From: a bacterium ADurb.Bin212
GTDB taxonomy: Bacteria; Patescibacteriota; UBA1384; XYA2-FULL-43-10
Assembly (NCBI GenBank): GCA_002070055.1
Contig: MWCM01000007.1
Location: 1-58,605 of the forward strand
Direction of reading: 5' to 3'
DNA: 58,605 bases
In this document: positions 1-58,605 of the stretch, one piece after another
How positions within the stretch are numbered: position 1 is the first letter of the stretch
Layout of the letters: each line of letters starts with the position of its first letter
Program-made: the position numbers and the translations under genes
The notes under the pieces: model-generated
Told to the model about the DNA's origin: nothing
Database searches by the model: none
Seen by the model: only the letters and a program-made list of their open reading frames with translations

Positions 1-1
1 C

Positions 2-403
2 GACCATGTTCAAGCATCGGTTGCCTGGCCGATTCAGGGTAATGTAAGCCTTGAATTCGGCGAAAGTTCCCCTTATCAGATTTTCCACACCGGTATAGAT
101 ATAGCCGGGCCAATAGGTGACCCGGTTATATCATTTATGGATGGCAAGGTGATCTATGCGGACGAACTATCGTGGGGTTTCGGCAAGCATGTCAAAATAG
201 ACAATGGACACAATATTACATCAATATATGCTCACCTGAGTACAATAGACCCGAATATTCATGTCGGAGATAAAATTCCTGCTGGAACTATCATCGGGAC
301 GAGGGGCACCACCGGCTGGTCAACGGGCCCACACCTGCACTTTCAAACCAATATTTATGGGATTCCAGTAAACCCGAGAATCTTCTTAACAGGCAACCCT
401 TAA
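2..403 (+). CDS. M23-family (LytM-like) peptidase, 5'-truncated by window edge
   Basis: The reading frame is open to the window edge, so only the C-terminal 133 residues are visible. They form a LytM/M23 zinc metallopeptidase domain: a HTGIDIAGP segment (H-x3-D zinc ligands) and a C-terminal HLHF motif preceded by GTTGWSTGPH. Family members cleave peptide cross-links in peptidoglycan and usually act outside the membrane. Any signal peptide or extra N-terminal domain lies upstream of the window. It sits inside the element that ends at tRNA-Glu, so I infer it is cargo, perhaps opening the wall for a conjugation or phage-like apparatus. The family call is firm; the role in the element is a guess. 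Confidence 0.88.
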   Translation, partial: DHVQASVAWPIQGNVSLEFGESSPYQIFHTGIDIAGPIGDPVISFMDGKVIYADELSWGFGKHVKIDNGHNITSIYAHLSTIDPNIHVGDKIPAGTIIGTRGTTGWSTGPHLHFQTNIYGIPVNPRIFLTGNP

Positions 404-453
404 ATATCCTATACAGCACTATATATTTGTACTAAAAAAAGTCGAACACTCTC

Positions 454-498
454 TTGACACTATCCCTATAGTGATACTATACTATCAATATAGGGATA
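454..498 (+). promoter_or_regulatory. Promoter with overlapping 38-bp palindromic operator
   Basis: TTGACA (454-459) and TATACT (478-483) are 18 bp apart. A near-perfect inverted repeat, arms 461-476 and 483-498 (15 of 16 positions complementary, 6-bp spacer), fills the space from just after the -35 box through the -10 box. A dimeric repressor bound here would block RNA polymerase. It drives the small protein and serine recombinase that follow, so it probably keeps the recombinase quiet. The repressor is not identified; the 113-aa product is one candidate. Confidence 0.75.
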
Positions 499-511
499 TA
501 TTGGAGGGTGG

Positions 512-853
512 ATGTCGTCATTGCAAATTGAATTATTTAAAGAACGGAATAGATCCTTGCCTGCTCAGGAAAAGGCTATTATTCCATTAGATCTACATCA
601 GGATACTATTGTTAGCTCCCGCCAACATCATTCACTTGAAAATGCGCTTGACACTATTTTCGTGGAGCCGAAAGAGGAAACCAGGCTCGCTCGAGCTAGA
701 AGAATTCTAGGAAACATTGCAACCGAGATGAATGACGATGAACTAATAAGCAGTTTAGCCCAATTTCAACATCTTCTTGAGTCCTGGTTTGATGACTACG
801 AAAAATTGATCTTTAAAGGTAAGACTTTAAATCAAATATTAAATGGGGGTTAA
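512..853 (+). CDS. Unknown 113-aa protein of the integrative element
   Basis: I do not recognise a family. The protein is soluble and charged, with a predicted helical C-terminal half (from about residue 55, LARARRILGNIATEM onward), no signal peptide and no cysteines. GGAGG at 504-508 lies close before the ATG. It is the first gene behind the palindromic operator, and its stop lies just before or overlaps the recombinase start, so the two are almost certainly co-transcribed and translationally coupled. By position it could be a repressor, a recombination directionality factor or a partner of the recombinase. None of these is shown by sequence. Confidence 0.7.
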   Translation: MSSLQIELFKERNRSLPAQEKAIIPLDLHQDTIVSSRQHHSLENALDTIFVEPKEETRLARARRILGNIATEMNDDELISSLAQFQHLLESWFDDYEKLIFKGKTLNQILNGG

Positions 854-854
854 T

Positions 855-2408
855 ATGGAAGGGGCAAATTTTTCATTAACAAAACCATCCGCAGGTGCTG
901 TGATCTATCTGAGGGTTTCGACAGAGGAGCAGTGCGATAACTATTCGCTTGATACACAGGAGGATATCTGTCGCAAAGAAGCAGAGAGAAAGAATCTTTC
1001 GGTTCTGAAAATCTTCCGCGAAGAAGGTAAGTCAGCAAAAACAATCAATGGCAGACCACAACTTGTAGAGATGCTGGAATTCTGTCGAAAAAACAAAAAA
1101 GAGGTCAAGGCTATTATTATCTACCGCCTTGATAGGATATCCCGACAAACGGCTGACTATCTTGCCATCCGCAAAAAACTTGCTGAATGTGATATTAAGA
1201 TGATCTCAGCCACTGAACCAACGGGAAATTCACCTACGGAAAAGTTTATCGAAACCATGCTGGCGGGTTTTGCCCAGATGGATAACGATGTCAGAAGCGA
1301 ACGTACAAAAAACGGTATGAAAGCAAGGCTTCTTGCAGGTTTAAATACGGGATATGTGCCGCTGGGATATATAAACAGAAACGGATATGCAGTTAAAGAC
1401 CCGGAGTCATTCGATAAAATGAAGGCCGCCTGGGAGCTTATGGCTGGTGGGACGAAAACCTTAAAAGAAATGGCAGAAATTCTGAACGAGCAGGGTTTAA
1501 GAGGTGGCGCTCCCGGCAGCAAAAAATTCATGCTTCGTCTTCAGACACTTAGCAGAATATTTCGCAACAAATTTTATATTGGTAAGGTTGTCTCAAAAAA
1601 ATATGGAATTGAGATTCAGGGGCAACACACCGCCATGATCAGCGAGGAGCTGTTTTACCGTGTTCAGGCTGTCATCGATGGTAGGAGCACGAAAGCATTT
1701 ATTCCAATCGCCAGATACAATCGTGACAATCCGGACTTCCCACTTAGAAGAATTGTGAAATGCGGTCATTGCGGCACATCCTTCACTGGTGCAGCCAGCA
1801 GAGGAAAAAGAGAGCGGTTTAAATACTATTTTTGCCGGAACCGTTGTGCCGGATCGAATGTTGCTGTAGAGACACTTCATAATGCCACCCGGACCAAGCT
1901 GAAGGAAATCTCTCTTGATGAGAAAACCATTACCCTGCTAAACGCATATATTCGCCGGACGTATTTTGATCGGGTTGCTACTCTGAGCAAGCGGCGGGAG
2001 CAGTCTGAAGCGGAACTTAAGAAGTTGTATGACTTTAGACAAGCCCTTATACAAAAAAACCTCGAGGGGACTTACTCCGACGAGATCTTTAAAGAACAAA
2101 ATGCAATTATTGAAGATAAGATAAAATCCATTAAGATCGCACAAGATGACGAGCTGCTAACAAAGTATAAGCTGGAAAATATATTTGAATTCATCCAAAG
2201 CAAGCTAAATAATCTCTCTGAAACTTACGAAAATGCCGAGCTTGGGCAGAAGAAAATGTTGTTGTGTTCGATATTCCCCCAAGGTTTGCAATTTGAGCGA
2301 AATGCTTATTCGAACACCCCAATTAGTAAGTTCTACAAAGCAATATTAGACTTGCAGAATGACTTTATCTCGTTTGGTAGCCCCAAGGGGAATCGAACCC
2401 CTGTTTAA
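855..2408 (+). CDS. Large serine recombinase (integrase) ending inside tRNA-Glu
   Basis: About 517 aa. The N-terminal resolvase domain starts with YLRVSTEEQ (catalytic Ser near residue 22) and has the IIYRLDRISR and SERTKNGMKARL segments. A recombinase domain follows, then a zinc ribbon (CGHCG ... CRNRC, about residues 300-335), a coiled-coil-rich region (about 370-480) and a short tail. Large serine recombinases integrate and excise circular DNA at att sites. Start: ATG 855 has GGGG upstream and is preferred; in-frame ATG 843 is possible. The last 11 codons (ending GNRTPV) are antisense to the 3' end of tRNA-Glu, so the reading frame probably crosses the attachment site. Integration at this tRNA is therefore inferred. 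Confidence 0.93.
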   Translation: MEGANFSLTKPSAGAVIYLRVSTEEQCDNYSLDTQEDICRKEAERKNLSVLKIFREEGKSAKTINGRPQLVEMLEFCRKNKKEVKAIIIYRLDRISRQTADYLAIRKKLAECDIKMISATEPTGNSPTEKFIETMLAGFAQMDNDVRSERTKNGMKARLLAGLNTGYVPLGYINRNGYAVKDPESFDKMKAAWELMAGGTKTLKEMAEILNEQGLRGGAPGSKKFMLRLQTLSRIFRNKFYIGKVVSKKYGIEIQGQHTAMISEELFYRVQAVIDGRSTKAFIPIARYNRDNPDFPLRRIVKCGHCGTSFTGAASRGKRERFKYYFCRNRCAGSNVAVETLHNATRTKLKEISLDEKTITLLNAYIRRTYFDRVATLSKRREQSEAELKKLYDFRQALIQKNLEGTYSDEIFKEQNAIIEDKIKSIKIAQDDELLTKYKLENIFEFIQSKLNNLSETYENAELGQKKMLLCSIFPQGLQFERNAYSNTPISKFYKAILDLQNDFISFGSPKGNRTPV

Positions 2409-2449
2409 AGATTGAAAATCTCTTGTCCTAACCACTAGACGATGGGGCC
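2375..2449 (-). tRNA. tRNA-Glu (anticodon TTC), probable integration site
   Basis: It folds as a 75-nt cloverleaf with a 7-bp acceptor stem (G1:U72 wobble), anticodon loop TTTTCAA (TTC), T-arm loop TTCGATT and encoded CCA. The 3' end points at the serine recombinase element to its left, and the recombinase stop codon lies 34 bp inside the tRNA. The tRNA remains intact, as expected if the element restored the 3' end on integration. Confidence 0.97.
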
Positions 2450-2499
2450 AAAACATATTTTAACTTTACGATAATACAGGATGTGTTTTACAAAATCAA

Positions 2500-2657
2500 T
2501 GGTACCCGCGGCAGGAATCTCACGCGCTTCCGGTGGTCGCTTCTAAAAACCCACGGTTTTTAGTATTTTCCTAGAACGGGAAAACAGCTGTTTTCCCGAC
2601 CCCTTTCGCGTTAGATTCTGTACCAGCTCCTTCCGCCAAAGGTTTGGCAGAACGAGC
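2500..2657 (-). repeat. tRNA-trailing repeat element A (behind tRNA-Arg-TCT)
   Basis: Immediately 3' of tRNA-Arg(TCT). Its distal end, 2500-2519, is a perfect 20-nt direct copy of the tRNA 3' end (2658-2677). Next to the tRNA is a hairpin, GTACCAGCTC (2620-2629) with GAGCTGGTAC (2654-2663), enclosing GCCAAA/TTTGGC; it includes the tRNA CCA. A partial inverted copy (GATTC and TACCA, 2614-2625) could also pair with the distal copy, as could CGCG 2523-2526 with 2607-2610. The core has two hairpins: 2543-2551 with 2555-2563, and 2577-2585 with 2590-2598. It shares this core with elements B and D. No ORF. Confidence 0.8.
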
Positions 2658-2733
<76 letters not shown>

Positions 2734-2840
2734 AAATATAACATCAAACACTGCAAATAATGGATTATATGCGGCTATTGTTTTAAACAAAATGCCTTAC
2801 AATAATTTTGATTTTTAACTTTTTATTTTTTAATTATCTA

Positions 2841-2917
2841 TGGTACGCCCTGAGGGATTCGAACCCCCGACCTACTGGTCCGAAGCCAGTCGCTCTAATC
2901 CACTGAGCTAAGGGCGC
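2841..2917 (-). tRNA. tRNA-Arg (anticodon TCG)
   Basis: 77-nt cloverleaf: acceptor GCGCCCT/AGGGCGT, anticodon stem ACTGG/CCAGT with loop CTTCGGA (TCG, reads CGN), T loop TTCGAAT, encoded CCA. Unlike its neighbours it has no trailing repeat; the AT-rich 107 bp between it and tRNA-Arg(TCT) hold nothing I recognise. Confidence 0.97.
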
Positions 2918-2921
2918 ATTA

Positions 2922-3076
2922 CTAAAACGGGAATTTCACGCGCTCATTTCATTCGCTTTTCAGAACCGACGGTTCTGAATAATCTCCTGCAGCGGGAAAC
3001 ACAGGTTTCCCGACCCCTTCCTCGGTTCAATTCGCCCCCCAGAAATAAACCGATAATGATTTTATCGGTTTATTTC
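2922..3076 (-). repeat. tRNA-trailing repeat element B (behind tRNA-His)
   Basis: Same layout as element A. The tRNA-proximal part is a perfect 20-bp inverted repeat (3037-3056 with 3062-3081, 5-nt loop) that swallows the tRNA-His 3' terminus. The core hairpins are TCAGAACC/GGTTCTGA (2960-2967 with 2971-2978) and CGGGAAAC/GTTTCCCG (2993-3000 with 3005-3012). The distal end carries a shorter, decayed copy of the tRNA 3' region (CGGGAATT, 2928-2935). An inverted AATTC (3029-3033) can pair with GAATT at 2931-2935. It abuts tRNA-Arg(TCG), which may have truncated it. Confidence 0.78.
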
Positions 3077-3152
3077 TGGGGCGGCTAACGGGAATTGAAC
3101 CCATGATTCCAGTGCCACAAACTAGCGTGATAACCACTTCACTATAGCCGCC
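3077..3152 (-). tRNA. tRNA-His (anticodon GTG)
   Basis: 76 nt including an encoded G-1 that pairs with C73, the identity feature of tRNA-His. Anticodon loop TTGTGGC (GTG), T loop TTCAATT, encoded CCA. The final five nucleotides lie in a 20-bp perfect inverted repeat that continues into element B, so the precursor 3' trailer could compete with acceptor-stem folding. Confidence 0.96.
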
Positions 3153-3234
3153 ATAACAAAAAACGCCCCATTGCTCATATACTGTAACAAAAAAGTCGTT
3201 ATTCCACAAGAAGTAGCAGTGTTAATGAGGTGGT

Positions 3235-3741
3235 TTACTGAACGATATAACTTCTTTCTGCGTGGTAGTTCTCTTTAACGTTGCCTGAAGCGTCAGTCAC
3301 ATTTAAATCAATCACAGCTCTAAGTTTGCCGACTTTTTCTATGAATGTCGAAGTAAAGGCGCAACTGTTTTCTCCATCGGTGCTTAACACGGCTCTACCA
3401 TCTTGTTGTTGATACAAACTTTCTTCATTGTTTTCGTTCAGGTAAAAACTCCATTTACACTCTGCCATGGTACCATAATCGTTCACATAGTTTTTTAGCT
3501 CTGCTTTCCACATCCTTGCTTGTCTTGGCTTAAAGGTTTCCTCTTCTGGGCTGGTAATTTCAAATGTAATAGGCTCCTTGTTAACAGTTTCAGTATTTTC
3601 GTTATCAGAGATTTCGTTCTCGGTTTTGGAGTCATCTGTAACAGAGGCAACATTGTCATCTTTATTAAAGAAAAATAGAAAATATCCGGCAATCAGTAAG
3701 ATTATAATTGCAACCACTATCAACCATTTACGTTTTTCCAT
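3235..3741 (-). CDS. Unknown membrane-anchored extracytoplasmic protein
   Basis: 168 aa. Residues 5-25 form one strongly hydrophobic helix after MEKRK, an N-terminal anchor or uncleaved signal with no lipobox. An acidic Asp/Glu/Asn/Thr linker (about 28-58) follows, then a roughly 110-residue domain with two cysteines (C99 and C127, possible disulphide) and beta-rich character resembling secreted Ig-like folds. GAGGAG precedes the ATG. It lies downstream of the ABC exporter pair in the same orientation, separated by about 200 bp, so it could be an associated surface protein. No family is recognised. Confidence 0.75.
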   Translation of the reverse strand: MEKRKWLIVVAIIILLIAGYFLFFFNKDDNVASVTDDSKTENEISDNENTETVNKEPITFEITSPEEETFKPRQARMWKAELKNYVNDYGTMAECKWSFYLNENNEESLYQQQDGRAVLSTDGENSCAFTSTFIEKVGKLRAVIDLNVTDASGNVKENYHAERSYIVQ

Positions 3742-3938
3742 TTCGACTCCTCTTAAAATATTGATTAATAATTTCTAATTAAATAGTAATATATATATTG
3801 CCCATATTTTTTTATTATCAACTTCGCCTATTATGGCCCTGTGTGGCTCGAAACAGACAAAACAAAAATGATCGGGTTAATAAATATATTACAGACAACA
3901 AAAAATATCAACAGCAACTTGTGTTTAAATGATCAGAG

Positions 3939-5150
3939 TTATTCGTGTCTAAGTGCTTCAATTGGATCTTTTTGGGCTGCCCTAAGCGCTGGCCATATTC
4001 CGAATAGAACGCCAATTACGGTGGATAATCCTAGTGCCAACAAAACGATAGAAGCGTTGATTTCTGGATTCAATGTAGAGTTATTTCTGATAGTGTAATT
4101 TGTAATAAAGGAAATTGTTAAACCGATAATACCGCCCAGCAACGTAATAATAATCGCCTCTACCAAAAATTGCGATAAGATTGCTCCTCGGCTGGCGCCA
4201 ATCGCCTTACGCAAACCGATTTCTCTTGTTCTCTCGGTAACAGTTATTAGCATAATATTCATAATTCCTATTCCCCCGACTATTAGTGATATGGCCGCAA
4301 TTGCTGTGACCATGGTGGTGGCTAGGTCTAAAAACTGGTCCATTAGGCCCAAGAGATCTTCTTGTGTGAGTACCGAAAAATCCTCTTCTCCGTTGTGGTT
4401 TTCAATAAGAGTATTTTTTATATCCTCTTTTACTTTGTTGATATCGGTCTCATCTTTAGCTTTTGCGATGATTCTAAAAATCTTTTCTTGATTTTTGTTG
4501 ATTATGGTTGCGTTATTAAACGATATTATTGCAAGATTTTCATAATCATTGCTCATGATGCTAGCTTCCGGCTGCTTGAGTAATCCGATCACAGTAAAAC
4601 TTTGCTCTCCGATGTTAACGGTTTTAGAAAGTGCATCTTGATCTCCGAATAGTGCTTGTTTGGTTTTAGCAGACAGAACTACGGTTTTATCAATTTTAGT
4701 ATCATCAATATTACTGCCAAACTCCAAGTCGACCAAATCGACACTGTCCAAAAAGCCTGATGTTGTGCCAATAACCATAGGCATAGCAACTTTATCGCCG
4801 TTCTTGAGTGGCAGTGAAACCATACCCATTGGCACGGCATCATCAATTGAATCTAAAGAGGCGATAGAGGCAACATCTTTACTTGTTAATATGTCTCCGG
4901 CAATAAACTGGGCTGGATTGACTTGCTGTTGGCTTTGGATATTGTTTGTATCAATCTTGCCACCAACTACTGCCAAAATATTGCTTCCCATGCCCTGAAT
5001 AATAGAGGAAACGTCGTTTTTTAGCCCCTGGCCAAGCGAAATTAAAACTATTACGGAGGTAACGCCAATTACTACACCTAAAATCGTTAAAAGACTGGTA
5101 ACTTTATTATGCCAAATGCTACTAAAGGCGCCTCTAATATTATTGATCAT
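3939..5150 (-). CDS. MacB/FtsX-type ABC transporter permease
   Basis: 403 aa. It has an N-terminal transmembrane helix (about residues 18-40, SLLTILGVVIGVTSVIVLIS), a large extracytoplasmic MacB_PCD domain (about 45-270), and three C-terminal helices carrying the FtsX core (GGIGIMNIMLITVTERTREIG and ALRAAQKDPIEALRHE). Start: ATG 5150 sits behind AGGAG and overlaps the ATPase stop by 11 bp; the longer in-frame ATG at 5177 lacks a ribosome binding site. Such pairs export peptides or move lipoproteins or antibiotics out of the membrane. No MacA adaptor gene is nearby, as expected for a cell without a classical outer membrane. Substrate unknown. Confidence 0.92.
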   Translation of the reverse strand: MINNIRGAFSSIWHNKVTSLLTILGVVIGVTSVIVLISLGQGLKNDVSSIIQGMGSNILAVVGGKIDTNNIQSQQQVNPAQFIAGDILTSKDVASIASLDSIDDAVPMGMVSLPLKNGDKVAMPMVIGTTSGFLDSVDLVDLEFGSNIDDTKIDKTVVLSAKTKQALFGDQDALSKTVNIGEQSFTVIGLLKQPEASIMSNDYENLAIISFNNATIINKNQEKIFRIIAKAKDETDINKVKEDIKNTLIENHNGEEDFSVLTQEDLLGLMDQFLDLATTMVTAIAAISLIVGGIGIMNIMLITVTERTREIGLRKAIGASRGAILSQFLVEAIIITLLGGIIGLTISFITNYTIRNNSTLNPEINASIVLLALGLSTVIGVLFGIWPALRAAQKDPIEALRHE

Positions 5151-5823
5151 TGTTATCTCCTGAGATTTTACCATCAAAAAGTCGTATTGTTCTCATACAC
5201 TGTCTTGCAATCTTTTCGTCGTGAGTGATAATTATTATAGTTTTGCCCTCTTTGTTAAGATCTTTTAAGATATCGATAATTTGTTGACCGCTTTTGCTGT
5301 CTAGGTTTCCGGTTGGTTCATCTGCTAAAATAATCTCTGGGTCATTAATTAATGCTCTAGCAATGGCTATTCTCTGCTTTTCGCCACCCGACATCTCGGT
5401 TGGTTTGTGATTTAAGCGATGACTTAAACCAACCTTCTTTAATAACTCCAGAGCTTTATTGTTTGCATTTTTTTGTTTTAAATATGCAGTTGGCAGTAAA
5501 ACATTAGCTAAAGAGCTTTGTTTTGGAAGCAAATTAAATGATTGAAAAATAAAACCAATAGTTTTTGCTCTTATGCCAGCCAGCTTTTTGTCGGGCATAT
5601 TTAGGGTAATTGTTTCGCCTTTAAGTTTGAATTCACCGCTTGTGGGTCGATCCAACAACCCGATTATATTCATTAATGTTGATTTACCAGATCCACTCGG
5701 CCCAATAATTGCGATCATTTCTCCTGACTTGATTTCGAGATTAATGTCGTGCAGGACGGGCACTTCAAGATTTTTAAGTTGATAGGTTTTTGCTAAGTTT
5801 TTTAGCTCAATAATGTTTTTCAT
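5140..5823 (-). CDS. MacB/LolD-type ABC transporter ATP-binding protein
   Basis: 227 aa, a single ABC ATPase domain: Walker A GPSGSGKST (about 41-49), Q-loop FQSFNLLP, signature MSGGEKQRIAIARAL, Walker B IILADEPTGNLD and H-loop THD. This is the LolD/MacB subfamily that energises FtsX-type permeases. Translation is coupled to the permease by an 11-bp overlap. The start codon is only 7 nt from a TATAAT box, implying a leaderless mRNA. Confidence 0.94.
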   Translation of the reverse strand: MKNIIELKNLAKTYQLKNLEVPVLHDINLEIKSGEMIAIIGPSGSGKSTLMNIIGLLDRPTSGEFKLKGETITLNMPDKKLAGIRAKTIGFIFQSFNLLPKQSSLANVLLPTAYLKQKNANNKALELLKKVGLSHRLNHKPTEMSGGEKQRIAIARALINDPEIILADEPTGNLDSKSGQQIIDILKDLNKEGKTIIIITHDEKIARQCMRTIRLFDGKISGDNNDQ

Positions 5824-5830
5824 AAACTAG

Positions 5831-5836
5831 ATTATA
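5831..5836 (-). promoter_or_regulatory. Extended -10 promoter of the MacB-like operon (leaderless)
   Basis: On the minus strand a TGTTATAAT extended -10 element lies 7 nt before the ATG of the ABC ATPase. There is no good -35 box and no Shine-Dalgarno sequence, so transcription probably starts at or next to the A of ATG. Confidence 0.65.
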
Positions 5837-5896
5837 ACACAGAAGTAGTATTGTTTATATAATTATAGTAATCGAAATATATATTAAGATATTATT

Positions 5897-6043
5897 GAGC
5901 GGGTAGGGGGAGTCGGTCACGGTAAAAAATCTGCTGATTTTTGCCTAGACCCCGGCTCGGCGCCAGTCGCGCTTTCGCTTTTCGACTTCCCCCCTACTAT
6001 ATATTCATAATAAAAACACCATTTTGATATGGTGTTTTTATTC
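5897..6043 (-). repeat. tRNA-trailing repeat element C (behind tRNA-Gly, divergent)
   Basis: Its distal end (5897-5915) is a 19-nt exact copy of the tRNA-Gly 3' end (6046-6064). An inverted copy (5983-5997, CGACTTCCCCCCTAC) can pair with either the tRNA itself or the distal copy GTAGGGGGAGTCG (5903-5915). The interior has a hairpin GGTAAAAAATC/GATTTTTGCC near 5921-5945 and a CGCGCTTTCGCTTTTC motif resembling A, B and D but on the other side. So it shares the architecture but not the full core. Confidence 0.7.
6012..6039. terminator. Bidirectional hairpin terminator behind tRNA-Gly
   Basis: Stem AAAAACACCAT (6012-6022) with ATGGTGTTTTT (6029-6039), 6-nt loop. The arms supply T-rich runs on both strands, so it can end transcription of tRNA-Gly on the minus strand. 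Confidence 0.75.
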
Positions 6044-6118
6044 TGGAGCGGGTAGGGGGAGTCGAACCCCCATCTCAAGTTTGGAAAACTCGCATAATAA
6101 CCGCTATACTATACCCGC
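6044..6118 (-). tRNA. tRNA-Gly (anticodon TCC)
   Basis: 75-nt cloverleaf: acceptor GCGGGTA/TACCCGC, anticodon loop TTTCCAA (TCC), T loop TTCGACT, encoded CCA. Its 3' end is duplicated at the distal end of element C. Confidence 0.97.
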
Positions 6119-6170
6119 AAATATTAATTCTCAGTTATCAATTTACAATTTTCAGATATAACATGGCCCG

Positions 6171-6196
6171 CCATCCGTAGCTTTAGCGAAGGATGG
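6171..6196. repeat. Short hairpin bordering element D
   Basis: CCATCC (6171-6176) pairs with GGATGG (6191-6196), with GCT/AGC able to pair in the loop. It overlaps the first bases of the distal tRNA copy of element D. It may be a terminator-like stem or a remnant of another insertion; it has no T-tract. Confidence 0.5.
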
Positions 6197-6362
6197 TCGG
6201 GGTGGTCGGACATAAGAACGCACTTCGCTTTTCAAAACCCACCCCACTTCGTCCCGATGTAATGGAACTACGAGGAGCACAGCGGTTTTGAATAATTTCC
6301 TCAAACGGGAAACTCCTGTTTCCCGACCCCTTCCCGCGGTTCTCGTCCTGCACTCCTTCCTT
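6194..6362 (-). repeat. tRNA-trailing repeat element D (behind tRNA-Pro-TGG)
   Basis: The distal end 6194-6211 is an exact 18-nt copy of the tRNA-Pro 3' end (6363-6380). Core hairpins match A and B: TCAAAACC (6232-6239) with GGTTTTGA (6284-6291), here with a 44-nt extended apical loop, and CGGGAAAC (6306-6313) with GTTTCCCG (6318-6325). A partial inverted copy near the tRNA (GTTCT 6339-6343, GTCC 6345-6348) pairs with AGAAC and GGAC next to the distal copy. No ORF of its own. Confidence 0.8.
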
Positions 6363-6439
6363 TGGTCGGGGTGGTCGGACTCGAACCGACGACCCCCGCG
6401 TCCCAAACGCGGTGCTCTAGCCAACTGAGCCACACCCCG
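6363..6439 (-). tRNA. tRNA-Pro (anticodon TGG)
   Basis: 77-nt cloverleaf: acceptor CGGGGTG/CACCCCG, anticodon stem CCGCG/CGCGG with loop TTTGGGA (TGG), T loop TTCGAGT, encoded CCA. Upstream on the minus strand TTGACT lies about 16 bp from a weak TAACTT, a plausible promoter. Confidence 0.97.
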
Positions 6440-6611
6440 ATAAAAAGGCAAAAGTTAAAAGTTTAAAGTAAAAAGTCAAGAACAATACGGCACTAAACCA
6501 AGCTGAAAACAAGGGCTAGTATAAAAATAATTTCATAATGCTTGCTCGCCTGTGCCATTCGAACAAGTATTATTCTACACAAAAAACATCACCAGGTCAA
6601 TTAGCATATTC

Positions 6612-6640
6612 TTGAAAAGACACATATATTTTGATACGAT
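6612..6640 (+). promoter_or_regulatory. tRNA-Lys promoter
   Basis: TTGAAA (6612-6617) and TACGAT (6635-6640) with exactly 17 bp between them, 17 bp before the tRNA 5' end. Confidence 0.65.
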
Positions 6641-6657
6641 GATTTTGTATTTTTTCA

Positions 6658-6732
6658 GGATCGTTAGCTCAATGGTAGAGCAGTGGCCTCTTAAGCCATT
6701 GGTTCTGGGTTCGAGTCCCAGGCGATCCACCA
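6658..6732 (+). tRNA. tRNA-Lys (anticodon CTT)
   Basis: 75-nt cloverleaf: acceptor GGATCGT closing with GCGATCC, anticodon loop CTCTTAA (CTT), T loop TTCGAGT, encoded CCA. It is followed by a hairpin rather than by a trailing repeat. Confidence 0.97.
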
Positions 6733-6784
6733 TTACCGCGTTTTTATATTCAGAATATTACAGAGTGGCTATAAAAAACGGTAA
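6733..6784 (+). terminator. Stem-loop directly behind tRNA-Lys
   Basis: TTACCGCGTTTTTATA (6733-6748) is nearly complementary to TATAAAAAACGGTAA (6770-6784), starting at the first base after CCA. It could define the precursor 3' end or act as a terminator. The remaining 134 bp before rny show no gene. Confidence 0.55.
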
Positions 6785-6918
6785 AATATCATTTATTTAA
6801 GCATCAAACCCTTATCTATAAAACAAAGTGTGCATATTTGCCACTATTAATTCTTGTGCGCTACAAGGCACCGAACTATTGAATTATACAGATAAGGGAA
6901 AACTAGAAAGGATTATCT

Positions 6919-8439
6919 ATGACGACGGCACTATTTGCCATGGCAGGTTTGCTGGTGGGTGTTTTTTTGGGAGTGTTGCTTTGGAATGCCACTTATGGTA
7001 GAAAGATCAAGAATTCGAAAGAGAAAGCAGAAAAGATTATTGAGATAGCTAAAACAAAAGAAAAAGAGATCTTATTACAAGCTAAAGATGAGGCAATCAG
7101 AATCAAAGAAGATATCGAACAAGAGACAAAAAAGAAGCAGAAATATGTTGAAGACGTAGAGAGAGATTTGCGAAAAAGAGAGTACTCCCTAGATCAGAGA
7201 ATCGAAAACATCGAGAAGAATAAAGCAGAATTAGAGAAAAAACAGAAGGATATTAACGCGGTCAAGGAAACATTGCAGACTTTGCGCAAAAAACAGGAGC
7301 AATCCTTGGAGAAAATCGCAAAAATGACCAAAGAGGAAGCCAAGGATGTGCTTCTAAAGATTGTGGAGAAAGAAGGCAAAGATGATCTTGTTAAAAAGAT
7401 TAAAGAAGTTGATGATTACGTTAAAGACAATGCAGATGAATATGCTAAAAAAATTATCGTAACGGCAATGCAAAGAATTGCGGCTGATACTGCATCAGAA
7501 TCTACAACTTCTACTGTGCCATTAACTTCCGATGAATTAAAAGGCAGGATTATCGGTCGTGAGGGTAGAAATATTCAAGCTTTTGAAAAGGTTACCGGGG
7601 TAGATTTAATAATTGATGATACACCGGAAGCCGTGGTTTTATCTTCCTTTGATCCGATACGTCGTCAGGTTGCTAAAGTTGCCTTAACAGCTTTGATTGC
7701 CGATGGTAGAATCCACCCAACGAGGATCGAAGAGGCATACGAAAAAGCTAAGAAAGACGTAGCTGCCGAGATTAAAAAAGCCGGCGAAGAGGCCGTGGTG
7801 GAGTTGGGGGTAACTGGTGTGCCACAAGAGATTGTCAGAATTTTGGGTAGATTAAAATTCCGTACATCATACGGCCAAAATCAGCTCCAGCATGCCATGG
7901 AGGTTTCTAGGATATCTGCCGCCTTAGCAGATGAAATAGGGGCAGATGTAGTTTTGGCTAAAAAAGCAGGTTTATTGCATGATTTGGGTAAAGCAGTGGA
8001 TCACGAGGTTCCAGGGTCTCATGCCGTAATTTCTGCCGACATTGCCAGAAAATTTAAATTACCGGAAAACCTGATAAATGCCATTGAAGCTCATCACCAA
8101 GACGTTGAAGCCGATTCTTTAGAGGCCTTAATAATCCAAATCGCCGACGCCATCTCATCCGCGAGGCCAGGTGCCAGAAGAGAGTCAACTGAAAATTACG
8201 TGAAAAGGCTGGAAGATCTAGAGAGAGTTGCCAATTCATTTAGTGGCGTTGAAAAATCTTTTGCTATTCAGGCGGGAAGGGAGATCCGCGTTTTAGTTAT
8301 GCCTGCTGAAATAGATGATTTAGGAGCGGCAAAGCTATCAAAGGAAGTTGCCAAAAAGATTGAGGAGGAATTACAGTATCCTGGCCAGATAAAGGTTAAT
8401 GTAATTAGGGAAGTCAGGGCCGTTGAATATGCTAAGTAA
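6919..8439 (+). CDS. rny: Ribonuclease Y
   Basis: 506 aa, the usual length. N-terminal transmembrane anchor (about residues 3-23), long charged coiled coil (about 30-190), KH RNA-binding domain (GRIIGREGRNIQAFEKVTG, about 210-270) and HD domain with catalytic LLHDLGKA near residue 352 and HHQD further on. RNase Y is a membrane-bound endonuclease that starts mRNA decay. It is directly followed by ymdB, a conserved pairing in many bacteria. AAAGGAT precedes the ATG. Confidence 0.97.
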   Translation: MTTALFAMAGLLVGVFLGVLLWNATYGRKIKNSKEKAEKIIEIAKTKEKEILLQAKDEAIRIKEDIEQETKKKQKYVEDVERDLRKREYSLDQRIENIEKNKAELEKKQKDINAVKETLQTLRKKQEQSLEKIAKMTKEEAKDVLLKIVEKEGKDDLVKKIKEVDDYVKDNADEYAKKIIVTAMQRIAADTASESTTSTVPLTSDELKGRIIGREGRNIQAFEKVTGVDLIIDDTPEAVVLSSFDPIRRQVAKVALTALIADGRIHPTRIEEAYEKAKKDVAAEIKKAGEEAVVELGVTGVPQEIVRILGRLKFRTSYGQNQLQHAMEVSRISAALADEIGADVVLAKKAGLLHDLGKAVDHEVPGSHAVISADIARKFKLPENLINAIEAHHQDVEADSLEALIIQIADAISSARPGARRESTENYVKRLEDLERVANSFSGVEKSFAIQAGREIRVLVMPAEIDDLGAAKLSKEVAKKIEEELQYPGQIKVNVIREVRAVEYAK

Positions 8440-8478
8440 GACAAAAGTTCGTATGGTTCATAAAGTTGAAAGTGAAAA

Positions 8479-9261
8479 TTGGATAATGGTGTAATTAAAA
8501 TTTTATTCATTGGTGACATTGTGGGTAGACCGGGCAGGAACGCGGTTAAAAAGTATTTACCGGAACTAAAACAAGCCCATTGCCTCGATTATGTTTTTGC
8601 CAATATTGAAAATCTTGCTTCCGGTAAAGGTGTTACCTATGCAAAATATCTCGAAATGCTTGATTGTGGCATCGACTATTTTACCTCAGGCAACCACATT
8701 TGGAACAATAAGGATATTATTCCTTACATGGAAAGGGGTAAGGTAAAGATACTTCGTCCTTATAACTACCAAGTCGGATCAGTTGGTGTGGGCTATGTGG
8801 AGCTTGATGATTTGATGTTGCTTAATCTCCAGGGTAGAGTTTTTATGCCGGACGAGGTTTCCGACCCTTTTACATCCGCACTAAACGTTATTAATAACAG
8901 CAGTAAGCCTGTGGTTATCGATTTTCATGCTGAGGCAACCAGTGAAAAAATTGCTTTAGGATATTATTTAGATGGTAAGGTGTCGGCTCTTTTGGGTACC
9001 CATACGCATGTGCAAACTGCCGACGAAAAGATTCTGACCAAGGGCTTAGCTTACATTAGCGATATCGGCATGGTCGGACCTTACGATTCCGTACTTGGTG
9101 TTAAAAAAGAGATAATAATAGAAAAGTTCTTGACACAGCAACCAAAGTCCCATAAAGTAGCAAGTGGAGACACAATTTTTAATGCGATATTAATAACAAT
9201 AAATAAATCGACAAAAACAGCAACAGAAATAAAAAGGATTAATCAACTAATCAAAAACTAA
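8479..9261 (+). CDS. ymdB: YmdB-family metallophosphoesterase
   Basis: 260 aa. Metal-binding motifs of the TIGR00282/YmdB family are in order: FIGDIVGRPGR, NIENLASGKG, SGNHIWNN, DFHAEATSEK and GTHTHVQTAD. Characterised members hydrolyse 2',3'-cyclic nucleotides and influence RNase Y targets, which fits its position 39 bp after rny. The only start that keeps the N-terminal strand is TTG at 8479, so translation is probably weak or coupled to rny. Confidence 0.92.
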   Translation: MDNGVIKILFIGDIVGRPGRNAVKKYLPELKQAHCLDYVFANIENLASGKGVTYAKYLEMLDCGIDYFTSGNHIWNNKDIIPYMERGKVKILRPYNYQVGSVGVGYVELDDLMLLNLQGRVFMPDEVSDPFTSALNVINNSSKPVVIDFHAEATSEKIALGYYLDGKVSALLGTHTHVQTADEKILTKGLAYISDIGMVGPYDSVLGVKKEIIIEKFLTQQPKSHKVASGDTIFNAILITINKSTKTATEIKRINQLIKN

Positions 9262-9270
9262 GGAGTAAAT

Positions 9271-9543
9271 ATGAACAAAAGCGAGTTGATCTCTGAGGTT
9301 GCCAGAAAGACCGGCCTTTCGCAGCGCGAATCTGAGGTTGGTATCCAGAATATGTTAGATTTGATCTCCGCAGAACTGAAAAAGAGCGGTAAGGTTACGC
9401 TTACCGGTTTTGGCACCTTTGATGTCGGCAAAAGAAAAGCCAGAAGCGGAGTAAACCCAAGAACCGGCAAGGCAATCAAAATCCCTGCCTCAAAAATGCC
9501 CAGATTTAAACCAAGTAGATCGCTTAGAAGTGCTATAAAATAA
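9271..9543 (+). CDS. hup: HU/IHF-family DNA-binding protein
   Basis: 90 aa, the standard HU length. It has an N-terminal helical dimerisation half, the TLTGFGTFDVGKRKARSG segment and the arm motif GVNPRTGKAIKIP that inserts into the DNA minor groove. It bends and compacts DNA and could also assist site-specific recombination. Good AAGGAG ribosome binding site; a hairpin terminator follows. Confidence 0.97.
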   Translation: MNKSELISEVARKTGLSQRESEVGIQNMLDLISAELKKSGKVTLTGFGTFDVGKRKARSGVNPRTGKAIKIPASKMPRFKPSRSLRSAIK

Positions 9544-9564
9544 ATACAGCGAATATTTCAAAAG

Positions 9565-9596
9565 GAACGGCTCACCCCCTGAGCCGTTCTTTGTTT
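9565..9596 (+). terminator. Rho-independent terminator after HU gene
   Basis: Perfect 10-bp stem GAACGGCTCA (9565-9574) with TGAGCCGTTC (9580-9589), loop CCCCC, then TTTGTTTTT. Confidence 0.9.
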
Positions 9597-9684
9597 TTAA
9601 AGTTGATAATAATCTATTTTTAGGGTATTTTTATAATGTTCGATTAGTGATTTCTGCAGCATCAAAGATTCTATTTTTGATATA

Positions 9685-9760
9685 GCCCGCGTAGCTCAGT
9701 GGATAGAGCGCCGCCGTCCTAAGGCGGGCGTCGTAGGTTCGATTCCTACCGCGGGTACCA
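9685..9760 (+). tRNA. tRNA-Arg (anticodon CCT)
   Basis: 76-nt cloverleaf: acceptor GCCCGCG/CGCGGGT, anticodon stem CCGCC/GGCGG with loop GTCCTAA (CCT), T loop TTCGATT, encoded CCA. The 28 bp after CCA resemble the trailer of tRNA-Arg(TCT) (GCCAA...TTGGCGGAAG hairpin). Confidence 0.97.
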
Positions 9761-9855
9761 GTTCGTCCTGCCAACTCTTTGGCGGAAGAAAAATGATCAG
9801 GAAGATAGCATGTTTGTATTATTTTTTCTTGCTTTTTGGGTCCCCTCATAATAAG

Positions 9856-9932
9856 CGGGGTGTAGCGCAGCCTGGTAGCGCGCATCGTTCGGGACGATGA
9901 GGTCCGCGGTTCGAATCCGCGCACCCCGACCA
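9856..9932 (+). tRNA. tRNA-Pro (anticodon CGG)
   Basis: 77-nt cloverleaf: acceptor CGGGGTG/CACCCCG, anticodon stem CATCG/CGATG with loop TTCGGGA (CGG), T loop TTCGAAT, encoded CCA. It lies 29 bp before the first DUF881 gene and carries no trailing repeat. Confidence 0.97.
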
Positions 9933-9961
9933 GCTAAAATAATATATCAGCGGAGTATCCA

Positions 9962-10738
9962 TTGAGTGCCTGGAAAATGGTGATTCGGATTCGTGAAACC
10001 AGATGGTCACAAACTAAAAAAATGCAAAAATTATCATTAAAATTCGTTTCCATTCGTTTTGTCTATATAATAATTGGCATTGCTATGGGTTTGCTAATAA
10101 TCGCCCAATTCCGCACTGTGCCGGATCGTATTACCAATCCGGAAACCCCTAAGCTAAGCTTACGGGAAACCAGAAATATCCTTTACGACGAGCAAATCAA
10201 ACTTAATGACGAAATTAAACGACTCTCGCAGGAGAATCAGCAATTAAATGATGAAATAAAATCCAAAAACTTTATAAATGTGGAGATGTCTGAGCTTGAG
10301 TGGCAGAGAAAATTGGCCGGACTTTCCGATGTTTCAGGGCGTGGCGTGGAAATTACTTTAAACGATAGCGACTCTGGGCCGGTTAGTGAAGATACAATTG
10401 TCCATGCCTCGGATTTACGAGATGTGGTTAACTATTTGTGGGCAGGCGGTGCCGAAGCAATCTCAATAAACGACCAAAGGATCGTTGCTACAACAGCAAT
10501 CGATTGCGTGGTTAATACAATATTAATCAATAACGTTAAATTGAGTAATCCCTTTAAAATAACCGCCATCGGTAACAGCGAAAAGATGATGGCATTGTTA
10601 AGCAGTTCCCTAAGTTTGTCCGATCTTAAAAAACGGGTTAAGGCCAATGGAGTATTGTTTACTGTGAAAAGTCGCGACTCACTTAAAATTAAATCATATG
10701 TCGGTTCATTTACAGTCATATCGGGACAGAAGCAATGA
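9962..10738 (+). CDS. DUF881 (YlxX/YlxW-like) membrane protein, copy 1
   Basis: 258 aa. Layout: short cytoplasmic N-terminus, one transmembrane helix (about 34-52), coiled coil (about 70-105) and an extracytoplasmic DUF881 domain with the [11 protein letters not shown] and [23 protein letters not shown] blocks. The family is found with divisome and cell-wall genes in Gram-positives, but its function is not established. TTG 9962 has GGAG at the right spacing and was chosen; ATG 9977 or 10022 would also keep the helix. The stop overlaps the next DUF881 start (ATGA). Confidence 0.88.
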
Positions 10739-11373
10739 ATTATTTCATCCGAAAAAAAGACTGGTTAATTTTGGGCTTCGCGGCCCTCATATTAGGATTA
10801 GCAATGGCCATGCACTACTCATCTTTGGTGAGGCCTAATGGCACTCCTTCCGACGATCAAACTCTGGCCGTTGAAATTGAAAAAATGGTTAAAGTAAACA
10901 CTGATTTGAAAAATCAGGTCTCTTTAATGTCAAAAAACAATCAAAACTATAAAGACTCCCTAAATGATCAAAACTTATTAGATGCGCAAATTCAAAGCGA
11001 GCTTAGGGATCTAAAAATAATTAATGCCGTGTCGGCAATTAACGGTTCCGGAGTAGAAATCGTTTTAAAGGGCCGTGTTTTAGAGGCTCAACTTATCGAT
11101 TTAATTAATGCCATAAAAAATATCGGTTGTGACGCTATATCAATAAATGGTCAACGGCTATCATTATTTTCGCCGATTGACTTGAATCGATACTCAGAAC
11201 CTTACAACATTGAGGTTGTTGGTAATAACAGCTTATTAACCAGCGCCCTAAGCAGGAAGGGCGGCATTGTAGAGCAATTACAAATCCGCTCAATAGATGT
11301 TAATATATTATCAAGAGAGAATATGGAACTATCGGCCTCGGTTCTGCCACAACTAAATTATTTAGATAACTAA
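10735..11373 (+). CDS. DUF881 (YlxX/YlxW-like) membrane protein, copy 2
   Basis: 212 aa, a shorter paralogue of the preceding gene. Transmembrane helix at about residues 10-27, coiled coil about 48-90, then the DUF881 fold with GSGVEIVLKGR and LINAIKNIGCDAISINGQRL. The ATGA overlap makes equimolar, coupled expression likely, so the two may form a heteromer in the membrane. The function inferred from the family is limited to an envelope-associated role. Confidence 0.88.
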   Translation: MNYFIRKKDWLILGFAALILGLAMAMHYSSLVRPNGTPSDDQTLAVEIEKMVKVNTDLKNQVSLMSKNNQNYKDSLNDQNLLDAQIQSELRDLKIINAVSAINGSGVEIVLKGRVLEAQLIDLINAIKNIGCDAISINGQRLSLFSPIDLNRYSEPYNIEVVGNNSLLTSALSRKGGIVEQLQIRSIDVNILSRENMELSASVLPQLNYLDN

Positions 11374-11382
11374 GGGAGGAAT

Positions 11383-12393
11383 ATGAGCGATAAAAAAGTT
11401 CGAGTCGAGATCTCCTCATTCACAATAATAAAGTTTGTTCTGGTTTTGCTTGGCTTTTACCTGATGTTTATGATTAGAGACATTATAGTTCTTTTTTTGA
11501 TCGTTATGATTTTAGTTGCAACTTTTTCTCCAACTGTTGACAGGTGGGCAAAAAAAATTACCAGACCGGGTGCGCTTTTTGCTATGATATTAATTGTTGT
11601 GGCCGCCTCTACTTTGGTTATTATGATGATCGTACCTCCTTTTGTAGAACAAACAGTGCAACTGTTTCAAAACGCTCCGGATTATTTATCTAGAATTGAG
11701 TGGGTTAAGCAATACATCCCTCAAATAAAACAGAACTTTTCTTCAATCGGCAATCAGTTTAGTGACCTGCCAAAGCAGATTATCTCCTTTACTTCCAGTG
11801 TTTTTGGCGGGTTGGTCACCTTGCTTATGGTTGTGGTTTTGTTTGTTTATTTTCTAATGGATAAACAGGGACTAAAGAGATTTCTGCTCTCCTTTGTGCC
11901 TCATAATAAACAAGACATTGCATTGGATATTTGCCGTAAGGTAGCTGTTAAGGCCGGAAGCTGGTTGCGCGGACAGATGCTTTTGGGTGTTATTATTGCA
12001 GTCGTCAACCTAATAGCACTTACAATCATCGGCGTGCCCTACGCTTTAACTTTGGCGGTGCTCTCTGGTATTTTAGAAATCGTGCCCACAATCGGCCCAA
12101 TTGTCTCCGGCATATTAGCGGGGTTAGTGGCCCTGGGCGTTTCGCCGCTAAAGGCAATTATAGTTGTTGCCTGGTTTATATTAATCCAGCAGTTAGAAAA
12201 TATAATAATTGTGCCCAAGATTATGCAAAAGGCTGTGGGCTTGTCTCCTGTGATAATTATCTTTGCAATTTTAATCGGTGCTAAGCTTTACGGCGTGCTG
12301 GGAGTGGTGTTGGCTGTTCCTATGGCTGCCTCTATAATGGTCCTAATTGAAGATTGGGGCAGTGTAAAGATGCTAATAAATCATGAAGAGTAA
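11383..12393 (+). CDS. AI-2E/PerM-family membrane protein (UPF0118)
   Basis: 336 aa with about eight hydrophobic segments in the family pattern: two at the start (18-45), one at 60-85, a soluble stretch, then helices from about 145 on, with the conserved region LSGILEIVPTIGPIVSGILAG followed by LIQQLENIIIVPKIM. Members are proposed exporters or antiporters of small molecules; the quorum-signal annotation is not a safe guide to substrate. GGGAGG precedes the ATG. Its 3' end overlaps smpB by 11 bp. Confidence 0.92.
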   Translation: MSDKKVRVEISSFTIIKFVLVLLGFYLMFMIRDIIVLFLIVMILVATFSPTVDRWAKKITRPGALFAMILIVVAASTLVIMMIVPPFVEQTVQLFQNAPDYLSRIEWVKQYIPQIKQNFSSIGNQFSDLPKQIISFTSSVFGGLVTLLMVVVLFVYFLMDKQGLKRFLLSFVPHNKQDIALDICRKVAVKAGSWLRGQMLLGVIIAVVNLIALTIIGVPYALTLAVLSGILEIVPTIGPIVSGILAGLVALGVSPLKAIIVVAWFILIQQLENIIIVPKIMQKAVGLSPVIIIFAILIGAKLYGVLGVVLAVPMAASIMVLIEDWGSVKMLINHEE

Positions 12394-12817
12394 TGCCCCA
12401 AAAGAATTTTATAACCGTAAGGCAAGATTTGATTACAATATTGAGTCAGACCTAGAAGCCGGCGTTGTTTTAACGGGTGAGGAGATAAAAGCAGTGCGGG
12501 CCGGAAAAATTAATTTAACCGGTTCATATGTACGCTTTTTGTCATCTGAGCCTTTTTGGGTTGGGGGCAATATTTCTGTTGCCAGTGATGAGAAAGATCG
12601 CAGCAGAAAATTACTCTTAACCAAGATTGAAACAAAGAGGCTTCTTTCTGAGGTTGAACAAAAAAAAGTATCGATTGTGCCACTAAAAGCATATTTTAAA
12701 AAGGGTAGGCTAAAGATTTTAATTGGGGTTGGTAAAGGTAAAAAGAAGTTTGATAAAAGAGAAGATTTAAAAAATCGTGATTTAGAAAGAGAATTAAAAC
12801 GCAAAACCAAGATTTAG
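12383..12817 (+). CDS. smpB: SsrA-binding protein SmpB
   Basis: 144 aa. The OB-fold is recognisable from FYNRKARFDYNIESDLEAGV, LTGEEIKAVRAGKINL and GSYVRF, ending in the basic tail (KKFDKREDLKNRDLERELKR) that enters the decoding site. SmpB brings tmRNA to stalled ribosomes. The start codon is nested in the end of the PerM gene. I did not find the tmRNA gene in this window. Confidence 0.97.
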   Translation: MKSNAPKEFYNRKARFDYNIESDLEAGVVLTGEEIKAVRAGKINLTGSYVRFLSSEPFWVGGNISVASDEKDRSRKLLLTKIETKRLLSEVEQKKVSIVPLKAYFKKGRLKILIGVGKGKKKFDKREDLKNRDLERELKRKTKI

Positions 12818-12850
12818 ATTCAAATAATGCCCGTATGTTTAACCTGGATA

Positions 12851-12879
12851 TTGACAGAAATAAATGAATTTTATAGAAT
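12851..12879 (+). promoter_or_regulatory. rpoBC promoter 1 (distal)
   Basis: TTGACA (12851-12856) and TAGAAT (12874-12879), exact 17-bp spacer, in the 290-bp gap between smpB and rpoB. Confidence 0.75.
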
Positions 12880-12913
12880 TATATTGTGATTTTAATATGC
12901 ATAAATGCTTGTG

Positions 12914-12942
12914 TTGACAGGTAAGTGTTGTTGTGCTACACT
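12914..12942 (+). promoter_or_regulatory. rpoBC promoter 2 (proximal)
   Basis: TTGACA (12914-12919), 17-bp spacer, TGC-TACACT extended -10 (12937-12942). The 160-nt leader contains a hairpin ATTCATC/GATGAAT (12962-12968 with 12978-12984). It also has a short CCCG/CGGG stem followed by five T residues (13025-13045), overlapped by an alternative ATAAC/GTTAT pairing. That could be an attenuator, but the stem is weak. Confidence 0.8.
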
Positions 12943-13107
12943 ATTTTTGTTGTATATAATAATTCATCACTGCGCAGGATGAATATAGATAAAAAAATAT
13001 AGCTCTTGAATACAATTTTAACAACCCGATAACAGCGGGATTTTTGCGTTATTGGTTTAAAAGTTTGTAAAAAGAGCACTTAGCCAGCAATAATATAAGG
13101 AGCGTTA

Positions 13108-16100
13108 ATGGGTAAAGACAATCTTCATCCAAATCGTATTCACTCACGAAAAGAAAGCGGTTTGGAAATATTACCAAATTTAATAGAAATTCAGACCAGT
13201 TCTTATGAATGGTTTTTTAAAGAAGGTCTCCGCGAATTGCTGGACGAAATATCGCCGATCGAAGACTTTACTGCTGAAAACTACTCTTTAACCTTGGGTG
13301 AATATTATTTGGACAAACCTAAAGTAGACGAGGCTACTGCCAGAGATAAAAACCTCACTTTTAAAGCTCCTTTGCGTGTTAGAGCTTCTTTGCTTAATAA
13401 AAGAACCGAAGAAATAAAAGAGGGAGAGATATTCCTGGGAGATTTCCCTTTGATGACTAATCGCGGTAGTTTTATTATCAACGGCGTAGAGAGAGTAGTA
13501 GTATCTCAGATTGTGCGCTCCTACGGTGTTCTTTTTACCGCAGAAGAAGTTAATGGTCGCAAACTGTTTGGTGCCAAAGTTATTCCCTCTAGAGGCGCAT
13601 GGTTGGAAGTTGAAACTAACTCAAAAAATGTTCTCTCTGTAAAAATTGATAGAAAACGCAGAATACCCGTTACTACCTTGCTTAGAGCTTTTGGTGTAGA
13701 CACCGACGAAAAAATTAAAGACTTATTCTCCGATGTAGATGTAAACGAAGAACAGCCTTTCATTGAATCAACTCTTGCCAAAGATCCTGCCAAGAACTAC
13801 GAAGAGGGTTTAGTTGAAACATATAAAAGAATCCGCCCCGGCGACTTAGCCACTGCTGAGTCAGCAAAAGTCTTTTTGGAAACAATGTTCTTTAATTCCA
13901 AGAGATATGATATGGGCAGGGTCGGCAGATACAAATTGAATCGTAGATTAAACCTGGATATCGAAAATACTATCGAAAACAGAGTATTCCGCTTAGATGA
14001 TTTTGTGGCAATTTTAAAGGAGATTATTAATCTTAATAATACCCCCGGAGCAGAACCAGACGACACCGATAATCTTAAAAATCGTCGTATTCGTGCCGTT
14101 GGTGAGTTGGTTCAGAGTCGTGTCAGAGTCGGTTTGTTGCGAGTAGAAAGAATAGTTAAAGACAGAATGAGTGTGATGGAGGCTACTGATATTGCTCCAG
14201 CCGCACTGGTAAACTCTAGGCCTATCGGGGCCTCTTTGCAGGAGTTTTTCGCTTCATCCCAGCTATCTCAATTTATGAATCAAACCAATCCTTTGAGTGA
14301 ACTTGAACACAAGAGAACTCTCTCCGCAACAGGCCCCGGCGGTCTTTCTAGAGAACGTGCCGGATTTGAAGTTCGTGATGTTCATGTCTCCCACTATGGC
14401 AGAATCTGCCCGATTGAGTCACCTGAAGGCCCAAATATTGGTTTGGTGAGTTATATGGCTAGTTATGCCAAGGTAAACGAATACGGCTTTTTGGAAACTC
14501 CTTTTAGAAAAGTGGTAATGAAAGACGGCAAGCCGTTTGTTAGCGACGAGACTGTATATATGGATGCTGCTCAAGAGGCAAAGTCAATTATTGCTCCTGC
14601 CTCTGTTGAACTAGATGACAAGAGTTTTATTAAAGACAAGAGAGTCGTGGTCAGAAAAAATCTTGAGCCGGATATCGCAGATGCAAAAGATGTGGAGTAC
14701 ATGGATGTTTCACCTAAACAGATTGTATCAATTTCAACTTCACTTATTCCGTTTGTCGAACACGACGATGCTGCTAGAGCTATGATGGGATCAAACATGC
14801 AGAGGCAGGCCGTTCCGCTAATTGCTCCGGATTCTCCATTTGTTGGCACTGGAATTGAAAAAGCCGCCGCCAGGGATTCTGGTCAAATCTTAAGCGCTGC
14901 CGAAGCCGGTGAAGTAACGCATGTTTCTTCAAAGCTCATAAGAGTTAAAAATAATAAAGGTGAAGAAAGAGATTATCCACTAGACAAGTTCACAAGATCA
15001 AATCAAGGCACCTGCATCAATCAAAAACCGATTGTCAAAGTCGGTCAGAAGGTTGAAGCTGGAGAAGTAATTGCAGACTCTTCTGCTACAAAAGACGGAG
15101 AATTGGCGCTAGGCCAGAATCTGGTTGTAGCCTTTATGTCTTGGGGCGGTGGGAACTACGAGGATGCGATTATTTTGTCTAGTAAGCTGGTAAAAAACCA
15201 CACACTTTCCTCAATACATATAGAAAAATATTCAATGGAGGTTAGAGACACTAAACTAGGTCCAGAGTTACTAACGAGGGATATCCCAAATGTTTCCGAA
15301 GAAACTTTATCTAATCTTGATGAGAATGGCATAATTCGCTTGGGTGCTGAGGTTTCTGCCGGAGATATATTAGTTGGGAAAATCTCACCTAAAGGTGAAA
15401 CCGAATTAACGGCGGAAGAAAAACTGCTCAGAGCAATATTTGGCGAAAAAGCTAAAGATGTTAGAGATTCCTCATTAAGATTGCCTCACGGTGAAAGAGG
15501 AAAGGTTGTTGGAGTTAAGATATTTTCTAAAGAAAGCGGTGACGAATTGCCAACCGGTGTTTACCAAATGGTAGAGGTTTCTATTGCTCAGCTTAGAAAA
15601 ATCTCTGTTGGAGATAAATTAGCCGGTCGTCATGGTAATAAAGGTGTTATCTCAATGATATTACCTGAAGAAGATATGCCATATCTTCCCGATGGTCGTC
15701 CTGTCGATGTCATTTTAAACCCGTTGGGCGTTATCTCTCGTATGAATATCGGTCAAATCTTGGAAACTCATTTAGGTTGGGCTGCTTTAGAGGGTGGTTA
15801 TAAAATCGCTTCTCCGGCCTTTGAAGGCGTCACAAACCAAGAGATAAAACAACGTTTGGCGGAGCAAAATTTACCAACAAACGGTAAAATCAAGCTTTAT
15901 GATGGTCGAAGCGGTTTGCAATTTGACCGAGACATTACGGTTGGTGTCATGTATGTATTAAAACTTCACCATTTGGTTGACGACAAGATGCACGCCAGAA
16001 GTGTAGGTCCATACTCCATGATTACTCAACAGCCTCTTGGTGGAAAAGCTCAATTTGGTGGTCAGCGTTTCGGTGAAATGGAAGTTTGGGCGCTGGAAGC

Positions 16101-16476
16101 TTATGGCGCGGCTCATATTCTTCAGGAGATGCTTACAATAAAATCTGATGATGTTATTGGAAGAAGCAAAGCATACGAAGCGATTATCAAAGGTGAGGAG
16201 ATCCAGAAGCCGATGCTGCCAGAAGCCTTTAATGTTATGGTTAAAGAACTTCAATCCCTGTGTTTACAGGTAGATCTAATCTCAGATCAAAATCATATTT
16301 TAGATATAGAGGAGTCTCCTCGACCAAGCCATACTCCAAAAGATGCTAGCGAAGAGGAAGAAGAAGAGATTGAAGAAGATGAATCTGAGGATATGGATGA
16401 AATATTGACAGAGCTTGCTGCCGAACAGACGTCAGAAGATGAAGATATTATTTCAGAAGAGATGGCCGAAGAATAA
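13108..16476 (+). CDS. rpoB: RNA polymerase subunit beta
   Basis: 1122 aa; shorter than E. coli (1342) because lineage-specific inserts are missing. Landmarks: rifampicin-pocket block SSQLSQFMNQTNPLSE (about 384-399), GPGGLSRERAGFEVRDVH, ESPEGPNIGL, and C-terminal GGKAQFGGQRFGEMEVWALEAYGA. The C-terminus is a long Asp/Glu tail (from about residue 1085). In the rifampicin cluster, the positions equivalent to E. coli D516, R529 and L533 are N391, T404 and T408, while H526 and S531 are kept. AAGGAG precedes ATG. It is co-transcribed with rpoC after a 58-bp gap. Confidence 0.99.
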   Translation: MGKDNLHPNRIHSRKESGLEILPNLIEIQTSSYEWFFKEGLRELLDEISPIEDFTAENYSLTLGEYYLDKPKVDEATARDKNLTFKAPLRVRASLLNKRTEEIKEGEIFLGDFPLMTNRGSFIINGVERVVVSQIVRSYGVLFTAEEVNGRKLFGAKVIPSRGAWLEVETNSKNVLSVKIDRKRRIPVTTLLRAFGVDTDEKIKDLFSDVDVNEEQPFIESTLAKDPAKNYEEGLVETYKRIRPGDLATAESAKVFLETMFFNSKRYDMGRVGRYKLNRRLNLDIENTIENRVFRLDDFVAILKEIINLNNTPGAEPDDTDNLKNRRIRAVGELVQSRVRVGLLRVERIVKDRMSVMEATDIAPAALVNSRPIGASLQEFFASSQLSQFMNQTNPLSELEHKRTLSATGPGGLSRERAGFEVRDVHVSHYGRICPIESPEGPNIGLVSYMASYAKVNEYGFLETPFRKVVMKDGKPFVSDETVYMDAAQEAKSIIAPASVELDDKSFIKDKRVVVRKNLEPDIADAKDVEYMDVSPKQIVSISTSLIPFVEHDDAARAMMGSNMQRQAVPLIAPDSPFVGTGIEKAAARDSGQILSAAEAGEVTHVSSKLIRVKNNKGEERDYPLDKFTRSNQGTCINQKPIVKVGQKVEAGEVIADSSATKDGELALGQNLVVAFMSWGGGNYEDAIILSSKLVKNHTLSSIHIEKYSMEVRDTKLGPELLTRDIPNVSEETLSNLDENGIIRLGAEVSAGDILVGKISPKGETELTAEEKLLRAIFGEKAKDVRDSSLRLPHGERGKVVGVKIFSKESGDELPTGVYQMVEVSIAQLRKISVGDKLAGRHGNKGVISMILPEEDMPYLPDGRPVDVILNPLGVISRMNIGQILETHLGWAALEGGYKIASPAFEGVTNQEIKQRLAEQNLPTNGKIKLYDGRSGLQFDRDITVGVMYVLKLHHLVDDKMHARSVGPYSMITQQPLGGKAQFGGQRFGEMEVWALEAYGAAHILQEMLTIKSDDVIGRSKAYEAIIKGEEIQKPMLPEAFNVMVKELQSLCLQVDLISDQNHILDIEESPRPSHTPKDASEEEEEEIEEDESEDMDEILTELAAEQTSEDEDIISEEMAEE

Positions 16477-16534
16477 TTTAACTAAATAACGCAATATATT
16501 CGGCAGGGGAGACATAATAATAGATGGAGCTAAT

Positions 16535-19500
16535 ATGCCAAAGGAGAAAGTAGAAATTAGAGATCAAGTAAATGTATCAGATTTTGAAGCAGTTAGAATA
16601 TCTGTTGCTTCCCCTGATAATATTCAAGCTTGGTCACATGGTGAGGTCTTGAAACCGGAAACAATCAACTATCGCACACAAAAACCGGAACGTGACGGAC
16701 TTTTCTGTGAAAAAATCTTTGGTCCAACCAAAGATTGGGAGTGCTATTGTGGTAAATATAAAAAGATTCGCTATAAGGGCGTGGTCTGCGACAAGTGCGG
16801 AGTTGAGGTTACCCGTTCGTCTGTTAGGCGTATTCGCATTGGACATATCGACTTAGCTGTTCCTGTAGCCCATATTTGGTACTCTAGGGGCACATCACCG
16901 GTTATCGCTCAAATCCTTGGTGTTAGCTCGACAGATTTGGAAAAAGTTATCTATTTCGCTTCATTTATCATTATGGAGATCAATGAAGAGGTAAGAACTG
17001 AGTCTTTGCAAGCAATCGAAGAGGAGTATCAAGACATGTTGCTTGAAATTAAGAATGACGATGCCTCTGTTTCTGAAGCCTCAAAAGAGCTAAAAAGACA
17101 AAAAATTGATGCAGCCTACAAGCAAGCAAAAAGCGAGTTGAACACATTACGCACCGGAGAAATAATTTCTGAATTGAAATATAACGAGCTGACCATAAAA
17201 TACGGTCACATTATCAACGTTGGCATTGGAGCAGAAGCAATCCTAAAGCTGTTGCAAAATGTTGACTTAGATAAAGAGATAGCTGACACCGACGAAACCC
17301 TCAAAAAAGATCTTGGTGACAACAGACGCAGAGTCCTAAAAAGGATGAAGGTTTTGACTCAAATGAAGAACGCCGAGATCAAGCCTGAGTGGTTGGTATT
17401 ATCTAAACTTCCTGTTATTCCACCAGATCTAAGGCCGATGGTTCAGCTTGATGGTGGAAGATTTGCCGCTTCCGATTTGAACGACCTCTATAGAAGAGTA
17501 TTAAATCGAAACAATCGTCTAAAAAGACTTCTTTCTCAAGGTGCTCCAGAGGTAATCTGTCGCAACGAGAAACGCATGTTACAGGAGGCAGTTGATGCCG
17601 TAATTGATAACTCCGCTCGAAAGGGTAAAGTCGCCATGAGCGCCGGAGGCAAAAGAAAACTCAGATCACTTTCTGACATGATAAGAGGAAAACAGGGTCG
17701 TTTCAGACAAAATCTTTTGGGCAAAAGGGTTGATTATTCCGGTCGTTCTGTAATTGTGGTTGGCCCACAGCTTAAATTGAATCAATGTGGTATTCCCAAA
17801 GTTATGGCATTAGAGCTATTTAAGCCGTTTGTTATTGGAAAACTAATAAAAGACGGTTACGTTCACAATGTAAAGAACGCTACAAAGCTTATCGAGAGAG
17901 GCGAAGACTTTGTTTGGGATATTCTAGAAGAGATTACAAAAGATCACCATGTTATGTTAAACCGTGCTCCAACGCTTCACAGGCTTGGTATTCAAGCATT
18001 TCAGCCGGTTTTAATTGAGGGTAAATCAATACAGGTTCATCCTTTGGTCTGCGCTGCCTTTAACGCAGACTTTGATGGTGACCAGATGGCAGTTCATGTG
18101 CCTCTGTCAAAACAGGCAAGGCTAGAAGCAAGCAACATAATGCTTTCCTCAAAGAATCTCTTAAAACCGGCTTCTGGCGATCCGATTGTTACACCGGAAA
18201 AAGATATGATTTTGGGTCTATATTATCTAACTTACAACAAACAAGATGCTAAGGGCGCAGGCAAAGTTTTTGCTTCAAAAGAGGCGGCGATTTCTGCTTA
18301 TGATAGCAGGCTTATCGATCCTCAGGCCATCATAAAAGTTAGAATTAATGGTGAAATTATTGAAACCTCAGCAGGCAGATTATTAGTCAACGATGTCCTG
18401 CCAGAGGGTTTTCCTTACCAGAACGAAGTATTTGATAAGAAAAAAGTTAAGAAAAGTATCTCTGAAGTTTATCAGAAATATGGCAAGGCCGCCGCGGCTA
18501 AATTGGTAGATGATTTCAAAGATTTGGGCTTCACTTATGCTGAGTTCTCCGGTTTAACCTTTTCAGTGGAAGATATTACTGTTCCAGAGAAGAAAGACCA
18601 AATCATCTCAGAATCCAATAGCAAATTGGATCAAATCGAACAGCTCTACCAGAGGGGTTTATTAACCCAAGAGGAGAGATATTCAAAAACAGTTGAACTT
18701 TGGATGGAGTCTTCCAGTCAAGTTGAAGGCGCTATGATGGAGAGTTTTGATAAGGAAAATGATATCTTTATCATAATGAACTCCGGTGCCAGAGGTAATG
18801 TTTCACAGCTTAATCAGATTGCCGGCATGAAAGGTTTGGTTGCCGACCCGACTGGAAACATTATCGAACTGCCGATAAAATCCAACTTTAAAGAAGGTTT
18901 GAGTGTGTTTGAATACTTTGTATCTACTCATGGTTCTAGAAAGGGTCGTGCTGATACCGCACTTAGAACATCCGAGGCAGGTTATCTGACAAGAAGGCTT
19001 GTAGATGTTTCTCAAGACACTGTGGTTACAGAACATGATTGTGGCACAATTGAATACAGAACGATGTCTAAAGATTTTTACGAAAATGCTGGTAAAAGCT
19101 GGAATTCACACATACTTGGTAGAGTTTTAGCCGAAGATTGTGGCTCTGTTACCGCCGGCACGATGATTGATGAATCGGTAATTGCAACTTTCGATCAAAA
19201 CGATGTAAAAGAGATTAAGATCAGATCGCTTCTCGGCTGTCAGTCTAAGAGGGGTATTTGTCAGGTTTGTTATGGAAAAGATCCCGCCACTGGAGATTTA
19301 GTAGAAATCGGCACGACTGTAGGTATTGTGGCCGCGCAAGCTATTGGTGAGCCTGGCACACAGTTGACCATGAGAACCTTTCACACAGGAGGTGCCGCCG
19401 GTGAGGACATTACAACCGGTCTGCCTCGTGTTCAGGAGCTATTTGAATCACGCACTCCGAAATTTCCGGCAGTTGTGGCTGACTTCGATGGTAAAGTGAC

Positions 19501-20293
19501 CATAACCAGACAAGAGAACAATACGGTTATCAATGTTACCGGCAAAACCCAGAAGTCAGAAGTGATTGTTTTACCTGTTGATTATGGATGGACAGTCAAA
19601 GACGGCGACAAAGTAAAAGTAAAACAACCTATTGCAGAGGCGGAAGACCAAAAACCAATAAGGGCCAATACTAACGGCGTTGTAAAAATTACCGACAACA
19701 AAGCGACTATTTCCGGTGAAGGTGTATCCAGCAGAGACTACATGGTTTCAAACCTTGTTCAGCTTAAGGTTTCTGACAATCAAGAAGTAACTGCCGGACA
19801 GCCTCTAACAGAAGGACACTTGGATTTGGCTTCATCTATAAAACTAAGGGGTGTTATAGCCACACAGAACTACATCATTGATGAAGTTCAGCAAATCTAT
19901 GATTCACAGGGACAAGATATTAATGATAAGCACGTTGAAGTTATTGTTAGACAGATGTGCTCAAAGATAAAGATTTTGGATCCTGCTGATTCGCAACATC
20001 TTGCCGGACAAATTGTTGAACTTTCTGAAGTCTTAAGGCAGAATGCGGAGCGCAAGAGCAATAATCAACCGCTTATAAAGTATGAGAATATCATAATGGG
20101 TATCTCTAGGGTTGCATTACGCACAAGAAGTTTCTTGGCTGCTGCTTCCTTTATGGAGACAACATCAGTTCTGATAGACGCCGCCATATCCGGCAAGATA
20201 GATAAACTGGAAGGATTAAAAGAAAACATCATAATCGGCAAGCTAATTCCGGCAGGAACCGGCATTAGGTCTGATTTCATTGATACAAAATAA
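16535..20293 (+). CDS. rpoC: RNA polymerase subunit beta'
   Basis: 1252 aa. N-terminal zinc site (CYCGKYKKIRYKGVVCDKCG, about 69-88), catalytic NADFDGDQMAVHVPLS holding the Mg2+ aspartates (about residue 512), bridge/trigger region GARGNVSQLNQIAGMKGLV, second zinc site (CGT...CQSKRGICQVCYG) and AQAIGEPGTQLTMRTFHTGG. It forms the active-site half of RNA polymerase with RpoB. The spacing and the lack of a promoter in the gap fit a rpoBC operon. Confidence 0.99.
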   Translation: MPKEKVEIRDQVNVSDFEAVRISVASPDNIQAWSHGEVLKPETINYRTQKPERDGLFCEKIFGPTKDWECYCGKYKKIRYKGVVCDKCGVEVTRSSVRRIRIGHIDLAVPVAHIWYSRGTSPVIAQILGVSSTDLEKVIYFASFIIMEINEEVRTESLQAIEEEYQDMLLEIKNDDASVSEASKELKRQKIDAAYKQAKSELNTLRTGEIISELKYNELTIKYGHIINVGIGAEAILKLLQNVDLDKEIADTDETLKKDLGDNRRRVLKRMKVLTQMKNAEIKPEWLVLSKLPVIPPDLRPMVQLDGGRFAASDLNDLYRRVLNRNNRLKRLLSQGAPEVICRNEKRMLQEAVDAVIDNSARKGKVAMSAGGKRKLRSLSDMIRGKQGRFRQNLLGKRVDYSGRSVIVVGPQLKLNQCGIPKVMALELFKPFVIGKLIKDGYVHNVKNATKLIERGEDFVWDILEEITKDHHVMLNRAPTLHRLGIQAFQPVLIEGKSIQVHPLVCAAFNADFDGDQMAVHVPLSKQARLEASNIMLSSKNLLKPASGDPIVTPEKDMILGLYYLTYNKQDAKGAGKVFASKEAAISAYDSRLIDPQAIIKVRINGEIIETSAGRLLVNDVLPEGFPYQNEVFDKKKVKKSISEVYQKYGKAAAAKLVDDFKDLGFTYAEFSGLTFSVEDITVPEKKDQIISESNSKLDQIEQLYQRGLLTQEERYSKTVELWMESSSQVEGAMMESFDKENDIFIIMNSGARGNVSQLNQIAGMKGLVADPTGNIIELPIKSNFKEGLSVFEYFVSTHGSRKGRADTALRTSEAGYLTRRLVDVSQDTVVTEHDCGTIEYRTMSKDFYENAGKSWNSHILGRVLAEDCGSVTAGTMIDESVIATFDQNDVKEIKIRSLLGCQSKRGICQVCYGKDPATGDLVEIGTTVGIVAAQAIGEPGTQLTMRTFHTGGAAGEDITTGLPRVQELFESRTPKFPAVVADFDGKVTITRQENNTVINVTGKTQKSEVIVLPVDYGWTVKDGDKVKVKQPIAEAEDQKPIRANTNGVVKITDNKATISGEGVSSRDYMVSNLVQLKVSDNQEVTAGQPLTEGHLDLASSIKLRGVIATQNYIIDEVQQIYDSQGQDINDKHVEVIVRQMCSKIKILDPADSQHLAGQIVELSEVLRQNAERKSNNQPLIKYENIIMGISRVALRTRSFLAAASFMETTSVLIDAAISGKIDKLEGLKENIIIGKLIPAGTGIRSDFIDTK

Positions 20294-20300
20294 GGCTGTT

Positions 20301-20331
20301 TGAGGGTTGGCTGCAATATTGCCAACCCTCA
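20301..20331 (+). terminator. Hairpin after rpoC
   Basis: Perfect 11-bp stem TGAGGGTTGGC/GCCAACCCTCA with a 9-nt loop, 7 bp after the stop. There is no T-tract, so it may be an mRNA 3' end stabiliser or a weak terminator. Confidence 0.6.
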
Positions 20332-20347
20332 TAAGCTCCCAAAACCT

Positions 20348-20376
20348 TTGACACAGAGAGAATTATCTGATAAATT
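20348..20376 (+). promoter_or_regulatory. str operon promoter (rpsL)
   Basis: TTGACA (20348-20353), 17-bp spacer, TGA-TAAATT extended -10 (20371-20376), 32 bp before rpsL. It uncouples rpsL-rpsG from rpoBC. Confidence 0.75.
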
Positions 20377-20408
20377 AATAAAGTCAATTTTAAAAGATTT
20401 ACCAAACT

Positions 20409-20828
20409 ATGCCAACTATAAACCAACTAGTCCGCAAGGGCAGAAAAAAAATTGTTAAGAAGTCTAAGGTAACTGCACTTAAGACTACTTTTAATTATCT
20501 TAGCAATAAGCCAGTTTCGCTTAATAAGGGTTGCCCTCAAAAACGAGGTGTTTGTGTTAAGGTCGGCACCATGACTCCTAAAAAACCAAACTCAGCTCTT
20601 CGTAAGTTTGCCAGGGTCAGACTAACAAATGGTATGGAGGTAAACGCTTATATTGCCGGTGAAGGTCACCAATTACAGGAGCACTCAGTTGTTGTAATTA
20701 GAGGCGGTCGTGTTAAAGATCTTCCAGGTATGAGATACCACATCGTCCGTGGCAAACTAGATCTTACCGGGGTTAAAGATAGAAAACAGAGCCGATCAAA
20801 GTATGGCGCTAAGAAACCAACTGAATAA
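20409..20828 (+). CDS. rpsL: Ribosomal protein S12
   Basis: 139 aa, about 15 longer than E. coli S12 because of an insert (about residues 22-38, [17 protein letters not shown]) before CPQKRGVC. The streptomycin-site lysines are present in [11 protein letters not shown] and [10 protein letters not shown], so it is the sensitive-type sequence. S12 is part of the decoding centre. It starts the str group and is followed by rpsG 37 bp later. Confidence 0.98.
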
Positions 20829-20865
20829 TAATAAAATTAAATTTTTAAATTGAAAATTGTAAAAT

Positions 20866-21342
20866 ATGTCCAGAGGAAATTCAAAAACACCTAAACATAC
20901 ATTAGAACCGGATGCTCGTTACGGTAGTGTTTTAGTAAGCAAACTCATAAACTACATCATGAAAAACGGCAAGAAAACCGTAGCCGAGAGAATTGTTTAT
21001 AATGCATTTGACCGTGCAGCTAAAGAGCTAAAAGCCGAACCCATGGATATTTTCGCCGCAGTTCTAAAAAATGTCGGTCCAGCCGTTGAAGTAAAAGGCA
21101 AAAGGGTTGCCGGTGCCAACTATCAGGTTCCTGTTGAGGTTAATAAAGATAGAAAAGTCGTTTTAGCTTTTCGTTGGATTGTAAACGCTGCCTCCTCTCG
21201 AAAGGGCGCAGCCATGTATGTTAAACTTTCAGATGAGCTTATTCAGGCATATAATAATGAGGGCGCTGCTATCAAAAAGCGCGATGAGGTTCATAGAATG
21301 GCCGAGGCTAATAAAGCCTTTGCACATTTCGCCAGATTCTAG
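20866..21342 (+). CDS. rpsG: Ribosomal protein S7
   Basis: 158 aa. It nucleates assembly of the 30S head. Family blocks RYGSVLVSKLINYIMKNGKKTVAE, NVGPAVEVKGKRVAGANYQVPVEV and RWIVNAASSRKGAAMY are broken here by plain residues only, with no unusual inserts. A terminator follows, so the usual continuation into fusA is lost; fusA lies 4.7 kb downstream behind its own promoter. Confidence 0.98.
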   Translation: MSRGNSKTPKHTLEPDARYGSVLVSKLINYIMKNGKKTVAERIVYNAFDRAAKELKAEPMDIFAAVLKNVGPAVEVKGKRVAGANYQVPVEVNKDRKVVLAFRWIVNAASSRKGAAMYVKLSDELIQAYNNEGAAIKKRDEVHRMAEANKAFAHFARF

Positions 21343-21360
21343 CATATTTACCTTTTCGAT

Positions 21361-21387
21361 AAAAAATAGCCCTGCGGGGCTTTTTTT
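21361..21387 (+). terminator. Rho-independent terminator after rpsG
   Basis: AAAAAATAGCCC, loop TGCG, GGGCTTTTTTT: a GC stem extended by A:T pairs and followed by T residues. It separates rpsLG from the ABC exporter genes. Confidence 0.88.
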
Positions 21388-21413
21388 GTTAGGTGATTAG
21401 TAATTGATATAAT
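21386..21413 (+). promoter_or_regulatory. Promoter of the ABC-2 exporter operon (leaderless)
   Basis: TTGTTA (21386-21391), 16-bp spacer, perfect TATAAT (21408-21413). Only 6 nt separate the -10 box from the ATG, and there is no Shine-Dalgarno sequence, so the mRNA is probably leaderless. The -35 overlaps the T-tract of the preceding terminator. Confidence 0.7.
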
Positions 21414-21419
21414 AATATA

Positions 21420-22214
21420 ATGAGCAAATACGCCAACTACTTTAATATGTGTGTGCGATCAATGTTAGCCTATAAGGCGGACTATTTTTTGTATATGGCA
21501 ATAAACACCGTATTTTTTTATATTTCTATCGCACTCTGGCTTACGATATACAAAGTAGGTGGGGTGGATCAGATTAATAGCTATACCATCTCTAATACCA
21601 TCACCTACTACTTGCTTACTACATTGATATTTAGATTTGACATGGTTAATGTAATTTATCTTGGCAATGAAATCTGGACTGGCAAATTCACTAATGACTA
21701 TATTAAACCATGGAACGTTACCTTTATACATTTTATTGCTTCTGTGGCAGATATATTTATGGGACTTTTGACCTTTGTTCCCTTCTTGTTGATAATGTAC
21801 TTTTCCAGTTCTTGGCTGATCACTTTGCCCTCCGCACAAAATGTGCTTTTATTTATTATCACCATGATTCTCGCCATGGTGATGAATTTCTTTTTCAATT
21901 TGATTTTCCATGCTTTAACTTTCCATTATGGTGACAGACGATCATTGATTGAATTGATCAACTTTATCATTAGTTTTTTGGCTGGCTCAATGTTTCCATT
22001 GGCATTTCTGAGCGGCACAATAAAAGATATCTTTTTGGCGCTTCCATTTAAATATCTATTCTATATTCCTATAGAAACGTTTTTAGGCAAGATGACTTCA
22101 GAGCAAATTATTCGCTCATGGCCCATTATCATCACATGGAGTCTAATATTTTTTGGTGTTTATCGAGTTGTGTTTTTAACCGGAATTAAGAAATATGAAG
22201 GAACCGGTAGATGA
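21420..22214 (+). CDS. ABC-2 type exporter permease, first subunit (COG4587-like)
   Basis: 264 aa with six hydrophobic segments (about 22-45, 58-80, 105-130, 140-170, 178-200, 228-250). The pattern matches the permeases of three-gene COG4586/4587/3694 ABC systems. The family is uncharacterised as to substrate; direction is inferred to be export from the ABC-2 fold. Overlaps the next permease by 4 bp (ATGA), so translation is coupled. It lies in the gap that splits rpsLG from fusA. Confidence 0.85.
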   Translation: MSKYANYFNMCVRSMLAYKADYFLYMAINTVFFYISIALWLTIYKVGGVDQINSYTISNTITYYLLTTLIFRFDMVNVIYLGNEIWTGKFTNDYIKPWNVTFIHFIASVADIFMGLLTFVPFLLIMYFSSSWLITLPSAQNVLLFIITMILAMVMNFFFNLIFHALTFHYGDRRSLIELINFIISFLAGSMFPLAFLSGTIKDIFLALPFKYLFYIPIETFLGKMTSEQIIRSWPIIITWSLIFFGVYRVVFLTGIKKYEGTGR

Positions 22215-23002
22215 TTAAATATTTTAAAATATTCAGAATAATTCTGATAAATGCCTATTTGCGAGATTCAATAATTGGCGGTGTTATTATTTTCAACTTA
22301 GTAATTTCTTTGCTTGAAATTATAATGACCATTATTTTATTTAATATAATATTTGCAAATGTCACATCCTTAGCTGGTTGGAACTACTACCAAGTATTGT
22401 TTATTTTCTCGATGATGAAGCTAACCAGTGTTTTAAGCGGTCTAATTTATCGTAAAGGTTTGGGCAAGATGGCAAATGAGATGGTGAGAATGGGAGATTA
22501 CGACTTTCACCTTGCAAAACCCGTTAATCCCATGATTATGGTCTCGCTTTGCGAACCAAAAATATATCAGATTATTACACTGTTTGCAGTTGTTACTCTT
22601 GCTATTTTTTCCGCTATAAAATCCACAGTGGCAATTCCTATGATCAACATAATATTTTTTGGCATTTTTTTTATCTTGGGGCAAATTTTGTTCTATTTTT
22701 TGTCTGTAATCAGCATAGTCCCTACCTTTTGGTTTGTTCGGCTATATTCACTTTACGATGTTATGAATCGTTTTTTGCAGTTTGCCCGCTATCCCGCCGG
22801 AATATATTCAAATATTTTAAAAGCCTTTCTTTTTGTGGTTTTTCCAGTGCTTGCAGTCACATATATTCCCGCATGGGTATTGTTTAATCCGATTGATTAC
22901 CGTTATGCTATATATATGGTTTTGGTAACAGTATTCTTTGGATTTATCGCAACTAAATTGTGGAGACTCGGCGAAAAGCATTACGGTAGCGCTTCAAGCT
23001 AA
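22211..23002 (+). CDS. ABC-2 type exporter permease, second subunit (COG3694-like)
   Basis: 263 aa, again about six transmembrane segments (about 10-60, 105-160, 175-190, 200-255) with the WVLFNPIDYRYA segment near the end. It pairs with the upstream permease to form the membrane channel; having two different permease genes is typical of this family. The ATPase begins 16 bp after its stop. Confidence 0.85.
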   Translation: MIKYFKIFRIILINAYLRDSIIGGVIIFNLVISLLEIIMTIILFNIIFANVTSLAGWNYYQVLFIFSMMKLTSVLSGLIYRKGLGKMANEMVRMGDYDFHLAKPVNPMIMVSLCEPKIYQIITLFAVVTLAIFSAIKSTVAIPMINIIFFGIFFILGQILFYFLSVISIVPTFWFVRLYSLYDVMNRFLQFARYPAGIYSNILKAFLFVVFPVLAVTYIPAWVLFNPIDYRYAIYMVLVTVFFGFIATKLWRLGEKHYGSASS

Positions 23003-23018
23003 AAATGAAAGTAATAAA

Positions 23019-23975
23019 ATGAAGGTTATAACAAGTAACAAAATTTGTAAAAGCTTTGAAAAAAAACGCTATTCGTTTCGTAATTTTCTTAAACCAGAGA
23101 TCACAGTTAAAAATGCTATTACTGATCTAGATTTAGAGATTATGGAAGGGGAATTCGTTGGATTTTTGGGACCTAACGGCGCGGGTAAGACTACTTTCCT
23201 CAAGATTTTGACCGGTATTATGCATCCAACGAGTGGCGAGGCTGAAGTTCTGGGTTATACGCCTTGGCAGCGAAATTATAAATATCTAAAACAAATCGCT
23301 ATCGTTATGGGGCAGAAAAACCAGCTTTGGTGGGATATTCCGGCCATAGATTCATTTAATCTATTACGAGAAGTATATAGTATTCCCGAAAAGCAATACA
23401 AAACGAATCTTGATAGAATGGTGGACATGCTTGGAATGCACAATTTGGTGAATAGCCGTTTGCGTGAAATGTCTTTGGGAGAGCGGATGAAATGTGAGCT
23501 TACGGCCTGCTTTCTACATAATCCTAGAGTAATATTCCTAGATGAACCAACTATAGGCTTAGATGTCGTTTCGGCAAGAGCCATTAGGGTGTTTTTAAAG
23601 CAGATAAACAAAGACAACGGTTGCACCGTAATTTTAACCAGCCACTACATGGCAGACATAGAGGAGTTGTGCCAAAGAATATTTATAATAAATAAAGGCA
23701 AAAAGGTTTACGACGGAGATATAAAAGAATTATTAAGTAAGTTCTCCTCTGAAAAGATTGTAAAAGTTGTGTTAAATGATGTGTCGGACAGACAGAAGTT
23801 CTCGCGTTTACACCACAAGAAGTCTTTACTTGATGGAGATGGCATAATTAGGTGTAGCAACAGCCAAATAGCAACAGTTGCAAAAGACCTTTTTGATCTA
23901 TTCCCAGCCGAAAATATCGCCATTAATAATGTTGATATTGAGGAAGTGATTACCAAGATGTTCGATCAGCGATAA
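23019..23975 (+). CDS. ABC-2 exporter ATP-binding protein (COG4586-like)
   Basis: 318 aa. Walker A GPNGAGKTT (about 56-64), Q-loop MGQKNQLWWDIPA, signature MSLGERMKCELTA in place of LSGGQ, Walker B IFLDEPTIGLD, and H-loop TSHYMADIEELC. About 90 C-terminal residues follow the ATPase core. The LSLGERMK signature and the QLWWD motif mark the COG4586 subfamily. The start at ATG 23019 removes a 27-codon antecedent overlapping the permease. It is convergent with the tyrosine recombinase, with an 11-bp gap. Confidence 0.93.
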   Translation: MKVITSNKICKSFEKKRYSFRNFLKPEITVKNAITDLDLEIMEGEFVGFLGPNGAGKTTFLKILTGIMHPTSGEAEVLGYTPWQRNYKYLKQIAIVMGQKNQLWWDIPAIDSFNLLREVYSIPEKQYKTNLDRMVDMLGMHNLVNSRLREMSLGERMKCELTACFLHNPRVIFLDEPTIGLDVVSARAIRVFLKQINKDNGCTVILTSHYMADIEELCQRIFIINKGKKVYDGDIKELLSKFSSEKIVKVVLNDVSDRQKFSRLHHKKSLLDGDGIIRCSNSQIATVAKDLFDLFPAENIAINNVDIEEVITKMFDQR

Positions 23976-23986
23976 GTGTGCTGTTC

Positions 23987-24799
23987 TTACAGTGGGCTTT
24001 TAATATTTTTTATACTCGGGTTTGTAACGTGGGTGTAAATTTGGGTAGTGCGGATATTGGCATGGCCAAGCAGTTCTTGAACATATCGCACATCAACTCC
24101 ATTTTCCAACAAGTGCGTCGAAAAGCTATGGCGTAAAGAGTGAAAAGTGGCTGGTTTTTTGATATCTGTATTCGCTAAACTTTTTTTAAACATTATTTGC
24201 AGTGAGTTGGTAGTAAGTTTGCCACCTCGTATAGAGTCAAAGAGATATTCGTTTGGCTTTTTCCCCGCAATAATATTTCTCAGATCATTTAAGAGTTTCT
24301 CTGGTAAAACACTTATCCTATCCTTTCTACCTTTTGCTTCATGAATTGAGATTGTTAGTTCGTCAATATTTAGGTTGAGAACTTTTAAATCTATTACCTC
24401 GCTAACTCGCAAACCGCAACCATAAGCGAGGGCGATCATAAGACGGTATTTGGAGTTTTTTGTCGCATTCAATATCTTCTCAACCTCTTCTCTCGACAAT
24501 ACTACGGGCAGTTTCTGCGATCTTTTGGCAAATTTAAGGTCAATCTTTTGGGGGTTCTTAAGAACTTCCGAGTAGAAAAACTTGATGGCGTTGAGTGCTA
24601 AATTAATTGTTTGGGAGGATTGCTTTTTATTGTGTCTCGATAGCAAATATTCCTCAATTGCTTTTTGTTTATCTTTGATGCCCTTGTCTTTCGAGAAAAT
24701 GATATAATCATTAATATAGAAGAGGTAAGACTTAACGGTCTTAGCGCTATAGTTCCGAAGTTTTAAAATCTTTTCGGTCTTTTCTAATAATTCATGCAT
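23987..24799 (-). CDS. Tyrosine recombinase, XerC/XerD-like
   Basis: 270 aa. N-terminal SAM-like core-binding domain (about 1-85), then the catalytic domain with Arg in CGLRVSEV, Lys in AKGRKDR, HSLRHSFSTHLL (His-x-x-Arg) and LGHANIRTTQIYTH (His and nucleophile Tyr). Length and motifs fit either a housekeeping Xer recombinase resolving chromosome dimers at dif or a mobile-element integrase. Its position in the inserted block of the str operon leaves both open. It starts 6 nt after a TATAAT on the minus strand. Confidence 0.92.
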   Translation of the reverse strand: MHELLEKTEKILKLRNYSAKTVKSYLFYINDYIIFSKDKGIKDKQKAIEEYLLSRHNKKQSSQTINLALNAIKFFYSEVLKNPQKIDLKFAKRSQKLPVVLSREEVEKILNATKNSKYRLMIALAYGCGLRVSEVIDLKVLNLNIDELTISIHEAKGRKDRISVLPEKLLNDLRNIIAGKKPNEYLFDSIRGGKLTTNSLQIMFKKSLANTDIKKPATFHSLRHSFSTHLLENGVDVRYVQELLGHANIRTTQIYTHVTNPSIKNIKSPL

Positions 24800-24805
24800 A
24801 ATATA

Positions 24806-24811
24806 ATTATA
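24806..24811 (-). promoter_or_regulatory. -10 element of the tyrosine recombinase gene (leaderless)
   Basis: Perfect TATAAT on the minus strand, 6 nt before the ATG, no Shine-Dalgarno sequence and no clear -35 box. This is the third case in the window of the same leaderless geometry. Confidence 0.6.
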
Positions 24812-24876
24812 TCAAACAACTTGCATAACATACAGATTAGTAATACTATAAAACAAATACCCAGCATAAAAACGAG

Positions 24877-24902
24877 TTATCTGAAATTTCTTTTTGGCTT
24901 TT
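24877..24902 (+). repeat. Left inverted repeat flanking the HNH gene
   Basis: 26-bp arm, TTATCTGA ... TTTTTGGCTTTT, matching the reverse complement of 25586-25611 with two mismatches. It lies 13 bp before the HNH start codon. Confidence 0.75.
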
Positions 24903-24915
24903 AAAATCATAAAAT

Positions 24916-25584
24916 ATGAAATTTGAATTATCACCAAACAATAGAGGACTATCAGACGAAGAGCTTTTATCTGATGTTAATAAAGTCGCCAAAGAACTTG
25001 GTAAGGAATCTGTTACACTTGAAGAATATAACGAAAGAGGTCTTGTCCATAGCACAACATTGACAAGAAGGTTTGGTAGTTGGTTCAAAGTTTTAAGCTT
25101 GGCCGGTCTAAAAAAATCAAGAAGTTTATTAAATATCCCAGACGAGGAGTTGTTTAAAAATCTTGAGGAGGTGTGGGCCAAGCTTGGTAAACAACCAAGT
25201 TATACAGACATGCAACGACCTCTTTCTGAGTATAGTGCAGGTACTTACGACAATAGATTCGGTTCTTGGCGAAAAGCACTAGAAAAATTTGTCGACTTTA
25301 TTAACGATGAAGGACAATTTTCTTCAGATGTAACGCCTGAAAATAATGTGGACGAAATAACTACGAGACACAAAACAAAGCGTAGTATAAATTGGAGATT
25401 GCGTTTTTTAGTAATGCGACGTGATAATTTTAAGTGTAAAATTTGTGGCATTTCTCCTGCGGCTGACCCGAAAATTATCCTTCATGTTGATCATATAAAA
25501 GCTTGGGCCAATGGTGGTGAAACAGTAATGGAAAATTTACAAACTCTTTGCTCAAAATGTAACATAGGGAAAAGTGATTTATAA
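24916..25584 (+). CDS. HNH endonuclease with two HNH-associated repeats
   Basis: 222 aa. Two copies of a roughly 55-residue helical repeat of the homing-endonuclease-associated type occupy residues 10-65 and 72-127 (each ends RFGSWFKVL / RFGSWRKAL). The C-terminal HNH nuclease follows (about 150-222): CKICG, HVDHIKAWANGGE, NLQTLCSKCN, with two CxxC zinc pairs and the catalytic His. The repeats probably recognise DNA. Flanking inverted repeats and its place in a split operon suggest a selfish or mobile gene. A host-defence nuclease is the alternative. Confidence 0.9.
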   Translation: MKFELSPNNRGLSDEELLSDVNKVAKELGKESVTLEEYNERGLVHSTTLTRRFGSWFKVLSLAGLKKSRSLLNIPDEELFKNLEEVWAKLGKQPSYTDMQRPLSEYSAGTYDNRFGSWRKALEKFVDFINDEGQFSSDVTPENNVDEITTRHKTKRSINWRLRFLVMRRDNFKCKICGISPAADPKIILHVDHIKAWANGGETVMENLQTLCSKCNIGKSDL

Positions 25585-25585
25585 T

Positions 25586-25611
25586 AAAAGCCAAAAAGAA
25601 ACATCAGATAA
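25586..25611 (+). repeat. Right inverted repeat flanking the HNH gene
   Basis: 26-bp partner of 24877-24902, starting 2 bp after the HNH stop codon. In RNA the two arms would enclose the whole gene; in DNA they look like terminal inverted repeats of a 735-bp unit. Confidence 0.75.
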
Positions 25612-25613
25612 CA

Positions 25614-25695
25614 CGGCATATCTGCAAGGGCTAAAGCCACATTTTGCCACTCTATTATAAACTTTAAAGGAAGTGGCAAAACATCAGATATGCCG
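25614..25695. repeat. Nested-hairpin element behind the HNH gene
   Basis: Outer stem CGGCATATCTG (25614-25624) with CAGATATGCCG (25685-25695); inner stem TTTTGCCACT (25642-25651) with AGTGGCAAAA (25672-25681). The motif AAACATCAGATA occurs both in the right inverted repeat (25599-25610) and in this element (25679-25690). No ORF. It could be a small non-autonomous element, a structured RNA or a recombination site. Confidence 0.65.
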
Positions 25696-25792
25696 ATACG
25701 TTATATATATATGACACATAAACAACAATAAATCTTTAACCGGAATATTATTATTTGTTGTAAAAATGATTGCCAAGAAGGTCGTTTAATAT

Positions 25793-25822
25793 TTGACACT
25801 TTAAGGTTTCATGTGTTATTAT
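25793..25822 (+). promoter_or_regulatory. fusA-tuf promoter
   Basis: TTGACA (25793-25798) and TATTAT (25817-25822) with 18 bp between. It would give a leader of about 225 nt before fusA. Confidence 0.7.
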
Positions 25823-25877
25823 TGAGCTTGAAAAGGGGGTATTTTTTATTACAAGATAAACTTGGTAAATAATCAAA

Positions 25878-25936
25878 GCGTAACAAAGGGTTAATACTAC
25901 CCCGATTGATTGGGGCTGTTACGCATCGATTTTTTT
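25878..25936 (+). terminator. Terminator-like hairpin in the fusA leader
   Basis: Outer stem GCGTAACA (25878-25885) with TGTTACGC (25917-25924), inner stem CCCC (25900-25903) with GGGG (25912-25915), then seven T residues (25930-25936). It lies between the fusA promoter and fusA, so it may attenuate the operon. Two more hairpins follow: GGGTA/TACCC at 25961-25973, and AAGTTCTG (26001-26008) with CAGAACTT (26029-26036), the latter just before the ribosome binding site. It could alternatively terminate incoming transcription. Confidence 0.7.
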
Positions 25937-26053
25937 GTGCAGAGTCCATAGCTTATCGTGGGGTATTATACCCTTTATTGTATTTAATATTACTTAACAA
26001 AAGTTCTGAAAATATATTTGATCTATTGCAGAACTTAAATAATGGGAGATGAG

Positions 26054-28126
26054 ATGGCACGTGATTATGAGTTAGAGAAAGTAAGAAACTTTGGGACTAT
26101 TGCCCACATTGATGCCGGCAAAACTACAGTAACCGAAGGAATTTTGTACACTACCGGAAAAACTCACAAGATTGGCGAGGTACATGAAGGTGAAGCCACC
26201 ATGGATTGGATGGAACAGGAGCGTGAACGTGGTATTACTATTACTAGTGCTGCTACTACTGCTTTCTGGAAGAATCACCGCATCAATATTATTGATACTC
26301 CCGGCCACGTTGATTTCACAGTGGAGGTTGAGCGTTCATTGCGTGTTTTAGATGGTGCCGTAGTTATTTTCGATGGCAAAATGGGCGTTGAACCGCAAAG
26401 TGAAACTGTATGGCGCCAAGCAGATAAATATCATGTGCCAAGAATGTGTTTTATAAATAAAATCAACCAAACTGGCGGAGATTTTTATCGTTCTTTGGAA
26501 TCAGTAAGAGAGAGATTAAATCCCAATGCTTACCCGATACAAATTCCAATTGGTTTTGAACAGGCAATAAATGGCGTGATAGATTTAGTTTCTATGAGAG
26601 CCTATACCTATAAAGAGTATACTGATAAGGAACTTACAGAGGGTGATATTCCTGCTGATCATCTCGAGAAAGCCAATCAGTATCGTCAGGAACTCATTGA
26701 AAAAGTTGTTGAATATGACGACGCAATGATGGAGAAGTATCTGGGTGGTGACGAGATAGCTGTAGACGAGCTAAAGAAGCTTATTAGAAAAGCAACCTTA
26801 AGCGGTGGTTTTTATCCTATCTTGGGTGGCGACGGTCGTGGAGTGATCGTAATGTCATTATTGGATGCAATTGTTGACTATTTGCCATCACCACTTGATA
26901 TCCCACCAGCTAAGGCTACCGATGCTAAAACCGGTGAAGATATAGAAGTCAAAGCTAGCGACAACGAGCCTTTGGCCGCCTTAGCTTTTAAGGTTGCAGC
27001 GGATCCATTTGTTGGCAAGCTGATCTTTTTTCGGGTATATCGCGGAATTTTAAACAAGGGTTCATACATTATAAACACCAACTCCGGCAAAAAAGAGCGT
27101 ATTGGCCGAATTGTTAGGCTTCATGCTAACCATAGGGAGGAAGTCGACGCAGTTTATGCCGGTGAAATTGCTGCCGCTGTCGGTTTGTCTGGTACAACTA
27201 CAGGAGATACTCTTTGCGATATCGACAATCCTATAATTTTGGAGCAGATCACCTTCCCTGAGCCGGTTATCGATGTGGCTATTGAGCCAAAAACTAAGGC
27301 TGATCAGGAGAAAATGGGTGTGGCCCTGCAACGACTTGCCGAAGAAGATCCAACATTTAGGGTTTCTAGCAACGAAGAAACGGGTCAAACTATCATCTCG
27401 GGCATGGGAGAGTTACACTTAGAGATTCTCGTGGATAGAATGAAACGCGAGTTTAAGGTAGAGGCTAATGTTGGCCAACCACAAGTTGCTTACAGGGAGA
27501 CCTGTCGCAAAGAAGTGGAGTCAGAAGGCAAATATATTCGCCAGACTGGTGGTCGTGGTCAATATGGTCACGTTGTTATTAAACTTATGCCACAAGAGGC
27601 TGGTAAGGGATATGAGTTTATTAACAAAATTGTTGGTGGAGCCATACCTAAAGAGTTTATTAACCCGGTTAATGCGGGCATAGAAGAAGCCATGCAAAGA
27701 GGTGTTTTTGCTGGCTATCCAATTGTTGATGTGGCAGTAGAACTCTTTGACGGTAGTTTCCATGACGTTGATTCGAGTGAAATGGCCTTTAAAATTGCCG
27801 GTTCTATGGCTTTTCAAGATGGTTTTAAGCGTGCCGATCCGGTATTGTTAGAGCCTGTTATGAAGGTTGAAGTTACTACTCCAGAGGAATCAATGGGTGA
27901 TGTGATGGGTGATTTGAACTCTAAGAGAGGCCAGATACAGGAAATGACCGATAGAGGCAACGCCAAGGTGGTTAGAGCCATTGTGCCGCTTGCTGAGATG
28001 TTTGGATACTCAACTTCACTCCGTTCCATGACACAGGGCCGAGCCTCATACTCAATGGAGTTTGAGCACTATGCAGAGGTGCCTTCGCATATTGCAGGTA
28101 AAATTATTGAAGGAAAAAACAAATAA
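26054..28126 (+). CDS. fusA: Elongation factor G
   Basis: 690 aa. G1 motif AHIDAGKTT (about 17-25), G2/G3 blocks [10 protein letters not shown] and [10 protein letters not shown]4 NKIN, then domains II-V with [12 protein letters not shown] and [13 protein letters not shown]. It catalyses ribosome translocation. Start: ATG 26054 gives the usual [10 protein letters not shown]-terminus and has GGGAG upstream; ATG 26042 would add four residues. It leads fusA-tuf-rpsJ and has a long structured leader. Confidence 0.99.
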
Positions 28127-28140
28127 AAAGAGTTATTTTA

Positions 28141-28169
28141 TTGCATTTTTTCGAAAAATGTTATATTAT
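28141..28169 (+). promoter_or_regulatory. tuf promoter
   Basis: TTGCAT (28141-28146), exact 17-bp spacer, TATTAT (28164-28169), 63 bp before tuf. It allows EF-Tu to be made in excess over EF-G. Confidence 0.65.
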
Positions 28170-28232
28170 AGCCTATAGCGAATAGATCGCAAATTTTTAA
28201 GTGATTATAAACTAAATCTTTAAGGAGACTAA

Positions 28233-29411
28233 ATGGCTGCAGAAAAATTTGAAAGAACAAAGCCACATGTTAATGTTGGTACCATCGGTCACGTTGATCA
28301 CGGTAAAACAACATTAACAGCTGCCATCACCCATGTTTTATCAAAAAAAGGTATGGCCGTTGAAAAGAAATTTGAAGACATTGACAACGCCCCAGAAGAG
28401 AGAGAGCGCGGTATCACCATCGCTACTTCTCACCAAGAGTATGAGTCAGAGAAAAGACACTACGCTCATGTTGATTGTCCCGGCCACGCTGACTATGTAA
28501 AAAATATGATCACTGGTGCTGCTCAGATGGACGGTGCAATTTTGGTTGTTTCTGCTGCCGACGGTCCAATGCCTCAAACCAGAGAGCACATCCTATTGGC
28601 AAACCAGGTAGGCGTTCCAAACATTGTTGTTTTTATGAATAAAGTTGACATGGTTGATGATCCGGAGATTCTTGATTTGGTTGAAATGGAAATCAGAGAG
28701 CTTCTAACTAAATATGAGTTTGATGGCGACAACGCTAAAATTATTCGCGGTTCAGCTCTTAAAGCACTAGAAGATGATGCAGATGCCGCTAAGGCTATTG
28801 AGGAGTTGGTTGCTGCCTTAGATGAAGCAATCGCCGAACCAAAACGCGAGATCGACAAACCATTCCTTATGTCTATTGAAGATGTCTTTTCAATTAAAGG
28901 TCGTGGCACAGTAGTTACCGGTAGAATCGACCAAGGTATCGTAAAAGTCAACGAAGAGGTAGAAATTGTTGGCATTAGACCTACTAAAAAGACTGTTGTT
29001 ACCGGCGTAGAGATGTTTAAGAAGTTACTCGACCAAGGTCAAGCTGGTGATAATGTTGGAGTTTTGTTGCGCGGTATTGAGAGAGATGATGTTGAGAGAG
29101 GTCAAGTTTTGGCCAAACCTGGTAGCATTACACCTCACACCGAGTTCGAAGCAGAAATCTACGTATTAACCAAAGATGAAGGTGGTCGTCACTCACCATT
29201 TTTCCCAGGCTACAAACCACAGTTCTATTTTAGAACAACTGATGTTACAGGTGATGTTAAGTTCGATAAAGAGATGGCTATGCCTGGTGATACATTGAAT
29301 ATTAGCGTTACACTTATCTCTCCAATCGCTATGGACAGCGGTCTCAAATTCGCTATCCGCGAAGGTGGTAAAACAGTTGGAGCCGGTGTTGTAACAAAGA
29401 TTATTAAATAA
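28233..29411 (+). CDS. tuf: Elongation factor Tu
   Basis: 392 aa. G1 [10 protein letters not shown]2 [10 protein letters not shown]3 [12 protein letters not shown]4 NKVD, then domains II and III ([11 protein letters not shown] and the ending [10 protein letters not shown]). It delivers aminoacyl-tRNA to the ribosome. TAAGGAG precedes the ATG. The gene sits between fusA and rpsJ, 11 bp before rpsJ. Confidence 0.99.
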
Positions 29412-29422
29412 CGAAGGTCAAA

Positions 29423-29746
29423 ATGCCAGCTACGAAGGAGATCAAACAAAAGATCCGTATCAAGTTAAGAGCTTACGATCATCGTATTCTCGATAAATCA
29501 GCTAAGCAAATCATCGACACCGTTCAGCGCTCAGGTGCTGACGTCAATGGTCCTGTTCCTTTGCCTGTTGAGATAGGCAAAGTAACAGTCATTAAGTCGC
29601 CGCATGTCCACAAAGACAGCAGGGAGCAGTTCGAGATGCGGGTTCACAAAAGATTAATCGATGTGATTAATCCCACACCTAAAACGATTGATAACTTAAT
29701 GGGTCTAGATCTTCCAGCCGGCGTTGACATAGAGATAAAAATGTAG
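29423..29746 (+). CDS. rpsJ: Ribosomal protein S10
   Basis: 107 aa. Typical blocks: [24 protein letters not shown] and [21 protein letters not shown]10 is also NusE, the NusB partner in antitermination; nusB is present at 53021. It follows tuf by 11 bp and is separated from rplC by a structured 151-bp gap, so the S10 operon is interrupted by a possible control region. Confidence 0.98.
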
Positions 29747-29897
29747 TAAGCTAGTTTTTAGCTTAGCAGCTGCTAGAAATTAAAAAATCTAGCGGTTGCC
29801 AGCTGGAAAACAGCTTGGCCATGGATAACGTCCCGATATATCGGGAAGGTTCCGAGGCCGATTATTGTTTTTGCAATCATAATCACAAAATTTATTT
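29747..29897 (+). promoter_or_regulatory. Structured rplC leader between rpsJ and rplC
   Basis: Five successive hairpins: TAAGCTA/TAGCTTA (29747-29765), GCTAGA/TCTAGC (29772-29793), CCAGCTG/CAGCTTGG (29799-29818), CCCGATATATCGGG (29832-29845) and GATTATTG/CAATCATAATC (29860-29884). A weak promoter (TTGACA 29724-29729, 17 bp, TAAGCT) precedes them. There is no T-tract terminator. It could be an autoregulatory r-protein binding leader; I do not recognise a known class. Confidence 0.6.
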
Positions 29898-30467
29898 ATG
29901 AAATTTGCCCTGACACAAAAAATTGGTATGAGTCGAATCTTTGATCAAGACGGGAAAATGATTCCAGTGACTCTTTTACAGCTTAAAAAGGCTGAGATTA
30001 TTAGAGTTAAGACAAAAGATTCAAAAGATGGCTACAATTCATGTGTTGTTGGTATAATCTCAGATAACAAAAAAGCAAAAAACAATATCGTTGAATTCAG
30101 AATTGATAATCCTCAAGATTATAAAGTTGGTGATGCAATAGACATAAATCAGTTTTCAGAGAAAGACCTTATTACAGTTGAGTCAAAAACCAAAGGTAAA
30201 GGTTTTGCTGGAACCATTAAAAGACACGGTTTTCACAGGGGTCCTGTAACTCATGGTTCTCACAATATCAGAAAGCCCGGTTCAATCGGTGGTGGTTATC
30301 CACAGAGAGTCGTTCCTGGTAAAAAGATGGCCGGCAGAATGGGTGGCCAGAATTCAACTATAAAGAATTTGGAGATAGTTTCCGTAGGTACCAAAGACGA
30401 TGTGATTATGGTTGCCGGATCAGTTAGCGGCTCAAATAATTCAACAGTGAAGGTTTATTGCAAATAA
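29898..30467 (+). CDS. rplC: Ribosomal protein L3
   Basis: 189 aa. Blocks KIGMSRIFDQDGKMIPVT, TKGKGFAGTIKRHGF and PGKKMAGRMGGQ (the tip that reaches the peptidyl-transferase centre). Shorter than E. coli L3 (209). It opens the long continuous ribosomal run and its stop overlaps rplD (TAATG). Expression probably depends on the structured leader before it. Confidence 0.98.
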   Translation: MKFALTQKIGMSRIFDQDGKMIPVTLLQLKKAEIIRVKTKDSKDGYNSCVVGIISDNKKAKNNIVEFRIDNPQDYKVGDAIDINQFSEKDLITVESKTKGKGFAGTIKRHGFHRGPVTHGSHNIRKPGSIGGGYPQRVVPGKKMAGRMGGQNSTIKNLEIVSVGTKDDVIMVAGSVSGSNNSTVKVYCK

Positions 30468-31120
30468 TGAGTATTATGAAGATAAAAGTATTATCAAAAA
30501 CAGATAGCAAAAAAACGCTTGATTTGCCTAAAGAGGTGTTAAAATCAACAAATTTAACTGTTGTGTCGGAATATATTAATTATGTGCGCAGTGCAAGCAG
30601 AATGCCAATCGCTGACACAAAAGACAGAAGCGAAGTGTCCGGCGGCGGAAAAAAACCTTGGCGTCAGAAAGGCACAGGCCATGCCAGACACGGTTCAAGC
30701 AGGTCCCCATTATGGGTTGGCGGTGGTGTAACTTTCGGACCCACTAGCAAAAGAAATTTTTGGCTTAACTATCCCAAAAAGTTCCGTCAGTATGCTAGGT
30801 TAGCTATTTTTAACTACCTTGCAGAGAAAGACCAGCTATCAGTAATCGAAGATGATCTTGGCGCAATTACCAAAACAAAACAAGCCGAAACTCTTTTGAG
30901 CGAATATAACATTGAGGGTAAAATTACTTTAATCGTATCTGATAGTGAAATGTCCAAGGTCTTAGCCTTTAGAAATCTGCCATATCTACATATTATGACC
31001 AAAACCAATCAGAACATGGTTGCATTATCCTCATCTGATAACGTAATTTTTTCCAAGAGTGGATATAAAGATTATTTTTCTAATGATATTGATGGCAAAA
31101 CAGAAGAAGGAGATAAATGA
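30467..31120 (+). CDS. rplD: Ribosomal protein L4
   Basis: 217 aa. The conserved loop reads KKPWRQKGTGHARHGSSRSP followed by WVGGGVTFGP. In E. coli L4 also represses the S10 operon by binding its leader, so it is the first candidate regulator for the leader before rplC. ATG 30467 overlaps the rplC stop; ATG 30476 is possible. It ends with ATGA into rplW. Confidence 0.97.
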   Translation: MSIMKIKVLSKTDSKKTLDLPKEVLKSTNLTVVSEYINYVRSASRMPIADTKDRSEVSGGGKKPWRQKGTGHARHGSSRSPLWVGGGVTFGPTSKRNFWLNYPKKFRQYARLAIFNYLAEKDQLSVIEDDLGAITKTKQAETLLSEYNIEGKITLIVSDSEMSKVLAFRNLPYLHIMTKTNQNMVALSSSDNVIFSKSGYKDYFSNDIDGKTEEGDK

Positions 31121-31467
31121 AATTATCACTCAAAAAACCTTTAATATCAGAAAAAAGTTTCGCCATGAGTAGTGTTGGTAAATACAGTTTTGTGACCGAG
31201 AAAACCACCGACAAACTGCAAGCCAAAGAGGTGGTTGAATCAATGTTCAAGGTAAATGTCGAGAAGATCAACTCCCAAATCGTCAAAGGTAAAGTTAAAT
31301 CCGTTAAAGGGAAAAAGGGCAAAAGAAGCGATCTTAAAAAGATTGTGTTCACATTGAAGAAAGGTCAGAAAATCGCTCTTTTTGAAGCAGAAAAAGAGGA
31401 AAACAAAGATGTCAAGAAAGACAAAAAAACTGCCAAGGCAAAAGAAGTAAAAGAGAATAATAAATAG
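31117..31467 (+). CDS. rplW: Ribosomal protein L23
   Basis: 116 aa. Core L23 (PLISEKSFAM, ANVEKINS-like VNVEKINSQIVKGKVKS) occupies residues 1-90; a Lys/Glu-rich tail of about 25 residues follows. L23 lines the exit tunnel and docks trigger factor and SRP. Start coupled to rplD by ATGA. Confidence 0.96.
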   Translation: MKLSLKKPLISEKSFAMSSVGKYSFVTEKTTDKLQAKEVVESMFKVNVEKINSQIVKGKVKSVKGKKGKRSDLKKIVFTLKKGQKIALFEAEKEENKDVKKDKKTAKAKEVKENNK

Positions 31468-31500
31468 TTTTATAATAAATTAGCAAATATCCAATACATT

Positions 31501-32328
31501 ATGCCAGTAATTAAAACAAAACCAGTTAACAACGCATTAAGACAACACTCTGTCTTGGTTTTTGGGGTAGCTAAGAAGAAGAGAGAAAAGAGCTTGTGCC
31601 TGGGCATTGCTAAGAGCTGCGGAAGAAACAATCGAGGTATAATTACTGCTCAGAATCGTGGTGGCGGCGCAAGGAAAGTCTATCGAATGGTTGATTTTAA
31701 GCAAACTTCTTTTCTTGGAAAGGTTGCTACAATATCGGCGGTTGAATATGATCCCAACAGAACATCAAATATTGCATTAATTCAGTATGAAGATGGGCAA
31801 AAATCATATATTATTGCGGCTCACGGCATGAAAGAAGGAGACAAGGTTGTTTGTGACGAAAAGGCTCCTATTAGGCTTGGCAATCGCATGAGACTTAAGA
31901 ACATTCCATTGTCTACTGAGATTTATAATGTCGAACTTGATCCGGGAAGAGGTGGTCAAATTATCAAGTCCGCAGGGAGTCGCGCAATACTTTTAGCTGT
32001 AGATGATGATTTTGCGCAGATTAAACTGCCTTCCGGAGAAGTCAGACGTGTCTCATCGGAGTGTTTTGCTTCGGTGGGTATTGTTTCAAATACTGACCAC
32101 AGCAAAGTTGTAATTTCTAAGGCTGGTCGTAAGAGACATATGGGTGTTAGGCCTCATGTTCGTGGTAAGGCAAAAAACCCATGTGACCATCCTCATGGTG
32201 GTGGAGAAGGAAATACCTCGATTGGTCTTAAAAGACCAAAGACTCCATGGGGTATGCCAGCTCTTGGACATAAGACGAGAAAGAAGAAGAAACCGACTTC
32301 AAAATTAATCGTAAGGCGTAGAAAATAA
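31501..32328 (+). CDS. rplB: Ribosomal protein L2
   Basis: 275 aa. The C-terminal HPHGGGEG loop and [19 protein letters not shown] identify it; the histidine of that loop lies at the peptidyl-transferase centre. The N-terminus ([20 protein letters not shown]) is diverged from the usual LTxxxKKS...GRNN pattern, but [19 protein letters not shown] is intact. It overlaps rpsS by 1 bp. Confidence 0.98.
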
Positions 32329-32615
32329 TGTCTAGATCACTAAAAAAAGGCCCATATATTGATTATCGCCTATTGAATAAGGTAGTTAAGGCAAAAGATT
32401 CAAACAGCCGTGTTCCCATTAAAACATGGTCCAGAGCCGCGACTATCACTCCAGATATGGTTGGCGTAACTATCGCAGTTCACAACGGCAAAGAGCATGT
32501 CCCAGTGTTTATTATCGAAGATATGGTCGGTCACAAGCTCGGAGAGTTTTCTCCTACCAGAAAGTTCAAGGGTCATGGTGGTAAAATGGCAAAAGAGCAG
32601 GCAAAGGGTAAATAA
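32328..32615 (+). CDS. rpsS: Ribosomal protein S19
   Basis: 95 aa, normal length. [12 protein letters not shown] at the start and [17 protein letters not shown] near the end are diagnostic. It sits in the 30S head next to S13. TAATG junction with rplB; 60 bp before rplV. Confidence 0.98.
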
Positions 32616-32675
32616 TATCATTAGGCTGACTATCGTAAGCATAAAAGTTTCATAGTTATATAGTAGGCAAACAAT

Positions 32676-33113
32676 ATGGAAGTAAGCGTAAAACTAAACA
32701 ATTTAAGAACATCTCCCCGCAAAGTCAGACCGGTTTTGCCAATTATTAAAGGAAAATCCGCGACAGATGCACTTAATATCCTAAGATTTTCTAATAAGGG
32801 GTGTGCCAGAGATTTATATCAACTGCTAAAATCCGGTATAGCAGCTGCAGTCGAACATGAGATGGAGAAAGATCAGCTGGTGGTGAGTGTAGCAAAATGC
32901 GATCAAGCTCAAACCCTAAAAAGACACAGATTCAAAGCAAGGGGTCGCGTTACTAAGATTAAAAAAAGATCATCTCACATCACTTTATCTCTTTCTGATT
33001 CTTACCAAAAAAAGCCTGAGGTTACATTAGACAAGCCAGTCGAGAAAGATATGAAGAAAGATACTGTAGCTGTAAAAGACAAAAAAGACGTTAATAATAA
33101 AAAAGACGAATAA
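32676..33113 (+). CDS. rplV: Ribosomal protein L22
   Basis: 145 aa. Core of about 110 residues (LRTSPRKVRPVLPIIKGKSA; LKRHRFKARGRVTKIKKRSSHI) with the beta-hairpin that reaches the exit tunnel. A Lys/Asp-rich tail of about 30 residues (from EKDMKKDTVAVKDKKD) is extra. The family call is clear from gene order and the PRKVR and RHRFKARGR motifs. Confidence 0.96.
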   Translation: MEVSVKLNNLRTSPRKVRPVLPIIKGKSATDALNILRFSNKGCARDLYQLLKSGIAAAVEHEMEKDQLVVSVAKCDQAQTLKRHRFKARGRVTKIKKRSSHITLSLSDSYQKKPEVTLDKPVEKDMKKDTVAVKDKKDVNNKKDE

Positions 33114-33134
33114 CAGTTAATTAATTGGATCAAT

Positions 33135-33791
33135 ATGGGATCAAAAGCTAGCCCACAAGCATTAAGAATAAAGATCAACCAAAGCTGGAAATCTCTCTGG
33201 TTTGGTAGAGCTGGATTTGGTAAAAATCTAGTTGAAGATATCGCTCTGCGAAGAAAATTAATCGCAGATTTTAGAAACGCTTCAATTTCTGACGTTCTGA
33301 TTAATCGCAACGCTAATCAAATTGAGGTCAATATTCATACTGCTCGTCCCGGTGTATTAATTGGACGTGGTGGCACAGGTAGCGAAAAGATCAAAAAACT
33401 AGTCGAGAAATCGACCGGCATGAAGGCTAGAGTCAACATTGTTGAGGTTAAGCTTCCAGATATTGATGCCATGTATATTGCTCAATCAATCGCAAGTCAG
33501 ATTGAGAAAAGAATTCCTTTTAGAAGAGCTGTAAAACAGCTATTAGAGAGAGCAAAAGATTCCGGCGCCAAGGGAGTAAAAATCCAAGTGTCTGGCAGAT
33601 TAAATGGTGCAGAAATTGCCAGAAGCGAGAAATTTGCTAATGGCACCGTGCCTCTTTCGACTTTTGATTCAGTTATAGATTACGCCTATGTAACCGCCTT
33701 GACCACATACGGTATTATCGGGATTAAGGTTTGGGTTTACAAAGGCAGGACCGCAGACATGAACAAGGATAAGAAGAGTTTTAGAAAGTAA
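33135..33791 (+). CDS. rpsC: Ribosomal protein S3
   Basis: 218 aa. N-terminal KH domain with ARPGVLIGRGGTGSEKIKKL (GxxG loop) and C-terminal VSGRLNGAEIARSE. The N-terminal blocks GLRLGI and W.SRWF are replaced by ALRIKINQSWKSLWFG. S3 has mRNA-helicase and entry-channel roles. Followed by rplP after 12 bp. Confidence 0.98.
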   Translation: MGSKASPQALRIKINQSWKSLWFGRAGFGKNLVEDIALRRKLIADFRNASISDVLINRNANQIEVNIHTARPGVLIGRGGTGSEKIKKLVEKSTGMKARVNIVEVKLPDIDAMYIAQSIASQIEKRIPFRRAVKQLLERAKDSGAKGVKIQVSGRLNGAEIARSEKFANGTVPLSTFDSVIDYAYVTALTTYGIIGIKVWVYKGRTADMNKDKKSFRK

Positions 33792-33803
33792 GGAGACAAT
33801 CTC

Positions 33804-34214
33804 ATGTTAATGCCCAAAAAAATGAAATACAGAAAGCAGCAGCGCGGAAAAAGGCGTGGTTTAGCTTACCGTGGAAGCGAGATTGTTTTTGGCAAGTATG
33901 CTCTTAAAGCACAAGGTAACGGTTGGGTTTCAGCAAGACAAATCGAGGCTGGCAGACGTGCTATTACTAGATACATTAGAAGAGGTGGACAAGTTTGGAT
34001 TCGAGTCTTCCCTGATAAACCTATTACGTCCACATCAGCTGAAACTCCTATGGGTAGTGGCAAAGGCGCAGTAGATCATTTTGCAGCCGTTGTTAGGCCG
34101 GGTAAGATTATTTATGAGATGGATGGAGTTCCATTTGATGTTGCAAAAGAAGCTTTAAGGCTAGCCTCTCATAAAATGTCCGTTAAAACTAGCTTCGTAT
34201 ACAAAGAGGAATAA
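33804..34214 (+). CDS. rplP: Ribosomal protein L16
   Basis: 136 aa. [19 protein letters not shown] is the usual N-terminus; AAGGAG lies 8 nt before ATG 33804. Also [17 protein letters not shown] and [16 protein letters not shown]16 helps position the tRNA acceptor ends at the A site. Confidence 0.98.
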
Positions 34215-34216
34215 AG

Positions 34217-34414
34217 ATGAAAAAACGTGAAGCAATGGAAAAACTGAATAAAATGTCAAAGGAAGATCTTATTAAAGAGCTGGAGCATGCCACAAAAGAT
34301 GCTTTAATGGCTAAATTGAACATTGAAAGCCGAAAAAGCGAAAAGACATCTGAATTTGGTAAAAAAAGAAAATATATTGCACAAATTAATACGGTTTTAA
34401 ACACCAAGGCATAG
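34217..34414 (+). CDS. rpmC: Ribosomal protein L29
   Basis: 65 aa, two-helix protein: KMSKEDLIKELEHATKDALM and the second helix with KRKYIAQINTVLNTK. Sits at the exit-tunnel mouth beside L23. Two bp separate it from rplP and 7 bp from rpsQ. Confidence 0.95.
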   Translation: MKKREAMEKLNKMSKEDLIKELEHATKDALMAKLNIESRKSEKTSEFGKKRKYIAQINTVLNTKA

Positions 34415-34421
34415 GAAATAT

Positions 34422-34670
34422 ATGGCAGAAAAAACTAACAACAAGTTAATACGAGGTGTGGTTGTCTCTGACAAAATGGATAAGAGCGTAGTTGTCAGTG
34501 TGTCCAGGGTAAAAACTCATCCTTTGTATCATAAAAAATTCACCGTTAACAAGAGATATAAAGCTCATGATTTGGATAACAGTTGTAAAAACGGCGATGT
34601 TGTTGATATTGCACAGGTTAAGCCTATGTCAAAAAACAAGAACCATATAGTAATAAGGAAGATTTCTTAA
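34422..34670 (+). CDS. rpsQ: Ribosomal protein S17
   Basis: 82 aa OB-fold protein: [36 protein letters not shown] and [18 protein letters not shown]. An early-binding 16S rRNA protein. ATG of rplN follows the stop directly. Confidence 0.98.
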
Positions 34671-34671
34671 A

Positions 34672-35037
34672 ATGATTCAACAAGGCACAAAATTGGTTGT
34701 AGCTGATAACAGCGGAGCAAAAGTTATTGAGTGTATTACAGTTTTAGGTCACAAAAAACTCAAAACCGCAAAAATCGGTGACATTATAACTGCGACGGTC
34801 AAAGAGGCGATTCCTAGAGCCAACGTCAAGAAAAAAGAGGTTGTCCGAGCTGTTATCGTTCGTACAAAAAAAGAGTTTGGCCGAGAAGATGGTTCTTACT
34901 TGCGATTCGACGAAAATGCCGCTGTTATAATCGATAAAGATAACGCTCCTCGTGGTACCAGAATTTTTGGTCCTGTTGCTAGAGAATTGCGATCAGGATT
35001 TATGAAGATTATTTCATTAGCTCAAGATGTATTATAG
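34672..35037 (+). CDS. rplN: Ribosomal protein L14
   Basis: 121 aa. [30 protein letters not shown]-type block ([19 protein letters not shown]) and [13 protein letters not shown]. It forms an inter-subunit bridge and is the docking site of RsfS. Single-base spacing to rplX. Confidence 0.98.
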
Positions 35038-35038
35038 T

Positions 35039-35368
35039 ATGAAAACTTTAAGACTAAAAAAGGGTGATACGGTTAAAATATTAATCGGCAAAGACAGCGG
35101 TAAAACCGGTGTTGTTGAACAGCTTTTTGCTACAGAGAAAAAAGTTTTGGTAAAGGGCATAAACATGTTCAAAAAGCATGTAAAGCCGAGCCAAAAATAC
35201 CCAAGTGGAGGCATAATTGACATCAATAAGGCGCTGGATATTTCGAATGTTTTATTGGTATGCCCAAATTGCGGAAAAACCACAAGAATTGAATATAGCA
35301 TAGAAAAGGACGCCAAAATTAGAACCTGCAAGAAATGTCAAAAAAGCGTTGAGATTGGAGCCAAATGA
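35039..35368 (+). CDS. rplX: Ribosomal protein L24
   Basis: 109 aa. KOW motif KGDTVKILIGKDSGKTGVV, then HVKPSQKYPSGGII and a zinc ribbon (CPNCGK ... CKKCQK). Start ATG 35039 follows the rplN stop; an upstream in-frame start at 35027 lies inside rplN and was rejected. Its TGA stop is one of the proofs that the standard code is used. Overlaps rplE (ATGA). Confidence 0.97.
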   Translation: MKTLRLKKGDTVKILIGKDSGKTGVVEQLFATEKKVLVKGINMFKKHVKPSQKYPSGGIIDINKALDISNVLLVCPNCGKTTRIEYSIEKDAKIRTCKKCQKSVEIGAK

Positions 35369-35910
35369 GCGATTTAAAAGAAAAATATTATAAAACCATC
35401 CGACATGAATTACTTAGTGAACTCGGAATTGCAAACATTAATGCTGTTCCGAAAGTTTTAAAGGTGACAGTTAGTGCTAAAACCGGTTCAGTCAAAGAGG
35501 ATGCAAAAGCCATCGAAGACATCAGAAAAGACCTTGGAGAAATAACAGGTCAGCTACCCAAGATTAACAAGTCAAGAAAGGCTGTTTCAGCCTTTAAACT
35601 GAGAATCGGTCAACCTGTGGGTTTGACGGTAACTTTGCGTGGAGACAGAATGTATGATTTTATTTCCAAGCTAACAAATGTTGCTTTGCCACGCGTTAGA
35701 GATTTTAAAGGAATTAAAAAAACATCATTTGACAGTAACGGAAATTTATCTATTGGTTTAACCGAACAGATGATCATGCCAGAATCAAAATATGAAGGCA
35801 ATTCCAGAATTTTCGGTTTTCAGGTTAATGTTACAACTAGTGCCAGCGACAGCGTCCAGTCGAGAGCTTTGTTGGAAAAACTAGGTTTTAGATTTGAGAA
35901 AGATAATTAA
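35365..35910 (+). CDS. rplE: Ribosomal protein L5
   Basis: 181 aa. Conserved LRIGQPVGLTVTLRGDRMYDF and LPRVRDFKGI, ending ALLEKLGFRFEK. Binds 5S rRNA. Standard length with no insert. 28 bp before rpsN. Confidence 0.98.
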   Translation: MSDLKEKYYKTIRHELLSELGIANINAVPKVLKVTVSAKTGSVKEDAKAIEDIRKDLGEITGQLPKINKSRKAVSAFKLRIGQPVGLTVTLRGDRMYDFISKLTNVALPRVRDFKGIKKTSFDSNGNLSIGLTEQMIMPESKYEGNSRIFGFQVNVTTSASDSVQSRALLEKLGFRFEKDN

Positions 35911-35938
35911 AAAGTAAAAGGTATTAAAAAGATATATT

Positions 35939-36124
35939 ATGGCCAAAAAATCTTTAATTGTAAAAGCCAACAGACCAGCAAAGTTTAGCACTCGCATTGT
36001 AAGGAGATGTAAACTTTGCGGAAGACCTAGGGCTTATTATCGTAAGTTTGAAATGTGCCGTATCTGTTTTAGGGAAGCTGCAAACAGAAACGAAATACCA
36101 GGAGTCACCAAGTCAAGTTGGTAA
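35939..36124 (+). CDS. rpsN: Ribosomal protein S14, zinc-binding type (S14Z)
   Basis: 61 aa, the short S14 with two CxxC pairs ([20 protein letters not shown]). [17 protein letters not shown] is diagnostic. Assembly protein of the 30S head. Confidence 0.98.
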
Positions 36125-36151
36125 TAATCGGTCATAAATTAAGGAAAAAAT

Positions 36152-36529
36152 ATGTTAGATCCAATTTCAGATTTATTAACAAGATTAAGAAATGCTAAAG
36201 CCGCAAAAAAGAATGCGGTCACTGCTCCTTATTCAAAATTTAAGGAAGCCGTTCTTAACGTAATGTTAAAAGAAGGCTTTATCGATAAAATCGAAATAAA
36301 GTCCGAATCAGGGCATAAGGATCTTGTCATTCACATAGAGAATTCACAGATATCACATATAAAACGAATCAGTAAGCCCGGGCAGAGGCGCTATGTGGCT
36401 AAAAAGTTTATTCCAAAACCACTCCGAGGCATGGGCTTAGTTATTATATCTACTCCGAAGGGAGTGTTGTCGGGCAGAGATGCTGCCAAGCTAAACTTGG
36501 GCGGCGAATTAATTTGTGAGGTTTGGTAA
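36152..36529 (+). CDS. rpsH: Ribosomal protein S8
   Basis: 125 aa. MLDPISDLLTRLRNAKAAKK at the start and GLVIISTPKGVLSGRDAAK near the end. In E. coli it represses the spc operon. Its TAA overlaps the rplF ATG (TAATG). Confidence 0.98.
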   Translation: MLDPISDLLTRLRNAKAAKKNAVTAPYSKFKEAVLNVMLKEGFIDKIEIKSESGHKDLVIHIENSQISHIKRISKPGQRRYVAKKFIPKPLRGMGLVIISTPKGVLSGRDAAKLNLGGELICEVW

Positions 36530-37074
36530 TGAGTAGAGTAGGAAACAGACCAATTATTATAAACGACGGTGTCTCAATTGCACAGTCCGGAAAAGATTTA
36601 AAGATCTCTTCAAACAAGGGAGAAATGTCTTTCATATTGCCTGCAGATATATCGATAGAGCAGTCTGCCGACAGGTTGTTAGTTAAAAGAGTAACAGACA
36701 CCAAAGAGGCAAGATCTTTGCATGGTTTGTATGCTAGGTTAATTGCAAATGCAATCACCGGCCTAAGCCATGGCATTATCAAAAACCTCGACTTTAAAGG
36801 CACCGGTTATCGTGCTAAAGTAGAATCTAATAAATTAATCTTGAATATGGGCTACTCTCATGAAATTTCGCTTGATATACCAGAATCAATTGCTGTTAAC
36901 GTAAATAAAAACACCATATCGGTTTCTGGTTATTCGTCTGATATTGTTGGCAATTTTGCGGCTAAGGTTAGAGAAGTTCGAAAGCCTGAGGTGTACAAGG
37001 GCAAGGGCATAAAATATTCTACAGAAACAATTAAGAGAAAAGACGGTAAGGCTGCCTCTGGCGGAAAGGCGTAA
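36529..37074 (+). CDS. rplF: Ribosomal protein L6
   Basis: 181 aa. MSRVGNRPI start, GTGYRAKVESNKLILNMGYSH in the middle and PEVYKGKGIKYSTETIKRKDGK at the end. ATG 36529 was chosen; a TTG two codons earlier lies inside rpsH. One bp before rplR. Confidence 0.98.
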   Translation: MSRVGNRPIIINDGVSIAQSGKDLKISSNKGEMSFILPADISIEQSADRLLVKRVTDTKEARSLHGLYARLIANAITGLSHGIIKNLDFKGTGYRAKVESNKLILNMGYSHEISLDIPESIAVNVNKNTISVSGYSSDIVGNFAAKVREVRKPEVYKGKGIKYSTETIKRKDGKAASGGKA

Positions 37075-37075
37075 A

Positions 37076-37405
37076 ATGACTAAATCTACAATTGCAAAAA
37101 AAGTGGTTATGCTAAACAAATCAAATCAAAAGCTAATTAGGCTTGCCGTTCAGAAATCAAATACGGCCATATACGCCATCTTGATTGATGACAACACCAA
37201 CAAGGTTATTGTTAGTATTAGCTCACAGAAGATTAAAAATAAGCTTAAACCAATCGAGTTGGCTAAAGAAACTGGGTTGGCGATCGCTAAATTAGCTTCA
37301 GCCAAAAAGATATCAGCAGTAGTTTTTGACCGTAACGGATATAAATATCACGGTCGTGTTAAAGCACTTGCTGAAGGAGCCAGAGAAGGCGGACTAAAAT
37401 TTTAA
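37076..37405 (+). CDS. rplR: Ribosomal protein L18
   Basis: 109 aa. [59 protein letters not shown] in family order (broken here by no inserts). Partner of L5 on 5S rRNA. Confidence 0.96.
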
Positions 37406-37415
37406 AGGATTATCT

Positions 37416-38084
37416 ATGTCACCACTAGAAAAAAACATCATGCGACCGAAAAGAAAATACAACGACCAAGGACCAAAAGATGCCTTTGAAGAGAGGGTAA
37501 TTGAGGTTAACAGGGTTTCCAGAACCGTCAAGGGCGGAAGAAGAATCAGGTTTAGGGCTTTGGTTGTGATTGGTGATAAAAACGGTAAAGTTGCAATGGG
37601 TATGGGCAAGTCTGGTGAGGTTTCAGAAGCTGTCTCAAAAGCTGCCAGCAGAGCCAGAAAGTCAATTATTGAAGTTCCAATAATTAACGGCACCATTCCC
37701 CATGAAGTTATTGGTCAATTCGGAGCGGCTAAGGTATTATTAAAACCCGCCTCAGATGGTACTTCTGTTGTTGCTGGAGGTTCTGTTCGGGTGGTTGCAG
37801 AGCTTGCCGGGATCTCTGATCTTCTTGCTAAATCTTTGGGTAGTCGTAGCAAAATAAACAATATTGCAGCTACTATTGTTGCTCTTAGCTCCTTTAATAA
37901 AAGAGCTGTTAGTAGCCTTGAAAAGTATAAAAATGTAGTTGTTGCTGAGACAAAAGCAGATGAAGAGACCGATAAAGAGCAAAAGGCAGAGGAGAAAAAA
38001 GTTGATCAACCAGCAAAAGAGGTGGTAAGCAACAAGAAAGACAAACCTGCCAATACAGAAATCGATAAGAAGAGTAAGAAATAG
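37416..38084 (+). CDS. rpsE: Ribosomal protein S5
   Basis: 222 aa; the core (about 20-170) has [35 protein letters not shown] and [21 protein letters not shown] tail of about 45 Lys/Glu/Asp-rich residues is extra. rplO begins 11 bp after the stop, leaving no space for rpmD (L30), which normally sits here. Confidence 0.97.
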
Positions 38085-38095
38085 GAATAAATATT

Positions 38096-38521
38096 ATGGA
38101 TTTAATATCAAACAAATCTGAGCTATCGACTAAAAAGAAGAAAAGCCGACCAGGAAGAGGTATTGCTGCTGGATGTGGTAAAACTGCGGGTCGTGGCACC
38201 AAGGGTCAGAAGTCTAGGGCCGGTCACAATATACCAAGACAGTTTGAGGGTGGACAATCTAACCTTTCTTTAAGACTACCTAAAGTTAGGGGTTTTAAAA
38301 GACAGTCTGTTAAAACAGTTGCTGTTTCGCTTGACCAGCTATCCGCTTTATATAAAGAGGATGAGATTGTTAATTATAAGACTTTAGTAAATAAAGGGGT
38401 TATTAAGGCTGGCCAAACTGCTAAGATTTTGAATAACGGCAAAATAGATTTCTATCTATTGATCGAGGGTGTTGGTATCTCTGAGAGTGCAAAAAATACC
38501 ATTGAGAAAAACAAAAAATAA
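38096..38521 (+). CDS. rplO: Ribosomal protein L15
   Basis: 141 aa. The glycine/basic N-terminal extension (GRGIAAGCGKTAGRGTKGQKSR) that winds through 23S rRNA is clear, followed by FEGGQSNLSLRLPKVRGF. Directly follows rpsE because L30 is missing; secY starts 51 bp later. Confidence 0.97.
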   Translation: MDLISNKSELSTKKKKSRPGRGIAAGCGKTAGRGTKGQKSRAGHNIPRQFEGGQSNLSLRLPKVRGFKRQSVKTVAVSLDQLSALYKEDEIVNYKTLVNKGVIKAGQTAKILNNGKIDFYLLIEGVGISESAKNTIEKNKK

Positions 38522-38572
38522 TTCCCGATTCTGACTTTTAAATATTAGAGTTAATAAGAGCTTGAACTTAAG

Positions 38573-39847
38573 ATGTCTACATTGAGCAAAATCTGGAATT
38601 TTAAAGATCTACGTAATAAAGTAATTGTTGCAGTTTCGCTTCTTTTGCTTACGAGAGTTTTGGCACATATCCCTTTGCCTGGAGTTGATCTGCCTAAGCT
38701 CAAAGACTTTTTTGATTCTAATCAGATTTTTGGCCTTTTGAATATGTTCTCTGGCGGCACCATGAGCCAATTCTCGATAATCTTAATGGGCGTCGGACCT
38801 TATATTACTGCTTCGATTATTTTCCAGCTCCTCGGTATGGTCGTTCCGTATTTCGAAAACCTTCAAAAAGAGGGTGAATCTGGTCAAAAAAAGATCAGTC
38901 AATATACTAGAATTACTACTGTTCCTCTTGCCATAATTCAATCTTACAGCATGTTTATTTTGCTCAAGAGTCAAGGCATTATACCGGAATGGACCTTTTT
39001 TGACTTAAGTGTCATGCTAATATCTGCTACAGCTGGCACCATTCTTTTGATGTGGATAGGTGAGATTATTACAGAAAAAGGCATTGGCAATGGCGTATCA
39101 CTAATTATCTCTCTTGGCATATTGTCCGGTTTTCCTAGTCAGATTAGAAATACAGCTGTATTGTTACAAGGTGGAGATATTGGTAAGATAATCGGCGTGG
39201 CTCTTTTCTTAATTATATTTTTAGTTACCATCGCAGCCATAATCTATATTACGGAAGGTCAAAGAAATATCCCAGTTTCTTATGCTCGCCGTAACTCGGG
39301 GAGCAAGACCTATGGCGCAATAGATTCTCATTTACCAATTAGGGTGAACATCTCCGGCGTTATTCCAATCATCTTTGCTATGTCAATAATGATTGTTCCG
39401 GGCGTTGTCGCTAAGTATTTACAAAATGCTCAGACCGAATGGATCAGGAACGCTTCCAAGTATACCGAAACATTATTTCAGAATGATGCATTTTATGCCG
39501 TACTATATTTTGTTCTGGTTTTTGCGTTTACCTATTTTTACACCGGCGTCGTTTTTAAACCACAACAGATTGCCGAGAACTTACAAAAACAGGGAGGCTT
39601 TGTCCCTGGTCTCCGACCGGGATCTGAAACTAGAGATTATTTATCAAAGATTGTTTCTAGAATTACGTTTGTCGGTGGGCTCTTTTTGGGCGTTATCGCT
39701 GTTCTGCCATTTATTGTACAAGCTGCCACTAATATTGATACACTAGTATTGGGTGGTACAGGTATATTAATTATGGTTTCTGTGGTTATAGAAACCATGA
39801 GGCAAATTAACGCTCAATTGGTAATGCACACATATGACAAATACTAA
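38573..39847 (+). CDS. secY: Protein translocase subunit SecY
   Basis: 424 aa with ten transmembrane segments. LARVLAHIPLPGVD-type start, GVGPYITASIIFQLL (helix 2 region), QKEGESGQKKISQYTR, and GGLFLGVIAVLPF. Forms the membrane channel for secreted and inserted proteins such as the anchored proteins in this window. Overlaps adk by 14 bp. Confidence 0.98.
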   Translation: MSTLSKIWNFKDLRNKVIVAVSLLLLTRVLAHIPLPGVDLPKLKDFFDSNQIFGLLNMFSGGTMSQFSIILMGVGPYITASIIFQLLGMVVPYFENLQKEGESGQKKISQYTRITTVPLAIIQSYSMFILLKSQGIIPEWTFFDLSVMLISATAGTILLMWIGEIITEKGIGNGVSLIISLGILSGFPSQIRNTAVLLQGGDIGKIIGVALFLIIFLVTIAAIIYITEGQRNIPVSYARRNSGSKTYGAIDSHLPIRVNISGVIPIIFAMSIMIVPGVVAKYLQNAQTEWIRNASKYTETLFQNDAFYAVLYFVLVFAFTYFYTGVVFKPQQIAENLQKQGGFVPGLRPGSETRDYLSKIVSRITFVGGLFLGVIAVLPFIVQAATNIDTLVLGGTGILIMVSVVIETMRQINAQLVMHTYDKY

Positions 39848-40481
39848 TAATAAAATTTACTGTTTTTTGGGTTTGCCCGGATCTGGTAAGGGTACTCAGA
39901 TTGAAATTTTGTCTAAGAAGCTTAATGCTTCGGTAATTTCAATAGGCGAGGAGATTAGGGAAGAGCTGGAGAGTGCTGATTTTAATGATCCCTTTTACAA
40001 GACCATGAAATCTTTATATGATCAGGGCGTGCCTCAACCAGATGAGGTAGTAATAGACATCGTTAAAAAAAGACTTCAAAGAATCAATAATCATATAATA
40101 TTTGATAATTTTCCATTTTCCCACAATCAGGCAGATTTGTTCTTTTCGATCTGTAAAGAACTCAATGTTAGTTTTCCAGAATTAATTGTAATTGATATTA
40201 CCCCAGAAACTTCGATCCGAAGGATAGTATACAGGAAAGTTTGTGCTGATTGTTCTCATATTAGCAGTGATACTGATGTGGAGATATGCGAGAAATGCGG
40301 CGGGGCCATGGTTACAAGAGCCGATGATAACGAAGAAACCGTTAAAGAGAGAATTAAGAACTATTTGCCTCGTATTAAAGAGGTGGAGAATTATTTCTCT
40401 AATTTTGGTCAGGTCTATATTATAGATGGAAATGGCACCATAGAAGAAGTTGCAAATTTAGTGCAAGAGAAGATAAAATAA
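39834..40481 (+). CDS. adk: Adenylate kinase (zinc-lid type)
   Basis: 215 aa. P-loop GLPGSGKGTQ (about 14-23), NMP-binding part, FDNFPFSHNQA in place of the common DGFPRT, and a lid with CADC ... CEKC zinc pairs (about 138-160). Makes 2 ADP from ATP and AMP. The altered DNFPF block is odd: the usual Gly and Arg of DGFPR are absent. Overlaps secY and map. Confidence 0.93.
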   Translation: MTNTNNKIYCFLGLPGSGKGTQIEILSKKLNASVISIGEEIREELESADFNDPFYKTMKSLYDQGVPQPDEVVIDIVKKRLQRINNHIIFDNFPFSHNQADLFFSICKELNVSFPELIVIDITPETSIRRIVYRKVCADCSHISSDTDVEICEKCGGAMVTRADDNEETVKERIKNYLPRIKEVENYFSNFGQVYIIDGNGTIEEVANLVQEKIK

Positions 40482-41242
40482 TGTCTTTGATACTAAACCA
40501 GGACGAAATTAAATCTTTAAAAAAGTGCGGCTCTATACTATCATCCGCGCTACAGGAAACAATAGACTATCTAAAGCCGGGAGTTTCTGGTTTGTCTCTT
40601 GATAAGGTGGCCGAAACGGCAATTCGTCGTATGGGGGCTACCCCCTCTTTTTTAAATTATGGAGACGCTAAAAACCCCTATCCTGCGACCATCTGTCTTT
40701 CTATCAATAATGAAGTTGTGCACGGTATTCCCTCCAAAGAGAAAATAATCAGAGAGGGAGACGTTGTATCAATAGACATTGGCGCTAGGTACAACGGCAT
40801 ATGCACTGATATGGCCAAGAGCGTTATTGTTGGAAAAGCAAAAAATAATTCCGATCCAAAATTGCTAAAAGTTACTCAAGATTCATTAAACAGAGCTATT
40901 GCCATTCTGGCTCCCGGTGTATTTACCGGAGATATTGGATATGAAGTTCAAAGCTATGTTGAAAAAAACGGTATGAGTGTTGTTAAATCATTGGTCGGCC
41001 ACGGTATAGGCAGAAATCCCCACCAAGAACCACAAATTCCGAACTTTGGCAAGAAAAGAACCGGTTTTAAGTTGCTTCCTGGCATAGCTATTGCTATAGA
41101 GCCTATGGTTAATGCTGGTGCGGGAGATGTAATAACGGCTTCTGATGGGTGGACGGTAAAAACATACGATGGAAGCAACTCGGCTCACTTCGAACATACA
41201 ATATTAATCACCGATAAAAAACCGATCGTTATTACAGCCTAA
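40481..41242 (+). CDS. map: Methionine aminopeptidase, type I
   Basis: 253 aa. Metal ligands in order: SIDIGARYNGICTDMAKS (two Asp), GHGIGRNPHQEPQIPNF (His), GIAIAIEPMVNAG (Glu) and HFEHTILIT (Glu). Removes N-terminal Met from new proteins. TAATG junction with adk. Confidence 0.97.
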   Translation: MSLILNQDEIKSLKKCGSILSSALQETIDYLKPGVSGLSLDKVAETAIRRMGATPSFLNYGDAKNPYPATICLSINNEVVHGIPSKEKIIREGDVVSIDIGARYNGICTDMAKSVIVGKAKNNSDPKLLKVTQDSLNRAIAILAPGVFTGDIGYEVQSYVEKNGMSVVKSLVGHGIGRNPHQEPQIPNFGKKRTGFKLLPGIAIAIEPMVNAGAGDVITASDGWTVKTYDGSNSAHFEHTILITDKKPIVITA

Positions 41243-41247
41243 AAGTG

Positions 41248-41276
41248 TTGACGATGTTTACAAAGTGTGCTATCTT
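41248..41276 (+). promoter_or_regulatory. Internal promoter before infA
   Basis: TTGACG (41248-41253), exact 17-bp spacer, TATCTT (41271-41276). The infA ATG is only 11 nt from the -10 box, so the mRNA leader would be about 5 nt long or absent. Confidence 0.7.
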
Positions 41277-41287
41277 ATATGGGTAAT

Positions 41288-41503
41288 ATGAATCAAAAAG
41301 ACACCATAGAATTAGAGGGAGTTGTAGAAGAATCGCTTCCAAATGCTCTTTTTAGTGTCGAGCTTGATAACGGCCACAAAATTAAGGCAGTTCTTGGCGG
41401 CAAGATGCGTATGCATCGGATTTCAATTTTGCCTGGAGATCGCGTGGTTGTGGAGTTGTCACCTTACGATTTATCAAAAGGAAGAATAACATACAGAAAA
41501 TAA
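41288..41503 (+). CDS. infA: Translation initiation factor IF-1
   Basis: 71 aa, the standard length when started at ATG 41288. OB fold: [52 protein letters not shown]. Earlier in-frame starts (41267 GTG, 41279 ATG) lie in or next to the promoter and were rejected. One bp before rpmJ. Confidence 0.97.
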
Positions 41504-41504
41504 T

Positions 41505-41651
41505 ATGAAAGTTAGTGCATCAGCAAAGAAAATTTGTGACAAGTGCAAGATCGTTTCTAGGAGCAAAAAGGGCAAAAGCAAAAGAAACAGCTCTAAGAAG
41601 CGAGTCTTTGTAATATGCGCCAACCCAAAGCATAAACAAAGGCAAGGATAA
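41505..41651 (+). CDS. rpmJ: Ribosomal protein L36 with internal basic insertion
   Basis: 48 aa instead of about 38. The zinc site is kept: CDKC (residues 11-14), C38 and H43, with the normal ending NPKHKQRQG. Between VSR and RVFVIC there are about ten additional residues rich in Lys and Ser ([12 protein letters not shown]). Position between infA and rpsM is canonical. Too short for many gene callers. Confidence 0.95.
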
Positions 41652-41726
41652 TAATTAAGGAGTTGGTTGCTAGTTGTTGGATAGTGGAGAGCTACTCCAA
41701 CCAAAGACTAGAAGCTAAGGCAAAAA
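41652..41726 (+). promoter_or_regulatory. Structured rpmJ-rpsM spacer
   Basis: Stem GTTGGA (41676-41681) with TCCAAC (41696-41701), extended inside by TAG/CTA with a bulge and enclosed by CTAGT (41670-41674) with ACTAG (41707-41711). It lies just upstream of rpsM, so a translational control element for the alpha operon is possible (S4 controls this operon in E. coli). No T-tract. Confidence 0.5.
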
Positions 41727-42113
41727 ATGGCCAGAATCGCAAGCGTAAACATCCCAAATGACAAGAAAATCAACAGAGCTTTGACATATATTTATGGAAT
41801 AGGCTTTGCTACCAGTCAGAAATTGCTTAAAAAGATTGGTATAAGCGAAGATGTTAGAGTTAAGGATATGTCAGAAGCTGATATCGAAAAGATTAGAAGA
41901 GCCATATCTTCCGAGTTAAAGGTTGAGGGTGACCTTCGCCTAGAGGTATCTCAAAACGTTAAACGTTTAAAAGAAATTAATTGTTACAGAGGATTAAGGC
42001 ATATTAAGGGCTTGCCAGCTAGAGGACAGAGAACCAAAACCAATGCCAGGACTAAGAGAGGTAAGAAGGTTACATACGGTTCAGGCAAACCAGCACCAGG
42101 TAAAAAGGTATAA
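41727..42113 (+). CDS. rpsM: Ribosomal protein S13
   Basis: 128 aa. [19 protein letters not shown] start, [14 protein letters not shown] and the C-terminal [23 protein letters not shown] in family order. 30S-head bridge protein. First gene of the alpha-operon part. Confidence 0.98.
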
Positions 42114-42134
42114 TATATAATTTAGATTATCAAA

Positions 42135-42542
42135 ATGGCTACAACTACAAAGAAAAAAACAGCTAAAACAACCACAAAGAAGAAAATTAAAAGATCTGTG
42201 TTTTCTGGACGAGTTTATATCCAGTCAACTTTTAACAATACAATCGTGTCAGTCACCGATGACGAAGGAAATGTTTTAGCTTGGTCAACTGCCGGATCGC
42301 TTGGTTTTAAAGGCACTAAAAAGTCCACTCCTTATGCGGCGCAGATGACCTGTGGAAACGCAATGGAGAAATCAAGATCATTTGGCTTAAAAAAGGTCCA
42401 GGTCTTTGTAAGCGGTGTTGGTGCTGGTAGAGAATCAGCCGTAAGATCACTTTCAAATAGTGGTCTTGATATTGAGTTGGTAAAGGATGTAACCCCCATG
42501 CCACACAACGGTTGTCGGCCTAAGAAATCCAGAAGAATCTAA
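42135..42542 (+). CDS. rpsK: Ribosomal protein S11
   Basis: 135 aa. A Lys/Thr-rich N-terminal stretch (about 20 residues) precedes the core: [31 protein letters not shown] and the ending [15 protein letters not shown]. Platform protein. Confidence 0.98.
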
Positions 42543-42571
42543 TTTTTGTTTAATCAGATTAAGGTAAAGAG

Positions 42572-43162
42572 ATGATAAAAGCTTGTAAAAAATGTCGAAG
42601 AGAGGGAGATAAACTAATGCTCAAAGGGGAGCGTTGCTTCGGTGCAAAGTGTGCAATGACCAGAAGGCCTTATCATCCAGGACAACAGGGTCCAAATTCT
42701 AGAACCAAGCTTTCTGAATACGGCCGCCAATTGAGAGAAAAGCAAAAGTTGAAGAGAATATATGGCTTATCAGAAGCTAGTCTTAGAAGGTTTTTCGATA
42801 TGGCCGACAAGTCGAGCGCTAGCACCTCTGATATCTTATTGCAGTTGATTGAATCGAGAGTAGATAATCTCGTTTACCGTGCCGGGGTGGGAGCCTCCAG
42901 AAGTGATTCCCGTCAAATAGTTTCTCACGGGCATGTAAAGGTTGATGGTGTTAAACTCGATGTTCCTTCAGCCCAGGTTAAGCCGGGTCAGATTATTGAA
43001 ATTGACAACAAATTAAAAATTGATATTAAAAAAACTAAATCCTCGCCTTGGCTTAAAAAAGATGAAAAAAAGCGCTCTTTCGAGTTGCTTCATCTGCCGA
43101 ACAAAGAGGAAATTGACCTAAATATTAACGAAAAACTTGTCGTGGAATTTTATTCCAGATAA
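42572..43162 (+). CDS. rpsD: Ribosomal protein S4 (zinc form)
   Basis: 196 aa. Starts at CKKCRREG with a four-cysteine zinc site (C5, C8, C22, C27); then RPYHPGQQG, KLSEYGRQLREKQKLKRIYG and the S4 RNA-binding domain (ESRVDNLVYRAG, RQIVSHGHVKVDG). Assembly initiator and the usual regulator of this operon. The stop lies 28 bp before rpoA. Confidence 0.98.
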   Translation: MIKACKKCRREGDKLMLKGERCFGAKCAMTRRPYHPGQQGPNSRTKLSEYGRQLREKQKLKRIYGLSEASLRRFFDMADKSSASTSDILLQLIESRVDNLVYRAGVGASRSDSRQIVSHGHVKVDGVKLDVPSAQVKPGQIIEIDNKLKIDIKKTKSSPWLKKDEKKRSFELLHLPNKEEIDLNINEKLVVEFYSR

Positions 43163-43190
43163 TCCACATGGAACGAGCTTAAGGAGAATT

Positions 43191-44168
43191 ATGGAAAAAA
43201 TTAATTTACCAAAAATTAGCGAAGAAAAGATTAGCGAGACAGTCTCAAGGGTAACTATTGAGCCTCTTTTCCCTGGTTATGGCCACACCCTTGGCAACTC
43301 AATCAGAAGGGTTTTGTTGTCTTCTATTCCCGGTGCAGCTGTTACCTCATTTAAGATTGAAAATGCTCCTCACGAGTTCACTTCTTTACCCCATGTGAAA
43401 GAAGACCTGATCGAGATTATGATGAATCTAAAATCTCTTAAGATTAAATCTTTCTCCGGTGAGCCTGTTCGATTAACATTGAGCAAAAAAGATGAATGTG
43501 TCGCAACTGCTGCAGATTTTTCTAAAAACAGTGATATAGAGATAATCAATCCAGAGCAGGTAATCGCCACTCTTGATAAAAACGCTAAGTTTGATATGGA
43601 AGTTATTGTTGAGACTGATCGCGGTTTTCGATCAACAGATGATGCTGAGAGAGATGGCGAACTTGGCAAAATTCTAATTGACACAAATTTTTCTCCCGTG
43701 GAAAGAGTCAAGATTGACGTTCTAAATACTCGTGTAGGGCAGATGACCAACTATGACAAGCTGGTTTTGGAGATTACAACTAACGGCAGCATATCAGTTC
43801 ACGATTGTATGGTAGATGCTTCAAATATTCTGATTGAACACTATAAGGTATTTGCTTTCAGCGAGGAACCGAAAGAGACATTAGTTGAATCAATGGAAGA
43901 CGACGACATTGTTGAAGATGATCTTCCGGAATATTCCTCTGATCCAGAATATGCAAGCAGTAACGAGGGCGACTCAATTGATCCAAAAACTAAAATTGAA
44001 GATGTTGGATTATCTCCTAGGACCGCCAATGCTTTGCTCTCGTCCGGGATCAAAACATATGCAGGTTTAACCAGATTGTCAGACTTAAAACTTTCTGAGG
44101 TTAAGGGATTAGGCAAAAAGGGGATTGAAGAAATTAAGAATTTGATGGGAAACAATGAGAAAGCTTAG
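43191..44168 (+). CDS. rpoA: RNA polymerase subunit alpha
   Basis: 325 aa. N-terminal dimerisation domain with EPLFPGYGHTLGNSIRRVLL and RVKIDVLNTRVGQMTNYD-like block; acidic linker (about 240-265); C-terminal helix-hairpin-helix domain (IEDVGLSPRTANALLSSGI, LSEVKGLGKKGIEEI) that contacts DNA and activators. ATG 43191 has AAGGAG; an upstream ATG lies in rpsD. Overlaps rplQ by 14 bp. Confidence 0.98.
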   Translation: MEKINLPKISEEKISETVSRVTIEPLFPGYGHTLGNSIRRVLLSSIPGAAVTSFKIENAPHEFTSLPHVKEDLIEIMMNLKSLKIKSFSGEPVRLTLSKKDECVATAADFSKNSDIEIINPEQVIATLDKNAKFDMEVIVETDRGFRSTDDAERDGELGKILIDTNFSPVERVKIDVLNTRVGQMTNYDKLVLEITTNGSISVHDCMVDASNILIEHYKVFAFSEEPKETLVESMEDDDIVEDDLPEYSSDPEYASSNEGDSIDPKTKIEDVGLSPRTANALLSSGIKTYAGLTRLSDLKLSEVKGLGKKGIEEIKNLMGNNEKA

Positions 44169-44586
44169 TAGAAAAAATGCTCACAGAAAGAGCTTAATCA
44201 GAAACCTTGCCACTTCATTGTTGCTGTATGAATCAATAGAGACCACTTTGGCAAAAGCAAAGGAAACCAAGACTTTTGTTGACACCATTTTGTCTAGAGT
44301 TAACAATAATGGTCTTAACGAAGCAAGATATCTCTCTTCTGTATTGTTTGACGATAACGCTGTAAAAAAGACGCTTGTTGAGTTATTACCTAGGTATCAG
44401 GATAGAAAATCCGGCTTTGTTAGAATCTACAAAAACGGTTATAAGGTGGGAGACGGTGCTGCCAAAGCAATTGTGGAGCTAGTTGATAAGAAAACATATA
44501 TTGATAATACCGAAGCAAAAAAAGAAGACAAGGGTGATATCAAGAAAGTTGCTGCCAAGAAGATCGAAAATGAAGTAAAAAAATAA
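44155..44586 (+). CDS. rplQ: Ribosomal protein L17
   Basis: 143 aa. RKLSRKNAHRKSLIRNLATSL, ESIETTLAKAKE and GFVRIYKNGYKVGDGA are the family blocks (core about 1-115); a Lys/Glu-rich tail of about 28 residues is extra. Closes the alpha operon part. Confidence 0.96.
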   Translation: MRKLSRKNAHRKSLIRNLATSLLLYESIETTLAKAKETKTFVDTILSRVNNNGLNEARYLSSVLFDDNAVKKTLVELLPRYQDRKSGFVRIYKNGYKVGDGAAKAIVELVDKKTYIDNTEAKKEDKGDIKKVAAKKIENEVKK

Positions 44587-44602
44587 GAGAAACCGAAGCA
44601 AT

Positions 44603-45010
44603 ATGACACAGATTACAAATTCACAAAGAAAATGGCACTTAATTGATTTAAGCCAGGAAGTATATGGCCGTGCTTTATCTAGAGCTGCCAGCTTGCTTGC
44701 AGGCAAAAACAAGCCAGAATATCTGCCTAATTTAGATCAAGGCGATTATGTTGTAATGATAAATGCTGATAAACTCAATATTACCGGCAATAAACTAGAT
44801 CAAAAGATTATATATAAACACACAGGCTATCTGGGAAACATGAAACAGATGACACTCAAAAAGTCTTTAGAGAAATCTGCGTCTGACACTATTAAAAAGT
44901 CAATCTCTGGTATGTTGCCAAAGAATAAGCTATTAAAGGATCGCGTTGCCAGGCTAAAAATTTACGAAGGACAAGAGCATCCACATCAAAATATAAGCTT
45001 CGAGGAATAA
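44603..45010 (+). CDS. rplM: Ribosomal protein L13
   Basis: 135 aa. RKWHLIDLSQEVYGRALSRAA, GDYVVMINADKLNITGNK and GMLPKNKLLKDRVARLKIY. Early 50S assembly protein. Two bp before rpsI, the standard rplM-rpsI pair. Confidence 0.98.
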   Translation: MTQITNSQRKWHLIDLSQEVYGRALSRAASLLAGKNKPEYLPNLDQGDYVVMINADKLNITGNKLDQKIIYKHTGYLGNMKQMTLKKSLEKSASDTIKKSISGMLPKNKLLKDRVARLKIYEGQEHPHQNISFEE

Positions 45011-45012
45011 GT

Positions 45013-45387
45013 ATGTCAGAAAAAAAATATTACTATGGGACAGGAAGAAGAAAAACCGCAGTTGCGCGAGTTCGACTTTATCTTGATGATAAAACCAATA
45101 CGCTTAACGGTGCCTCATACGATGTGCCTGAGAAGATAAAAGAGCCTCTCGCTTCTGTAGGAAAAGCCGATTCTTTTGGCATCAGTGTTAAGGTTTGTGG
45201 TGGGGGAGTTTCTTCTTGGCAGGATGCCATAAGGCTTGGCATCGCAAGAGCCCTCGTTGCTTACAACGATGAATTTCGTACAACTCTCAAAAAATCTGGA
45301 TTTCTTTCTAGAGATCCTCGTGAAAAAGAGCGTAAAAAGCCTGGTTTAAAGAAGGCTCGAAGAGCCCCACAATGGTCTAAGAGGTAA
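45013..45387 (+). CDS. rpsI: Ribosomal protein S9
   Basis: 124 aa. YYGTGRRKTAVARVRL, GISVKVCGGGVSSWQDAIRLGIARAL (shown here as two adjacent blocks) and the C-terminal GLKKARRAPQWSKR tail whose last Arg touches P-site tRNA. Last of the ribosomal run; a hairpin follows. Confidence 0.98.
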   Translation: MSEKKYYYGTGRRKTAVARVRLYLDDKTNTLNGASYDVPEKIKEPLASVGKADSFGISVKVCGGGVSSWQDAIRLGIARALVAYNDEFRTTLKKSGFLSRDPREKERKKPGLKKARRAPQWSKR

Positions 45388-45419
45388 AAATATCGTGCGG
45401 CTTATACCGCACGATATTT
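45388..45419 (+). terminator. Perfect 13-bp hairpin after rpsI
   Basis: AAATATCGTGCGG (45388-45400), loop CTTATA, CCGCACGATATTT (45407-45419), starting at the base after the rpsI stop. It ends in TTT but has no longer T-tract. It probably marks the 3' end of the ribosomal transcript or protects it; rbfA starts 8 bp later. Confidence 0.65.
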
Positions 45420-45427
45420 GTATTAAT

Positions 45428-45742
45428 ATGATAAATAAAAGTCTGGAAAAAATTAATTCGATTTTAATGCAGGCGATTGCCTACGAGATTAAAGAAAGCT
45501 ACTCTGACCGCATTTTTTCTGTGACTGAGGTTTCCGTTGCTCCAGATCTGGCCACCGCAAAGGTGTTCATTAGCCTGCTAGATGATAGTTCTGGGTTTAT
45601 TGAAAGACTTAACACAGATTCTAAGAAAATTAGGTATGCAGTAACTCAGAAAATTAACCTTAGAAGGTCTCCTGAATTAAAGTTCTTCTTGGATACGACC
45701 GATTCAGAGTACGAAAAAATAGACCGATTATTAAAGTCCTAA
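45428..45742 (+). CDS. rbfA: Ribosome-binding factor A
   Basis: 104 aa. KH-like fold recognisable from SVTEVSVAPDLATAKVFISL and the C-terminal LRRSPELKFFLDTTDSEYEKID (AxG kink region). Needed for 16S 5'-end maturation and cold growth. ATG 45428 gives the standard start before the first helix; an 11-codon upstream extension would overlap the hairpin. Confidence 0.93.
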   Translation: MINKSLEKINSILMQAIAYEIKESYSDRIFSVTEVSVAPDLATAKVFISLLDDSSGFIERLNTDSKKIRYAVTQKINLRRSPELKFFLDTTDSEYEKIDRLLKS

Positions 45743-45802
45743 TTACAAAATTTGGCTTGAGTTCGGTTTATAGAAGCTAAAAAATATGATAAGCTATTTA
45801 TA

Positions 45803-46180
45803 ATGCTTAAACGTAATTTGTTTTTTATATTTTCAATACTTATTGTTTCTGCGGCTTCTCTAATGCTGTGCATATTTAACTATAATCCATACGAGGCGAA
45901 CACAAACCAATTTACAATATTCTATAGCTCAGTTCTGCTCTTTTTAGCATCACTATTTTCAATTACTATATTCTATCTTAAAATATCACTTTCCAAAAAA
46001 GAGATGGTATACAGTTATTTCTGGCCAAGCACAAGACAAGGGTTTATTTTGTCTGCTGGCATTGTAACTTTACTGGTGTTACGGGGCTTAAGATTGCTAG
46101 ATGTTTGGACCGGAGCCCCATTATTTATGGCGATTATTCTCATAGAGTTGTTTTTTCAAACTAAAAAGAGGTCAGCATGA
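45803..46180 (+). CDS. Unknown four-helix membrane protein coupled to pheS
   Basis: 125 aa with hydrophobic segments at about 5-26, 38-60, 76-92 and 103-118, and a basic C-terminus (KTKKRSA). I do not recognise the family. Its stop overlaps the pheS start (ATGA), so it is translated together with pheS. Being tied to an aminoacyl-tRNA synthetase gene is unexpected for a membrane protein; the coupling may only reflect genome compaction. Confidence 0.75.
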   Translation: MLKRNLFFIFSILIVSAASLMLCIFNYNPYEANTNQFTIFYSSVLLFLASLFSITIFYLKISLSKKEMVYSYFWPSTRQGFILSAGIVTLLVLRGLRLLDVWTGAPLFMAIILIELFFQTKKRSA

Positions 46181-46857
46181 ACAAAGGTAGTTTGCATCCA
46201 GTGACTCAAACAATACGAGCCGCTGTAAAATATTTTGAAGCTTTAGGTTTTGATGTTTATGAGGGGCCAGAGGTTGATACCGAATGGTACAATTTCGACG
46301 CTCTTAATGTAGCGGCCGATCATCCGTCTAGGGATGTCCAGGACACCTTCTGGCTGACCGACGGTCGTCTTCTTCGCACTCAGACATCGAATTCACAAGT
46401 TAGATACGGTGAAACTCATAAACCACCAATTAAAGTGGTTGTGCCTGGCGTGTGTTATCGAAATGAGGCTACCGATTCTGGTCATGAGACCACCTTTTTG
46501 CAGCTAGAGGGTTTGTATATCGACAAGGAAGTTAATTTGGGTCAGTTGATTTGGATTCTTGAGGGATTTTACAAGAATATGTACGGCCCGGAGGTTAAAG
46601 TAAGGTTTAGACCGCATCATTTTCCGTTTACAGAACCGAGCATCGAATTTGAATATATGTTTCGCGGGAAATGGTTTGAGCTTGGCGGTGCAGGCATGGT
46701 TCATCCTGAAGTTATTAAAAACATGGGTTTAAATCCCGAAAAATATTCTGGGTTCGCTTTTGGACCAGGGATTGAGCGCCCCATTATGATTAAATACGGT
46801 ATTAACGATATCAGATTATTTCGTTCCGGCGATTTAAAATTTTTAAAACAGTTCTAA
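46177..46857 (+). CDS. pheS: Phenylalanyl-tRNA synthetase alpha subunit lacking the N-terminal arm
   Basis: 226 aa, against about 330-350 usually. The catalytic class II core is complete: HPVTQTIRAAVKYFEALGF, DHPSRDVQDTFWL, motif 2 (RNEATDSGHETTFLQLEG), FRPHHFPFTEPSIE and motif 3 GFAFGPGIERPIMIKYG. The roughly 100-residue N-terminal coiled coil, which binds tRNA-Phe in bacterial PheRS, is absent, and the space upstream is occupied by another gene, so this is not a wrong start. Partner of PheT, 15 bp downstream. Confidence 0.95.
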   Translation: MNKGSLHPVTQTIRAAVKYFEALGFDVYEGPEVDTEWYNFDALNVAADHPSRDVQDTFWLTDGRLLRTQTSNSQVRYGETHKPPIKVVVPGVCYRNEATDSGHETTFLQLEGLYIDKEVNLGQLIWILEGFYKNMYGPEVKVRFRPHHFPFTEPSIEFEYMFRGKWFELGGAGMVHPEVIKNMGLNPEKYSGFAFGPGIERPIMIKYGINDIRLFRSGDLKFLKQF

Positions 46858-46872
46858 AAAGGTAGGCAGACT

Positions 46873-49137
46873 ATGATTGTACTTAAAAGCTGGTTACAAG
46901 ATTATATCAATATTCCTTGGAGTGATGAGGAGCTAGTTCAAAAACTAACTGATGCTGGTTCGCTAGTTGATTCATGCTACCCCACACTTGATCAGAATGT
47001 TGTTGTCACAGAAATTTTAGAGATCAAACCTCATCCCAATGCCGATAAACTACGCATGGTTCTGGTTAATGATGGCAAAGAACAAAAATGGGTGGTTTGC
47101 GGGGCACCTAACATTGAGGTTGGACAAAAGGTGCCATTGGCAAAAATTGGTGCCAAGATTGGTGACATTGTTATCACGGAGGCACTAATACGTGGCGAAA
47201 AATCAAATGGAATGCTTTGCTCGGAACTTGAACTTGGACTCGGAAACAATCATCTAGGTATTCTTATTTTACCTGCAGAGAGCCATGTTGGCGATCCTCT
47301 TTCTATTATATATGAATCTGATTTAGTGTTGGATCTTGAAATTACACCCAATCGTGGTGATTGTCTTTCTCATTTTGGCATAGCTCGCGAAATTGCATCA
47401 ATTCTCGGTAGGTCACTTTCCAAGGAGCCAATTTCTCTTACGATGTCATCGTCAAATGTCGGTAAATCGCTAAGTATAAAGGTTTTAGATACAGATCTTT
47501 GCCCTAAATACTTTGCTAGAGTTATAAAGGATGTAAAAATCGGCCCGTCTCCCGAATGGCTTGTAAAAAGACTGCGGCTGTGCGGTATTAAATCAATAAA
47601 TAATGTTGTAGATGTCACAAACTATATTATGTTAGATCTGGGTCAACCATTACATGCTTTCGACGCATCTAAGGTTAATAATGGTCAAATTGTTGTAAGA
47701 AAATCTCGAAAAAATGAGGATATTGTTACTTTGGATGGACAGATTAAAAATCTTGAAACAGGTACGCTTTTGATATGTGATCCTGAAAAGCCTCTTGCTA
47801 TAGCCGGGGTGATGGGAGGTGAATCGACCGGAATTACAAATAGCACAACCGATGTTGTGTTAGAGGCGGCGGAATTTGATAGGGTTTCTATTAGGAAGAC
47901 TGCAAAATATTTGAACTTAACAACCGATGCCAGCTACCGTTTTGAACGCGGCATAGATTCGGCAAATATTGAATATGCTTTAAACAAAGCCGCTAAGCTT
48001 ATCAAGGATCTCGCTGGTGGTAGCATTATGCAGGGCATCGCCAAGCACGATTCGGAAATTTCTCCTATTTGTGTTAGTTATGATTTTGACAAGATAAATA
48101 AACTTTTAGGAACAACGCTTAAAAGGGAAGAAATCGACAAAATTCTTAAGCAAAGGGGATTCAAAATTGAGGAAAAATGCGCCATAGTCCCTACATGGAG
48201 GCACGACGTTACAATTTGGCAGGATCTGGCGGAGGAAATTATGTGTATATATGGGATGAACAACATTAAAGCTGTTCCTGTGCCAAAAAGTAGCTCCCCC
48301 CAAAAAACTGCGTATTACTTTAAAGAACACTTAAAGGATATTTTGGTCGATTTAGGCTTTTCAGAGATATATAGCTACGCTTTTATGTCTGACTTAGACA
48401 TTAAGACTGCTAATCTTAACGCCAAAGATTTGCTCGTCGTTGAGAATCCTGTTTCTCCGGAGAATAAATATATGAGAAATTCACTGGTTCCGGGAATGCT
48501 GACAGCGATAGCTAAAAACCCCACTTACGATCCAGTCCTCTTGTTTGAGATAGGGAATGTTTTCGGAAAAAATTCTGAAACTACACGACTTTGTATTGCA
48601 ACTGCCGGTAACGGAGCAGAAAAGGTTGCCGACGTCGCTTTAAACTCACTCGGTAAACTAATAAAGCTTTCAGTGGAGGAATCTAAAAAAAGAAGTCTTA
48701 CGCGCGAAGAATTAAAAATCTACAAAATCAAAAAGCCCGTTGTCTATTACGTAGAAATCGATCTTACAGACATACAAAACAAAGTGAAACTTGATGAAAA
48801 AAAGTTAAAATTAAAGCCTTATAATAAGGACATTATATACAGACCAATATCTAAGTATCCTTCAGTTACCAGAGACCTGGCATTTATTGTCGATAAAAAA
48901 ATATCAGCGGAAGATATCGCTAAAACCATTTATGATGTGTCTGACATGGTAATAAATGTAGATTTGTTTGATGAATTTTCATCTGATCGTTTCGGCATTG
49001 GTAAGAAAAATGTTGCTTATCACCTGAATTTACAGGCACAGAATAAAACACTTCAAGACAAGGAGGCACAAATCCTAGTTGACAACATTGTTACAGACAT
49101 TAAAAAGAAATTCGACGCTAAATTGCGTGATAAATAG
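46873..49137 (+). CDS. pheT: Phenylalanyl-tRNA synthetase beta subunit
   Basis: 754 aa, slightly short. N-terminal OB/tRNA-binding domain (LEIKPHPNADKLRMVLVNDG), B3/B4 editing domain (about 200-385), B5 domain, catalytic-like core (ENPVSPENKYMRNSLVPGML) and C-terminal FDX-ACB domain (RPISKYPSVTRDLAFIV). All the usual modules are present, unlike PheS. Structural and editing half of PheRS. The in-frame end lies 10 bp before aspS. Confidence 0.97.
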   Translation: MIVLKSWLQDYINIPWSDEELVQKLTDAGSLVDSCYPTLDQNVVVTEILEIKPHPNADKLRMVLVNDGKEQKWVVCGAPNIEVGQKVPLAKIGAKIGDIVITEALIRGEKSNGMLCSELELGLGNNHLGILILPAESHVGDPLSIIYESDLVLDLEITPNRGDCLSHFGIAREIASILGRSLSKEPISLTMSSSNVGKSLSIKVLDTDLCPKYFARVIKDVKIGPSPEWLVKRLRLCGIKSINNVVDVTNYIMLDLGQPLHAFDASKVNNGQIVVRKSRKNEDIVTLDGQIKNLETGTLLICDPEKPLAIAGVMGGESTGITNSTTDVVLEAAEFDRVSIRKTAKYLNLTTDASYRFERGIDSANIEYALNKAAKLIKDLAGGSIMQGIAKHDSEISPICVSYDFDKINKLLGTTLKREEIDKILKQRGFKIEEKCAIVPTWRHDVTIWQDLAEEIMCIYGMNNIKAVPVPKSSSPQKTAYYFKEHLKDILVDLGFSEIYSYAFMSDLDIKTANLNAKDLLVVENPVSPENKYMRNSLVPGMLTAIAKNPTYDPVLLFEIGNVFGKNSETTRLCIATAGNGAEKVADVALNSLGKLIKLSVEESKKRSLTREELKIYKIKKPVVYYVEIDLTDIQNKVKLDEKKLKLKPYNKDIIYRPISKYPSVTRDLAFIVDKKISAEDIAKTIYDVSDMVINVDLFDEFSSDRFGIGKKNVAYHLNLQAQNKTLQDKEAQILVDNIVTDIKKKFDAKLRDK

Positions 49138-49147
49138 AAGGGACATT

Positions 49148-50581
49148 ATGAAAAGATTACTAAACAAGGATCTAATACAGAGGGTTGGAGAAGAGGTTTT
49201 GGTCAAGGGCTGGGTTAATTCCAGACGAGACCATGGCAAGATAGTTTTTATAGATCTACGCGATCGAAGTGGTCTGGTTCAAGTTGTCTTTGTGCCCGGA
49301 TCGAAAGCTTACGAAAAAGTTTCTGAGGTAAGACCTGAGTGGGTTTTGGAAATTATTGGCAAAGTGAACAAGAGGCCAGAAAAAATGATCAACAAAGATC
49401 TGGTTTCCGGAACGGTTGAATTAGAGGCCATAGATATCGAGATATTAAACATTGCCAAGACGCCGCCTTTTGAAATAGATAAAGATACCCAATTAGTTGA
49501 TGAAGAACTAAGACTAAAATACCGTTATCTTGATTTGCGTAGTACTCGTATGAATAATAATATTACATTGCGTCACAATGTCATAAAATTTGCCAGAGAA
49601 TATCTTTGGCAAAGAGATTTTCGGGAAATTGAAACTCCATATCTTACGAAATCCACACCAGAGGGCGCCAGAGAATTCATTGTGCCCTCAAGAATTTATC
49701 CTGGAGAGTTTTATGTTCTTCCTCAAAGCCCTCAACAGTTCAAACAGCTACTTATGGTTGGTGGATTAGAGAGATACTTTCAAGTTGCGCGTTGTTTTCG
49801 CGATGAAGACCAAAGAGGGGATAGACAACCTGAATTTACCCAACTTGATATTGAGATGAGTTTTATTGAACAAGAAGACATTTTTGATCTTATTGAGCCA
49901 ATGATGATAGAGATGGTAGAAAAGCTTGTGCCGGGGGCAAAAATTACGGCCAAGCCTTTCCCCAGAATTACTTATGCTGAATCGATGGAAAAATATGGCA
50001 CAGACAAGCCCGACTTAAGAAAAAACAAAGATAACCGTAAGGAATTTGCCTTTGTTTGGGTTGTTGACTGTCCAATGTTTAAGTACTCTGCATCGGAGAA
50101 AAAACTGGTTTCAACTCATCATTTATTTACTTCGCCCAATCCAAAAGATGTTAAATTGCTTGATTCCAATCCAGAAGAGTGCCGCGCACTGGCTTATGAT
50201 TTGGCTTTAAACGGTTTCGAAATATTCGGAGGGTCAATAAGAATTCATAATAGGGAACTTCAAAACAAGATATTCGATTTGTTGCAGATTCCAAAAGAAG
50301 AAGCAAAAAGGAGATTTGGCCACATGCTTGAAGCCTTTGAATATGGTGCTCCACCACATGGTGGTATTGCGGGTGGTATTGATAGAATTGTTGCAATATT
50401 GTGTGGAGAAGCAGCAATACGTGAAGCAATGGCTTTCCCCAAAACCGGCGACGCTAGGGATCCTTTGATGGGTGCTCCATCTGCCATTACTGAAGGACAA
50501 TTGAAAGATGTACATATCCAGTTGGCTAAAGAAGCAAGCGGCAAGGTGCTTAAAGGCAAACAAACCGAAACAAACGATTAG
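49148..50581 (+). CDS. aspS: Aspartyl-tRNA synthetase, bacterial type without GAD domain
   Basis: 477 aa, about 110 shorter than E. coli. N-terminal OB anticodon domain (VKGWVNSRRDHGKIVFIDLR), class II motif 2 (FRDEDQRGDRQPEFTQLD) and motif 3 (GGIAGGIDRIVAI). Between GTDKPDLR and FVWVVDCPMF there are only about 10 residues, where bacterial AspRS normally has the GAD insertion. The RDHG block resembles non-discriminating enzymes that also charge tRNA-Asn; this is an inference. ATG 49148 follows AGAAGGGA; a longer frame starts inside pheT. Confidence 0.96.
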   Translation: MKRLLNKDLIQRVGEEVLVKGWVNSRRDHGKIVFIDLRDRSGLVQVVFVPGSKAYEKVSEVRPEWVLEIIGKVNKRPEKMINKDLVSGTVELEAIDIEILNIAKTPPFEIDKDTQLVDEELRLKYRYLDLRSTRMNNNITLRHNVIKFAREYLWQRDFREIETPYLTKSTPEGAREFIVPSRIYPGEFYVLPQSPQQFKQLLMVGGLERYFQVARCFRDEDQRGDRQPEFTQLDIEMSFIEQEDIFDLIEPMMIEMVEKLVPGAKITAKPFPRITYAESMEKYGTDKPDLRKNKDNRKEFAFVWVVDCPMFKYSASEKKLVSTHHLFTSPNPKDVKLLDSNPEECRALAYDLALNGFEIFGGSIRIHNRELQNKIFDLLQIPKEEAKRRFGHMLEAFEYGAPPHGGIAGGIDRIVAILCGEAAIREAMAFPKTGDARDPLMGAPSAITEGQLKDVHIQLAKEASGKVLKGKQTETND

Positions 50582-50606
50582 AAAATCTAATAGGCGGTAA
50601 ATTGTT

Positions 50607-51317
50607 ATGGTTCGAATCAATAAATATTTGTCCGAAATGGGGGTTTGTTCTCGGCGCAAGGCAGATGTTTTAATTGATAATGGCCAAGTGTATATAAATA
50701 ATCGTTTGGCCACAAAAGGTTCACAAATTGACCCGGCGGTTGATGTGGTTTCGGTTGAAGGTAAAAAAATTAATAAAGGCAAAGAAGATCTAGAATATTG
50801 GGTTTTGCATAAACCAAAGGGATATATTTCCACCACCTGTGATGAGAAAGGCCGGAAAAGCGTTATTGACTTAATTAAAAGCAGAAAACGTCTTTACCCA
50901 GTGGGTCGCTTAGATGCAGATTCCTCTGGTTTGATTATTCTCACAAACGACGGCGAATTCGCCAACAAATTAATGCACCCGAGCCACAATCACGAAAAAA
51001 GATACCTTGTAAGAGCAAAATACTTCAGGAAAAACTCTAATGGTTGGATAAAATCTAAATTTGAGGGCGGAATATTAGTAGAAGGCACAAACATGAAGGC
51101 AGAGAAAGTATATTCGATTGAAAACATTTCTCCTCAAGAAATTCAAATAGATTTGACTTTAGTCACAGGCTACAATCGACAGATACGCAAAATGTGTGAT
51201 AAAATTGGTCTTGGTGTTGTGTCTTTAAAACGAACAAAAATTGCCAAGCTGGATCTTAACAAGCTGGCACTAAAGTCAGGAGAATCAAAACAAATATTAA
51301 AAGAAGATATTCTATGA
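50607..51317 (+). CDS. rluB: RsuA/RluB-family 23S/16S rRNA pseudouridine synthase
   Basis: 236 aa. N-terminal S4 domain (RINKYLSEMGVCSRRKADVL), then the catalytic domain with VGRLDADSSGLIILTNDG (catalytic Asp) and KRYLVRAK. RluB is the likeliest subgroup, but RsuA or RluF cannot be excluded. Overlaps the carboxypeptidase gene by 4 bp (ATGA). Confidence 0.9.
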   Translation: MVRINKYLSEMGVCSRRKADVLIDNGQVYINNRLATKGSQIDPAVDVVSVEGKKINKGKEDLEYWVLHKPKGYISTTCDEKGRKSVIDLIKSRKRLYPVGRLDADSSGLIILTNDGEFANKLMHPSHNHEKRYLVRAKYFRKNSNGWIKSKFEGGILVEGTNMKAEKVYSIENISPQEIQIDLTLVTGYNRQIRKMCDKIGLGVVSLKRTKIAKLDLNKLALKSGESKQILKEDIL

Positions 51318-52267
51318 TAGATAAACCATTACTTGTAATATCAATAATTGCGAATTTACTTGGGCTATCGGGGGTCGCTGATCGCTGTGATTCGGCTTTA
51401 GCTTTATATCAAGCCGGGAATGTTTCCACTGTTACTGCAAGCCGCAGTATCGATGAAATAGGCTTTCCTGAAATTATTTCATTGCCGTCTGTTAAAGTTT
51501 TCTCTCAGAGGCCCAGCATTTCTGCAAAAAACTATTTGTTGGGCGACCTAGAGAGCGGCAAAATTCTCCTCTCTGAGGCGGCGAGCGATAGCGTAGCCAT
51601 TGCTTCAACCACAAAAATTATGACTGCCGTTGTTGCTTTAGATAAGTATAATGTGGATGATGTTGTTACTGTATCAGAGGCGGCCACTACCCAAATCGGC
51701 TCAAGTGTGTTTTTACGGGTTGGCGAACAAATCACGGTAAAAGAGTTATTGCACTGTTTACTAATCAAATCTGGGAATGACTCTGCCTACGCTTTAGCAG
51801 AACATCTTTCCGGTGAGGGAGTTAACGGCTTTGTTGAGTTAATGAATAAAAAAGCTTTGGAACTAGACCTTAAATCAACTAGATTTCTTGATCCAGCCGG
51901 CCTCAATGACGAGGGAAAGTCATCGGCTGAAGATCTGTTTAAATTAACTCGTCATGCTTTGAAGAATCAAGCATTTAGCGATATTGTCTCACTTGATAAA
52001 TATACGGCTAAAAACACAACGGGCACAATATCACATCCTTTGGAAAACTCTAACCGTTTGGTCGGAGAGTTCGATTATATTGGTGCTATTGGCGTCAAAA
52101 CCGGATACACACCAGTCGCTGGACACTGTTTGGTGTCTGCTGTTGAAAGAGAGGGGCATACGTTGATTGGAGTAGTTTTAAATACCTATTCTGATACCGC
52201 AACTGCTTCGGCGCTCGAGTCTAGGAAACTTATGGACTGGGGCTGGCAAAACATCGAGTGGAGATAG
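51314..52267 (+). CDS. D-alanyl-D-alanine carboxypeptidase (peptidase S11)
   Basis: 317 aa. N-terminal hydrophobic stretch (about 5-22) serves as signal or anchor. Penicillin-binding motifs in order: SxxK as STTK (about 97-100), SxN as SGN (about 154-156) and KTG (about 260-262). Trims the terminal D-Ala of peptidoglycan stem peptides outside the membrane. No C-terminal anchor helix is seen. A bidirectional terminator separates it from rnc. Confidence 0.95.
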   Translation: MIDKPLLVISIIANLLGLSGVADRCDSALALYQAGNVSTVTASRSIDEIGFPEIISLPSVKVFSQRPSISAKNYLLGDLESGKILLSEAASDSVAIASTTKIMTAVVALDKYNVDDVVTVSEAATTQIGSSVFLRVGEQITVKELLHCLLIKSGNDSAYALAEHLSGEGVNGFVELMNKKALELDLKSTRFLDPAGLNDEGKSSAEDLFKLTRHALKNQAFSDIVSLDKYTAKNTTGTISHPLENSNRLVGEFDYIGAIGVKTGYTPVAGHCLVSAVEREGHTLIGVVLNTYSDTATASALESRKLMDWGWQNIEWR

Positions 52268-52281
52268 AAGATAAACTAATA

Positions 52282-52317
52282 AAAAATACTGCAAAATTAC
52301 TTCGAGCAGAATTTTTA
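52282..52317. terminator. Bidirectional terminator between carboxypeptidase and rnc
   Basis: AAAAAT-A-CTGC on the left pairs with GCAG-A-ATTTTT on the right (52306-52316). Both strands end in T runs, suiting the convergent genes on either side. Confidence 0.65.
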
Positions 52318-52326
52318 TTAAATGGA

Positions 52327-53034
52327 CTATTTTTTAAATAAGTTTGTAATCGACTGCCAATTTTCCAGTGCGTTGCTGGCCGCTTCAGACTGAGCTCTCT
52401 GTTTAGAGGCGCCTTGACCTTCGCCTACTTTCTCGTTGTTGATATAAGCCCCCATGACAAATATCTTGGCATGATCGGGACCGGATTCAGATATCATCTC
52501 ATAGGTTGGGGTAATGCCCAGCTGATCTTGTGACATTTCTTGGAATTTGCTTTTTGGGTCATAATACAGACCCTTTTTTAATATGTCCGGTAATTTATAA
52601 ACTACATTTTTTTCGACAAAGGAGTATGATGCTTCATAACCTTTGTCTAAATAGATGCAACCAATTAAAGCCTCTAGAGCGTTTGCCAACAACAGATCTC
52701 TTGCTTTCCCGGTGTTTTTTGACTCTCCTCGGGATGTCTTCAAAAGTTCATTCATACCCAATCTTTTTGCTTCTGCAGAAAGCGACTCTCCTTTAACGAG
52801 GGCACTGCGCCAATTGGTCATCTCTCCTTCTGCTTTATCTGGAAAAGTTTTATACAGGTATTCTGTTGTGCACAACTCTAAAACCGCATCACCTAAAAAC
52901 TCAAGTCGCTCGTTGTGTTCGATGTCTAAAGAACGATGTTCATTTAAATATGAACGGTGAGTAAAGACGGTTTCTATTAGGGATTTGTCTGAGAACTCAA
53001 TACCTATAGAATTTTCAAAATCATTTATTGTCAT
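52327..53034 (-). CDS. rnc: Ribonuclease III
   Basis: 235 aa. Catalytic signature [15 protein letters not shown] (about 39-53), a second acidic cluster around [16 protein letters not shown], and a C-terminal double-stranded RNA-binding domain (about 155-230, [19 protein letters not shown]). Processes rRNA precursors. ATG 53034 matches the family start and overlaps nusB by 14 bp; a longer frame would run further into nusB. Confidence 0.97.
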
Positions 53035-53443
53035 TGTTAATTTCGCTTCCGTTATTGTAAACTGTACCCAAAACACCATTCACAAACTTAGATGATGAGT
53101 CACCGCCGAACTGCTTGGCTAACTCAACTGCCTCATTAATAACCACCTTTGGCGGGGTGTCTTTCTGATAGAGTAATTCATATATTGCCAACTGAAGAGT
53201 GCATTTGTCGACATTGGATATCTGGTCAAGAGGCCATTCTGGTGCCGAGTCTTCAATTTTCTTGTTTAGTTCGTCTCTATGTGTGAAAACACCAGCAACC
53301 GATTCATTTATAAACTCATGATCCACCTTTGATTCATATTCCGCTATGTTTCTGTTTTTTATTTGATCAATACTTTCGTCACTGCGAAAATCGTGTTCAA
53401 ACAGAGTCTGCATTATGATAATTCTCGATAGGTGTCGGTTCAT
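53021..53443 (-). CDS. nusB: Transcription antitermination factor NusB
   Basis: 140 aa all-helical protein. [19 protein letters not shown] start, [21 protein letters not shown] and [21 protein letters not shown] family blocks (the last ends at FVNGVLGTV). Works with S10 in rRNA antitermination. Translationally coupled to rnc by overlap. Confidence 0.96.
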
Positions 53444-53498
53444 AAAAGGAATCTTTAACTAAATTCTATAGTGTAACTATATTATAGAGTGTTTGACG

Positions 53499-53693
53499 CT
53501 ATTTGACTACAACTTCCTCTTTGTTCCCTATAACTTTTGTTCCTTTGTAGCTTCCGCAGCTAGGACAAATATGGTGTTTTTGCATTGCGGCGTGACACTC
53601 GTTACAAAAAACCACGCAAGGGGTGCTTGTTTTATCGTGCATGCGTCGCATGTTTCTTTTGCTTCGGTTAGTTCGTTTTTTTGGTTCGGCCAT
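53499..53693 (-). CDS. rpmF: Ribosomal protein L32
   Basis: 64 aa. MAEPKKRTNRSKRNMRR, then two CxxC zinc pairs (CNEC, CPSC) and GSYKGTKVI. Fully typical. Upstream of nusB and downstream of leuS on the same strand; 131 AT-rich bp separate it from leuS and hold nothing I recognise. Confidence 0.97.
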   Translation of the reverse strand: MAEPKKRTNRSKRNMRRMHDKTSTPCVVFCNECHAAMQKHHICPSCGSYKGTKVIGNKEEVVVK

Positions 53694-53824
53694 TATGTTG
53701 GCTATTAGCTAATAGTTTATAGCAACTAGATTTGAACTAGCGACAGTTAGGTATTAGCTAAATGCTCCGTAATTAATAATTTACTATGGTATTATTACAT
53801 ATTTTAAGAGATTTTGCAATAATC

Positions 53825-56776
53825 TTATGCGACGATGCTAACCAACTTCTTTGGCACAACGATAATTTTCTTAGGTTCTTTGTTGTTCAAATGTTCTTTA
53901 ACTTTGTGATCTTGGATGGCGATCTGTTTTAATTCTTCGTCGGAAACATCGTTGCTAACTGATAATTTCTGTCGAACCTTACCGTTGATTTGAACCACGA
54001 TGGTAATTTTTTCTTCAATTAGTTTCTTGCTGTCGTAATTTGGCCAGGCGGCTTTATGCAGCGCATTGTCGTTTCCAAGTTTTTCCCATAATTCATGAGC
54101 AATATGTGGGCAGGCAGGGGAGAGGAGTATCAGATACTGTTCCAAGAGTTTTTTGGATATTTTTTTCTTCGGACTCAAAAGATTATTAAATTCCATCAAT
54201 TTGGCGATATAGGTGTTTAGAGAATAGTTTTCTATGCTTTCGCCGCACTCTTTAATTAATTTATTCAACGGAACAGACAAGTCAGATTCAATTTCTATGT
54301 CTGAGAATTTTTGACAATTTTCCCATACTCTATTTAAAAATCGGTAAACTCCGGAAAGCCCATTGGTGTTCCATGCACTTTCTTGATCGTATGGGCCAAT
54401 GAACATAATATATGCGCGCAGAGAATCTGCTCCATATTCCTTGATAATGTCATCGGGATTAATAACATTGCCTTTAGATTTACTCATCTTTTGATTGTCT
54501 GGGCCTAATATTATTCCGTGTGCAATACGTTTTGCGTAAGGTTCAGCATTCGGCACGACACCTAAATCAAACAAAAACTTATGCCAAAAACGGGAGTAAA
54601 GTAGATGAAGGGTGGTGTGTTCCATACCACCGTTATATAAATCCACTGGCATCCAATATTGTAGTTCTTTTTTGTTTTCGGTAAAGATATTTCCATCTTT
54701 GTGATTCTTGATTCTTGATTCTTGATTTAATGCGTAAGCCAAAAAATACCAAGATGATCCAGCCCAATTAGGCATAGTATCGGTTTCACGTTTTGCTTTT
54801 CCACCACATTTTGGACATTTTACATTGACCCAATCGCTAATAGCTGCCAAGGGTGATTCACCAGTATCAGTGGGTTGGTATTTTTCTACTTCGGGCAAGG
54901 TTAGAGGCAGATCTTTCTCTTCCATCGGTATCGAGCCGCATTTTTCACAATGGATAATGGGAATCGGTTCTCCCCAATAATGTTGACGGCTAAATATCCA
55001 GTCACGAAGTTTATAATTCTTCGCAAAGTCCCCAGCCCCTAGTTCTTTGAGCTTCTCGGTTATCTTTGTAATTGCATCTTCTGATTCTAAACCATCAAAC
55101 TTGTTTGAATTATACAAAACGCCATAATTTGTATACGCGTGTTCTTCGTTAAAATACCTATCCATCCATATTTCATATTCAGCACATTTTACATTTTTGT
55201 CTGCATTTAAATCTTCCCAGTTCATCCAAATGCAATCATGAATAGCTTTTTCGTCTGCTGATGTCTCACATTTTTCTTCGTCAACTAATTCAAAAACCAT
55301 GGCGATAAAATGTGCCTTGCGGTTTACGCCTTTGTGGTTTGCATAAAAATGCGATTCAACTGGTTCTCCAAGTTGACGAATGAATTTGATGTTTTTGTAT
55401 CCGGTTTCTTCTTGGATCTCTCTTCGTGCGGCCTCCACGGGGTCCTCGCCATCGTCAATTCCGCCGGTTACAAAAGTAGTCCACGGAAACTTTTTCCAGT
55501 GTAATGTTAAGACTTTATTGTTTTTTGGATTAACAACAATAGCCTGAATGGCCTGTCGAAAAATGGTTTCTTTGCCCTCAATCGGCGGGTCGTGTTTGTC
55601 AACAACTTTTGGCATTACAACATTAACAATTGGAATGTTATATTTTTTGGCAAACTCGTAATCTCTTTCATCGTGAGCGGGCACGGCCATCACTGCACCT
55701 GTGCCATAATTTGCCAACACATAATCAGCAACATATATATCGATCTCTCTACCATTTATTGGGTTAATTGCGCTAATCCCGTATAACTTTACACCGGTTT
55801 TGTCTTTTTGTATCTCTGTTCGTTCTAAATCAGATTTCTTTTTTGCTTGATTTATATATTCCCGAACTTCATCAAAATTTTGAATATGATGACCAAGTTT
55901 GTTAATTATCGGGTGCTCCGGCGCTACAACCATATAAGTGCAGCCCAAAAGAGTGTCAGCTCGAGTAGTAAATACCTCAATTTGTTCATCTTTTATGGTG
56001 CCGCTTCTTCCGACGACCTTAAATATAATATTTGTGCCAGTAGAACGACCAATCCAATTAACTTGTTGAGTTTTGATTTTGGGAAGGTAATCGACTGTTT
56101 CCAAATCATCAATTAACCTGTCTGCGTAGGCAGTAATTCTAAGCATCCACTGTTTTTGCATCCTTTTTTCTGTTTGTGTTCCACATCGCTCACAATTCCC
56201 TCCAATAACCTCTTCGTTGGCGAGGCCAATTTTACAAGACGGACACCAGTTTATGGGCATTTCTGTCTGATACGCAAGTCTGGGAGTGGTAGTGTCGTTG
56301 TCTGCGACCTCAACAAGCTTTCCATCAACTATGGCATGTTTATAGAACTGCAAAAAAATCCACTGAGTCCATTTGTAATAATCGGGGTCAGTAGTATCCA
56401 CTTCCCGGCCAAAATCAAATGACAAGCCCAAGGCTTTCATTTGATTGCGAAAGTTTTCGATATTTTGTTCGGTGGCCACTTTAGGGTGGATGCCGGTTTT
56501 GATGGCATAATTCTCTGTTGGCAAACCAAAAGCATCCCAGCCTACAGGATAGAGCACGTTATAGCCTTGCATGCGTTTCATTCTGCAGTAAGCATCACTG
56601 GCACCAAAACCCATACAATGCCCAACGTGAAGACCGCTTCCAGAGGGATAGGGAAATTCGATCAAGTTGTAGTGCTTTGGTTTCTGGCTAAAATCTTCGG
56701 CTTTGCCATATCCTTCTTTCTGCCAGAGCTTCTGCCACTTTGCTTCAATTTGTTTGAAATTGTATTTTTTGGCCAT
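53825..56776 (-). CDS. leuS: Leucyl-tRNA synthetase with a Nudix domain inserted in the editing domain
   Basis: 983 aa, one uninterrupted frame. Class I motifs: PYPSGSGLHVGH (HIGH, about 43-53) and KMSKS (763-767). Zinc pairs CPSC/CERC (about 178-198) and CEKC/CPKC. CP1 editing domain with TTRADTLLGCTYMVVAPEH and GAVMAVPAHDERDYEF. Residues about 392-545 are an added Nudix hydrolase domain; its box (438-460) fits GX5EX7REUXEEXGU, with REIQEETGY. The CP1 sequence resumes at EEHAYTNYGVLYNSNKFDGL. LeuRS charges and proofreads tRNA-Leu; the Nudix substrate is unknown. Promoter lies divergent from the next gene. Confidence 0.98.
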   Translation of the reverse strand: MAKKYNFKQIEAKWQKLWQKEGYGKAEDFSQKPKHYNLIEFPYPSGSGLHVGHCMGFGASDAYCRMKRMQGYNVLYPVGWDAFGLPTENYAIKTGIHPKVATEQNIENFRNQMKALGLSFDFGREVDTTDPDYYKWTQWIFLQFYKHAIVDGKLVEVADNDTTTPRLAYQTEMPINWCPSCKIGLANEEVIGGNCERCGTQTEKRMQKQWMLRITAYADRLIDDLETVDYLPKIKTQQVNWIGRSTGTNIIFKVVGRSGTIKDEQIEVFTTRADTLLGCTYMVVAPEHPIINKLGHHIQNFDEVREYINQAKKKSDLERTEIQKDKTGVKLYGISAINPINGREIDIYVADYVLANYGTGAVMAVPAHDERDYEFAKKYNIPIVNVVMPKVVDKHDPPIEGKETIFRQAIQAIVVNPKNNKVLTLHWKKFPWTTFVTGGIDDGEDPVEAARREIQEETGYKNIKFIRQLGEPVESHFYANHKGVNRKAHFIAMVFELVDEEKCETSADEKAIHDCIWMNWEDLNADKNVKCAEYEIWMDRYFNEEHAYTNYGVLYNSNKFDGLESEDAITKITEKLKELGAGDFAKNYKLRDWIFSRQHYWGEPIPIIHCEKCGSIPMEEKDLPLTLPEVEKYQPTDTGESPLAAISDWVNVKCPKCGGKAKRETDTMPNWAGSSWYFLAYALNQESRIKNHKDGNIFTENKKELQYWMPVDLYNGGMEHTTLHLLYSRFWHKFLFDLGVVPNAEPYAKRIAHGIILGPDNQKMSKSKGNVINPDDIIKEYGADSLRAYIMFIGPYDQESAWNTNGLSGVYRFLNRVWENCQKFSDIEIESDLSVPLNKLIKECGESIENYSLNTYIAKLMEFNNLLSPKKKISKKLLEQYLILLSPACPHIAHELWEKLGNDNALHKAAWPNYDSKKLIEEKITIVVQINGKVRQKLSVSNDVSDEELKQIAIQDHKVKEHLNNKEPKKIIVVPKKLVSIVA

Positions 56777-56799
56777 AGTTATTCCATATTTATGCTCAT

Positions 56800-56828
56800 A
56801 TAATATCCTAAATTAGTGCCTTTCGCAA
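56800..56828 (-). promoter_or_regulatory. leuS promoter
   Basis: On the minus strand TTGCGA (56823-56828), exact 17-bp spacer, TATTAT (56800-56805), 23 nt before leuS. Its -35 box is 1 bp away from the -35 box of the divergent promoter. Confidence 0.75.
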
Positions 56829-56829
56829 A

Positions 56830-56858
56830 TTGACAAAAGTCGGTAATTGTGGTACGAA
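56830..56858 (+). promoter_or_regulatory. Promoter of the divergent small gene
   Basis: TTGACA (56830-56835), 17-bp spacer, TACGAA (56853-56858). Perfect -35, weak -10. It is back to back with the leuS promoter, so the two compete for or share regulation. Confidence 0.6.
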
Positions 56859-56879
56859 TTAGTTAAGGAGGTGGTTAGA

Positions 56880-57221
56880 GTGCCATTGTTTAGAGTGGAC
56901 TTCTCTGACCACTTCGGAGAGTTGTTTCACTCGGAAGTGGTCGAGGCAAGCGATGCTGGCCCCGCTCTTGGGTGGGCGGTATTAGCCGCCAACCAAAAGC
57001 AGGTACGCCTATCTAAGGGCTGCCACATCAAGGCCCACGAGGTCTTAGTAGGTGGCAAGCAGCTCAGCCTGAAGTTCGAGGCACTACCGGAGCCGCAGAA
57101 GCCATCAAGAGTTGTAAGACCGGCGAGGCTGGTCTGTGGATTCTGGCCAAATATCTCGGGCGAGTGCGAAGATTGCAACAACCCCGAGTGCGAAAGGAGC
57201 ACAGTTAACCGCCGAACATAA
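56880..57221 (+). CDS. Unknown 113-aa protein with a C-terminal cysteine cluster
   Basis: Starts at GTG 56880, 8 nt after a perfect AAGGAGG (56865-56871). It has its own promoter and its own terminator overlapping the stop, so it looks like a real single-gene unit. The N-terminal half (PLFRVDFSDHFGELFHSEVV, then GWAVLAANQKQVRLSKG) looks like a small beta-rich domain. A proline/arginine linker leads to C-x9-C-x2-C-x4-C, a possible metal site. GC content is visibly higher than in the neighbours, hinting at recent acquisition. I do not recognise a family. Confidence 0.7.
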   Translation: MPLFRVDFSDHFGELFHSEVVEASDAGPALGWAVLAANQKQVRLSKGCHIKAHEVLVGGKQLSLKFEALPEPQKPSRVVRPARLVCGFWPNISGECEDCNNPECERSTVNRRT

Positions 57222-57272
57222 CGCCGTCCCATATGTACCAGTTGTACAGGGGCGGCGTTGCACATTTTTTTT
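57220..57272 (+). terminator. Rho-independent terminator of the small divergent gene
   Basis: AACGCCGTCCC (57220-57230) with GGG(G)CGGCGTT (57249-57259), inner TGTAC/GTACA stem, then eight T residues (57265-57272). Confidence 0.9.
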
Positions 57273-57327
57273 CGTTAATGTATTATAGTTATACAATTTT
57301 TGATTTCATACTCAAATTTGACAATAT

Positions 57328-57404
57328 GGGCCCGTAGCTCAGTTGGCTAGAGCGCATCGCTGGCAGCGATGAGGTCGTCAGTTCAAGCCTGATCGGGTCC
57401 ACCA
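57328..57404 (+). tRNA. tRNA-Ala (anticodon GGC), probable integration site
   Basis: 77-nt cloverleaf: acceptor GGGCCCG/CGGGTCC (one G:U), anticodon stem CATCG/CGATG with loop CTGGCAG (GGC), encoded CCA. The T loop is TTCAAGC. Its 3' end faces a serine recombinase whose last codons are antisense to the final 27 nt. Confidence 0.97.
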
Positions 57405-58605
57405 TAACGAATTTAGTACATTTGTATCATATATATCAACTGCTCGCTCCGCTCGTTTGTAGAGGGCTGTAAAGGGTTTTTTCAATTCAATTAGCAATTT
57501 GCCATTTAAAATAGTGCGGTTCGAGCCGACGGTTTTCAAAAAATTTCTCATTTCGGGGAAATTTTTTGTTTTAGCGAGATTATCGGCTCTGTTGGCCTCT
57601 ATTATCCAATCCTTTAAGAGTTCGAGCCGATGATTTCCTTTTCGTTCAAAATCGCTTAATTCTTCCTCGATGGTCTTTTTTAGCTCAACTAATTCATTCT
57701 TTTTTATGTGGTATTCTCGAAGCTCAAAAGCTCCCTCTAGATAGCCGTTTGATAATCGGTCAATTTTAACATCTATCTCTTTGAGCTTCTCAGTAAGATT
57801 TTGAACGAAAATTCCCGATGTGTCGTTCTCTTCCTGTTCCCACTCTGCCACCTTGCCCAGAAACTTGTCTCTCCATTCATCGGGAATGGAAACTTTTTGA
57901 CAGTAATCTATTACTTGGTCGGCAAGTTTATCTTGTCGCAAATATTTGAGCTGCTGGCATTTATGAGTTTTGCTCTTTTTAGTACAGCGGTAGTATATGA
58001 ATTCCAATCCGCTTTTCTTAATCTGTCTCTCGCCGGTAATGCTAAATCCGCACTCGCCACAGGTTGCAAAATTTACAAATGGAAAATATTTGTCTTTCAA
58101 TTTCTTTTTGCGAGGTTTACCGTTACTTCGTAGCGCATCTTGAACCTGATCAAAAAGTTTCTTTGAGATCATCGGCTTGTGCGAGCCTTGGATTAGCTCG
58201 CCTTTGTGCTTAAACATGCCATAGTAAAAAGGATTGGATAGTATGGCAGGTATTGAAGATAAGCTATGTGGTTTGCCATACCGGCCAACAAGGCCTTGAG
58301 AAAACATTTCATCTCGGATTTTAGTTAAGGTGTGGTTGCCTTTGGCGAAAAGCTCCAATATTTTTTTCATTTTGTTGAATGTCGCCTTGTCTGGCTCTAT
58401 AGTGCGGATTCTTGGCTCGTTGTAATAACCTAGCGGAGCTTTTGCCGGCATTTCACCGCGCCTTATCTTCTGTCTTATTCCTCGCAGTATGTTTTCTCTT
58501 AAATTGTCGGTATAGTACTTTGCCTGACCAAAGGCAACGCTTAACATAAATTTGCCTTGAGGAGTTGCCTCAAACCAAAATGTCGGGAATTTTAAGCTTT
58601 CAATC
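57378..58605 (-). CDS. Large serine recombinase ending inside tRNA-Ala, 5' end outside window
   Basis: The frame is open to the window edge, 408 codons visible. It begins in the end of the catalytic domain (ATPQGKFMLSVAFGQAKYYTDNL), followed by the recombinase domain (RRGEMPAKAPLGY, NPFYYGMFKHKGELIQGSH), zinc ribbon (CGECGFSITG ... YYRCTKK ... HKC), coiled coil (about residues 250-330 of the visible part) and tail. The final residues TRSGLN are encoded by the complement of the tRNA-Ala 3' end. Sequence differs clearly from the left recombinase, so this is a second, independent element. Confidence 0.93.
   Translation of the reverse strand, partial: IESLKFPTFWFEATPQGKFMLSVAFGQAKYYTDNLRENILRGIRQKIRRGEMPAKAPLGYYNEPRIRTIEPDKATFNKMKKILELFAKGNHTLTKIRDEMFSQGLVGRYGKPHSLSSIPAILSNPFYYGMFKHKGELIQGSHKPMISKKLFDQVQDALRSNGKPRKKKLKDKYFPFVNFATCGECGFSITGERQIKKSGLEFIYYRCTKKSKTHKCQQLKYLRQDKLADQVIDYCQKVSIPDEWRDKFLGKVAEWEQEENDTSGIFVQNLTEKLKEIDVKIDRLSNGYLEGAFELREYHIKKNELVELKKTIEEELSDFERKGNHRLELLKDWIIEANRADNLAKTKNFPEMRNFLKTVGSNRTILNGKLLIELKKPFTALYKRAERAVDIYDTNVLNSLWWTRSGLN

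Follow-up and report, generated by a model that had tools for sequence, protein, structure and literature searches.

The window, a 58,605-nucleotide contig (MWCM01000007.1) of a Patescibacteriota genome, encodes a leucyl-tRNA synthetase (LeuRS) whose insert, as judged from profile matches and a structure model, is a complete Nudix domain lying in frame in a loop of the CP1 editing domain. Across its relatives, the Nudix domain has followed an evolutionary course other than that of the LeuRS body, with repeated gain, loss and replacement of the inserted cassette. The explanation that we favour, with moderate confidence, is that an active Nudix hydrolase occupies this CP1 surface loop as an exchangeable in-frame cassette, with LeuRS serving as its carrier.

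The window LeuRS and its insert

The leuS gene (53825..56776, minus strand, as are all features below) has an open reading frame of 983 codons, and its assignment comes from TIGR00396, AlphaFold and Foldseek as well as from the frame itself. The TIGR00396 model (leuS_bact) scored 949 bits against a cut-off of 548, with the match split into two stretches. The window genome (1.22 Mb) has one family-level LeuRS, and the two profile matches found there are the two halves of leuS. The protein contains the HIGH motif (HVGH, residues 50-53; 56618..56629), TTRADT (270), YGTG (357), HDERD (368) and the KMSKS motif (MSKS, residues 764-767; 54476..54487). On its sequence, the gene product is a bacterial-type LeuRS that has all of its synthetic and editing motifs and is predicted to be active. 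Using phmmer, residues 3-387 aligned with residues 2-362 of Thermus LeuRS and residues 545-761 with residues 374-582, at 34-35% identity, and the structural match extends over the whole length. The AlphaFold2 model of the whole chain, built with 47 homologues, had a pLDDT of 90.8 and a pTM of 0.83, and its best 50 Foldseek matches in the PDB were all LeuRS. It should also be noted that the leucine-specific domain, which precedes KMSKS in the Thermus and E. coli enzymes, is absent from the window LeuRS (near 54476-54520). Upstream of leuS, a gene resembling site-specific serine recombinases (57378-58604), with a recombinase part and a zinc ribbon identified by visual inspection, runs off the contig.

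The CP1 editing domain is divided in two. Its first part (residues 240-387; 55616..56059) carries the T-rich TTRADT motif, the GTG loop and HDERD, and was matched by PF13603 over residues 240-393, corresponding to profile positions 2-146 of 185. The second part, together with the return to the Rossmann body (residues 546-592, YTNYGVLYNS...KLRDW; 55001..55141), lies in the second phmmer stretch, from residue 545. Between them, after the HDERD helix and before the YGVLYNS strand, approximately 157 residues stand in place of an 11-residue loop in Thermus LeuRS; relatives with an empty site also have a short loop. The cassette (residues 388-545; 55142..55615) was delimited by the phmmer gap relative to Thermus and E. 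coli LeuRS, by comparison with empty-site homologues, and by sharp changes in identity near residues 388 and 545. The first-pass annotation had placed it at residues 392-545. The interval given there, 55142-55603, corresponds exactly to those residues, but the whole insert begins at about residue 388.

The Nudix domain proper (residues 407-528; 55193..55558) was identified by Pfam NUDIX (PF00293; 63.4 bits, cut-off 21.1), with a match lying between the two LeuRS parts, and by the structure model. Its Nudix box (GX5EX7REUXEEXGU; GGIDDGEDPVEAARREIQEETGY, residues 438-460; 55397..55465) is complete, with metal glutamates E453, E456 and E457, and is kept in the family; the final U position is Tyr, as in most of the family. 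After the box comes a family motif, H-F-Y-A-x-H-K-x-x-N-R (residues 476-487; 55316..55351), defined from the alignment and residue counts. Aromatic residues are found 17 and 18 positions past the box in 68 and 66, respectively, of 74 embedded copies (F477 and Y478 in the window), and an aromatic after the box is also frequent in free Nudix proteins. Within the whole-chain model the insert had a pLDDT of 92-95. Modelled alone it reached 96.8, with the alpha/beta/alpha order of Nudix proteins, and gave 487 Foldseek matches at E ≤ 0.001; the 50 matches listed were all Nudix proteins. Among its matches are an Enterococcus MutT/Nudix protein, RppH, the Thermus Ap6A hydrolase and the Aquifex and human Ap4A hydrolases, with TM scores mostly of 0.55-0.70.

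The first-pass annotation had read a complete Nudix domain with an intact box, inserted in frame between two intact LeuRS halves. This reading is borne out by the PF00293 match (63 bits) and complete box on the one hand and, on the other, by the 949-bit TIGR00396 match in two stretches with motifs on both sides. The domain search and the AlphaFold model that had been proposed as checks both returned a Nudix domain. Loss of the catalytic glutamates in homologues had been named as grounds for abandoning the idea; the three REUxEE glutamates are retained in 71 of the 74 embedded copies, and the full box in 63.

An artefact or a removable element (misassembly, intein or in-frame intron) is an extremely improbable source of the insert. 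A relative from the same family keeps an insert at the same place with 66% identity and approximately 50 other genomes carry one, which excludes a chance match or an assembly error. The insert recurs in tens of genomes, ends at domain boundaries and has no internal stops. In the model, which is confident, LeuRS strands flank a region that is a Nudix fold, not an intein fold, from end to end, and the Pfam scan returned no intein family. Related inserts are also under purifying selection at the coding level, like the LeuRS body, and the GC3 of the window insert (0.37) is close to that of the body (0.38). The same similarity means that no base-composition trace of recent foreign origin was seen for the window insert.

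Distribution and history of the cassette

We searched 380 Patescibacteria genomes with the insert and then with a 30-sequence profile. Nudix domains were found within frames of 600-1800 amino acids in 52 genomes, of which 50 had the domain in LeuRS, one in ValRS (L050) and one in IleRS (L060). Pfam picked up a further LeuRS with a divergent Nudix domain (L088). Thus, at least 51 of the 380 genomes, about one in eight, encode a LeuRS with a Nudix domain. LeuRS frames lacking the domain, among those listed, are mostly 760-880 amino acids long. Outside the phylum, the same insert occupies the same loop in LeuRS of small-genome Bacilli (9 of the 247 Bacilli sampled) and of one Clostridia metagenome-assembled genome (L124). 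The survey of LeuRS sequences suggested in the first-pass annotation therefore finds such inserts repeatedly. Among 21 relatives of the window genome, 69 Nudix hits were obtained; five were in frames longer than 450 amino acids, all of them LeuRS, and the rest were in short frames. This indicates that internal insertion is not a general habit of Nudix domains. Other Nudix frames of 340-660 amino acids were considered as internal insertions, and those that we read are terminal fusions. Open frames of about 25,000 amino acids in two genomes (G329 and G181) were discarded as products of stretches of N.

The tree of the LeuRS body, built from 788 columns with the insert excluded, groups sequences largely by host family. 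On this tree the presence of Nudix requires 29 changes, at least 24 of which are forced by well-supported branches. Over 2278 pairs, body identity and Nudix identity are poorly correlated (Spearman 0.18), and individual pairs depart in both directions. Within one genus, L031 and L033 have 83% identity over the LeuRS body and 38% over the Nudix domain, and the Nudix domain closest to that of L031 belongs to a Clostridia LeuRS. For L057 and L058, body identity is 0.70 and Nudix identity 0.16; for the window and L011, body identity is 0.49 and Nudix identity 0.63. The Nudix tree groups the window with L010 (same family), L012 (another family of the same class) and L011 (another class) at 99%, while the body tree places L011 with its empty sister L076 and family f53. 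In AU tests, the f53 LeuRS clade was rejected on the Nudix data (p = 1e-41) and the window Nudix clade was rejected on the LeuRS data (p = 4e-5); both groups were picked after the trees had been seen, a caveat that the size of the effect far exceeds. The tree conflict and these tests reject a single insertion inherited vertically. The shift in identity is restricted to residues ~388-545, with sharp edges. In f53, all six LeuRS that we read have a Nudix domain, though it has been exchanged. Part of the patchiness across the tree could result from loss instead of gain.

Low Nudix identity might also be produced by rapid evolution of the insert. In close pairs, however, the insert evolves as slowly as the body or more slowly, so we rejected this explanation. 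For L042 and L044, omega was 0.014 in the insert compared with 0.028 in the LeuRS body, and for L023 and L025 the values were 0.044 and 0.126. Purifying selection on the insert is thus as strong as on the LeuRS body in these two pairs, neither of which includes the window LeuRS.

We looked for signs of how the cassette moves. The insert contains no transposase or recombinase, and no clear target duplication was visible by eye in the flanks of one empty/filled pair. A search for a viral, phage or plasmid carrier of the cassette found none, and PADLOC reported no known defence system above noise. Homologous recombination between conserved leuS flanks would be the simplest route, given that only the loop shows a changed history and that no ends of a mobile element were found.

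The same CP1 loop in relatives is either empty or filled with another enzyme domain. A serine hydrolase (L096) and a methyltransferase (L098) occupy it in members of the same family as the Nudix-bearing L026, a nucleotidyltransferase occupies it in L097, and a HAD phosphatase in L094, whose sister L054 has Nudix plus HAD there. Further LeuRS loops hold serine hydrolase, Ham1, HAD, ASCH, nucleotidyltransferase-like and IS200-like Y1 domains. One LeuRS (L053:677-6061, genome G003) has taken up a HAD, two Ham1, a Nudix and a nucleotidyltransferase-like domain, which together more than double its length, to 1795 amino acids. Similarly, an IleRS of 1544 amino acids (L060:1641-6272, genome G281) carries a serine hydrolase, a Nudix domain of a more distant type and a histidine phosphatase. 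The window Nudix family itself is found at other LeuRS loops (L022, the first copy of L043, and L121) and in the ValRS of L050. Four free Nudix proteins (L101, L126, L129 and L130) also fall within this family in the tree. One of them, a 285-amino-acid protein of Candidatus Pelethosoma (L129:2189-3046), retains a short decayed CP1 (HDERD to HIEKD) together with an intact Nudix box, and the same genome encodes a normal LeuRS of 811 amino acids elsewhere.

Several other observations were made at these loci. There is a second LeuRS hotspot at the entry to CP1 (window residue ~264), seen in L079-L087, L089, L092, L095 and L117. It is mostly filled by a serine hydrolase of about 180 amino acids (PF06821; Pfam was run on L079, L085 and L086). 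IS200-like Y1 transposase domains (PF01797) lie in frame in the same CP1-entry loop in L091:159-3347 and L116:33-3044. At L101:2643-3092 (genome G280), 4 bases separate the end of a different, free Nudix gene from the leuS gene that follows it, and a free representative of the LeuRS-Nudix family is located ~2.4 kb upstream of that leuS gene.

Possible roles of the inserted enzyme

In the arrangement that we favour, the Nudix domain would fold by itself, with ends near enough to span the CP1 loop. Its own active site would hydrolyse a small soluble nucleotide, with LeuRS functioning as usual. LeuRS, and at times ValRS or IleRS, would provide an abundant chassis for the enzyme. From its box and modelled fold, the Nudix domain is probably catalytically active on small nucleotides.

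The identity of the substrate can be suggested with less confidence. Leucyl-adenylate does not contain the pyrophosphate bond that Nudix enzymes cleave and is therefore an unlikely substrate. As tentative candidates we propose dinucleoside polyphosphates, Ap4A among them, or other nucleotides that are capped or contain a pyrophosphate link. Dinucleoside polyphosphates are favoured for three reasons: they are produced by synthetases and broken down by Nudix enzymes, hydrolases of this kind are among the nearest folds, and the aromatic residue after the box, though also frequent in free Nudix proteins, may correspond to the X-loop tyrosine motif of ApnA hydrolases (reviewed in PMC5389931). Ap4A, which arises in large part from synthetases and is degraded by Nudix enzymes (PMC10148737), is a possible substrate. 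None of the NCBIfam substrate-level models reached its cut-off with the insert; the dihydroneopterin-triphosphatase, RppH, NudE and MutT models matched weakly, and the insert is not assigned to the asymmetric ApnA hydrolases (Ap4A type) at this level.

The same chemistry could be tied to aminoacylation, with the Nudix domain destroying in cis the Ap4A or other dinucleoside polyphosphate that LeuRS forms from leucyl-AMP and ATP. We find this rather doubtful. Internal Nudix insertions were met only in class Ia synthetases (all five long-frame hits among the 69 in 21 relatives being LeuRS), Nudix is the dominant filler of the CP1 loop, and family members from different LeuRS sites and from ValRS nest with one another; Ap4A and Ap6A hydrolases are among the closest folds, and Ap4A comes in large part from synthetases (PMC10148737). 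However, the loop also accepts a serine hydrolase and a methyltransferase, which have no such role, and the majority of Patescibacteria LeuRS have no Nudix domain. Moreover, the family has free members, one of them (L129) with a decayed CP1, and unrelated Nudix types replace it in sister species. The stronger proposal of the first-pass annotation, a dedicated link from leucylation to a LeuRS-made nucleotide or to signalling, finds no support in that form: the module has its own tree, moves between lineages, and sits at other sites, in ValRS, in IleRS (as a more distant Nudix type) or alone, in addition to which the loop takes unrelated enzymes. At the other extreme, small common enzyme genes might land in permissive synthetase loops and persist as ordinary enzymes, with no advantage from their location. 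The many cassette types in several LeuRS loops, IS200-like Y1 transposase domains (L091 and L116) included, and the patchy distribution are consistent with this possibility. We nevertheless consider it somewhat doubtful, as Nudix domains within large proteins were confined to LeuRS in the sampled relatives, other Nudix fusions examined being terminal, and as f53 keeps a Nudix domain in 6 of 6 LeuRS read and yet exchanges it.

It is quite unlikely that the insert has no catalytic role and instead binds nucleotides, or acts as a structural element, to adjust CP1 editing or the handling of tRNA, with its box kept for binding only. The insertion does persist where the box has decayed (GQ...AE or SE, with the first Glu and Arg lost), namely in L024, L040, the N-terminal copy of L043, L045 and L048, with the free L101 sharing these losses; this partly lost box argues for a non-catalytic role at least in that subgroup. 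In addition, the I4ae insertion of archaeal/eukaryotic LeuRS reaches the editing pocket via Lys464 (PMC7229842), so CP1 insertions can touch editing. Against this stand the retention of all three metal glutamates in 71 of the 74 embedded copies, and of the full box in 63, and the interchange of Nudix types and unrelated enzymes within LeuRS lineages, to which a tuned interface would not readily adapt. Returning to the exchangeable cassette, we also offer, as a speculation that is unlikely to hold, that small-genome bacteria use the CP1 loop, along with a few further loops in LeuRS and related class Ia synthetases, as a site of cassette exchange. Enzymes, mostly Nudix but also serine hydrolase, Ham1, HAD, methyltransferase and nucleotidyltransferase domains, would be swapped there horizontally and in frame within an essential gene under diversifying pressure, for example the detoxification of nucleotide-like or aminoacyl-like inhibitors, and the synthetase would be a vehicle for defence or detoxifying enzymes.

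Relation to known systems

No published description of a Nudix domain in LeuRS or other synthetases was found in a search of open-licence full texts; an unremarked database annotation of Nudix-in-LeuRS may well exist already. That synthetases, and their CP1 domains especially, acquire inserted domains is known; the variant that seems new is an enzyme cassette that can be exchanged horizontally within an essential synthetase. Synthetases are textbook conserved proteins with slow domain gain, and here species of the same genus differ in the enzyme carried by a protein that is otherwise almost unchanged. This is modular engineering of a protein by nature, at a permissive site that stays the same, and it points to positions where class Ia synthetases can accommodate an entire enzyme. 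It also opens to experiment the question of whether enzymes of translation keep nucleotide by-products, Ap4A for example, in check in cis. For Patescibacteria it poses a puzzle, in that their genomes are tiny and yet an essential gene is lengthened by a fifth and, in the extremes, more than doubled.

The window LeuRS shares all catalytic and editing motifs with bacterial LeuRS (TIGR00396; Thermus 1h3n, E. coli 4aq7). Compared with the Thermus enzyme, its CP1 loop holds an enzyme domain of 158 residues in place of 11 residues, and it has no leucine-specific domain before KMSKS (Thermus residues 583-637 are unmatched). The insert shares its fold, its Nudix box and the aromatic after the box with Nudix hydrolases of the RppH, ApnA hydrolase and MutT kind (2azw, 4s2w, 1vc8 and 3i7u); it differs from these in being encoded inside another enzyme, in having its own motif (FYAxHKxxNR) and in scoring below substrate-level cut-offs. 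A class Ia synthetase with a foreign enzyme domain is also represented by the IleRS with an N-acetyltransferase domain (NCBIfam NF040702, ileS_w_GNAT), known here by the name of the model, from which the window differs both in the synthetase and in the inserted enzyme. Finally, the CP1 insertions I1ae-I4ae of archaeal/eukaryotic LeuRS are likewise peripheral on CP1, and one lies beside the editing pocket. Unlike the window cassette, they are lineage-wide in archaeal/eukaryotic LeuRS, and no enzyme role is described for them there (PMC7229842).
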